IMG/VR virus record: IMGVR_UViG_3300032249_000291
Location: 1 to 26,926 of that record
Direction: 5' to 3' (one strand)
DNA from: a virus
DNA length: 26,926 bases
In this document: positions 1-26,926 of the stretch, one piece after another
Layout: each line of letters starts with the position of its first letter
Position numbering within the stretch: the first letter of the stretch is position 1
Position numbers and translations under genes: made by a program
The notes under the pieces: generated by a model
What the model was told of the DNA's origin: nothing
Seen by the model: the letters and a program-made list of their open reading frames with translations, nothing else
Databases searched by the model: none

Positions 1-20
1 GCCTGTAAATTAGGTCTTCT

Positions 21-401
21 TTATCCACCGTTTTTCTCCTTAAGGAAATTTGCAATAACCTCAAATGCGTAGTCGCTAATGCTATGTAAACCGGCTTGAC
101 GAAGTTCTGCCATGTCTTCCCTCGTCAGCCCGACCCACTGGCGCGGGGCTTTGTACAGCGGGATAGAATCGTCATCACCTTTGTTTGTTTCAAACCAAGC
201 GCGAACTCCAGTGTCATAGCCGAACCAACCTACGCAGTTTTGCTCTGGCTGTGCTGCGGGTGAGGTGGCTGTTTTACATTTTGGGCAAGATTGGTCTGTA
301 CAGCATGGGATGTATTCAACGTGCGCCACCGGCTCTTGATTAAGTTGTGGACAGCAATGACCGCACCGGGGGCAGTCAATCATCAGTTCGCGGTCAGTCA
401 T
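21..401 (-). CDS. Small phage protein with N-terminal cysteine cluster (126 aa)
   Basis: Function not recognised. The N-terminal half has paired cysteines (CPRCGHCC, then CC and CPKC) spaced like a zinc ribbon, so metal binding is likely. The middle has the segment PLYKAPRQWVGLTREDM, a pattern I recall from many small accessory phage proteins whose C-terminal parts are interchangeable. The C-terminus is a short helical tail. The ATG start overlaps the stop of the upstream gene as ATGA, so it is probably translationally coupled. It is the last visible gene of the leftward operon. Gene reality is supported by the overlap chain; any role is open. Confidence 0.75.
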   Translation of the reverse strand: MTDRELMIDCPRCGHCCPQLNQEPVAHVEYIPCCTDQSCPKCKTATSPAAQPEQNCVGWFGYDTGVRAWFETNKGDDDSIPLYKAPRQWVGLTREDMAELRQAGLHSISDYAFEVIANFLKEKNGG

Positions 402-622
402 TTCTCTCCCCTTTGTCGGAAGGCTTCAAGCACATCATCAGTACAACAAATGCCCTCAGCATCGCTGTTGTCTAGCACTATCAAGCGACACGCCTCCCGT
501 TCCCGCTCCGCAGCTTGCCAATCTAATTCTTTTAGCAGGTCTTCAATCGTGTCGCCATGCCCCGTGGCGTACCCGCGTTCCACCATCCACTTAGCCACCT
601 TTTCCCGTGTTTCCGGCTTCAT
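398..622 (-). CDS. Hypothetical protein (74 aa)
   Basis: Not recognised. A short, acidic, helix-rich protein with an EREREAC segment in the middle; the stretch WQAAERERE followed by AC resembles the helical part seen in many small phage accessory proteins. No membrane segment or catalytic motif is visible. Its start overlaps the stop of the gene upstream (ATGA at 619-622) and its own stop overlaps the next start (ATGA at 398-401), so it sits inside a coupled chain of small genes at the distal end of the operon. Confidence 0.7.
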   Translation of the reverse strand: MKPETREKVAKWMVERGYATGHGDTIEDLLKELDWQAAEREREACRLIVLDNSDAEGICCTDDVLEAFRQRGEK

Positions 623-873
623 TTCCAGCTTCCTCCACGTGCCGTCATCTGACCGGCTAAGTAGGCAGCTTTATATGCGCCATCGTTTGTATTTGATCTC
701 AGCAACTGTTCTTTTAGGTGCGTAATCTCAACTTGAGATTGTTTGTCTGCCGCATCCCACCCTGCTGTGAACGCATCATAGACGTGTCCTTCCATCGGAT
801 GATATCCACCCATCGGCATGTTCTGCCCATGCGTTTCCGTCCACCACTTCTGCCACGCTTCACTCTTGTTCAT
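619..873 (-). CDS. Hypothetical protein (84 aa)
   Basis: Not recognised. The N-terminus is tryptophan-rich (SEAWQKWWTETHG), and the centre reads VYDAFTAGWDAADKQ, a pattern common in small phage proteins ('F..GW.A...') followed by a short predicted coiled coil. It begins inside the 3' end of the zinc-ribbon gene (14-nt overlap) and ends in an ATGA overlap with the next gene. The overlap arrangement and uninterrupted frame support a real gene; the role is unknown. Confidence 0.7.
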   Translation of the reverse strand: MNKSEAWQKWWTETHGQNMPMGGYHPMEGHVYDAFTAGWDAADKQSQVEITHLKEQLLRSNTNDGAYKAAYLAGQMTARGGSWK

Positions 874-1048
874 TTACATTCTCCGAATATTTAGCCCAAA
901 CCTCTTTGGGCATCTCGATTGTCATCACACGATAATTACACAAAGAACATACCCTGCGCCGCTCGACCCAATCAAAATTTCTGGCGGGGTCTTTCCACTG
1001 CCGCGTGTCTTTGGTTCTCATTGCTTCAAAGCATTGAGGGCACTTCAT
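860..1048 (-). CDS. NrdR-like zinc-ribbon protein (62 aa)
   Basis: Two CxxC pairs (residues 3/6 and 34/37) and the segment RRRVCSLCNYRVMTIE closely match the N-terminal zinc ribbon of NrdR, the repressor of ribonucleotide reductase genes (typically RRRECxxCxxRFTTxE). The ATP-cone domain that completes NrdR is missing, so this is a free-standing zinc ribbon, probably nucleic-acid binding. I chose the ATG at 1048, which makes an ATGA overlap with the upstream stop, over a GTG three codons earlier. Stand-alone ribbons of this type occur in other phages. The family likeness is fairly clear; the target is unknown. Confidence 0.75.
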   Translation of the reverse strand: MKCPQCFEAMRTKDTRQWKDPARNFDWVERRRVCSLCNYRVMTIEMPKEVWAKYSENVNEQE

Positions 1049-1902
1049 GCAAGCCACTCACGTAACTTAGCTTTAACCCGCCCCCATACGGTCGGGTTCG
1101 GCTCGGGCAAAGGCTTGGGCTTGACCACACGCTTGACGCGCGCCTTAACAGGTTCAGAGATCTCAGGCGGCACGGGCTTGATTACCTGCCGATCACCTTT
1201 ATACGCCCGATACTCTTGCTCGTTTCTAAACATAGGCTCTGCAACCTCAACCTTCTCCAAAGCCTTACTCGCAAAAACTTCTTCAATCGCTTCGTCGCGC
1301 TCCACCGCTGGATGGGGAACTACTATCGCAGGGACATCAGCCAGCGGGACAGCGTTCTTTCGCGCGTTGACCCAACCGACCGCACGTACGCCAATCGGGA
1401 ACGGATCTTTGCCGTTCATCACAATCTTGTTATAGCGAGCGGCGAGGTTACGCGCATGCGTGTGCGACATGTTCTGCAACGTCCCTAAGAACTTACTACG
1501 CCTACTGTTCGTAACTGGACTGCGATACTCATAGCGCCACGTGGAGTGCATGCTATCGGGGTTCTTAAACCGCGTGTGCAGCAAAATAAGATTCTCAGTA
1601 ACACGCTCGCTGGTGCGGCTAACACGGTCCTTGTGATAATTGATCTTGGGCTTGCTCATTTCTGTCACCTCTGGTTCGGATTCAGGAAGGCATAGCGCGG
1701 CCAATGCCTCGGTAATCTCGGCTTCACTGTCCACTTTTTGCTCAGCAGCCATCCTAAGCTTGTATGTAACCGTCATCACATACTCCCGGGTCGAACCGGT
1801 ACGCTTGGCAATCTCATCAATCTCGATACCTTGTGCAAACATCCTGCGGATTCGCTCGGCTACGGAGTTGCGGTATGGCCTATTTTTACGTTTAGTAGTC
1901 AT
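1045..1902 (-). CDS. HTH protein with integrase-type arm-binding domain, no recombinase domain (285 aa)
   Basis: Residues about 12-50 look like a helix-turn-helix (IDEIAKRTGSTREYVMTVTYKLR). Residues about 121-169 (WRYEYRSP ... KFLGTLQNMSHTHARNLAARY ... NGKDPF) follow the pattern of the DUF4102/arm-type DNA-binding domain at the N-terminus of many phage integrases (W-x-Y-x-Y, LG, S-x-x-x-A-R, G-x-D-P). No tyrosine-recombinase catalytic domain (R..H-x-x-R..Y) follows; the C-terminal 110 residues are Pro/Lys/Arg-rich and end in a short helix. So it is probably a DNA-binding regulator or architectural protein, not an integrase. The SD is AGAGGA, 7 nt before the ATG. One of the phage's palindromes lies directly upstream, which makes autoregulation plausible. 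Confidence 0.75.
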   Translation of the reverse strand: MTTKRKNRPYRNSVAERIRRMFAQGIEIDEIAKRTGSTREYVMTVTYKLRMAAEQKVDSEAEITEALAALCLPESEPEVTEMSKPKINYHKDRVSRTSERVTENLILLHTRFKNPDSMHSTWRYEYRSPVTNSRRSKFLGTLQNMSHTHARNLAARYNKIVMNGKDPFPIGVRAVGWVNARKNAVPLADVPAIVVPHPAVERDEAIEEVFASKALEKVEVAEPMFRNEQEYRAYKGDRQVIKPVPPEISEPVKARVKRVVKPKPLPEPNPTVWGRVKAKLREWLA

Positions 1903-1915
1903 CGTCGTTCCTCTG

Positions 1916-1933
1916 GTTATAAATCTTTATAAC
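1916..1933. repeat. Palindromic site 1 of 8 (GTTATAA-ATCT-TTATAAC)
   Basis: Perfect 7-bp arms around a 4-nt centre. It overlaps the TAA stop of the VRR-NUC gene and lies just before the SD of the HTH/arm-domain gene (start 1902). The same 7-4-7 palindrome recurs seven more times in the leftward half. Confidence 0.9.
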
Positions 1934-2228
1934 TAAACACAATCGAATCCAACACCTCGCGCAACGGCTCGATGCCATCTTCATTCACTACGAATGCTTC
2001 ACCTCCTGCTTTCTCAATCTGCTCTAAGTTCTTTTCCTGCAATGCCGTGGGCCTGTTCGACCCTGCCTTGCACTCGATACCCACGAACCTACCCTGCAAA
2101 CACACCAGAAAATCTGGCGCACCCTGCTTACCAAACCCGCTCGTCACGGGCATAACGTAGTACGCGCCTAACCCATCAAGGATTTTGCGTACCTTGGCTT
2201 TTACAGCCGCTTCCGGAGTCATTGCCAT
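1917..2228 (-). CDS. VRR-NUC domain nuclease (103 aa)
   Basis: A small PD-(D/E)xK-fold nuclease of the VRR-NUC family, which includes stand-alone phage enzymes thought to cut branched or otherwise structured DNA. Visible motifs: an N-terminal helix with Glu6, then GAPDF (Asp39), the core strand, and ECKAG (Glu52-x-Lys54), with Gln64 in the following helix (TALQEKNL). The length equals the bare catalytic domain. SD GAGGTG lies 7 nt before the ATG. It overlaps the 3' end of the upstream 92-aa gene by 53 nt. The role is probably in phage recombination, replication or host DNA degradation. Identification is firm at family level. Confidence 0.88.
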   Translation of the reverse strand: MAMTPEAAVKAKVRKILDGLGAYYVMPVTSGFGKQGAPDFLVCLQGRFVGIECKAGSNRPTALQEKNLEQIEKAGGEAFVVNEDGIEPLREVLDSIVFSYKDL

Positions 2229-2454
2229 CGTCTATCACCTCAAAAAAATTATCTTTTAACCGCTTGCCAACCCCGGGGATTGACTCCCCGTCGTTGAGCA
2301 TAGAAAGCGCCGCGATCCGCTCTTGGACGTTTTGCGACAGCTCCTCAACCGGATGATACCGGTTGATAGTTATAAATGCAAGCGTCTCATCAAACGCGTG
2401 AACCCATACTAAGCCGTCGCAAAACAGAGCAATCAATAACTTATTTTCATACAT
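2176..2454 (-). CDS. Small protein paralogous to the C-terminal domain of its neighbour (92 aa)
   Basis: Function unknown. Residues about 35-75 (HPVEELSQNV, RIAALSM, then a Gly/Ile segment) match the C-terminal part of the upstream 319-aa protein (EPVEKLDPDF, KLAALSM, ...) at similar spacing, so this looks like a free-standing copy of that domain. The upstream strand-rich N-terminus (LLIALFCDGLVWVHAF) also fits loosely. The last ~17 residues (GNDSGSGCKSQGTQNP) overlap the nuclease gene and look unstructured. The ATG overlaps the upstream gene's end by 8 nt. The gene is probably real; the role is unknown. Confidence 0.7.
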   Translation of the reverse strand: MYENKLLIALFCDGLVWVHAFDETLAFITINRYHPVEELSQNVQERIAALSMLNDGESIPGVGKRLKDNFFEVIDDGNDSGSGCKSQGTQNP

Positions 2455-3406
2455 CCCGACACTCGATCCAGAATGACTGCTCGGTCACACGGTATCCAAT
2501 GTTCTCGATGTACTTACCCACCTCGACCATAGACAGGGCGGCGAGCTTGCCCGCGAAGTCGGGATCAAGCTTCTCAACAGGCTCGGACTTGAACGTCATG
2601 TCATCACGTCTAAAGTCGTACGCGTTAGCGTGCCCGATGTCGGCTATCTGTGCACCGTTCTTGAGGATGCGGATAGACACAAACACCGCGTCACCCTTGT
2701 ACCGCTTGAGCGCGTTGTACTCGTCGAGATATTCCTGCGCGTTGTTCGCAAACTCCTGCACCTCAGCGGAGAGGAACTGCACACCCTGTTTACTCAGGTT
2801 AATAATCTCCTGCGCGAGTGTCATACCGTCGAGACGGCCAATCTTATGTAGCTTGAACTCGGCGTTACTCAGCGGACGTTTAGAGTGACTGGCAAAGTTA
2901 CCCGCCGAACGACCGGCAATGACCGTGAGGCTCCACGGGCTAACAAACTTGTTAGCGTTCTTTACTGCGCGCCTAACATCTTCAGACCAGAGCTTGCGAT
3001 ATCCAGAGTTACTGTCGCCGAACCGCTTGTTAGCGATCTTGTGCGCCTCGATACCGAACCCGTTCTCGCTGTCATACATGACCCGCGCCATGATGTACTC
3101 GCTTGAGTCGGTGTACACGAACATATCTGTAAACACGTGACCTACCAGCCGGATGCGCCCGTTCTCGTCACGCTGCCCGTCATGTGCGTACAGAGTTTCA
3201 CGTGCGTTGTCGGCACTACCGAAAAACTTAACATGTGGTGAGGACAGGCGATAGGCCGTGCAGAACACGTAGATCCGTTCGGTGACGGGGTAACCGTCTA
3301 TCCAGTAGCCATGTTCGGTTTTGCATGGGAACTTCTCATTCATGTACCTGTGCGCTTTGTGGAGCGTGACAAGTTGCGGGAATCTTGGAAAATCACTGCG
3401 AGCCAT
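2447..3406 (-). CDS. Unknown protein in the AAA+/VWA operon (319 aa)
   Basis: Not recognised. The protein appears to have an alpha/beta N-terminal region (about residues 1-130, rich in Tyr and Phe), a central Arg/Lys/Asn-rich helical region (about 135-240, including a predicted helix EVQEFANNAQEYLDEY), and a C-terminal domain (about 245-319) shared with the 92-aa protein downstream. SD GAGGTG and palindrome 2 lie immediately upstream. It follows the 336-aa unknown and shares the operon with the MoxR-like ATPase and VWA protein, so it may be an effector or substrate of that system, but this is only context. Confidence 0.75.
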   Translation of the reverse strand: MARSDFPRFPQLVTLHKAHRYMNEKFPCKTEHGYWIDGYPVTERIYVFCTAYRLSSPHVKFFGSADNARETLYAHDGQRDENGRIRLVGHVFTDMFVYTDSSEYIMARVMYDSENGFGIEAHKIANKRFGDSNSGYRKLWSEDVRRAVKNANKFVSPWSLTVIAGRSAGNFASHSKRPLSNAEFKLHKIGRLDGMTLAQEIINLSKQGVQFLSAEVQEFANNAQEYLDEYNALKRYKGDAVFVSIRILKNGAQIADIGHANAYDFRRDDMTFKSEPVEKLDPDFAGKLAALSMVEVGKYIENIGYRVTEQSFWIECRDV

Positions 3407-3417
3407 TTTTCACCTCG

Positions 3418-3435
3418 GTTATAAAGCGTTATAAC
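3418..3435. repeat. Palindromic site 2 of 8 (GTTATAA-AGCG-TTATAAC)
   Basis: A 7-4-7 palindrome in the 33-base gap between the 336-aa gene (stop 3440) and the 319-aa gene (start 3406), directly upstream of the SD of the latter. Confidence 0.9.
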
Positions 3436-3439
3436 TAAA

Positions 3440-4450
3440 TTAGTACGTACGACGTGCGTACAAGTCTGCTGCCTTGTACATGGTTTTGAGATACAGAGCA
3501 CGTACGTGGCGAGCTTGCGCAACCGTTTCGGGTAGGACAAGGATCGTCTCGTACGTGATATCCAGAAGGATGTTGTCATCAGAAAAGTTGCTTGTGGCTA
3601 CGCGCCTGTAAAGGTGCAGAGCTTGGGCAAACATCACCGCGAGATCAACTCTATTTAAGTGTTGAGTGTCTAGTATAACAGATCTAACTTTCTGTGTCAA
3701 ATCATGTGAAAGGTTACTCAGATCTACGTAATGATGTGTAGGGTTAGGATATTTACCCCATAGACGTGGGACGAAGTTATTCACATGCCGATCAAACGCA
3801 CGAGGGTCCACGTCACCAAGCACGGGCAGCACCACGCACATGTAATCGTAGAACTCGTTGATCGCTTGCTTGTACTTGGCTACAAGATCTTTATCCAGCA
3901 CAGTGAGGCGCATCTCTACTGGTTTGCCCGCACGTCGCCACGCACCGCCCCGCGACGAGGAACTACTATCGGTGAGAAGCGGGCGCTCAAACCAGAGACA
4001 CGTCGGGTCAAAGTAATCGGCAGCGGCAAAGTACGCCTTGGGTCGGGGTAGGTAGAACTCTTTACCGTCAGTCTCGATAAACGTGTCACCGCCGCTCCGC
4101 TTGGTCAGCCGCATGTCGGCGGGTAGCAGGTTGATCAGGAACTTCTCACGCGCTATAGGATTAATACCTTCTGGTGCGTTACGGATACGGATAAGCTCGT
4201 GCGCCCCGTCGCGTTGCCATAGGATCGGTGCGTTACGGAACGACATTGTTTCGGGCGGGTACACGATAGCGGACGGGATCAGCCCATCCAAAAGAAGATA
4301 TCGGTTCTCATCAACCCGGGCGATCCGATCCATGTATCGGTTACGCGGACCCACGGGACGCACGTTCATACTGGCAGTGTTGCGCCCACCGTTGAGTGGT
4401 CTAGTGCGCGTGTATAGCGCGACGGCTTGGTCAAACGAATTAATAGTCAT
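3440..4450 (-). CDS. Unknown protein in the AAA+/VWA operon (336 aa)
   Basis: Not recognised. The start is set at the ATG at 4450 because a clear SD (GAGGTG, 4455-4460) lies 4 nt upstream; a longer reading would begin inside the terminator-like hairpin. The N-terminal half is strand-rich with many Arg and Pro residues; around residue 175-185 is a low-complexity serine run (TDSSSSSRGG); the C-terminal 150 residues are predominantly helical. No catalytic motif or membrane segment is visible. It directly follows the VWA gene but is separated from it by palindrome 3 and a hairpin with a T tract, so its expression may be attenuated. Partnership with the ATPase/VWA pair is inferred from position only. 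Confidence 0.75.
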   Translation of the reverse strand: MTINSFDQAVALYTRTRPLNGGRNTASMNVRPVGPRNRYMDRIARVDENRYLLLDGLIPSAIVYPPETMSFRNAPILWQRDGAHELIRIRNAPEGINPIAREKFLINLLPADMRLTKRSGGDTFIETDGKEFYLPRPKAYFAAADYFDPTCLWFERPLLTDSSSSSRGGAWRRAGKPVEMRLTVLDKDLVAKYKQAINEFYDYMCVVLPVLGDVDPRAFDRHVNNFVPRLWGKYPNPTHHYVDLSNLSHDLTQKVRSVILDTQHLNRVDLAVMFAQALHLYRRVATSNFSDDNILLDITYETILVLPETVAQARHVRALYLKTMYKAADLYARRTY

Positions 4451-4464
4451 CTCACACCTCAAAT

Positions 4465-4503
4465 AAAAAAGGGGCACGCAGGCCGCCGGATATCCGGCGT
4501 GCC
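4465..4503 (-). terminator. Rho-independent terminator or attenuator between VWA gene and 336-aa gene
   Basis: Read leftwards: stem GGCACGC (4503-4497) / GCGTGCC (4479-4473) with an inner 14-bp palindrome GCCGGATATCCGGC (4485-4498), then CC and six Ts (4470-4465). The SD of the next gene starts only 4 nt after the T tract, so there is no room for a new promoter between them. Confidence 0.7.
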
Positions 4504-4512
4504 TTAGCCTCG

Positions 4513-4530
4513 GTTATAAAGCCTTATAAC
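4513..4530. repeat. Palindromic site 3 of 8 (GTTATAA-AGCC-TTATAAC)
   Basis: A 7-4-7 palindrome abutting the TGA stop of the VWA gene (4531) and preceding the terminator-like hairpin. Confidence 0.9.
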
Positions 4531-5781
4531 TCAGATCTCCACGTGCACAGTGGTCCCGTTCGGCGCAGTGCGTGACGCGTTGTCGATGATGCACCAGAGA
4601 ACCGGCACGGTCCACGTACCCCAGTCGCTGCCGAGGTAGCCGTCAGTCAGCACGATAACGGCTTGTGGTGTGATGCCCTGCGCGGTCATATAGTTGGACA
4701 CGCACGACACCCGTGTGCCACCGCCACCGACCGGCTTGGTCGAGTGAATGATGTTCGGGATCTGGTCGTCGGCGTACACCTCGTCACCGCATACCTCAGT
4801 ATCCCAGTACAGGATACGTACAGCGGCGGGCTTGACCGACTCGCAGATGCCCGCGACCTCACCCATGATCTGCGGCAACATCGATATCGTCGAACCGGAC
4901 ATATCGGCGGCAATAACTAACTCGTCGACCTTCTCGCTGATGCCAGACGGCAGGTATATACCTGCACCCCAATACCTGCGGTTTGGTCGTGCCCACGTCG
5001 AGTAGTCACTGCCCGTGCATGTTGTGGTAATAAACTCACGCAACACCTCGCGCCAGTCGATCTTGCTATCTAACACGTCGTCGAGCATACGGTTACCGCC
5101 CGTGCCGGTCTTACCTGCAAGTAGCGCACCTTGTTGCGCGGCTTCCTGCACAGCACGCTCTAAGTTCTTTTTCTGCTCGTCGGTCAGCTTACCCGCACCT
5201 GCCCAATCGTGTTTGTCCAACGGCTTGCCCGGACCCTGCCCGGGTTGTGGTTGACCTTGACCCTGACCCCCGGGTTGCGGATTACCCTGACCTTGCCCCT
5301 GACCCTGCTTCTGCTTGTAAAGAGCTTTGAATACCTGCGGCACGGTCTTGTTGCGGTACTGCTCGTCGTACAGACCACCCTTTGGCATGGTGATGAACCC
5401 GGGCTGAGTTCGCTTGTCATGGTCGAGTAGCCGCATGTTGATAACGTAATCACACGCGGCGTTGGCACACTCGGCGTCGAGCTTCCACAGATCGGCGTAA
5501 GTAGTCAGGTGCAGATACAGGATGTGCCACGTCTCATGGCAGATGAGGAACCGCAGGTCGGAATCACTGATGCTGTCGATAAACTTGTCACTGTACCTAG
5601 CCGTGACGCCGTTAGTCTCGGCTGTATCGATGCCGTCGGTCCCGTTCGGCACGACAGTGTGTTTAGCCATGAGCACCAGACCGGTGATCGGCGTGTAGTG
5701 CGGAGACCCAATGATTGCACCGACAGCTTTTGTAAGACGCTGAGCGGCGGTGAGTTCGGCTTGTCTTGCGATCATCAACAT
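4531..5781 (-). CDS. VWA-domain protein with HExxH metallopeptidase-like N-terminus, CobT/DUF2201-like (416 aa)
   Basis: The N-terminal domain (about 1-150) carries HETWH at residues 82-86, the zinc-metallopeptidase signature seen in the DUF2201 'putative metallopeptidase' family. A Gln/Gly/Pro-rich linker (about 157-185) follows, then a C-terminal von Willebrand A domain with MIDAS motif DMSGS (293-297), a GGGGTR loop and VLTDGY. This matches the substrate-handling partner of MoxR-type AAA+ ATPases (CobT-CobS, ViaA-RavA types). The gene lies immediately downstream of such an ATPase. The start is the ATG at 5781, 5 nt after SD GAGGTG; a TTG four codons earlier lies inside the SD. Cytoplasmic; a role in ATP-driven remodelling of another complex is inferred from the families. 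Confidence 0.88.
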   Translation of the reverse strand: MLMIARQAELTAAQRLTKAVGAIIGSPHYTPITGLVLMAKHTVVPNGTDGIDTAETNGVTARYSDKFIDSISDSDLRFLICHETWHILYLHLTTYADLWKLDAECANAACDYVINMRLLDHDKRTQPGFITMPKGGLYDEQYRNKTVPQVFKALYKQKQGQGQGQGNPQPGGQGQGQPQPGQGPGKPLDKHDWAGAGKLTDEQKKNLERAVQEAAQQGALLAGKTGTGGNRMLDDVLDSKIDWREVLREFITTTCTGSDYSTWARPNRRYWGAGIYLPSGISEKVDELVIAADMSGSTISMLPQIMGEVAGICESVKPAAVRILYWDTEVCGDEVYADDQIPNIIHSTKPVGGGGTRVSCVSNYMTAQGITPQAVIVLTDGYLGSDWGTWTVPVLWCIIDNASRTAPNGTTVHVEI

Positions 5782-5801
5782 AGAACACCTCAAAAGATAG
5801 A

Positions 5802-5827
5802 GCCGGTTATAAAGCGTTATAACCGGC
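5802..5827. repeat. Palindromic site 4 of 8 with extended arms (core 5806-5823)
   Basis: The core GTTATAA-AGCG-TTATAAC is extended to 11-bp arms (GCCGGTTATAA / TTATAACCGGC). It lies between the ATPase stop (5838) and the VWA start (5781), upstream of the SD. Confidence 0.9.
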
Positions 5828-5837
5828 GGATAAAAAA

Positions 5838-6944
5838 TTACTTGTCTGCGCCGAATGCGAAGTTATTGGCAAGACACCACGCACGGGCTTTAGCGTTGTT
5901 CAACACCACCGTGCGCTTGCTGTAGTCCTCGCGCTTGACCTGCATCATAAATAGAAGCTGAGCTTCCATGTCGAGCCGACCCATGTAGTCCATCCACTGA
6001 TCGACCCACTCGCGTGAGATCGTAGCCAGTGTGCGATGCACGACCATGCACGTAGCCGCGTCGGTAGACGGAATCTTGGCAGTGAACGGGTCGACCTTGA
6101 TTGAATCGGGCGTGGGCATATCCTGCGCGGTGTCATAGAAGGTAACAAGTTCACCAGCAGCTTTCGGTCCGATACACCCGATGAGTGCAGCCATCAGCAT
6201 GCGGCGGGGCTTGCCCGTGTACAGCCAGCGCGACGCAGCTTCAAGTGAGCGCGGAGTAACAAACGATACGCGCGAGCGGTCGCCCGGGTGCATGATGTAC
6301 TGATTGTCGGCAGGGTTCTGCACGTCCTCAAAGGACTGGAACCATTCCGGTTTGTCGTTGACGCACGCAATCATGGCAGGGTGAATACCCGCGTTGTACG
6401 CGTACTCGGCGATCCACTCCGTGTTAGTAGGTTTACGCATGCGCATGACCGTGATGCGGTTGCGATGGTGCGGCATCAGCAGGTCGCCAACACCCTCAGC
6501 CCCGAGGTTAGTCGTCGCAAACAACATCGAGTCGAGCGTCATCTCGTAACGCACACCGAGCTTGCGCTCCAGCATGAGCCGCATCATCCCGTTCTTGACA
6601 GCGGCATTCGCTTTGCCAAACTCATCGATCATCAGAATCAACGGCTTGGACAGGTGCAGCCCCAATTCTTCGTTAGGCACGTGACGCACGCACGTAGTCC
6701 CGTCGTCGTTGAACTCCACGGTATGAAGTTTAGGTATGGTGATATCGCCCACGTCCTTAGTCGTGCAGTCGAAGTAGCACGCGGTATGCGTCGGGTAACG
6801 CTTGGCAAGCAGTTTGAGAATTGAACTCTTGCCGATACCCATGTGACCTTGCACCAGCACGGTGTTGTCACGGCAGGACTCGATCATCTCGGCCATCTCG
6901 GTGATGGACAGGTCGTAGAGAGAGTTAGTAGCGGAAGCAGACAT
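5838..6944 (-). CDS. MoxR/CobS-type AAA+ ATPase (368 aa)
   Basis: Walker A GHMGIGKSS (33-41), Walker B LILMIDEFG (102-110), sensor-1-like LFATTN, and an arginine-finger region MPHHRNRITVMRM place this in the MoxR/CobS branch of AAA+ ATPases. Such ATPases form hexameric rings that remodel or load cofactors into partner complexes together with a VWA protein, which here is the next gene. The C-terminal third is helical (lid). The start at 6944 follows SD GAGGTG with the same leader as the VWA gene (TTTTGAGGTGTTC). Upstream is a perfect 9-bp hairpin at the place where other genes have the palindrome. Family assignment is firm; the phage role is unknown. Confidence 0.92.
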   Translation of the reverse strand: MSASATNSLYDLSITEMAEMIESCRDNTVLVQGHMGIGKSSILKLLAKRYPTHTACYFDCTTKDVGDITIPKLHTVEFNDDGTTCVRHVPNEELGLHLSKPLILMIDEFGKANAAVKNGMMRLMLERKLGVRYEMTLDSMLFATTNLGAEGVGDLLMPHHRNRITVMRMRKPTNTEWIAEYAYNAGIHPAMIACVNDKPEWFQSFEDVQNPADNQYIMHPGDRSRVSFVTPRSLEAASRWLYTGKPRRMLMAALIGCIGPKAAGELVTFYDTAQDMPTPDSIKVDPFTAKIPSTDAATCMVVHRTLATISREWVDQWMDYMGRLDMEAQLLFMMQVKREDYSKRTVVLNNAKARAWCLANNFAFGADK

Positions 6945-6995
6945 GGAACACCTCAAAAGATAAAAAGAAACAAGGAAACAAATACAAAGAACAAG

Positions 6996-7018
6996 GGTGA
7001 TAAGTTTTACTTATCACC
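6996..7018. repeat. Perfect hairpin GGTGATAAG / CTTATCACC
   Basis: 9-bp arms with a 5-nt loop between the DUF3150-like gene (stop 7038) and the ATPase (start 6944). No U tract follows, so it is not a standard terminator. It occupies the intergenic position that elsewhere in the operon carries the GTTATAA palindrome. Confidence 0.7.
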
Positions 7019-7037
7019 GTGAAACAAAAGACAAAGA

Positions 7038-7949
7038 TTACCAAGACAGGTTAGACAGTATCGCGTCGACCTTAGCCTTAGTGTCACGGCGCAGGTGGTC
7101 ATCCTCACGCAGTGCATCGGGGGACACGCCGTCAAGCGCAGCTTCCAGACCATCACGCATGGCCGTCATACGGTGGTCGTTCTCGACATTGAACGCATCG
7201 AGCAGAGTCAGGAGATCACGCAGGTTGTAGACGAGAGAGTCACGGAATACTTTCTTATCCTTAGCGTCACCACCCACGTAGTCGAGCCGCTCGCTCATCT
7301 TGGACATGGCGTCGTACGTGCGCTGCCAGACCTCACGCATGGTTGCATCGAGACGTGAGTTGTACGTGTTTGCGAAGCTCTCGGCAAGAATCCTATTGTG
7401 CTCGTTGACCATATCAAGTTGCCAGTGCCCTGCAACGGGCATCGGCTGCTGCGCGTGGGCGAATGAGAACTTACTGCGCAAGGTATCGACCGACGGATAG
7501 TCGGAGTCACGATATAGCGTGCCGAGCTTGGCACGGGCTTCAGTCTGCGCCCACGAGTATGCAGACAGGAATGCTTCTTTGAGTGTGTCGAACTCGATAT
7601 GGTGACCGGTGATGCCCTCGTAATACATGGGGAAGCGGGACGTCGGCAGCGTGCGCTGACCGAGATCACCCCAAAGGCTTGTCTGCTCGTAGTGCCAGTT
7701 ACGCACGTTGGCAGCGTGCTTCTGAATTGCGATGAGTTCGGCACAGTCACCGAGCAGCTTCTTATGGAATGCACCGGCGTTGGCATCGGCGTTATTTGCA
7801 ACGGTCACCTCACGGGTGGCTTGCTTGTCGAGCTTGCGCCCGGTCCACACCGAGATGTTGAGTTCGGCAATCACGAGGGACTGGTGAAATACGTTGTTCG
7901 ATGCTTGCTGCGCAGGGGTGAGTGATGCAGCGATAGGGGCAAGAGTCAT
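7038..7949 (-). CDS. DUF3150-like protein, partner of the AAA+/VWA pair (303 aa)
   Basis: The N-terminal segment LNISVWTGRKLDKQAT, followed by a helical region (AGAFHKKLLGDCAELIAIQKHAANVRNWHYEQTS) and LWGDLGQRTLPTSRFPMY, resembles what I remember of the DUF3150 family, found beside CobS/CobT-like ATPase and VWA genes in phages and plasmids. The rest is mostly helical, with long coiled-coil-like stretches from about 190 on (DAMSKMSERLDY, LRDLLTLLDAFNVEND). No catalytic motif is seen, which suggests an adaptor or structural partner. SD (TGAGG) lies just before the ATG, and palindrome 5 is upstream. It is the first large gene of the operon, before the ATPase and VWA genes. The family call is from memory. 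Confidence 0.7.
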   Translation of the reverse strand: MTLAPIAASLTPAQQASNNVFHQSLVIAELNISVWTGRKLDKQATREVTVANNADANAGAFHKKLLGDCAELIAIQKHAANVRNWHYEQTSLWGDLGQRTLPTSRFPMYYEGITGHHIEFDTLKEAFLSAYSWAQTEARAKLGTLYRDSDYPSVDTLRSKFSFAHAQQPMPVAGHWQLDMVNEHNRILAESFANTYNSRLDATMREVWQRTYDAMSKMSERLDYVGGDAKDKKVFRDSLVYNLRDLLTLLDAFNVENDHRMTAMRDGLEAALDGVSPDALREDDHLRRDTKAKVDAILSNLSW

Positions 7950-7984
7950 GATGAACCTCAGATAAAGAAAGAAAAAAGAAACGA

Positions 7985-8002
7985 GTTATAAGGCTTTATA
8001 AC
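7985..8002. repeat. Palindromic site 5 of 8 (GTTATAA-GGCT-TTATAAC)
   Basis: A 7-4-7 palindrome that touches the stop codon of the 71-aa gene (8002) and lies upstream of the DUF3150-like gene (start 7949). Confidence 0.9.
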
Positions 8003-8217
8003 TAGTAGTAGCAGCGTTGGATGCGCAGGACAGTGAGCAGACGCTCGCGAAAAGAAGGCTTGAATTTCTTCAACAAGGACGACTGCAACCGCTCCATGTC
8101 CCAACTGATGACACGGCACGAGGACTGGCACGGTCGGGTATACCCGATGCTGATTAGGGATGGACCCCAATCTTTTTGGACAACGGTCGAGCCGTCGTCA
8201 CGCTTGATGAGTGGCAT
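8002..8217 (-). CDS. Hypothetical first protein of the AAA+ operon (71 aa)
   Basis: Not recognised. A small basic protein: an N-terminal stretch KRDDGSTVVQKDWGPSLISIG followed by a helical, Arg/Lys-rich C-terminus. It has the best Shine-Dalgarno of the leftward half (AGGAGGTG, then 6 nt, ATG at 8217), and palindrome 6 and a consensus sigma70 promoter lie upstream, so it is the first gene of the long operon. No motif for catalysis or membrane insertion is visible. The strong initiation signals are the main support. Confidence 0.7.
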   Translation of the reverse strand: MPLIKRDDGSTVVQKDWGPSLISIGYTRPCQSSCRVISWDMERLQSSLLKKFKPSFRERLLTVLRIQRCYY

Positions 8218-8263
8218 AAATGCACCTCCTGAAAGGAACCGGCAGGGCCGGAACCGGGACTCG

Positions 8264-8281
8264 GTTATAAGGCTTTATAAC
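8264..8281. repeat. Palindromic site 6 of 8 (GTTATAA-GGCT-TTATAAC)
   Basis: Lies in the predicted 5' leader of the long operon, between the promoter at 8322-8350 and the 71-aa gene start at 8217. Confidence 0.9.
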
Positions 8282-8321
8282 CGTCTGATAGAACAATCAA
8301 TAAACATCCACCAGAAGACAT

Positions 8322-8350
8322 AGTATGACAGGTTTAGGGGTGTTTGTCAA
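8322..8350 (-). promoter_or_regulatory. Sigma70-type promoter for the AAA+ operon
   Basis: Read leftwards: -35 TTGACA (8350-8345, perfect consensus), 17-nt spacer, -10 CATACT (8327-8322, 4 of 6). The predicted start near 8315 puts palindrome 6 in the leader and the 71-aa gene about 100 nt downstream. Confidence 0.6.
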
Positions 8351-8557
8351 GTATTTGGAAGCTTGTAGTGTTCTACTGTTCGGGGTAGGTGATGTTCGAT
8401 AGTTCGGGATTGATAGTGTTCTAGTGTTCATTGTGTACGCAAAAGTACCGTTCCATAGTGTTCTTTTCGACAAAGCACTTTTGATGTAGGAACGATGTAG
8501 GTGATTTAGGGGTCTGCAAGGGTAGTGTACGCACCGTGCAATCTGGAGTGTGTCCAA

Positions 8558-8683
8558 TGTAGCCAATGTTCGGAGGCTAAAATCGCTGTAGGAACCAAAA
8601 AATCATAGAAACTTTTGCTTTTGGTGTGTTGAAAAGTGATTTTTCTGGCTATCCACCCTTTTTTTGACCGAACATTGGCTACA
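8558..8683. repeat. Exact 16-bp inverted repeat pair
   Basis: TGTAGCCAATGTTCGG at 8558-8573 is the exact reverse complement of the sequence at 8668-8683. The arms are 94 bases apart and include the AATGTTCGG iteron-like core. Confidence 0.85.
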
Positions 8684-8853
8684 CATACTTCTAGATACTT
8701 TCTACTCTTATTTACTCTTATTTAACACTTCTATTTTGATACTTTCTGATACCCGCTGCAATGTGCTAACGCCCGCTGCAATCATTTGATATCGTACCTT
8801 TTGTTCTTGGCTTTTGGCTACATGACCGAACATTTAACACACCAAAAGCAAAA
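8613..8853. repeat. Exact 18-bp inverted repeat pair
   Basis: TTTTGCTTTTGGTGTGTT at 8613-8630 is the exact reverse complement of 8836-8853. It interleaves with the 16-bp pair: its left arm lies inside that pair's span, its right arm outside. Confidence 0.85.
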
Positions 8854-8930
8854 AATTCTGTGTTGAAAAAGAACACTCGATTTACCGTACGACCGAACAT
8901 TAGAACAACCGAACACTTGAACAGTTGGGA

Positions 8931-9040
8931 CGCCCCGCCGCTCATGGAAACTACTATCATTTGTCAGTTATAAAGCCTTATAACCGGCCCGAATCGCACC
9001 GCTGGTCGACCCGCCACGCCACTCACTGGAACTACTATCA
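8931..9040. repeat. Imperfect direct repeat (29 bp, two copies) around palindrome 7
   Basis: 8931-8959 and 9012-9040 match at 24 of 29 positions and both end in ACTACTATCA. They flank palindrome 7, giving a symmetric-looking control element between the terminator at 9065 and the repeat-rich region. Confidence 0.6.
8967..8984. repeat. Palindromic site 7 of 8 (GTTATAA-AGCC-TTATAAC)
   Basis: A 7-4-7 palindrome in the non-coding stretch, between the two copies of the 29-bp repeat. No gene starts close downstream of it. Confidence 0.9.
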
Positions 9041-9064
9041 ATTCCCGATCGGGAAACGCGGGCG

Positions 9065-9096
9065 AAAAAAAACCCCGCAGACCGAAATCTGCGGGG
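9065..9096 (-). terminator. Strong Rho-independent terminator
   Basis: Read leftwards: CCCCGCAGA (9096-9088), loop of 6, TCTGCGGGG (9081-9073), then eight Ts (9072-9065). It ends the short transcript carrying the 201-aa and 71-aa genes. Confidence 0.92.
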
Positions 9097-9114
9097 CTGA
9101 GCGGAGCGGGTTGC

Positions 9115-9330
9115 TTATAGCTGGACGTCGAACTCTCGGTCGTCCCATGCGCAATTCATTGGGTTAGCGTAAAAACGGATTTCACTGTACCCATCCTTGC
9201 GAAGTCGATCTTCATCGCGGATTGAAAAATAGGGGCCGTCGATCAATTTAAAATCGCGCCCATTAACATAGTCCGCTAACTTAGCCTTGCGTCCGTATGC
9301 ACCCATCGCGTTAATTACTTTCGATTGCAT
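9115..9330 (-). CDS. Hypothetical protein (71 aa)
   Basis: Not recognised. A small mixed alpha/beta protein with a basic N-terminus (SKVINAMGAYGRKAKLADY) and an aromatic, acidic C-terminus (RFYANPMNCAWDDREFDVQL). I chose the ATG at 9330. A TTG at 9399 would extend into the upstream gene and through a GC-rich hairpin. There is no clear SD: only 8 nt separate the ATG from a very stable hairpin (9339-9360), so translation may be coupled to the upstream gene or regulated. It is followed by a strong terminator. Confidence 0.65.
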   Translation of the reverse strand: MQSKVINAMGAYGRKAKLADYVNGRDFKLIDGPYFSIRDEDRLRKDGYSEIRFYANPMNCAWDDREFDVQL

Positions 9331-9338
9331 GTTGCATC

Positions 9339-9360
9339 CGGCCCCGGTTTCCCGGGGCCG
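9339..9360 (-). promoter_or_regulatory. Very stable GNRA-capped hairpin just upstream of a start codon
   Basis: Read leftwards: CGGCCCCGG-GAAA-CCGGGGCCG, nine G:C pairs with a GAAA loop, ending 8 nt before the ATG at 9330. There is no T tract, so it is unlikely to be a terminator. It may control translation or protect the mRNA. Confidence 0.6.
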
Positions 9361-9379
9361 TCCTATAGGTTGTTGTCGA

Positions 9380-9985
9380 TTAAACAGGGAGACGACCAAG
9401 TATTGCTTTTAGGTCGTTCGTCATGACAACCAAGTCGACTGGCTTACCGGCGGCGTCATGCAAACCCTCAAGCTTGCCAGCGTATTTGACCGCACTCTCA
9501 ATGGCCTTGCGAAGCTTGTCGACTGGTGACTTGGCTTCGGTTTCGGTTTCATCCTCACCGTTGGCTTCAGCTTCCAGTTCTGCTAAGTACTTTTCGATCA
9601 ACGCAAACTTCGCGCCGAACCCTTGCCGGATGACCTTGTTGCGATCTTTAGCGGCGTCGTCCAGTGTCTTAGGGTCGGCCAACAAGTTGGCGCGTTCCTT
9701 TGCGACCGGCCAACTAGCAATCATCCCATCGCGCAAGGTTTGCCGGTTCTGTTTTCCGACAAGGGTTTTCCCGTCCAGCGACGCGACGCGCCATTCGGCG
9801 TCGTACAGAACCTCAGACAAGGAAACCCATTTACCCTTAGCACCCTCAACAGCCTTGTCAGCGTCGTTGCTTTTCTTCAGCGCATCTGCGCAGATTGCGT
9901 TGAACCCGGACGGCAATGCCAACGCGCCAACAGCCGTGTGATTGGTCGCGATCTGGGTTTGCACCATTGCTTCGATAGCATTCAT
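9380..9985 (-). CDS. Unknown protein, first gene of a short leftward transcript (201 aa)
   Basis: Not recognised. Helix-rich and charged, with an acidic low-complexity stretch in the middle (EAEANGEDETETEAKS) separating an N-terminal domain of about 145 residues from a C-terminal helical segment of about 50. The start is ATG at 9985, set by SD GAGGTG 6 nt upstream. A longer frame upstream would cover the promoter and lacks an SD. It is transcribed from the TTGACA/TATTAT promoter at 10,042-10,069, with palindrome 8 upstream of that. The position, next to the divergent control region with a strong promoter, suggests an early protein; that is inference. Confidence 0.75.
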   Translation of the reverse strand: MNAIEAMVQTQIATNHTAVGALALPSGFNAICADALKKSNDADKAVEGAKGKWVSLSEVLYDAEWRVASLDGKTLVGKQNRQTLRDGMIASWPVAKERANLLADPKTLDDAAKDRNKVIRQGFGAKFALIEKYLAELEAEANGEDETETEAKSPVDKLRKAIESAVKYAGKLEGLHDAAGKPVDLVVMTNDLKAILGRLPV

Positions 9986-10041
9986 CTCATTCACCTCACG
10001 TCGGGCCGGTATCGACTGACACCTACAAACCCGACACCTCA

Positions 10042-10069
10042 ATAATACCTGAATGGTAAATCGTGTCAA
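10042..10069 (-). promoter_or_regulatory. Strong sigma70-type promoter for the 201-aa gene
   Basis: Read leftwards: -35 TTGACA (10069-10064), 16-nt spacer, -10 TATTAT (10047-10042, 5 of 6). The predicted start is near 10,035, giving a leader of about 50 nt before the ATG at 9985. Palindrome 8 lies about 24 bases upstream of the -35. Confidence 0.75.
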
Positions 10070-10092
10070 GTAATGTGAAAACAAAGCAACGG

Positions 10093-10110
10093 GTTATAAA
10101 GGTTTATAAC
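10093..10110. repeat. Palindromic site 8 of 8 (GTTATAA-AGGT-TTATAAC)
   Basis: A 7-4-7 palindrome, the rightmost copy, placed upstream of the TTGACA promoter, where an activator or a DNA-bending protein could act. Confidence 0.9.
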
Positions 10111-10250
10111 TGACCAAGTGTCCTATCGCGTACCAGGTAAACGTAACACAGAATAGAATGATTATGATCCGCAGTATCGTTACAGCTCAGAGCACGATCG
10201 ATTTCCCGCACCCGGCGACCCCACCGCACCCCGCCCCCCCACTTAGCCTG

Positions 10251-10374
10251 TTAGGTACCATCGCGTCTATTACTTGCTATTCCCCACAAACAATGTCCTA
10301 TTTTTTAATTTCGGCTACATTGACCCCCACCCCCCTCAATATAGGAAAGGCCCCCCTTGTCTTTAGGTACCATC
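10251..10374. repeat. Direct repeat of TTAGGTACCATC
   Basis: Exact 12-mers at 10251-10262 and 10363-10374, 112 bases apart, both containing the GGTACC palindrome. The second abuts the candidate rightward promoter; it could be an operator pair. Confidence 0.5.
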
Positions 10375-10377
10375 CCC

Positions 10378-10407
10378 TTGCAATTTTTATTTTTTATGTG
10401 ATATCTT
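10378..10407 (+). promoter_or_regulatory. Candidate rightward promoter for the packaging/head operon
   Basis: -35-like TTGCAA (10378-10383), then a T-rich spacer, then ATATCT (10401) or TATCTT (10402) at 17 or 18 nt. The match is moderate; a phage-specific activator may be needed. Confidence 0.35.
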
Positions 10408-10446
10408 GAGTTCCTTCGGTGCTTCTTGCATCTGCGACCACACAAT

Positions 10447-11064
10447 ATGACTCTGTTTTGCACACCAGACGTAGGCGTGCCATTGCCGCCGGACAAAATT
10501 ACTTATGCAGAATTGCGCGAACGCGCCGCTGCCGCTTGCAAAACCCTTGAACATTTAGCTGTAAATGGTTTACCGCCCGAAGCATTTGACGAAACGCCAT
10601 CCGATGCCGATACGGTTGCGACTCTTATTGATTCGTTTGCGGAAGATGAGGTCAAGACCAATAAAAGTCTCGACACGCAGAAGTTTTCAGCGATATCCCC
10701 TGCGGCGGTATTCCAAGTTAACGAACTTCTTACCGAGTTTGGCCGTGCGGTTGTTAAAAATGCGGTACAAGTCCGGCATTTAGTCACTAACAAACTGCTG
10801 CTAGAGACAGAAAACCCCGATGCAAGGGTGCGAATTCGTGCTTTAGAGCTTTTGGGTAAGATGTCTGACGTAGGTTTGTTCACCGAACGCTCAGAAGTAG
10901 TCGTTACGCACCGCTCTACAGACGATCTGAAGCTCAGCCTTAGAGAAAAACTGCAAAAATTGCGCTCAAAGGTCGCAAAAGAAGAGGCTTCGGACGTAAT
11001 TGTCGACATGCAAGCCGACGCACCCCTGCAAAACATTGATGTCGACGCGGAATTAGGCGCATGA
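10447..11064 (+). CDS. terS: Putative terminase small subunit (205 aa)
   Basis: The position directly before the large terminase, an ATGA overlap with it, and a size of about 200 aa fit the DNA-recognition subunit of the packaging motor. The protein is helix-rich: residues around 105-150 (LLTEFGRAVVKNAVQVRHLVTNKLLLETENPDARVR, given in part) suggest helical oligomerisation or DNA-binding segments, then a charged helix and an acidic tail. I could not pin down a classical helix-turn-helix. I chose the ATG at 10447; a TTG seven codons earlier is possible. Neither has a clear SD, which is unusual here. The role is inferred mainly from context. Confidence 0.65.
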   Translation: MTLFCTPDVGVPLPPDKITYAELRERAAAACKTLEHLAVNGLPPEAFDETPSDADTVATLIDSFAEDEVKTNKSLDTQKFSAISPAAVFQVNELLTEFGRAVVKNAVQVRHLVTNKLLLETENPDARVRIRALELLGKMSDVGLFTERSEVVVTHRSTDDLKLSLREKLQKLRSKVAKEEASDVIVDMQADAPLQNIDVDAELGA

Positions 11065-12614
11065 CCCCGCTTGCGCTCGATGATATGACCGATGCAGACA
11101 TTGAACTGCTATTAGAGAACATCGATCAGCTTGATGAGTACGAGCAACAGGAAGTTTTTGAGATTGCAGAGACTCTGGAGCGCCGTCGCCACGCTCAGGC
11201 ATGTAGTGATGACTTGATTGAGTTCTGCAAACACATGCAACCTGACTATAAGGTCGGTAAACACCACCGGATTCTGGCAAACCTGCTGATGCAGATTGCC
11301 GAAGGTAAAGAAGACAGGATTTGCGTCAACATGCCCCCTCGGCACGGCAAATCTCAACTAGTCAGTATCTACTTCCCGGCGTGGTTTATAGGAAAGTACC
11401 CCACTAAGAAAGTTCTTATGGTGTCACACACCACAGATCTGGCGGTGGACTTCGGTAGGAAGGTGCGAAACATTATTGACACGGACTTATACCGGCAGAT
11501 CTTTACGACCGTGAACCTCGCGTCTGACTCAAAGTCGGCGGGTCGGTGGAATACGAACGTAGGTGGCGAGTATTTTGCTTGTGGTGTGGGTTCCGCACTT
11601 GCTGGCCGGGGCGCAGATCTATTGTTAGTTGACGATCCGCATAATGAGCAGGACATCATCAACGGTAATCTCGATGTGTTCGACAAAGCATACGAGTGGT
11701 TCACGTTCGGTGCCCGGACCCGGTTGATGCCGGGTGGGCGGATCGCGGTTGTGCAGACTCGCTGGCACTTAGATGACCTGACCGGACGTTTGCTAAAAGA
11801 TATGGCGAACAATGAGGGTGCAGATAAGTACGAGGTTGTGGAGTTTCCAGCTATTCTGGATATTGAGAAGGACGGCACCGTAGTTCAGAAGCCGCTATGG
11901 CCCGAGTTCTTTGACATGCCCGCGCTGCTGCGCACTAAGGCTTCGATGCCGGTGTTTCAGTGGAACGCGCAGTATCAGCAGAATCCGACCGCAGAAGAAG
12001 CTGCGGTCGTAAAGAGAGAATGGTGGAACACGTGGACACGTGAAAAGCCACCGTCTTGTGAGTATCTAATAATGTCTTTGGACGCTGCGGCGGAGTCACA
12101 CAACCGTGCCGACTTCACGGCTATAACGGTTTGGGGTGTGTTCTATAACGACGAGAAAGACGAGAACCACATTATCTTGCTCAACGCTATTAAGAAACGC
12201 GTGGAGTTCCCCGAACTAAAGACGTTGGCCCTGCGCGAGTACAAGGAGTGGGAGCCGGATGCGTTTATTGTAGAGAAAAAGTCTGCCGGTACGCAGTTAT
12301 ATCAGGAACTGCGGCGCATGGGCATGATCGTGCAGGAATATACACCGCACCGGGGCACGGGTGACAAGATGGCCCGACTTAACTCGGTTGCTGACATCGT
12401 GCAGTCAGGTTTGGTCTGGGTGCCAGAGACGCGTTGGGCTGAAGAAGTTGTGGAAGAGATTGCAGGATTTCCGTTTGTCAGCCACGATGACTTGGTTGAT
12501 TCAACCGTTATGGCGCTAATGCGGTTTAGACAGGGCGGGTTTATACGGTTGCCGTCCGATGCAGTTGATGAAGAGCGACAGTTCAGATCGCACCGCAGTT
12601 CTGCGTACTACTAA
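11061..12614 (+). CDS. terL: Terminase large subunit (517 aa)
   Basis: The packaging ATPase/nuclease. ATPase domain: Walker A MPPRHGKS (91-98), Walker B LLLVDD (187-192) and coupling motif TRWH (233-236). RNase H-like nuclease domain: Asp341 in MSLDAAA, Glu405 in IVEKKSAG, and HDDLVD (475-480). All key residues are present and the length is normal. An acidic helix-rich N-terminal extension (about 1-45) precedes the ATPase. The start overlaps the small subunit's stop (ATGA). The enzyme cuts concatemeric DNA and pumps it into the prohead through the portal encoded next. Confidence 0.97.
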   Translation: MTPLALDDMTDADIELLLENIDQLDEYEQQEVFEIAETLERRRHAQACSDDLIEFCKHMQPDYKVGKHHRILANLLMQIAEGKEDRICVNMPPRHGKSQLVSIYFPAWFIGKYPTKKVLMVSHTTDLAVDFGRKVRNIIDTDLYRQIFTTVNLASDSKSAGRWNTNVGGEYFACGVGSALAGRGADLLLVDDPHNEQDIINGNLDVFDKAYEWFTFGARTRLMPGGRIAVVQTRWHLDDLTGRLLKDMANNEGADKYEVVEFPAILDIEKDGTVVQKPLWPEFFDMPALLRTKASMPVFQWNAQYQQNPTAEEAAVVKREWWNTWTREKPPSCEYLIMSLDAAAESHNRADFTAITVWGVFYNDEKDENHIILLNAIKKRVEFPELKTLALREYKEWEPDAFIVEKKSAGTQLYQELRRMGMIVQEYTPHRGTGDKMARLNSVADIVQSGLVWVPETRWAEEVVEEIAGFPFVSHDDLVDSTVMALMRFRQGGFIRLPSDAVDEERQFRSHRSSAYY

Positions 12615-12630
12615 AGGCTATAGGTAAAAA

Positions 12631-14931
12631 ATGGATACGAATTTTGACGACGGTATGGACATGATTGAGATCCAGATTGACGAAGAACCTGATATGTCAG
12701 GTGATGTGACAATCGTGCTGGAAGAAGAACTTACGGTTAACGACGACTTTAATGCCAATCTCGCTGATGAGATGGACGAGTCAGAACTTGCTTCACTCGC
12801 GGACGATCTGGATGAGTTAGTAACGGCAGACATTAATAGTCGCAAAGACTGGGCCGATACGTACGTCAAGGGTTTGGAAGTGCTGGGGCTGAAGTACGAG
12901 CAGCGCACCGAGCCGTGGGACGGCGCTTGCGGCGTGTTCTCTACCGTGCTGACCGAAGCGGCTATCCGGTTTCAGGCCGAGACAATCATGGAGACATTCC
13001 CCGCTGCGGGACCTGTTAAGACCCAGATTATTGGTGCATCGACTAAGCTAAAAGAAGAAGCTGCGGAGCGTGTCAGGACTGATATGAACTATCAGCTTAC
13101 CGAGCGTATGTCCGAGTACCGCTCTGAGCACGAACGGATGTTGTTCAGTTTGGGGTTGGCAGGAGCCGCGTTTAAGAAAGTGTATTACGACCCGGCGCTA
13201 GGGCGTCAGGTGTCTATGTATGAGGCAGCAGAAAACGTTGTCATGCCATATGGCGCATCGAACATCTACACCGCCGAGCGCGTTACGCACATGATGCGTA
13301 AAACTAAAAACGATATCAGGAAACTCCAAGTAGCGGGTTTTTACTGTGACGTTGAGCTTGGTGAGCCTGTAAACATTGCGACTGATATTGAGAAAAAGAA
13401 AGCTGACGAGCAGGGATACTCAATCACGGATGATGACCGGTATCAGGTGTGCGAGGTGCACATCGATTACAACCTGCCGGGGTATGAGGACGAGGATGAG
13501 ATCGCCCTGCCGTACGTGATTACATATGAGCGCGGGACTCAGACGATTCTGGCTATCCGCAGAAATTGGAACCCAGATGATGAACGCAAACTCAAGCGAC
13601 AGCACTTCGTGCAGTACAACTACATCCCGGGTTTTGGGGTGTACGGCATGGGGCTTATTCATATTATTGGTGGCTATGCTCGCGCAGGTACTTCACTTAT
13701 TCGTCAGCTTGTCGATGCTGGCACTCTCTCTAACCTACCCGGGGGCCTAAAGACTAGGGGCTTGCGGGTTAAGGGCGACGACACACCAATTGCTCCGGGT
13801 GAGTTTAGAGACGTAGATATCCCGAGTGGTGCATTGCGCGATAACGTGATGCCGCTGCCGTACAAGGAGCCAAGTCAGGTTCTGGCTGGTCTGCTGGACA
13901 AGATTACAGAAGAAGGTCGCAGACTCGGTGCGATATCAGATATGAATATATCTGACATGAGCGCAAATGCACCTGTCGGGACCACGCTGGCTCTGCTAGA
14001 GCGCACGCTCAAAACAATGTCTGCGGTCCAAGCCCGGGTGCACTTCTCGATGAAGGAGGAGTTTAAGCTCCTGCGCGACATCATCCGTGACTATACGCCT
14101 ACGGAGTATAGCTACGAGCCGGACTTCACCAAGGACCGCCAGATCAAGCAGTCCGACTATGACATGGTGGAGGTCATCCCGGTCAGTGATCCGAACAGCA
14201 GCACGATGGCGCAGCGCATCATGCAGTATCAAGCTGTTATACAGCTTGCCGCACAAGCACCGCAAATCTACAACCTACCGCAGTTGCACCGCCAGATGAT
14301 TGAGGTGCTGGGTATTAAGAACGCAGATAAGTTGGTTCCGGTTGAAGATGATGAGAAGCCGCGTGATCCGATCAGCGAGAACATGGCGATCATTAAGGGT
14401 AAACCCGTAAAAGCGTTTATCTATCAAGATCACGACGCACATATTGCGACGCACAGCGCGTTCATACGCGACCCGATGATTGCCCAGCAGATGGGGCAGA
14501 ACCCACAAGCGCAGATGTTAATGGCGGCTGCTCAGGCCCATATAGCCGAGCACCTTGGGTTCTCGTACCGCAAGCAGATTGAGGAACGGATGGGCGTGTC
14601 GATGCCTGAACCCGATGCAGACATGCCGCCAGATATGGAGGTGCAGTTGTCGCGGTTAGTCGCTCAGGCCAGCCAGCAGTTACTTCAGATTCACCAAGGT
14701 CAGGTAGCACAACAACAGGCGCAACAAGTGGCACAAGATCCCCTCATCCAGATGCAGCAGCAAGAGTTGCAGATTAAGCAGCAGGAAGTTCAGATTAAAG
14801 CGCAGAAGAACCAGACCGATGCCCAGCTTGCTGAGCAGAAGCTCCAGCTTGAACGCGACCGGATTGGGGTTGATGCGCATATTCGCACCGCACAAGTGCA
14901 AGCGCAGATTAACCGGCCACAGGGGGGATAA
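12631..14931 (+). CDS. Portal protein (766 aa)
   Basis: Long portal of the kind found in short-tailed phages: it follows the large terminase and precedes the scaffold. The first ~65 residues are very acidic (EEPDMSGD, EEEL), the core from about 70 to 560 is typical portal (RKDWADTYVKGLEVLGLKYEQRTEPWDGACG, in part; and GFGVYGMGLIHIIGGYARAGTSLIRQL, in part), and the C-terminal 120 residues are a Gln-rich helical barrel or coiled coil (QQQAQQVAQ, QIKQQEVQIKAQ). It forms the dodecameric ring at one vertex through which DNA enters. The SD is weak (AGG, 8-9 nt before ATG). The stop abuts the next start. Confidence 0.9.
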   Translation: MDTNFDDGMDMIEIQIDEEPDMSGDVTIVLEEELTVNDDFNANLADEMDESELASLADDLDELVTADINSRKDWADTYVKGLEVLGLKYEQRTEPWDGACGVFSTVLTEAAIRFQAETIMETFPAAGPVKTQIIGASTKLKEEAAERVRTDMNYQLTERMSEYRSEHERMLFSLGLAGAAFKKVYYDPALGRQVSMYEAAENVVMPYGASNIYTAERVTHMMRKTKNDIRKLQVAGFYCDVELGEPVNIATDIEKKKADEQGYSITDDDRYQVCEVHIDYNLPGYEDEDEIALPYVITYERGTQTILAIRRNWNPDDERKLKRQHFVQYNYIPGFGVYGMGLIHIIGGYARAGTSLIRQLVDAGTLSNLPGGLKTRGLRVKGDDTPIAPGEFRDVDIPSGALRDNVMPLPYKEPSQVLAGLLDKITEEGRRLGAISDMNISDMSANAPVGTTLALLERTLKTMSAVQARVHFSMKEEFKLLRDIIRDYTPTEYSYEPDFTKDRQIKQSDYDMVEVIPVSDPNSSTMAQRIMQYQAVIQLAAQAPQIYNLPQLHRQMIEVLGIKNADKLVPVEDDEKPRDPISENMAIIKGKPVKAFIYQDHDAHIATHSAFIRDPMIAQQMGQNPQAQMLMAAAQAHIAEHLGFSYRKQIEERMGVSMPEPDADMPPDMEVQLSRLVAQASQQLLQIHQGQVAQQQAQQVAQDPLIQMQQQELQIKQQEVQIKAQKNQTDAQLAEQKLQLERDRIGVDAHIRTAQVQAQINRPQGG

Positions 14932-15126
14932 ATGGACGAGCGACTATATAAATACTTGAAAGAGCGCAACCAGAGCAGGCGGGAGTCCGTGATGGACTTT
15001 TTGAATAACGGGGGCGCTAAAGACTTTGCAGAGTACCGCGAAGCGGTTGGAGTTATTAAGGGTCTACTCCAAGCGCAACAAGACCTTGAAGACCTTTTTG
15101 AACGAATGAAGGAACATGATGACTGA
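14932..15126 (+). CDS. Small hypothetical protein between portal and GroES-like gene (64 aa)
   Basis: Not recognised. A charged, almost fully helical protein (DERLYKYLKERNQSRRESVM, then VIKGLLQAQQDLEDLFERMK), so probably a short coiled coil. The ATG follows the portal stop with no gap, and the gene overlaps the next by 8-11 nt, suggesting tight coupling to portal translation. It could be a small head-assembly or connector factor; this rests only on position. Confidence 0.75.
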   Translation: MDERLYKYLKERNQSRRESVMDFLNNGGAKDFAEYREAVGVIKGLLQAQQDLEDLFERMKEHDD

Positions 15127-15508
15127 CGCCGTAGACCTATCGCTTGTGCTTAATAAGAGCGAGGAAGAAAAAGCTAGACAACTCCCAATACCTAAAGGCT
15201 ACAAGATTCTTGTAACCCTGCCAGATATTGAAGAAGAGTACGAGAACGGGATTATCAAGGCTGGTACAACCGTGTACCACGAGCAGCTTCTGTCTAATGT
15301 ACTGTTTGTGGTTGAGCTAGGCGACATGGCGTATGCGGATCAAACCCGCTTCCCAACAGGTCCTTGGTGTAAGAAAGGTGATTTTATTATGTGCCGTGCA
15401 AATACGGGCACACGGTTCAAAATTCATGGCCGTGAATTCCGTTTGATTAACGACGACTCCATTGAGGCAGTTGTTGAAGATCCGCGCGGTGTTGGTCGCG
15501 TAAATTAA
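15116..15508 (+). CDS. GroES-like co-chaperonin fold protein (130 aa)
   Basis: Residues about 25-120 follow the GroES beta-barrel pattern: IPKGYKILVTLP, NGIIKAG, VVELGDMAY, WCKKGDFIMC, and the closing INDDSIEAVVEDP. Phage co-chaperonins (T4 gp31 type, and GroES-like proteins in many uncultured phages) replace or modify host GroES so that the capsid protein folds in GroEL; here the gene sits between portal and scaffold. The N-terminal 25 residues are an acidic extension. Two adjacent ATGs exist; the second (15119) is better spaced from AAGGA. The call is based on pattern, not a search. Confidence 0.65.
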   Translation: MMTDAVDLSLVLNKSEEEKARQLPIPKGYKILVTLPDIEEEYENGIIKAGTTVYHEQLLSNVLFVVELGDMAYADQTRFPTGPWCKKGDFIMCRANTGTRFKIHGREFRLINDDSIEAVVEDPRGVGRVN

Positions 15509-15517
15509 GGGGGCGAT

Positions 15518-16471
15518 ATGGAAGATTACAAGTTTCCAGATGAAGCGGAAGTCAACGCTAAAGGCGACGATAAAGTCGAATTTGAAATTGAATCCGATGA
15601 AGATGACGTAAAAGTCGAGGTTGTTGACGATACGCCGGAAGAAGACCGGGGTCGTAAACCGATGGCTGAACAGCCTGACGATGTGACCGAGGAAGAGCTT
15701 TCTAAGTATAAAGATGTCAAGTTGCGTGATCGGATTGCACATCTTAGCAAGGCTAGGCACGAGGAGCGGCGAGCTAAAGAACGCGCAGAACGCGAACTCC
15801 AAGAGGCTGTGTCAATCGCGCAACGCATCCTCGCCGAGAACGAGTCGCTAAAAAGTAACGTGGGTAATAACCAGAAGGTTATTCTGGATCAAGCCTCCAC
15901 CGTAGCCTCACGGGAGATGGCTGAAGCCAAACGTGCGTATAAAGAAGCCTATGAAGCCGGTGACTCGGAAGCATTGGTAAATGCACAGGAAGCTATTACA
16001 TCAGCAAAACTAAAAGCTGATCGGATTGAGATTGCAAAACAAAGAGCTTTACAAGAAGTAAGAACTCCTGTACAAAATACACCCATGCCTCCACCCCCTG
16101 CGAGGGAGGTACCGGTTGACGAAAAGGCTGTGCGGTGGAAAGACCGCAATAGTTGGTTTAACAAAGACCGGGAAATGACAGGCTTCGCTCTCGCAGTGCA
16201 CGAGAAGCTTGTTGACGAGGAAGGGATTGATCCTCGATCTGACGCCTACTACGAGCGCATTGATTCTCGTATGCGTGAGAAATTCCCGGAGAAATTTTCT
16301 AGCAACCCCAAGCGTTCTAATGTAGTGGCACCGGCAACCAGAAGTACAGCGCCTAAAAAGATCGTACTGAAGCAAAGTCAGGTATCGCTCGCTAAACGTC
16401 TAGGAATCCCGCTTGATTTATACGCCAAGCAAGTTGCATTGGAAATGAGAAAGGAACGTGAAAATGGCTGA
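15518..16471 (+). CDS. Putative scaffolding protein (317 aa)
   Basis: The place between portal and capsid, an acidic N-terminus (about 1-60, many Asp/Glu), a long helical coiled-coil centre (about 75-185, ARHEERRAKERAERELQEA and onwards), a proline-rich hinge (PMPPPPAR) and a basic C-terminus (about 265-317, APKKIVLKQSQVSLAKRLG) match phage scaffolds, whose basic C-terminal tail docks on the capsid protein. The C-terminal helix-turn region (QVSLAKRLGIPLDLYAKQVA) is typical of related phage proteins. A GGGGGCG SD precedes the ATG. It is expected to be lost from the mature virion. No sequence motif is diagnostic, so this is inference. Confidence 0.7.
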   Translation: MEDYKFPDEAEVNAKGDDKVEFEIESDEDDVKVEVVDDTPEEDRGRKPMAEQPDDVTEEELSKYKDVKLRDRIAHLSKARHEERRAKERAERELQEAVSIAQRILAENESLKSNVGNNQKVILDQASTVASREMAEAKRAYKEAYEAGDSEALVNAQEAITSAKLKADRIEIAKQRALQEVRTPVQNTPMPPPPAREVPVDEKAVRWKDRNSWFNKDREMTGFALAVHEKLVDEEGIDPRSDAYYERIDSRMREKFPEKFSSNPKRSNVVAPATRSTAPKKIVLKQSQVSLAKRLGIPLDLYAKQVALEMRKERENG

Positions 16472-16931
16472 GAACAAATTGACTACCCAAACCCGTGAAG
16501 ACCGTGATTTTGCTTCCCGCATCTCTGCGGAGCGACCAAAGCAATGGGCACCGCCTACACTGCTACCTGACCCCAAACCGCAAGACGGCTGGGCATACCG
16601 GTGGGTTCGTATTTCCACTCTCGGTCAAAACGATCCGACTAATATCTCTGCTAAGTTGCGCGAAGGCTGGGAACCGGTGCGAGCAACAGATCATCCAGAA
16701 GTCCATGTTTACGGCGATGCGGACGCCCGCTTCAAAGACAACATCGTGATCGGTGGGTTGATGCTCTGTAAGACACCTTCAGAGTTTATTGCGCAGCGAG
16801 ATGAGTATTTCCAAAAGCAGACTGACGGTCAGATGAATTCGATTGATAGTCACTTTATGCGCGAAAACAACCCGAAGATGCCCCTGTTTAAAGAGCGGCG
16901 GTCCGAGGTGAGTTTTGGTAAAGGCAGTTAA
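16464..16931 (+). CDS. Conserved head-region protein of unknown function (155 aa)
   Basis: Function unknown. The visible core is WAYRWVRISTLGQNDPTNIS, then REGWEPVRATDHPE, a tryptophan-rich signature I associate with small proteins beside scaffold and capsid genes in uncultured phages. The C-terminal third is charged and helical (FIAQRDEYFQKQTDGQMNSI). The start is ATG at 16464, 8 nt after AAGGA; a GTG two codons earlier would sit too close to the SD. It overlaps the scaffold gene's end by 8 nt. It may be a minor head or assembly protein. Confidence 0.75.
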   Translation: MAENKLTTQTREDRDFASRISAERPKQWAPPTLLPDPKPQDGWAYRWVRISTLGQNDPTNISAKLREGWEPVRATDHPEVHVYGDADARFKDNIVIGGLMLCKTPSEFIAQRDEYFQKQTDGQMNSIDSHFMRENNPKMPLFKERRSEVSFGKGS

Positions 16932-16950
16932 CTTTTTTTAGGAGCTTTAA

Positions 16951-17886
16951 ATGGCTTATCCGGTTATTAATGGCCCATACGGGCTAGTGCCGGTCAACCT
17001 GATGGGCGGTATTCCGTTCGCTGGGTCTACCCGGATGATTCCGATTGCGCAAAACTACGGTACAAACCTGTTTAACGGCGACGTTATTGGTCTGTCTAAT
17101 GGTAACGCGGTCATCACCCCTTACAACGCCAATAGCACCACCGCAGCGGCGGCAGGTCAGATCATTGGTGTGATGTTGGGTGCGCAGTACCCCGGTACTC
17201 CTCCCGTCTTTGGTAACTTGCAAGGGCAGTACTACCCAGCTAGTACTAACCAGCCCGGCATGATTGCTTATGTTATGGACAACCCCACCGCGCTGTTCAA
17301 AGCGTGCGTTCTGGCTCAGGCTCAAGGCTCGGCTAACACGCAAGCTAACACCAGCACAACGGTTGGCTACATGTCGCCTACGTTCGTTGGAACGGATGCC
17401 TTCCTTGTCGCTGGTAACACCGGTAGCACGACGACTGGTAACTCGGCAATGGGCGTGTCTGGCGGTAACCCCACCGTGTCTAGCTCGGTCGCCGGGAATA
17501 TTCGTCAGACGGTTGGTACTGGCTCGGCTACTTCGCCTTGTTTGCGCGTTGTTGAGTTGGTTCGGGAAACAGCCGTTACGGTTGCAACCACCCTGTCGAG
17601 CAGCCCAGCAAACGCAACCACTTTCACCGTTGCTTCTACAGCCGGTATCCAGCCCGGTATGGCAGTGACGATTGGTGGCACCGTGTTCTCGGGCGCAAGC
17701 ACCGCACCGTTCCCAACGCTCTCTAACTTGGTTGTCACCGGCGTTGTCACCAGCACTTCTACTATTACCGTTAGTTCGGCAGTGACCGCCACTTCTGGCG
17801 CATCTGTTTCGTTCGTCGGTTTCCCAGAAGTGATCGTTGGCTGGAACTTCGGTTACCACAGCTATTTGATCGCCGCTGGCGTCTAA
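16951..17886 (+). CDS. Capsid-associated structural protein with inserted Thr/Ser-rich domain (311 aa)
   Basis: The N-terminal part (YPVINGPYGLVPVNLMGG, then AGSTRMIPIA and LFNGDVIGLSNG) resembles small virion proteins encoded directly before the major capsid gene in related phages; a head decoration role is likely. Residues about 207-289 form a distinct Thr/Ser/Val-rich beta domain (TTFTVASTAGIQPGMAVTIG and onwards) that interrupts the flow from CLRVVELV to FPEVIVGWNFGYHSY, so it looks like an inserted Ig-like or FCCH-like surface domain. A strong SD (AGGAG) lies 8 nt before ATG. Highly biased Thr/Ala/Gly use suits an abundant structural protein. Exact role unproven. Confidence 0.75.
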   Translation: MAYPVINGPYGLVPVNLMGGIPFAGSTRMIPIAQNYGTNLFNGDVIGLSNGNAVITPYNANSTTAAAAGQIIGVMLGAQYPGTPPVFGNLQGQYYPASTNQPGMIAYVMDNPTALFKACVLAQAQGSANTQANTSTTVGYMSPTFVGTDAFLVAGNTGSTTTGNSAMGVSGGNPTVSSSVAGNIRQTVGTGSATSPCLRVVELVRETAVTVATTLSSSPANATTFTVASTAGIQPGMAVTIGGTVFSGASTAPFPTLSNLVVTGVVTSTSTITVSSAVTATSGASVSFVGFPEVIVGWNFGYHSYLIAAGV

Positions 17887-17896
17887 GGAGTAAATC

Positions 17897-18808
17897 ATGG
17901 CTATTTCACGCGCCCAACTACTCAAAGAACTGCTTCCGGGCCTTAACGCCCTGTTCGGTCTTGAGTATGCTCGCTATGGCGAGGAACACAAAGAGATCTA
18001 CGACACCGAGACCTCTGAGCGTTCATTTGAAGAAGAGACCAAGCTCTCGGGCTTTGGTGCTGCGCCGGTTAAGAACGAAGGTCAGGCAATCTCGTACGAC
18101 AACGCACAAGAAGCATGGACCGCTCGTTACAACCACGAGACTGTTGCAATGGGCTTCTCGGTTACCGAAGAAGCAATGGAAGACAACCTGTATGACAGTT
18201 TGTCCAGCCGTTACACCAAAGCTCTGGCTCGTGCAATGTCGTACACCAAGCAGGTTAAAGCCGCTAACATCCTGAACAACGGGTTTAACTCGGCGTTTAA
18301 GTATGGCGACGGTCAGCCCCTGTTTAGCACGGCTCACCCGCTGGTCTCTGGTGGTACCAACAGCAACTCTCCTTCGACCGCTGTCGATCTTAATGAAACC
18401 GCTCTTGAAAACGCAGTGATTCAAATCGCTGGGTGGACGGACGAGCGTGGTCTGCTGATCGCCGCTAAGCCGAAGAAGCTGGTAATCCCGCCCGCTCTGA
18501 TGTTCGTTGCGACCCGTCTGTTGGAAACCAGCCTCCGTGTTGGTACTAACGACAACGATGTCAACGCGCTGAAGAACAACGGTTCGATCCCCGAGGGTTA
18601 CACCGTTAACCACTTCTTGACCGACACGAACGCATGGTTCTTGACCACGGACGTTCCTAACGGTCTGAAGCACTTTGTGCGTGTGCCACTTTCCACTTCG
18701 ATGGACGGTGACTTTGATACCGGCAACGTGCGGTATAAGGCTCGCGAGCGTTATTCGTTCGGTGTGTCTGATCCGCTCGGTATGTACGGATCGCCCGGTT
18801 CTAGCTGA
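17897..18808 (+). CDS. Major capsid protein (303 aa)
   Basis: The place after scaffold and decoration genes, an excellent SD (AAGGAG), highly optimised codons and a terminator right behind it fit the most abundant virion protein. The segments FGAAPVKNEGQAISYDNAQE, HETVAMGFSVTEEAMEDNLY and LFSTAHPLVSGG follow the pattern of the Mu gpT-like/HK97-fold capsid families. Length (303) is in the usual range, with no visible cleaved delta domain. It forms the icosahedral shell after scaffold-directed assembly and may be a client of the GroES-like protein upstream. Confidence 0.88.
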   Translation: MAISRAQLLKELLPGLNALFGLEYARYGEEHKEIYDTETSERSFEEETKLSGFGAAPVKNEGQAISYDNAQEAWTARYNHETVAMGFSVTEEAMEDNLYDSLSSRYTKALARAMSYTKQVKAANILNNGFNSAFKYGDGQPLFSTAHPLVSGGTNSNSPSTAVDLNETALENAVIQIAGWTDERGLLIAAKPKKLVIPPALMFVATRLLETSLRVGTNDNDVNALKNNGSIPEGYTVNHFLTDTNAWFLTTDVPNGLKHFVRVPLSTSMDGDFDTGNVRYKARERYSFGVSDPLGMYGSPGSS

Positions 18809-18822
18809 TCGGTGTAAGGGAA

Positions 18823-18851
18823 GGGGGCCAAAAGCCCCCTTTTCTTTTTTT
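18823..18851 (+). terminator. Rho-independent terminator after the capsid gene
   Basis: Stem GGGGGC (18823-18828) / GCCCCC (18834-18839) with a 5-nt loop, followed by TTTTCTTTTTTT. It separates the head operon from the tail/accessory operon. Confidence 0.93.
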
Positions 18852-18859
18852 AAAGTATG

Positions 18860-18878
18860 TGTTATAAAGTGGAATACC
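18860..18878 (+). promoter_or_regulatory. Candidate extended -10 promoter overlapping a degenerate palindrome
   Basis: TGTTATAAA (18860-18868) reads as an extended -10 with no clear -35. The same bases form a left arm GTTATAA (18861-18867) of the leftward-half palindrome, with a degraded right arm (GAATACC, 4 of 7 matches). It sits 9 bases after the terminator, about 85 before the next start codon. Confidence 0.4.
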
Positions 18879-18889
18879 TAGACCACCCG

Positions 18890-18933
18890 ACTTGCTGACT
18901 GACTAGGCAGACTTTCCTCAAGAGACAGCAAGT
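18890..18933 (+). repeat. 8-bp inverted repeat in the leader of the 163-aa gene
   Basis: ACTTGCTG (18890-18897) and CAGCAAGT (18926-18933) could pair in the mRNA leader, 20 bases before the ATG at 18954. Confidence 0.45.
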
Positions 18934-18953
18934 TTTGATTTGAGGACTTTATT

Positions 18954-19445
18954 ATGGGTTTCGCTACTCACCTCGGCCCTTGGTTGCTTGGCACAAACAA
19001 GTACACCACCGGCACGACCTCTGGCACTATCCAGAATATGGGCGCAACTGTTGTTGCCCAAACCGCTACTACAACGGTTAATGACACGACCGCAACTTTT
19101 GAGTTTTGCATTCCTGCTGGTGCGCAGATTCTTGAGTTTGTTGTTGACATCACGACCGCTTATGCCGGTACGACGGGTAACACCATCACTATCCAGACCG
19201 CTGCGGGTAATTCGCTGGCTACGGTTGGTGGTGCAACCACGACCCCTCTAGCTGTTGGACGCGCAACGACCAATTACACGGGCGCTCAAGTCGGCACGAT
19301 GCTCAACGTTGGCTCTACGGATCTGATCGTTAACGTCATTTATGCCTGTGCTGGCACTGCCAGCGGTGGAGCCGCAACGATTACTTGTCTGTATATCGTC
19401 AAAGGTTCTAATGGCGCGATGTACCCGACCAGCACCCAAAACTAA
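18954..19445 (+). CDS. Probable virion surface protein, beta-rich (163 aa)
   Basis: Function not firmly known. Thr/Ala/Gly-rich and strand-rich throughout, with hydrophobic alternation (TFEFCIPAGAQILEFVVDIT) characteristic of small beta-sandwich virion proteins such as head fibres or decoration proteins. No signal peptide or enzyme motif. SD TGAGGA lies 9 nt before ATG. It is the first gene after the capsid terminator, so it probably has its own promoter. Codon use is like that of the capsid gene, suggesting high expression. Confidence 0.75.
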   Translation: MGFATHLGPWLLGTNKYTTGTTSGTIQNMGATVVAQTATTTVNDTTATFEFCIPAGAQILEFVVDITTAYAGTTGNTITIQTAAGNSLATVGGATTTPLAVGRATTNYTGAQVGTMLNVGSTDLIVNVIYACAGTASGGAATITCLYIVKGSNGAMYPTSTQN

Positions 19446-19458
19446 GTAGGGGGCTGCA

Positions 19459-19743
19459 ATGCAGCAAACTGATGTAAAGTCGCAGCATCTCATCGCAAGT
19501 GGGAACATTGCGGGCTTGGCCCGCAATCGGTTTAAATCGCTGTCCTACCGGGGTAATGGTACGGATGGGTATGTTAAATTGCGTAATGGCGGGTCAACTG
19601 GTGAAGTTTTGTGCGAACTTGATGTTGGCACAAGCGATTCTTTCACTATCTACGTTTTGCTTCCGGGCGAAGGAATTTTATTCCCAAGCGGCATTTACGT
19701 AGAACTCTCAAATGTTTCCGCCTGTACGGTGTTTTATGGCTAA
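19459..19743 (+). CDS. Small structural-type protein (94 aa)
   Basis: Not recognised by name. The second half is strand-rich with the pattern GEVLCELDVGTSDSFTIYVL, then LPGEGILFPSGIYVEL and ACTVFYG at the end, typical of small all-beta phage proteins that cap or decorate virions; similar short proteins often sit near capsid genes in uncultured phages. The last codons (TAT GGC TAA) contain the ATG of the next gene, an 8-nt overlap. The SD is weak (AGGGGGC). A role on the virion is inferred. Confidence 0.75.
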   Translation: MQQTDVKSQHLIASGNIAGLARNRFKSLSYRGNGTDGYVKLRNGGSTGEVLCELDVGTSDSFTIYVLLPGEGILFPSGIYVELSNVSACTVFYG

Positions 19744-19996
19744 ATCTCCTGCATGGCAAAGAGCAGAAGGAAAGGACCCCAAGGGGGGTCTGAACGCAAA
19801 GGGGCGTGCGTCCGCGAAATCACAAGGGATGAACTTAAAGCCCCCCGCCCCGAAACCAAAAACGACCGAAGACGCCGGGAGAAAGAAGAGCTTCTGTGCG
19901 CGAATGAGCGGCATGAAGTCGAAGCTTACCTCAGCCAAAACAGCCAAAGACCCAAACAGCCGGATTAACAAAAGCCTTCGGGCGTGGGACTGCTAA
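19736..19996 (+). CDS. Small basic phage protein, DUF6321-like (86 aa)
   Basis: The N-terminus KSPAWQRAEGKDPKGGLNAK, followed by GRAS, and the later FCARMSGMKSKL and final SLRAWDC match the family I remember as DUF6321, a small Lys-rich protein of aquatic phages with no known function. The start at 19736 overlaps the previous gene and keeps this conserved N-terminus; an upstream start would add unrelated residues. Very basic, so DNA or RNA binding or packaging in the virion is possible. It opens the run of small basic proteins. The family name is from memory. Confidence 0.75.
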   Translation: MAKSPAWQRAEGKDPKGGLNAKGRASAKSQGMNLKPPAPKPKTTEDAGRKKSFCARMSGMKSKLTSAKTAKDPNSRINKSLRAWDC

Positions 19997-19997
19997 G

Positions 19998-20234
19998 ATG
20001 GAACATACGATCTGGAACGCAATTCTTTCGGTCGGTGTCAGTGTTGTTGGGTTCTTCCTCAAGAGCATGTATGACGAGATAAAACGCCTTCAAGTACTGA
20101 TTAACAAGACCCGCGAAGAAGTCGCCAAAGAGTATGTAACCAAGTCACAATTAGACGCAGATGTTAATCGCATCTTTGACCGGCTTGACCGGCTTGAAGC
20201 TAAAATCGACCGACTGGTAGAGAAGCATGCCTAG
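19998..20234 (+). CDS. Holin-like small membrane protein (78 aa)
   Basis: One hydrophobic segment near the N-terminus (about residues 5-21, WNAILSVGVSVVGFFLK) followed by a charged coiled coil (about 24-76: DEIKRLQVLINKTREEV, then DADVNRIFDRLDRLEAKIDR). This shape, a single membrane helix plus coiled coil, resembles XhlA-type haemolysin/holin accessory proteins and some class III holins. No endolysin is seen in the window, so lysis function is not confirmed; a membrane-anchored structural role is an alternative. The stop overlaps the next start by 8 nt. Confidence 0.65.
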   Translation: MEHTIWNAILSVGVSVVGFFLKSMYDEIKRLQVLINKTREEVAKEYVTKSQLDADVNRIFDRLDRLEAKIDRLVEKHA

Positions 20235-20565
20235 TCGTTCAAAATCCCAGCACAATTTCATGGAGGCTGTAGCCCACAGCCCCGCCTTTGCCAAAAAGGT
20301 TGGTGTCCCCAAGTCCGTGGGCGAGGACTTTTCAGCGGCTGATAAGGGCCGCAAATTTGGTAAAGGTGGTGATATGGCTGAGTCAAAGAAAATGGTCGGT
20401 AAAGAAGTAGCCTTCATGAAAAAGAAGGGTGCTCCGGCAGCTATGATCAAGCATGAGAAAGCTGAAATGGGTATGAAGAAAGGTGGTGGTGTTGATGGTG
20501 CTGCTAAGAAAGGCAAAACCAAAGGCACTATGGTTAAGATGAACAAGGGCGGTTACGCCTGTTAA
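20227..20565 (+). CDS. Small Lys/Gly-rich phage protein (112 aa)
   Basis: The N-terminus (SRSKSQHNFMEAVAHSPAFA, then KKVGVPKSVGEDF and AADKGRKF) is a pattern recurring in small proteins of uncultured phages. The middle is Lys-rich helical (MVGKEVAFMKKKGAPAAMIK), and the C-terminus GAAKKGKTKGTMVKMNKGGY is a variant of the tail found on the next two proteins. Overall very basic; nucleic-acid binding or internal virion protein is possible. Overlaps the holin-like gene. Function unknown. Confidence 0.75.
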   Translation: MPSRSKSQHNFMEAVAHSPAFAKKVGVPKSVGEDFSAADKGRKFGKGGDMAESKKMVGKEVAFMKKKGAPAAMIKHEKAEMGMKKGGGVDGAAKKGKTKGTMVKMNKGGYAC

Positions 20566-20574
20566 GGAATTATT

Positions 20575-20901
20575 ATGCGAATGCCAGACGTTTATACTGC
20601 TGATAAAGGTCAGCCACCAATGCCGGATGAGGGTCCTACGACCCGGATTGATCCTAAAGTAGCTGCTGCTCGCGCACTTCTAATGAAGAAAGCGCTGATG
20701 GCGAAACGCGCACGGGGCGGGTTGCCAGATGTCTACACCGCTGACAAGGGTCAGCCACCAATGCCGGATGAGGGTCCTACGACCCCTGCACCTATGCGCC
20801 GTGACCCCGGTATGTTCTCCAAAGGCGGTTCTGTTGGCGGCGCTTCTAGGCGTGCCGATGGCTGCGCACAGCGCGGTAAGACCAAGGGTCGGATGATATG
20901 A
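20575..20901 (+). CDS. Small basic protein with duplicated 20-residue motif and shared tail (108 aa)
   Basis: Function unknown. The motif PDVYTADKGQPPMPDEGPTT occurs twice (about residues 4-23 and 51-70), joined by a basic Ala/Lys-rich segment (KVAAARALLMKKALMAKRAR). The DNA of the second halves is identical over about 37 bases (from 20607 and 20747), indicating a recent duplication. The C-terminus, GGASRRADGCAQRGKTKGRM and Ile, is nearly the same as that of the next protein. SD AAGGA lies before ATG. Proline-rich and likely unstructured apart from the linker. Confidence 0.75.
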   Translation: MRMPDVYTADKGQPPMPDEGPTTRIDPKVAAARALLMKKALMAKRARGGLPDVYTADKGQPPMPDEGPTTPAPMRRDPGMFSKGGSVGGASRRADGCAQRGKTKGRMI

Positions 20902-21284
20902 CACCCGCTAAACCAAACCCACCGCGTGGTCAGGGCTCCCTACCGCCCACAGTAAATCAACGGACTCCCATTGGTGGAACAATAACCCCACCTCGACCAC
21001 CTCGACCAACCCCAGCACCACCACCTATTAAAATCCCACCTAAGCCCGTAATTAAAACCCCACCCCCACCGCCATCTAAGCCCATACCTAAGCCCGTACC
21101 TACCCCAAATCCAAAGTCGGCTAGGGCTTTTAATCAACAGCAACAGTTTGCTGAAATGATGCCGGATCTTGCAAATAGATCTCCAGCGTATAAACGTGGT
21201 GGGGGGGTTAAATCCGGCGGCTCAGTCTCTAAGCGTGCTGATGGTCGCGCCACCAAAGGTAAGACCAAGGGTCGGATGATATGA
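20875..21284 (+). repeat. 27-bp direct repeat encoding a protein tail and the next start codon
   Basis: Exact copies at 20875-20901 and 21258-21284 (begins GGTAAGACCAAGGGTCGG, ends GATATGA). Each encodes GKTKGRMI-stop and, overlapping the stop, the ATG of the following gene. Confidence 0.8.
20898..21284 (+). CDS. Proline-rich small basic protein with shared tail (128 aa)
   Basis: Function unknown. The first ~75 residues are a polyproline region rich in Lys, Arg and Thr (PRPPRPTPAPPPIKIPP and similar), probably extended. Then comes a short helical patch (NQQQQFAEMMPDL) and a C-terminal tail GGSVSKRADGRATKGKTKGR plus MI that matches the preceding protein. The ATG overlaps the upstream stop as ATGA, within the repeated DNA segment. 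A polyproline spacer plus basic tail could be an extended virion or packaged nucleic-acid-binding protein, but that is speculation. Confidence 0.7.
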   Translation: MTPAKPNPPRGQGSLPPTVNQRTPIGGTITPPRPPRPTPAPPPIKIPPKPVIKTPPPPPSKPIPKPVPTPNPKSARAFNQQQQFAEMMPDLANRSPAYKRGGGVKSGGSVSKRADGRATKGKTKGRMI

Positions 21285-21559
21285 TGTCCAGCCGGGGAAT
21301 GGGTGCTATAGACCCATCCAAAATGCCGTCTAAAAAGAAGATTACCCGCAAGGATGATCCAAATGACGTCGCCCTGTATGCTGAAGGTGGCGGGGTAAAT
21401 GCCGCCGGTAATTACACAAAACCCAGTCTGCGTAAGCGGATTGTGTCTCAGGTGAAAGCTGCTGATACTCAGGGCACGGGCGCAGGACAGTGGTCAGCCC
21501 GTAAAGCCCAGCTTGTTGCTAAAAAATATAAAGCCGCAGGCGGCGGGTACCGAGATTGA
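21281..21559 (+). CDS. Small basic phage protein (92 aa)
   Basis: The C-terminal part (about residues 37-90) has NAAGNYTKPSLRKRIVSQVK and GAGQWSARKAQLVAKKYKAA then GGGY, a conserved signature I recall from small proteins in phages and large DNA viruses (near DUF5872-type proteins). The N-terminal 35 residues are variable and basic. It starts in the second 27-bp repeat, overlapping the previous stop; a second ATG lies one codon later. Nucleic-acid binding is plausible from the charge; function unknown. Confidence 0.8.
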   Translation: MMSSRGMGAIDPSKMPSKKKITRKDDPNDVALYAEGGGVNAAGNYTKPSLRKRIVSQVKAADTQGTGAGQWSARKAQLVAKKYKAAGGGYRD

Positions 21560-21789
21560 AGCCTCCACAGCAGTCTCTTAAAGACTGGGGCGACCAGAAG
21601 TGGCGCACCAAGAGCGGCAAGCCGTCGAGTAAGACTGGTGAACGGTACTTACCTGAGAAGGCGATTGAAAGTTTGAGTCCGTCTGAATACGCTGCAACGA
21701 CTAAAGCCAAACGTGCGGGTAAGGCGGCAGGAAAACAGTTTGTAGCGCAGCCCAAAACAATCGCAAAGAAAACCGCTAGGTTTAGATAA
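21556..21789 (+). CDS. DUF5872-like small basic protein, TTG start (77 aa)
   Basis: The conserved block SLKDWGDQKWRTKSGKPSSK, TGERYLPEKAIESLSPSEYA, ATTKAKRAGKAAGKQFVAQP and KKTARF matches the DUF5872 family as I remember it, seen in phages and giant viruses, without known function. There is no ATG or GTG before the conserved block and no internal Met, so translation must begin at TTG 21556, which overlaps the previous stop (TTGA). The stop overlaps the next start (TAATG). Strongly basic, so likely nucleic-acid associated. The family name is from memory. Confidence 0.8.
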   Translation: MKPPQQSLKDWGDQKWRTKSGKPSSKTGERYLPEKAIESLSPSEYAATTKAKRAGKAAGKQFVAQPKTIAKKTARFR

Positions 21790-22499
21790 TGGCAATTTCC
21801 GGGGTCGCCAACTTTGACATGAACTTCACGGAACTCGCTGAAGAAGCGTTTGAACGTGCAGGTCGTGAAATGCGTTCTGGTTATGATCTTCGGACAGCGC
21901 GGCGTAGCGCCAACATCATGATGGCTGAGTGGGCCAACCGTGGTATCAACATGTGGACGATTGAGTCCGGCTCAATCCCTTTGGTCCAAGGCACGGCAAC
22001 GTACAATTTACCGGCGGACACGGTAGACCTGCTGGAGCACGTGATCCGCACGGGGTCAGGGAATGCCTCCACTCAAGCAGATCTTAGTATAACTCGTATT
22101 AGCGTATCAACGTACGCGACTATCCCAAACAAACTTAGTCAAGCGCGCCCAATACAAGTTTATATTGACCGTAAACAAGCTGTTCCAACAATCACCGTCT
22201 GGCCTATTCCAGATCAGGGCCCAAGCGGAAGCCCCTACTACACATTTGTTTACTGGCGGTTGTGCCGGATCGATAATGTGGGGACTGGTGTAAACACGGC
22301 TGACGTAAATTTCCGTTTTTTACCGTGCCTTACCGCAGGGTTGGCCTATTACATCGCTATGAAGATTCCCGAAGGCGCTCAGCGGCTTGACATGCTGAAG
22401 ACCGAATATGAGTATCAGTGGAGTTTAGCTGCGGCGGAAGATCGGGAAAAAGCGGCGGATCGGTTCGTACCTCGGCAGTACTTTATCGGTAGCAGCTAA
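21789..22499 (+). CDS. Head-tail connector/tail accessory protein, P22 gp4-like (236 aa)
   Basis: The N-terminal helices FTELAEEAFERAGREMRSGY, RTARRSANIMMAEWANRGIN, then MWTIE, and a middle beta domain (TATYNLPADTVDLLEHVI) with a PIPD turn, followed by C-terminal helices (LDMLKTEYEYQWSLAAAEDR), are the pattern of phage adaptor proteins that sit beneath the portal (P22 gp4 / T7 gp11 type). Length is in the expected range. The gene overlaps its neighbours by one base (TAATG) on both sides. Together with the second adaptor at 23340 it would build the short-tail connector. The assignment is by pattern. Confidence 0.7.
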   Translation: MAISGVANFDMNFTELAEEAFERAGREMRSGYDLRTARRSANIMMAEWANRGINMWTIESGSIPLVQGTATYNLPADTVDLLEHVIRTGSGNASTQADLSITRISVSTYATIPNKLSQARPIQVYIDRKQAVPTITVWPIPDQGPSGSPYYTFVYWRLCRIDNVGTGVNTADVNFRFLPCLTAGLAYYIAMKIPEGAQRLDMLKTEYEYQWSLAAAEDREKAADRFVPRQYFIGSS

Positions 22500-22888
22500 T
22501 GGGTAATCGGTTCGCCTCCGGCAAGATTGCTATTGCGGAATGCGACCAGTGCGGGTTCCGTTACAAGCTAAAGGATCTAAAGAAGTTAGTAGTTAAGACA
22601 AAGCTGATAAATCTGAAGGTTTGTCCGCAGTGTTGGGTGCCAGATCAGCCGCAGTTGCAACTCGGTATGTATCCGATAGATGACCCGCAAGCACTCAGAG
22701 AACCGCGTAAAGATCTTAGTTATTATCAGTCTGGCCCTTCAGCAGACGGCTCGCTAGGGCAAGGTAGTAGGATTATTCAGTGGGGGTGGAATCCTGTTGG
22801 GGGGTCTAGAGGATTTGATGCTGAACTAACTCCAAATAATTTGGTTGCCGCCGGTCAAGTTGGTATAGTAACGGTTACGACGATATAG
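22499..22888 (+). CDS. Zinc-ribbon protein in the tail module (129 aa)
   Basis: Function unknown. Two CxxC pairs (CDQC at about 15-18 and CPQC at about 42-45) form a probable zinc ribbon, with KVCPQCWVPDQPQLQLGMYP and DDPQALREPRKDLSYY as further conserved-looking parts; I recall the same arrangement as a small protein next to connector genes in other phages. The C-terminal 55 residues are Gly/Ser-rich and beta-like (SRIIQWGWNPVGGSRGFDAE). The ATG overlaps the previous stop (TAATG). A structural zinc site in a tail protein is the likeliest reading. Confidence 0.78.
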   Translation: MGNRFASGKIAIAECDQCGFRYKLKDLKKLVVKTKLINLKVCPQCWVPDQPQLQLGMYPIDDPQALREPRKDLSYYQSGPSADGSLGQGSRIIQWGWNPVGGSRGFDAELTPNNLVAAGQVGIVTVTTI

Positions 22889-22897
22889 GAGTCCATA

Positions 22898-23074
22898 ATG
22901 GACAAGAAAGAAGTTAAAGCTATCGCGGACACGGAGATTCGTGGTCACGAGAAGCGTATGCACCCCGGTGCTAAAAAGATGAAAGCCGGTGGCCCAACCA
23001 CGGACGACCGTATGAAACAGGGGCGTAATATGTCCCGCGCCATGAACCAGCGCAGCGGCGCACGGGGGCGGTAA
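22898..23074 (+). CDS. Very small basic protein (58 aa)
   Basis: Translated by hand: begins MDKKEVKAIADTEIRGHEKR and continues MHPGAKKMKAGGPTTDDRMK, ending in QRSGARGR. The gene has a good SD (AGGAG, 22887-22891) 6 nt before the ATG and a TAATG overlap with the next gene, and matches a small basic protein seen in related phages ('KEVKAIA..EV.GHE.RMH'). Function unknown; with its charge and Met content it belongs with the other small basic proteins of this module. Confidence 0.75.
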   Translation: MDKKEVKAIADTEIRGHEKRMHPGAKKMKAGGPTTDDRMKQGRNMSRAMNQRSGARGR

Positions 23075-23343
23075 TGGCTAAATTCAGCATGAAAAAGGGC
23101 GGCAAAGAAGTGGGTCCCGCTTCGACGTATGCTGCACCGCATGATATGTCAGGCAAAACCGGTGTTGACTTGAGTAACAGCGGTTACGGTAAAAAAGCCC
23201 GTGCGACTAGTCTTGATGACCTGTGCGTCAGTGTTGGCGACGTCTCTAGCAAAGAGTGCCCTCCACTCAAGACCTCTGGGATTAAAGTCCGGGGGACTGG
23301 CGCCGCGACTAAAGGTCTTATGGCCCGAGGCCCAATGGCATGA
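23074..23343 (+). CDS. Small phage protein with GIKVRGTGAATKG tail (89 aa)
   Basis: Function unknown. The C-terminus (KTSGIKVRGTGAATKGLMAR plus GPMA) is a recurrent ending of small proteins in phages of this kind, comparable to the GKTKGRMI tail upstream. The N-terminus is Lys/Gly-rich (AKFSMKKGGKEVGPASTY); the middle holds two cysteines (DDLCVSVGD, SKECPPL). The start overlaps the 58-aa gene's stop (TAATG) and the stop overlaps the adaptor start (ATGA). Translation of this set is therefore coupled to the adaptor gene. Confidence 0.78.
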   Translation: MAKFSMKKGGKEVGPASTYAAPHDMSGKTGVDLSNSGYGKKARATSLDDLCVSVGDVSSKECPPLKTSGIKVRGTGAATKGLMARGPMA

Positions 23344-23990
23344 ACTACGCCGATCTGGTTACGAACATATCTGACATCACGGAAAATACTTTCCTGACAA
23401 GAGATGTAAATATGTTTATCCAACAGGCTGAGCAGAAGATCTATAACACGGTCCAACTGCCCAACCTGCGCAAGAACGTGACCGGGACGGCTGCGCAGTA
23501 CAACAAATATTTGGGTGCACCAGACGACTTTCTGTCCGTCTATTCAATGGCGATTTTCCCCACGAATGGGGCTTACACGTTTTTGCTAAATAAAGATGTA
23601 AACTTCATCCGTGAAGCGTATCCAAACCCAACCGATTACGGCACTCCCGCTCACTACGCTATTTTTGGCCCTCGATCCTCACTGCCGACAGAGTTGACTT
23701 TTATTCTGGGACCTACCCCAGACGTGGCTTATAACGTAGAATTGCACTATTACTACTACCCAGAGTCAATTGTGACTGCTGGTACTACGTGGCTCGGTGA
23801 CAACTTTGACTCGGCCCTGCTTAACGGCGCGTTGGTTGAGGCTATTAGGTTTATGAAGGGCGAGCAAGATTTGATCGCGGTTTACAAAGGTATGTACGAC
23901 AACGCTATGGTCTTGCTTAAACAGTTGGGTGATGGAAAAGACCGTCAGGATGCGTACCGCAGCGGTCAGACCCGCGTACAAGTTATTTAA
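23340..23990 (+). CDS. Phage adaptor protein, SU10/gp11 type (216 aa)
   Basis: The sequence NYADLVTNISDITENTFLTR, VNMFIQQAEQKIYNTVQLPN, LRKNVTG, and LGAPDDFLSVYSMAIFP, then KDVNFIREAYPNPTDYGTP is the standard pattern of the short-tail adaptor ring (SU10 adaptor family, T7 gp11-like). Length is typical. The protein binds beneath the portal and links it to the tail nozzle. The long C-terminal helices (ALVEAIRFMKGEQDLIAVYK) are as expected. ATGA overlap with the upstream gene. Confidence 0.88.
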   Translation: MNYADLVTNISDITENTFLTRDVNMFIQQAEQKIYNTVQLPNLRKNVTGTAAQYNKYLGAPDDFLSVYSMAIFPTNGAYTFLLNKDVNFIREAYPNPTDYGTPAHYAIFGPRSSLPTELTFILGPTPDVAYNVELHYYYYPESIVTAGTTWLGDNFDSALLNGALVEAIRFMKGEQDLIAVYKGMYDNAMVLLKQLGDGKDRQDAYRSGQTRVQVI

Positions 23991-24003
23991 TTAGGAGTTT
24001 TTC

Positions 24004-24432
24004 ATGGCTATTTCTCAGGCAATGTGCACCTCGTTTAAGGTGGAGCTTATTAGTGGGTTGCAAAACTTCGCTGCTGGCGGCAACACTTTTAAAATTGCAC
24101 TGTACACTTCGTCAGCAAATCTTGACGCAACCACGACTGTTTACACGACTTCTAATGAAGTAGTTGGGACTGGTTACACCGCTGGCGGTAATACGTTGAC
24201 CGTTTCGCAGGTTCCTACCTCGTCTGGCACCACGGCTTTCCTTAGCTTTGCAGATACTAGCTGGACTACCGCGACGATCACTGCACGTGGGGCCTTGATT
24301 TATAACAGCACTAATGCTAACCGTGCGGTTGCTGTTCTTGATTTTGGTTCAGACAAGTCATCCACGGCTGCTACGTTCACGATTCAGTTTCCAGCGGCAT
24401 CGGCTAGTACCGCAATTATTCGGTTGGCGTAA
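24004..24432 (+). CDS. Conserved small tail/virion protein (142 aa)
   Basis: A well-conserved phage family by pattern: SQAMCTSFKVELISGLQNFA at the N-terminus, then NTFKIALYTSSANLDATTTV, GYTAGGNTLT, and ITARGALIYNSTNANRAVAV, ending in an Ile/Arg/Leu strand. All-beta and Thr-rich, found next to adaptor and fibre genes. Its exact place on the virion is unknown to me; a tail or decoration protein is most likely. A good SD (AGGAG) lies 8 nt before the ATG. Confidence 0.82.
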   Translation: MAISQAMCTSFKVELISGLQNFAAGGNTFKIALYTSSANLDATTTVYTTSNEVVGTGYTAGGNTLTVSQVPTSSGTTAFLSFADTSWTTATITARGALIYNSTNANRAVAVLDFGSDKSSTAATFTIQFPAASASTAIIRLA

Positions 24433-24434
24433 TC

Positions 24435-25238
24435 ATGGCAGTGTTCTTAAAACACGCTTTTTCTAGCGCAAAGGCGGACGGTCCAGACGCAACCCTAGTC
24501 CAGCCGTCTAATTGGAATTCAGAGCACGTTCTAGCGATTGACTCTCCAAGGTTGCTTGGAAGGACATCAGGAATTGGTGCGACAACCTCAAGTTTGTCTG
24601 GGGTAACTCAGGCCAACCCCGGTGTTTTTACAACCACTGGCGCGCATAATCTGGTTGTAGGTCAGTTAATCACCATCACTGGTGTGGTGGGGATGACCCA
24701 GTTAAATGGGAATACCTACGTTGTTAATACGACGCCACTGTCTACGACGTTTACGGTTACGTTCCAAGGTACGGCTCTCAACACTACGTCTTATACGGCG
24801 TATTCGTCTGGCGGAACGGTTACGCCCACTGGCACGGGTGTGGTTGAAGAAATCACGGTCACTGGGACGGGGAGTGCCGTACTAAGCACTACTGCATCAA
24901 TCATTAACCCAACGGTTACTAATTACACTGAAACGTCCTACACTATTACGACAGGGGCAACAGCAACGATTGATATAGCTAACGGCACAGTTCAGCGGTT
25001 TACGCTCTCTCAAAATGTAATATTTAGTATACTGACGGGCGCTGCTGGAAAAAGTTTTATTTTGATTTTGACTCAAGACTCCTCACCAAGAACCGTAACT
25101 TGGCCTGTGAACGTAACGTGGCCCTCCGGGACGCCGCCAACAATTAGCACTGGCTCCGGTAAGCGCGATATCTATTCGTTTTTCTTTGATGCAACCACCT
25201 CTGCTTGGCTTGGTGCAACAATCGGACAGAACTACTAA
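24435..25238 (+). CDS. Tail-fibre-like beta protein with FCCH-type domain (267 aa)
   Basis: Probably a receptor-side or fibre component. The N-terminal ~45 residues (VQPSNWNSEHVLAIDSPRLL, preceded by KHAFSSAKADGPDA) match the start of many phage fibre proteins. Residues about 60-130 (GVFTTTGAHNLVVGQLITIT, VVGMTQLNGNTYVV) look like the FCCH-like beta domain seen in phage tail proteins. The C-terminal third (ATIDIANGTVQRFTLSQNVI, then WPVNVTWPSG and IYSFFFDATTSAWL) is a known end module of fibre-like proteins. Thr/Ser content is very high. The start lies 2 bases after the previous stop; no clear SD. Confidence 0.75.
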   Translation: MAVFLKHAFSSAKADGPDATLVQPSNWNSEHVLAIDSPRLLGRTSGIGATTSSLSGVTQANPGVFTTTGAHNLVVGQLITITGVVGMTQLNGNTYVVNTTPLSTTFTVTFQGTALNTTSYTAYSSGGTVTPTGTGVVEEITVTGTGSAVLSTTASIINPTVTNYTETSYTITTGATATIDIANGTVQRFTLSQNVIFSILTGAAGKSFILILTQDSSPRTVTWPVNVTWPSGTPPTISTGSGKRDIYSFFFDATTSAWLGATIGQNY

Positions 25239-26926
25239 TGTTTGCTGCATCTAAATCAGGAAGAGCTACTGGCGGTGGCCCCGGCCCAACCCCAACCGAC
25301 GCATCTTTCGGCTATGTCCCGCTACTGCTGGAGACTGGACCAGCGTCATCTTTGAATACAACGGTAACAGACTCAAGCGCCAGCCCTAATACGGTCACCC
25401 GAACTGCAAACCCAAGCACTGGGTGGGTCTCTCCGTACCAGACTGATGGGTACTGGGGGAATTATTTTAATTTAAGCACAGACAAGTTAACATTTACCGG
25501 ACCTAATTTATCCGGGTTAACTAATTTTACGTTTGAATGTTGGGTTTATTTCAACGCATTTGGAACTGAATCTAAATATTTTCTTGCAGTAAGCGGAGGA
25601 AATTATTACCAGTTAATACAAGATTCGTCTTCCGGTATTAGTTTTAGGGTAACCGGTTTTGTAAAAGTTGTTGGGGAGACTAGCAATTCTGGGTGGTCCG
25701 TTGGTACTTGGTATCATGTTGCTCTTGTAAAAAACGGAAATGATTACACCATATATAAAAACGGTGCTTCAATAGCAACAAACACATATTCAACTGCTTT
25801 GCCATCAATAAATATCGGGTATATTGGGGGGCTTGACTCAACGACTGGATTGAATGGGTATATGAGCAATGCTCGCATTACAAACACGTCAGTCTACACA
25901 ACAGCATTTATCCCATCAACCACGCCACTCACAAAAACTCAATCAGCAGACGTAAACGGCAACCCATCTGCTGCCATCACCGGTAGCCAAACTCTTTTGC
26001 TTACTTGTCAGTCTAATAGATTTATTGACAATAGCAACAGCGCCTTGGTTATTACTCCTTCGGGCACCCCACAAGTAACCCCATACTTCTACCCTAGTGG
26101 ATTCACCGCACCAACCGCGAGTCCGGGTGCTGCGTTGTTTAATGGGTCAAGTCAGTATTTGAGCCGAGCCTTTACATCCACTACAGATGGGATGTATTTA
26201 CAAGGAAGCACTTACACTATTGAGGCGTGGATATACCCACAAAATTTGTCCGGAACTCAATATATTTATATATGCAACGCAGCGAATGTTGGGGCATATG
26301 GATACGCAACACTATATTTGACCGGGACAACACTAGGATTTGCAACTAGAGTTTCAACCGGAGGCGCAGAATATGCTGTAACTGGTGGCACTTTAACAAA
26401 CAACCAATGGGCGCATATTGCATTTTCTGCTAGTTCAAACGTCGGAAAATTATTTTTAAATGGGGTTCAAGTAGGGTCAAATTTAACCATAGCGGCGGAT
26501 ACTTTTACGCCAACAGGGGCCGGGATAGGTTTTACCCAAAATGGTTCTGGATCTTCTTATTTTTCTGGATACATTAGTAATTTGCGTTTGGTACAAGGCG
26601 TTGCAGTCTACACGGCCAACTTCACACTACCAACCGCACCTTTAGCCACCACACAGACTGCAAACTCAAACGGCAACCCCTCTGCGGCTATTACTGGATC
26701 GCAGACCTCGCTCCTTCTGGGCCTCGCAGACAGCAACTACCTCAGCGCGACGGACGGCGTACAGAACAACACCTTTATTGACAGCAGCAACTACGCCTTC
26801 CCCATCACCCGCAACGGCACACCGACGCAGGGTTCAATCACTCCGTATTGGCCGAATGGGCAGTGGAGTAATTATTTTGGCGGAAACGGCGATTTTTTGT
26901 CTTTTGCAAATAGCGCAATTTTTAAC
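25238..26926 (+). CDS. LamG-repeat tail fibre or adhesin, partial (at least 563 aa)
   Basis: Runs off the window; the frame is open from the ATG at 25238 (TAATG overlap) to the end, 563 codons. At least two concanavalin A-like/LamG domains are visible: FTFECWVYFN ... WYHVALVKNGNDYTIYKNGA ... GYMSNARI, and YTIEAWIYPQ ... NNQWAHIAFSASSNVGKLFL ... GYISNLRLVQGVAVY. The linker motif NGNPSAAITGSQT recurs at residues 240 and 478, a period of about 238 residues, and a third unit has begun at the end. LamG folds bind carbohydrate, so host surface recognition is likely. Some stretches are more AT-rich than the flanks, hinting at mosaic origin. Confidence 0.85.
   Translation, partial: MFAASKSGRATGGGPGPTPTDASFGYVPLLLETGPASSLNTTVTDSSASPNTVTRTANPSTGWVSPYQTDGYWGNYFNLSTDKLTFTGPNLSGLTNFTFECWVYFNAFGTESKYFLAVSGGNYYQLIQDSSSGISFRVTGFVKVVGETSNSGWSVGTWYHVALVKNGNDYTIYKNGASIATNTYSTALPSINIGYIGGLDSTTGLNGYMSNARITNTSVYTTAFIPSTTPLTKTQSADVNGNPSAAITGSQTLLLTCQSNRFIDNSNSALVITPSGTPQVTPYFYPSGFTAPTASPGAALFNGSSQYLSRAFTSTTDGMYLQGSTYTIEAWIYPQNLSGTQYIYICNAANVGAYGYATLYLTGTTLGFATRVSTGGAEYAVTGGTLTNNQWAHIAFSASSNVGKLFLNGVQVGSNLTIAADTFTPTGAGIGFTQNGSGSSYFSGYISNLRLVQGVAVYTANFTLPTAPLATTQTANSNGNPSAAITGSQTSLLLGLADSNYLSATDGVQNNTFIDSSNYAFPITRNGTPTQGSITPYWPNGQWSNYFGGNGDFLSFANSAIFN

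Follow-up and report, generated by a model that had tools for sequence, protein, structure and literature searches.

Dispersed palindromes have been on record in phage genomes since at least the 2015 description of the Cluster O mycobacteriophages, with their partner unsettled. Cluster O phages such as Corndog contain 17 bp dyads, TGTTCGG-N3-CCGAACA, with invariant arms, a variable centre and fixed spacing; Corndog has 34 copies, about one third of them inside genes and the intergenic ones mostly in a leftward operon (PMC4351075). Its authors predict a dimeric DNA-binding protein for the dyads, with three DNA-binding proteins as candidates, and consider a transcriptional role unlikely (PMC4351075). 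The Cluster A (L5) stoperators are asymmetric 13 bp repressor sites, oriented with transcription and repeated in short intergenic spaces; the repressor binds them as a monomer that has two DNA-binding domains. Joint divergence of site motif and repressor shapes immunity specificity there (PMC6550527, PMC9283540), and the way in which specificity shifts on both sides of such a pair is described as not understood (PMC6550527). The Cluster K SAS and ESAS repeats lie between genes or near translation starts, SAS being 13 bp, asymmetric and start-linked (PMC3203893), and the intergenic repeats of TLS, Stevie and T1 are asymmetric and oriented, with a length of about 22 bp in Stevie (PMC11447400, PMC4319613).

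The DNA analysed here is a viral stretch of 26,926 nucleotides (the window), in which eight copies of GTTATAA-N4-TTATAAC with perfect arms had been noticed. Rescanning the sequence recovers all eight exactly where they had been placed, and perfect copies are confined to the leftward half (8/8). A motif scan allowing up to three mismatches gives 10 matches in the window (0.81 +/- 0.90 expected; maximum 4 in 100 shuffles), and the two further matches, with three mismatches each, sit in the rightward half. Genes were called with a simple in-house caller and not taken from annotation, and the putative palindromic operators are placed relative to them as follows.

1916-1933, no strand: putative operator in the last codons and stop of a 103-aa nuclease-like gene (SYKDL-stop), upstream of the 285-aa gene
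3418-3435, no strand: putative operator in the gap preceding the 319-aa gene
4513-4530, no strand: putative operator immediately 3' of the VWA gene stop, followed by a terminator-like hairpin (by eye)
5806-5823, no strand: putative operator in the gap that separates the AAA ATPase gene from the VWA gene; GTTATGA-N4-TCATAAC in relative G001, flanks unchanged
7985-8002, no strand: putative operator abutting the stop of the 71-aa gene and preceding the 303-aa gene
8264-8281, no strand: putative operator in the 5' leader of the 71-aa gene; the -10 lies about 52 bp upstream of it
8967-8984, no strand: putative operator with no convincing gene here, with a terminator-like hairpin on one side and an origin-like repeat region on the other
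10093-10110, no strand: putative operator preceding the promoter of the first gene, 57 bp from its -10 on the upstream side

The original prediction placed most copies in gaps of the leftward operon, and this holds for those at 3418, 4513, 5806 and 7985, which follow or touch stop codons; the copy at 1916 is within the end of a gene. The arms are invariant as described, but the centre is not free: all eight centres are close to AGCT, each one base away from it. This one-base departure is not absolute, because one of the eight sites of relative G028 has exactly that centre. Restriction-site avoidance was considered as a cause of the imperfect centre and rejected, AAGCTT being present seven times in the window and the centre being perfect in one relative.

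In related phages the arms differ by lineage (GTTATGA, GTTAGTG, GTTAGTC, GTTAGGG, GTTATAC, TTTAGGG, TCGGGCA and others), and at least three identical-arm palindromes are present in 80 of 107 related viral loci, for which the null maximum is two. A scan of 17 related records in which N runs and homopolymers were kept gave palindrome families in 14, and its Markov control for G011 yielded a family of 13; later palindrome scans left N runs and homopolymers out. The usual palindrome is absent from the other three records (G013, G015 and G018). In the close relative G001 both arms are exchanged at the same gaps, with the flanks conserved (duplex forms GTTATAAAGCCTTATAAC in the window and GTTATGAACATTCATAAC in G001), and one gap without a site in the window keeps its site in G001 and G002. 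There are 2 to 13 perfect sites per record, fewer than in Corndog, in a count over 24 records in which G005 has no perfect site under the search string used. Coding sequence makes up 79% of the span, yet 142 of the 164 perfect sites are intergenic. Repetition in gaps between genes is a feature of the Cluster A stoperators as well, from which the present sites differ in being palindromes and not asymmetric 13 bp motifs with an orientation. A site lies within 200 nt upstream of the AAA gene in 21/24, the 303-aa gene in 17/23, the VWA gene in 13/24, the 336-aa gene in 7/15, the 319-aa gene in 8/37 and the nuclease family in 2/19. Half-site spacing in the 24 records is canonical in 208 cases, +1 in seven and +10 in three, with three other values found once each. 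Invariant 7 bp arms, a short variable centre, fixed spacing and many copies, mainly in a leftward operon, are thus features in common with Corndog, and the positions between genes or adjoining translation starts resemble those of the SAS/ESAS and TLS/Stevie/T1 repeats. A cognate protein is absent from the descriptions of the SAS and T1-type repeats that were compared, whereas here one is proposed, the product of the gene that opens the leftward operon (family F).

9380-9985 (stop included; 9383-9985 without), minus strand: proposed binder, a 201-aa member of family F encoded first in the leftward operon
9596-9640, minus strand: codons of the putative specificity segment NKVIRQGFGAKFALI, residues 116-130, inside a predicted helix at residues 110-141

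Family F proteins are 167-296 aa long and predicted to be all-helical. An iterative profile found F in 49 of 109 related sources, contigs being counted whether or not they reach the operon start. A palindrome family of at least three copies is also present in 48 of these 49 (46 after removing the duplicate records G030 and L276, which was done before the scans), and the 49th, L258, has TGTAA-N2-TTACA in seven copies. The first gene of the window is 97% identical to that of G002, which has the same operator, and 45% identical to the 235-aa counterpart in G001, which has a different one, whereas the AAA, VWA and 303-aa proteins are 86-93% identical in both comparisons. We also note that G015 carries a 26 bp repeat in four copies in place of the palindrome, and that its first gene is not detected by the F profile.

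A closer relationship between F and the operators is seen in a column scan of 46 proteins, in which segment identity was compared with operator identity as a partial correlation given the rest of the protein, the operator letters being placed on a common core by hand alignment. One 15-residue segment tracks the operator, with a peak partial r of 0.47 against a median of 0.09 over the segments scanned. The 99th percentile of permutations is 0.18 and the peak is reached in 0/200, although label permutation ignores kinship and 8 of 19 control families likewise exceed all their permutations, with a smaller excess; above the 99th percentile the excess is 0.29 for F, 0.12 for the portal and 0.10 for AAA. 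Raw maxima as high as that of F are found in two small families (portal, 0.48; 949-aa protein, 0.51). In a non-redundant set (27 proteins less than 45% identical) the partial r is 0.45, with 0/500 permutations reaching it. Correlation over whole proteins, family by family, singles out no gene (F partial 0.18; highest 0.38, for the 949-aa and 73-aa proteins), and only the windowed scan singles out F.

Individual pairs illustrate the pattern. Some F proteins that are elsewhere only 36-40% identical share the operator and 87-100% of the helix (G006 and L239: operator 7/7, helix 100%, rest 36%), and others that are elsewhere 68-81% identical differ in both (L215 and L213, with operators TTAGGCG and TGTAGTC: operator 4/7, helix 40%, rest 81%). 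The exceptions are the TTTAGGGA and TGTATACA groups, in which the operator is constant and the helix of several pairs is less alike than the rest (27% versus 57% for G026 and L255; 53% versus 68% for G007 and G014). Among 65 unique helices, operator position +3 and segment residue 14 combine as G with D in 24, C with K or R in 23 and C with D in 4. Leave-one-out prediction of the operator succeeds for 26/46 with the helix and 23/46 with the rest of the protein, and nearest-neighbour prediction in new loci for 66/77 with either.

The putative recognition segment and the sites tend to change together between lineages, so that each lineage would have its own specificity, much as the Cluster A site motif and protein diverge together. 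Judged from these comparisons F very probably binds the palindromes and is a well supported partner for them, with the sign of regulation being what we infer. The view that they are operators for a phage regulator thus gains support, and they can be specified as candidate sites of the 201-aa protein. The 285-aa helix-turn-helix protein (1045-1902), which had been suggested as the binder, is not a good candidate: it is present in just 1 of 18 related records, whereas palindrome families are present in 14 of 17, and the relative that carries it (72% identical) has a different palindrome, save for the copy adjoining that gene. A MerR-like 85-aa protein found in 20 of 29 records was also rejected, its recognition region being similar (by eye) regardless of the operator.

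The sites also have a regular relationship to two sigma70-like promoters.

10042-10069, minus strand: sigma70-like promoter of the first gene, TTGACA-N16-TATTAT
8322-8350, minus strand: sigma70-like promoter upstream of the 8264 operator, TTGACA-N17-CATACT

In 22 of 24 records a strong sigma70-like promoter is followed by one or more operators, 48-95 bp downstream of its -10, and in 8 of 24 the F promoter is preceded by a site, 48-75 bp upstream of its -10. The latter position is accessible to an activator, and the same F-operator pair could serve a middle-gene activator that switches on operon transcription; however, the commonest promoter-linked site is the downstream one, and no other set distance from the sites shows a clear excess of promoter-like sequences, so we regard activation as rather unlikely.

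The upstream site also bears on the proposal that the palindromes act as RNA hairpins, recognised by F or cleaved by a nuclease, in translation, processing or antitermination, because a site upstream of the F promoter -10 is outside F's transcript. Sites do occupy leaders and positions ahead of ribosome sites, the F segment is basic in several members, and seven site sequences that were folded each give a single hairpin (-2.6 to -13.4 kcal/mol), with one +10 site in G001 also forming a longer RNA stem; both window hairpins folded are nevertheless weak, at -2.6 kcal/mol, and there is no Rfam match at gathering score within the window. Terminator-like T runs adjoin only a few sites, 7/164 upstream and 4/164 downstream, yet more than the 0.3 and 0.6 expected. 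Of 221 arm pairs, 218 have canonical, +1 or +10 spacing, and the operators of G026, L233 and L255 are palindromic right to the dyad, where RNA cannot pair. Single-arm changes would break the RNA pair in 51 of 57 cases and leave G-U in 6, although they test RNA pairing weakly because 44 of the 57 are at the outermost base. They are unequally distributed, with 42 in the upstream arm and 15 in the downstream arm, an imbalance that counts in favour of RNA and that a symmetric dimer site does not predict. The original prediction took palindromes of unrelated sequence in relatives with the same gene order as a sign of RNA structure rather than protein binding, and such relatives do exist, with lineages differing and G001 exchanged at the same gaps. 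Hairpin-forming potential is indeed kept, but the palindrome sequence is fixed within genomes and tracks a protein segment between them, a pattern more in keeping with a binding protein that co-evolves with its sites than with a hairpin alone. Action as RNA is therefore unlikely in our estimate, and binding of F to the palindromes as DNA is highly probable from the sequence patterns.

Palindromes of 16-19 bp dispersed in this way resemble sites of the parS type, and the operators surround an origin-like region (by eye); F might accordingly organise or segregate phage DNA in a parS-like or nucleoid-type manner, with gap placement reflecting only the tolerance of non-coding DNA. This is very unlikely given that perfect sites span just 1.5-14 kb in records of 58-68 kb, that none lies within 200 nt upstream of terminase (0/19) or DNA polymerase (0/17), and that the promoter geometry is conserved. 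Least probable are N4-type hairpin promoters for a phage-specific RNA polymerase: the sites are repeated, phage-specific and upstream of genes, but several directly adjoin ribosome sites, the co-varying protein is helical and of 167-296 aa and is not a polymerase, and PF00940 was found in 0/14 records, a weak point since the control search likewise matched nowhere.

A scenario that we hold to be somewhat probable is that the palindromes are double-stranded DNA operators of dimeric F, specific to each lineage, and that F may repress its own operon by roadblock. A strong host-type promoter of its own would drive F, and F dimers would occupy the site preceding this promoter, the one shortly beyond the promoter serving the 71-aa, 303-aa, AAA and VWA genes, and sites in several later operon gaps. 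Bound F would most likely reduce operon expression, with RNA polymerase halted at successive roadblocks that would be palindromic counterparts of stoperators. In this way the early or middle block could be switched off as infection proceeds, or held silent in another, related phage. Negative roadblock control taken by itself we put slightly short of an even chance, as not all later gaps carry a site. A role in lysogeny is unsupported, because a tyrosine integrase (PF00589) was detected in 0/13 records (control positive in 14/14), in contrast to Cluster A and in common with Corndog as described.

The 15-residue segment and the operator set make the proposed binding by F directly testable, and binder assignment by helix-operator co-variation over many lineages distinguishes this system from Corndog. 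If correct, one phage family would hold many private versions of the same switch, providing a large natural data set on joint specificity change of a regulator and its sites, and family F would be a source of orthogonal repressors. More tentatively, and with slightly less than an even chance, F may be a new DNA-binding fold family, made first and reading with one long helix the palindrome found at many borders of genes in its own operon. It would then be the core of a rapidly diversifying immunity-like switch, with dozens of mutually independent regulons in one phage family and a helix-to-base code readable from sequence.

F has no convincing family match: Pfam and PHROG scans of 47 members, considering the best 25 families listed, gave only scattered hits, including weak ones of one member to HTH_TbsP_C (E 0.00017), of two members to MarR (best 0.033) and of one to a PHROG named HTH (0.0038). 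A fold search with two F models gave no PDB match at E <=0.001, and none of the six PDB sequences retrieved with a profile of alignment A2 (E 0.015-0.47) is convincing. The best match in a viral structure library, searched with the L211 model only, is A0A6J5RDQ4 from an uncultured phage (E 0.02, probability 1.00, TM 0.41); this protein of 200 aa is uncharacterised and possibly an F member. With L211 as the single tblastn query, 50,697 phage records gave no match at E <=1; no close DNA match to the window was found in phage records, and a literature search found no paper describing this palindrome-F system.

Planktothrix phage Pag-Yong1 (OL906435), for which a literature search found no paper, resembles the window in having a block of VWA/ATPase genes together with a palindrome in several copies, GGTTCAG-N1-CTGAACC, one of which directly precedes the first leftward gene. 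Its sites extend into the structural half, unlike those of the window, and the 45 kb and 20 kb pieces scanned have no F match at E <=1. The AcrVA2-like identity annotated in Pag-Yong1 is not transferable to the 345-aa protein of the window. VWA relatives also occur in five loci of bacterial contigs, 0/5 with an F match, and one of these, L425, has TTGTTTAAACAA in three copies. An exact copy of the window palindrome is present in at least 120 viral stretches, and 2 of the 120 listed encode F, in both cases beside a palindrome; among the matches listed, the sole stretch with more than one exact copy is one of these two.

The eight perfect copies of the palindrome GTTATAA-N4-TTATAAC are real and far above chance (ten matches at up to three mismatches versus 0.81 expected), and they are found only in the leftward half of the 26,926-base window, both as originally noted. 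A near-mode search found no DNA-level match to the window among the phage records of the collection, and the named phages nearest by terminase are HTVC023P, HTVC027P, DSL-LC04 and Pag-Yong1 (42-47% identity). Searching with the VWA-domain protein (4531-5793) gives at least 28 loci and a VWA alignment search extends the set to at least 107; among the 107 listed, palindromes sharing identical six-base arms occur at least twice in 94 and at least three times in 80, compared with a largest palindrome family of one in 104 loci and two in three loci in a Markov control with one copy per locus. The palindrome sequence varies by lineage. The 24 oriented related records together contain 164 perfect copies, of which 142 are intergenic though 79% of the span is coding, and in the 58-68 kb records they are confined to stretches of 1.5-14 kb. 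Counts per gene show that sites are common at the operon start and sparser further along.

Genes with a site (at most one mismatch) within 200 nt upstream in the 24 oriented records
First gene: 14 of 15
AAA gene: 21 of 24
303-aa gene: 17 of 23
VWA gene: 13 of 24
336-aa gene: 7 of 15
511-aa gene: 5 of 17
319-aa family: 8 of 37
Nuclease: 2 of 19
DNA polymerase: 0 of 17
Terminase: 0 of 19

The window's operator is common to two of the related records, G002 and G028. In a third, G001, whose VWA protein is 88% identical to that of the window, GTTATGA-N4-TCATAAC is present at five of the window's gaps, with both arms altered and the flanks conserved at several of the five; the sole copy retaining the old sequence is the one that forms part of the nuclease gene's end. 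G001 also has three sites with arms exactly ten bases further apart, and among arm pairs in the 24 records the canonical spacing is seen 208 times, one additional base seven times, ten additional bases three times, and three other spacings once each. As the double helix turns about once every ten base pairs, the longer spacing fits two half-sites that face the same side of duplex DNA. We note that between the window's AAA and 303-aa genes (about 6957-7037) the canonical operator retained in G001 and G002 has been lost, and GTGATAAG-TAAAA-CTTATCAC, a palindrome of different spacing, stands in its place.

The proposal that the palindromes are operators for a phage regulator was right in kind; the binder suggested with it, the 285-aa HTH protein (1045-1902), is not supported. 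The binder that we propose is a family, F, represented in the window by the following gene.

9383-9985, minus strand, first gene of the leftward operon, 201 aa

(A listed 234-aa reading frame begins upstream of the likely start, and the 201-aa form is used.) The first-gene product is 97% identical between the window and G002, which share an operator, versus 45% between the window and G001, which do not, whereas the AAA, VWA and 303-aa proteins are 86-93% identical in both comparisons. The 319-aa (56%) and 285-aa (67%) proteins have also diverged between the window and G001, and these have no same-operator control because they are absent from the G002 contig. An iterative profile recovers F in 49 of 109 sources; Pfam and PHROG give no convincing match in 47 members among the matches listed, and NCBIfam gives none for the window member.

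Operator half-sites of 46 phages, hand-aligned on a common core, were compared with 15-column segments of F, controlling for the remainder of the protein. There is a single peak (partial r 0.47) at columns 95-109, against a median of 0.09 across segments; permutation puts the 99th percentile at 0.18, and none of 200 permutations reaches the peak. When the scan is limited to 27 proteins that are less than 45% identical, it peaks at column 98 (0.45; 0 of 500 permutations), and of the random subsets 10 of 12 at n = 16, and 12 of 12 at each of n = 18, 24 and 30, have their peak in that region too. The F proteins of G006 and locus L239 are 36% identical elsewhere, with identical helices and operators, whereas those of loci L215 and L213 are 81% identical elsewhere, with helices 40% identical and four of seven operator letters shared. 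The exceptions are the TTTAGGGA and TGTATACA groups, in which the operator is the same and F is often more divergent in the helix than elsewhere (G007 and G014, rest 68%, helix 53%; G026 and L255, rest 57%, helix 27%). Among 65 unique helices, aspartate at residue 14 accompanies operator G at +3 in 24 cases and lysine or arginine accompanies C in 23; aspartate with C occurs in four, and other combinations in 14.

Nineteen control families were scanned as F was, with 100 permutations each. Because permutation ignores kinship, eight of them beat all of their permutations, though by a smaller excess than F. The excess over the 99th percentile is 0.29 for F, 0.12 for portal and 0.10 for AAA; raw peaks as high as that of F occur in two small families (portal, 0.48; 949-aa, 0.51), with wider nulls. 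Among the matches listed for loci fetched with F, 100 of 108 yield an F reading frame, 86 of these 100 have at least two palindromes, and with nine already-used contigs removed 77 of 91 have at least two. Each helix has one operator core, with the single exception of locus L373 (three copies). Nearest-neighbour prediction of the operator succeeds in 66 of 77 loci with the helix and equally in 66 of 77 with the remainder of F. The set therefore confirms that F and the operator are paired, but not the helix specifically. A scan with the window palindrome as its sole starting point gives at least 120 viral stretches; among the 120 listed, F is encoded in two, L016 and L050, in both of which a palindrome adjoins the F gene, and L050 is the only stretch with more than one copy.

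AlphaFold models of F are all-helical (pLDDT 83 for the window member, 91 for locus L211), and they place the specificity segment within a 32-residue helix, either in its first half or around its middle. A PDB structure search with the models gave no match reaching E 0.001. The best viral-library match is A0A6J5RDQ4 (E 0.02, probability 1.00), an uncharacterised protein of 200 aa from an uncultured tailed phage, which may be a named-database member of F.

Strong sigma70-like promoters number only two to eight per record, and in 22 of 24 records the -10 of one is followed, 48-95 bp downstream, by at least one operator. Operon-sense promoter-like sequences around the sites are most numerous where the distance from the -10 to the dyad downstream is 50-70 bp, at 14 and 15 in the two 10-bp bins versus 2.06 expected per bin, with some promoters counted repeatedly. 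Such a layout would be expected if F halted RNA polymerase just past the promoter and once more at subsequent gaps. We favour negative control by such roadblocks, a regulatory sign that we infer and hold at slightly below an even chance, with activation of transcription by F and a role in DNA organisation as less likely alternatives. The palindromes could alternatively act as RNA, and all seven site sequences folded do give hairpins, that of the G001 site with ten additional bases being the most stable. In favour of DNA, eight of 24 records have a site located 48-75 bp upstream of the -10 that serves F itself, the arm spacing is either fixed or longer by ten, and some operators are palindromic through the dyad. 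Single-arm changes bear on both readings: 51 of 57 break the RNA pair and six leave G-U, which favours DNA, whereas 44 fall at the outermost base and 42 in the upstream arm, which counts against it.

Among published patterns the Corndog dyad repeat comes nearest; the portion of the source available gives no settled binder for it and considers a transcriptional role unlikely (PMC4351075). The nearest mechanism is that of the Cluster A stoperators, and the present system may work like them by analogy; as described in the available parts of the sources, a stoperator site is asymmetric and its protein binds as a monomer (PMC6550527, PMC9283540), a defining feature not seen here, and we therefore do not class the system with them. 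Full-text literature searches listed no description of the present system, and as far as they show, F as the proposed binder, the segment through which it would recognise its sites, and the range of operator versions are all new.

Among the various other repeats, we note that G015, in which the F profile finds no first gene and the usual palindrome is absent, carries four copies of a 26-bp repeat starting GACAAAAAGACA (at 394, 1286, 2049 and 4767 of the oriented record). The F-bearing locus L258 has tandem operator-like TGTAA-N2-TTACA units in 18-bp steps (about 4310-4370 and 5200-5260). Planktothrix phage Pag-Yong1 (OL906435; loci L197 and L316), for which a literature search by name found no paper, has many copies of GGTTCAG-N1-CTGAACC, which occur in both halves of the scanned 45 kb piece. 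In the window, numerous GTTCGGTC/CCGAACA-type repeats, in either orientation, fill a non-coding stretch (about 8300-8960) that resembles a replication origin, and similar stretches, judged by eye, occupy the same place in relatives. The 8967 site is flanked by TGATAGTAGTTCCAGTGAG and TGATAGTAGTTTCCATGAG (about 8940-9060). An GATACCAGT element is common to relatives with other palindromes, just downstream of some sites and sometimes in tandem units following a terminator; such elements might be small RNAs, or might provide a second binding site. A strong hairpin and T run resembling an intrinsic terminator (9065-9096) follows a 94-aa reading frame and is kept in G001 and G002. The 267-aa protein at 24435-25238 matches E1_FCCH (Pfam PF16190) above the cut-off, an odd label for this region.

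Follow-up and report, generated by a model that had tools for sequence, protein, structure and literature searches.

Why would a phage carry an AAA+ ATPase, a protein that combines a VWA domain with a metallopeptidase signature, and a third protein beside them? AAA+/VWA pairs are widespread and their targets are mostly unknown; the phage version has merely a prediction. We analyzed the virus record IMGVR_UViG_3300032249_000291 (26,926 nt, which we will call the window), in which these three genes occupy 7949-4531 of the minus strand. A preliminary description of this DNA had read them as one operon, and the three open reading frames do run head to tail: D3 (7038..7949; 303 amino acids), the ATPase (5838..6944; 368 amino acids), and the zincin-VWA protein (4531..5781; 416 amino acids). 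The longest reading frame for the ATPase is 6956-5838, with the likely true start at the ATG at 6944; for the VWA protein, it is 5793-4531, with the likely true start at the ATG at 5781. Both of these start codons have GAGG ahead of them.

The preliminary description also suggested that no role had been established for such a pair in phages. In fact, the pair is known from jumbo phages and has been predicted to act in virion assembly (Iyer et al. 2021, PMC7824862). The window's pair is homologous to theirs (a MoxR protein and a metallopeptidase-vWA protein, described for jumbo phages of group 2.2): the ATPase matches PHROG 1297 (E = 3.9e-39), the zincin-VWA protein matches PHROG 1314 (E = 1.3e-84), and the ATPase of the jumbo phage PA5oct matches our family profile with E = 4.3e-71; for the VWA protein, the match has E = 3e-19. 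In contrast to the window, the genes of the pair are often several kilobases apart in jumbo, N4-like, and rV5-like phages, and profile searches did not find D3 in PA5oct, in one rV5-like phage, or in two N4-like phages. Because these phages keep the pair without a detectable D3 (or DUF3150), D3 is not universally needed.

Protein families of the trio

The ATPase belongs to the AAA_5 or MoxR-like clade and resembles midasin and CobS, as judged from Pfam, PHROG, and PDB profiles. The window's protein falls just short of Pfam's AAA_5 model (21.6 bits, with a cutoff of 22.0), and 24 of 29 relatives match AAA_5 at E ≤ 0.01, as compared to 6 of 29 for AAA_3 (the MoxR model) and 4 of 29 for bpMoxR. 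The best match among PDB profiles is midasin (E = 7e-30). So the original label of "MoxR-type" holds in the broad sense of AAA_5, and not in the narrow sense of MoxR. Across 108 phage homologs, the Walker A lysine (K43), the Walker B residues (D111/E112), the sensor (N150), and R167/R236 are invariant, as are G37 and G40. Both Walker motifs are thus kept, as had been reported from the window alone.

The zincin-VWA protein has an N-terminal zincin-like domain with an HExxH motif, a linker that is rich in Q, G, and P, and a C-terminal VWA domain with a MIDAS motif. Both DUF2201 domains (PF13203 and PF09967) exceed their Pfam cutoffs: DUF2201_N is found with 108 bits (E = 8.7e-31; cutoff 23.2) and DUF2201 with 46.5 bits (E = 4.9e-12; cutoff 26.4). 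The VWA fold on which the preliminary description depended is predicted for residues 286-420 (Z = 12.2 and rmsd = 2.6 over 135 residues, relative to 6snk_B). The two motifs that it had pointed out, HETWH (H86, E87, and H90) and DMSGS (D297, S299, and S301), are present, and along with the other MIDAS residues (T360 and D384) they are invariant in 95 phage homologs. H95 and D115 are also invariant in the phage proteins and are candidates for further zinc ligands. In 63 cellular members, H86, E87, H90, H95, and D115 are mostly retained. With the HExxH motif and the further conserved residues, the N-terminal domain has the sequence features of a zincin metallopeptidase and may be proteolytic. However, because a few of the cellular members seem to lack the HExxH residues, the zincin domain might bind a metal or a target without cleaving it. 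We also noticed that "HNH endonuclease" is a misannotation that is spreading through the records for this family.

D3 from the window does not match any Pfam family at E ≤ 1, and it does not reach the gathering cutoff of DUF3150 (PF11348). Among its relatives, 27 of 41 match DUF3150 at E ≤ 1, and two exceed the cutoff of 24.9 bits (L043 with 28.4 bits and L089 with 25.2 bits). Furthermore, when we compared the D3 family to a bona fide member of DUF3150 with hhalign, they aligned over 267 columns (99.8% probability, E = 7e-28). The family's profile thus places D3 in DUF3150, although the window's own protein lacks a match. The preliminary description had called D3 DUF3150-like, and profile searches bear this out at the level of the family. 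The predicted structure of D3 (mean pLDDT of 85) has a small N-terminal α/β part, long helices, and a helical C-terminus; in Foldseek, it had no hits at E ≤ 0.001 (the best was 0.35). The best VIA-align match was a designed helical bundle, which we discarded because its Z of 10.2 does not rise above the noise seen with helical proteins.

Phages and plasmids share the trio

The three genes are conserved as neighbors in the freshwater and marine phage group that the window belongs to, and they are also found in the cyanophage MinM2. All three families occur together in about 63 of 67 bacterial, plasmid, and cyanophage loci from this branch. They are contiguous on plasmids of Burkholderiales, Rhodovastum, Dechloromonas, and others, including conjugative plasmids, and at around 40 loci there are T4SS genes nearby. 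The plasmid proteins are homologous to the phage proteins for all three families, but the order is ATPase-D3-VWA on plasmids and D3-ATPase-VWA in phages, and the second Walker B residue is aspartate in 56 of 61 plasmid ATPases instead of the glutamate found in phages. The plasmid trios are not accompanied by virion genes.

A more distant arrangement is found on IncC-type elements. There, the branch of DUF3150 that Pfam defines adjoins CobS-like (AAA_5) and CobT-like (VWA) genes, so that an ATPase, DUF3150, and a VWA protein are again together on a mobile element. However, this DUF3150 is only remotely similar to the window's branch (hhalign 47%, E = 1.9e-4), and the CobT-like partner lacks the DUF2201 zincin domain. 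The IncC-type loci adjoin ssb/bet/exo or RecT/YqaJ genes, and ssb/bet/exo genes adjoin or separate the CobS-like, DUF3150, and CobT-like genes.

Our literature searches on DUF3150 yielded no paper, and in the papers that we consulted, it is not described as the third partner of the ATPase/zincin-VWA pair. As a third partner that stays constant between unrelated phages and conjugative plasmids, this domain without an assigned function becomes a testable component, and IncC elements with the CobS/DUF3150/CobT-like version are tractable in laboratory E. coli.

The preliminary description proposed that the third partner co-evolves with the pair. Across 49 divergent phage loci, the distance matrices of the three proteins are correlated (0.73-0.84), and they remain so once the signal of TerL is removed (0.59-0.78), which supports this proposal. 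In these loci, the distances for the next gene in the operon (n345) track those of the trio as well, which makes it a fourth co-evolving gene. As compared to close relatives, dN/dS for the trio is 0.07-0.13, so these genes are under purifying selection.

We also considered a link to ubiquitin-like proteins. The MIDAS domain of midasin binds ubiquitin-like domains, and PRTRC E1/JAB-type genes lie near part of the Burkholderiaceae trios. These PRTRC genes are limited to some Burkholderiaceae loci and are not in the annotated phage loci; they are explained by a common plasmid backbone, and we dropped this idea.

Virion assembly or a role inside the cell

Is the trio a virion assembly chaperone-protease, in which the pair assembles structural proteins, the zincin processes them, and D3 is an assembly adaptor? 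This follows the published prediction for jumbo phages, and the same paper cites ATV as using a MoxR-vWA pair in tail development (PMC7824862). Also, the ATPase of PA5oct is annotated "ESI-MS/MS," and because this note also marks structural proteins nearby, the ATPase may accompany virions. Other assembly helpers, GroES among them, are encoded in the window's phage group. On the other hand, plasmids bear the trio and make no virions. Relative to the window, the Pelagibacter phage HTVC023P and phage DSL-LC04 have homologous TerL (47%), portal (38%), and major capsid (62-63%) proteins, yet neither has a match to the profiles for the ATPase or D3. (Contig G012 does have the trio, and its capsid is nearer to that of DSL-LC04.) Finally, the trio and the virion genes occupy opposite strands in the window, in four long contigs, and in MinM2, and DNA-metabolism genes are near the trio. 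Tail modules were compared in part, and the trio may have a tail-specific role. These observations disfavor a virion-only role, as well as the earlier idea of virion maturation, and we consider a dedicated assembly function to be unlikely.

Instead, we see about an even chance that the trio makes up a single molecular machine that acts inside the cell and is not a dedicated virion-assembly factor. In favor of this are the operon of three conserved families, the intact ATPase, MIDAS, and HExxH residues, the co-evolution, and the contiguity of the genes in phages as well as on plasmids. The presence of the trio on plasmids suggests that this machine is common to mobile elements rather than part of the virus particle. 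This moves the emphasis away from virion assembly and toward processes common to both kinds of element.

An intracellular machine might also be a host-takeover or anti-defense protease that removes a host protein or a defense complex on entry. This would fit with the fact that phages and conjugative plasmids alike carry the trio, where genes for transfer or recombination adjoin it, with the rare and accessory nature of DUF3150 (in one phylum, 8 of 398 genomes have it above the cutoff), and with the invariance of the protease-like domain in phages. However, a role in DNA metabolism fits the neighboring replication and recombination genes equally well, and a dN/dS of around 0.1 indicates conservation, not the fast divergence that is typical of arms-race genes. 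We doubt that takeover or anti-defense is the trio's function.

Other AAA+ rings with a VWA/MIDAS partner, namely NorQ-NorD, CbbQ-CbbO, RavA-ViaA, and midasin (PMC9976466, PMC13036017), lack a DUF3150 component and a zincin domain, and their substrates are cellular enzymes or pre-ribosomes. By analogy to CobS-CobT or NorQ-NorD, the trio could supply a metalloenzyme of the phage or its host with a metal. The fold class is homologous, and a CobS/CobT-like sister version does lie beside DUF3150. But the window's VWA protein has no match to CobT or CobT_C in Pfam, no metalloenzyme or chelatase large subunit is annotated beside the phage or plasmid trios that we examined, and the extra zincin domain is foreign to those systems. 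Metal insertion therefore seems improbable.

The MoxR-vWA ternary conflict systems that Kaur et al. described in 2020 (PMC7159879) also combine an ATPase, a vWA protein, and a third component. Those systems are mainly from multicellular bacteria, while the trio is on phages and plasmids; their third component is a VMAP, an inactive STAND (iSTAND), or an FtsH protein instead of DUF3150; and they have variable C-terminal effectors, whereas the window's VWA protein has a fixed N-terminal zincin. Despite the shared three-component logic, defense of the host against other phages, which was another earlier suggestion, is very improbable, as PADLOC matches were at chance level (none better than E ~ 0.03), family searches found no variable effector domain on the VWA protein and no relationship of the third component to theirs, and the architecture is conserved.

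A proposed mechanism

For the intracellular machine, the mechanism of NorQ/NorD (PMC9976466, PMC13036017) offers a guide. By analogy, the ATPase would form a hexameric ring and its partner's VWA domain would dock onto the ring, with the MIDAS metal gripping an acidic patch on the target. ATP-driven motion would strain the flexible linker of the zincin-VWA protein, and the strained linker would either remodel the target or present it to the tethered N-terminal zincin for cleavage. DUF3150, with its mostly helical structure and long helices, most likely serves to select or position the target, as an adaptor or scaffold. The gene order suggests that the trio is in a DNA-metabolism block with early or middle expression; the machine probably acts within the infected cell, with a nucleoprotein or host complex as its target.

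More tentatively, DUF3150 could mark a hitherto unrecognized ternary class of AAA+/VWA systems on phages and conjugative plasmids. This class would have at least two versions, with either a zincin-VWA or a CobT-like VWA protein, and would remodel or cleave nucleoprotein complexes while the DNA of the mobile element is established, replicated, or recombined.

Neighboring genes

All of the neighboring genes that we describe are on the minus strand. Downstream of the zincin-VWA gene, n345 (3440..4477) is conserved in 75 triad loci and is followed by n319 (2447..3406), which is also conserved. Neither could be assigned to a family, as they had no convincing match in Pfam or the PDB. In MinM2, the VWA gene is followed by two other genes, and these are not homologs of n345 and n319. 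The C-terminal domain of n319 (about 43 residues) is shared with n92 (2176..2454), a small protein that consists mostly of this domain. A nuclease follows the trio in window-type phages: n103 (1917..2228) is a PD-(D/E)XK nuclease of the VRR-NUC/RecU/Hjc type, with matches to Hjc (E = 0.0061, which is below the cutoff) and to the nuclease 4qbo (E = 6.7e-4), and it is kept in 77 triad loci. Upstream of the trio, n234 (9380..10084) has no assigned function and is conserved in 70 loci.

An 18-bp palindrome, GTTATAANGCNTTATAAC, lies upstream of D3 (7985..8002) and again between the ATPase and VWA genes (5806..5823). It is lineage-specific and is found at gene junctions of the minus-strand block, which has eight copies (at 1916, 3418, 4513, 5806, 7985, 8264, 8967, and 10093).

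The D3, ATPase and VWA proteins

The window, a virus record of 26.9 kb, carries genes for terminase (PHROG 38), portal (PHROG 1216), GroES and the major head protein on its plus strand. On the minus strand, three ORFs lie head to tail: D3 (7949-7038; 303 aa), an ATPase (6956-5838) and a VWA protein (5793-4531). GAGG ribosome-binding sites ahead of the latter two genes point to ATG 6944 and ATG 5781 as their true starts, which would give proteins of 368 and 416 aa; 416 aa is also the length in the preliminary description.

The VWA protein scores above Pfam's cut-offs for DUF2201_N, a metallopeptidase domain (108 bits), and for DUF2201, a VWA domain (46.5 bits), and it matches PHROG 1314 (1.3e-84). 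A VWA fold had been claimed for this protein, and one is indeed predicted at residues 286-420 of its AlphaFold2 model (pLDDT 82.6; best Z 12.2). Across 95 phage homologues, the zincin residues (H86, E87 and H90, plus H95 and D115) and the MIDAS residues (D297, S299, S301, T360 and D384) are invariant. PHROGs and many RefSeq phage records name this family (window 4531-5781) "HNH endonuclease." The window's protein has no HNH match in Pfam, and the label looks like a propagating misannotation.

The Walker A, Walker B, sensor and arginine residues of the ATPase are kept in 108 of 108 phage homologues. The ATPase had been called MoxR-type, which is right in the broad sense of the literature but not in the strict one, because AAA_5 matches 24 of 29 relatives, midasin is the best solved relative by profile (7e-30), and just 6 of the 29 match AAA_3, the MoxR model in the strict sense; by profile, the clade is AAA_5. 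The catalytic Walker B position is Glu in all 108 phage ATPases and is Asp, not Glu, in 56 of 61 ATPases from plasmid or cellular trios (L115-L182). In several "Campylobacter" phage records (MG065690, MG065644 and others; 135-143 kb), the ATPase match is almost identical to that of Vequintavirus (rV5-like) coliphages, and the host labels of these records may be wrong.

The description of D3 as DUF3150-like stands for the family: 27 of 41 members match DUF3150 at E ≤ 1, 2 of 8 phage members examined closely score above its cut-off, and 267 columns of the phage D3 profile can be aligned with a bona fide DUF3150 protein (99.8% probability). The window's D3 by itself has no Pfam match. Its model (pLDDT 85) combines a small alpha/beta part at the N-terminus with two helices, each about 43 residues long, and a helical C-terminus; no solved structure matches it convincingly.

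Conservation of the trio in phages

We gathered loci from IMG/VR using each of the three proteins separately as the seed. The order D3-ATPase-VWA was found in 94 loci; 4 had another order or a split ORF, in 4 D3-ATPase reached the contig end, and the remainder mostly started or ended at contig edges. No D3 is detectable in the N4-like loci, the rV5-like loci and a distant locus (L113). Several loci shared a contig, and 49 were left once near-duplicates were removed. Among these, pairwise distances correlated at 0.84 (ATPase-VWA), 0.78 (D3-VWA) and 0.73 (D3-ATPase); with TerL removed (28 loci), the correlations were 0.78, 0.71 and 0.59. The dN/dS of the trio genes is 0.07-0.13.

The genes of the conserved block stand in the order n234 ... 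D3-ATPase-VWA-n345-n319-n92-n103. After the trio comes n345, whose distances follow those of the trio nearly as closely as the trio's follow one another (0.77-0.80); the upstream gene n234 and n103, a PD-(D/E)XK nuclease of VRR-NUC/Hjc type, track it less than n345 does. The adjacent n92 (2176-2454) and n319 (2447-3406) have in common a C-terminal domain some 43 residues long (hhalign E 5.5e-13).

DUF3150 on plasmids and other mobile elements

The trio also occurs on plasmids of Burkholderia, Cupriavidus, Paraburkholderia, Variovorax, Simplicispira and Rhodovastum, and on contigs of Dechloromonas, Rhodocyclus, a Bryobacterales MAG and an actinobacterial MAG. About 63 of 67 such loci (which include cyanophage MinM2 and were in the majority found via D3) have all three genes, arranged ATPase-D3-VWA, and type IV secretion genes adjoin many of the plasmid and cellular ones. 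Pfam's own DUF3150 members are rare: of 398 genomes from a single phylum, 8 have one above cut-off. A homologue is present on 1168 plasmid records, mostly conjugative. In the eight loci examined (7 genomes and an IncC plasmid), a CobT-like VWA gene lies within about 18 kb of DUF3150 in all eight and a CobS-like ATPase in seven. Some of these loci adjoin RecT/YqaJ or ssb/bet/exo genes. On mobile elements, DUF3150 thus repeatedly accompanies an AAA_5 ATPase and a VWA protein, and the association has two versions: zincin-VWA trios and CobS/CobT-like loci. On a Candidatus Manganitrophus plasmid (L119), AAA ATPase, DUF1257 and DUF2997 genes precede DUF3150 and a VWA partner is missing, which may represent a third version of the association.

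The ATPase/zincin-VWA pair was already known, from jumbo phages (Iyer et al. 2021, PMC7824862). No paper using the term "DUF3150" was found in text searchable without subscription, and within that literature the family appears to be undescribed as the constant third member of AAA+/VWA systems on mobile elements.

Role and proposed mechanism

By analogy with ATV, Iyer and colleagues proposed that the pair acts in virion assembly and proteolytic processing, and the ATPase of jumbo phage PA5oct does bear the same "ESI-MS/MS" note as structural proteins nearby. Three findings make a virion-only role for the trio less likely. First, plasmids carry it. Second, no ATPase or D3 match turned up anywhere in the genomes of Pelagibacter phage HTVC023P and phage DSL-LC04, whose TerL (47%), portal (38%) and capsid protein (62-63%) are homologous to the window's, and contig G012 has the trio with a capsid nearer that of DSL-LC04. 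Third, the window, four long contigs and MinM2 all have the trio and the virion genes on opposite strands.

NorQ/NorD work with a VWA finger inserted in the pore of the ring, a target bound at the MIDAS site and a linker that is twisted by ATP hydrolysis (PMC9976466, PMC13036017). By analogy, the VWA finger of the phage protein would dock in the pore of a putative ATPase ring, its MIDAS site would grip a presumed target, and ATP hydrolysis would twist the linker. Beyond NorQ/NorD, the phage trio has a zincin tethered to the VWA domain, which may add proteolysis to the scheme, and a probable DUF3150 adaptor; from gene order, the trio's expression is probably early or middle.

A repeated palindrome

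The 18-bp palindrome GTTATAANGCNTTATAAC has eight copies in the window (at 1916, 3418, 4513, 5806, 7985, 8264, 8967 and 10093; expected 0.00), two of them with one mismatch. It is confined to 1.9-10.1 kb, where every copy lies at a gene junction of the minus-strand block, often immediately ahead of a ribosome-binding site. Might it be an operator family, an attenuator or an RNA-processing hairpin? Among 110 loci having the VWA gene, 75 have their own repeated palindrome, of lineage-specific sequence (0 of 110 in Markov-generated controls); those of MinM2 are GGTTCAG-armed. Synechococcus phage MinM2, Planktothrix phage Pag-Yong1 and Planktothricoides phage Pra-JY27 (OQ594354, OL906435 and PP438419) each measure 65,014 bp and give identical match scores, so a single phage has probably been recorded under the names of three hosts.
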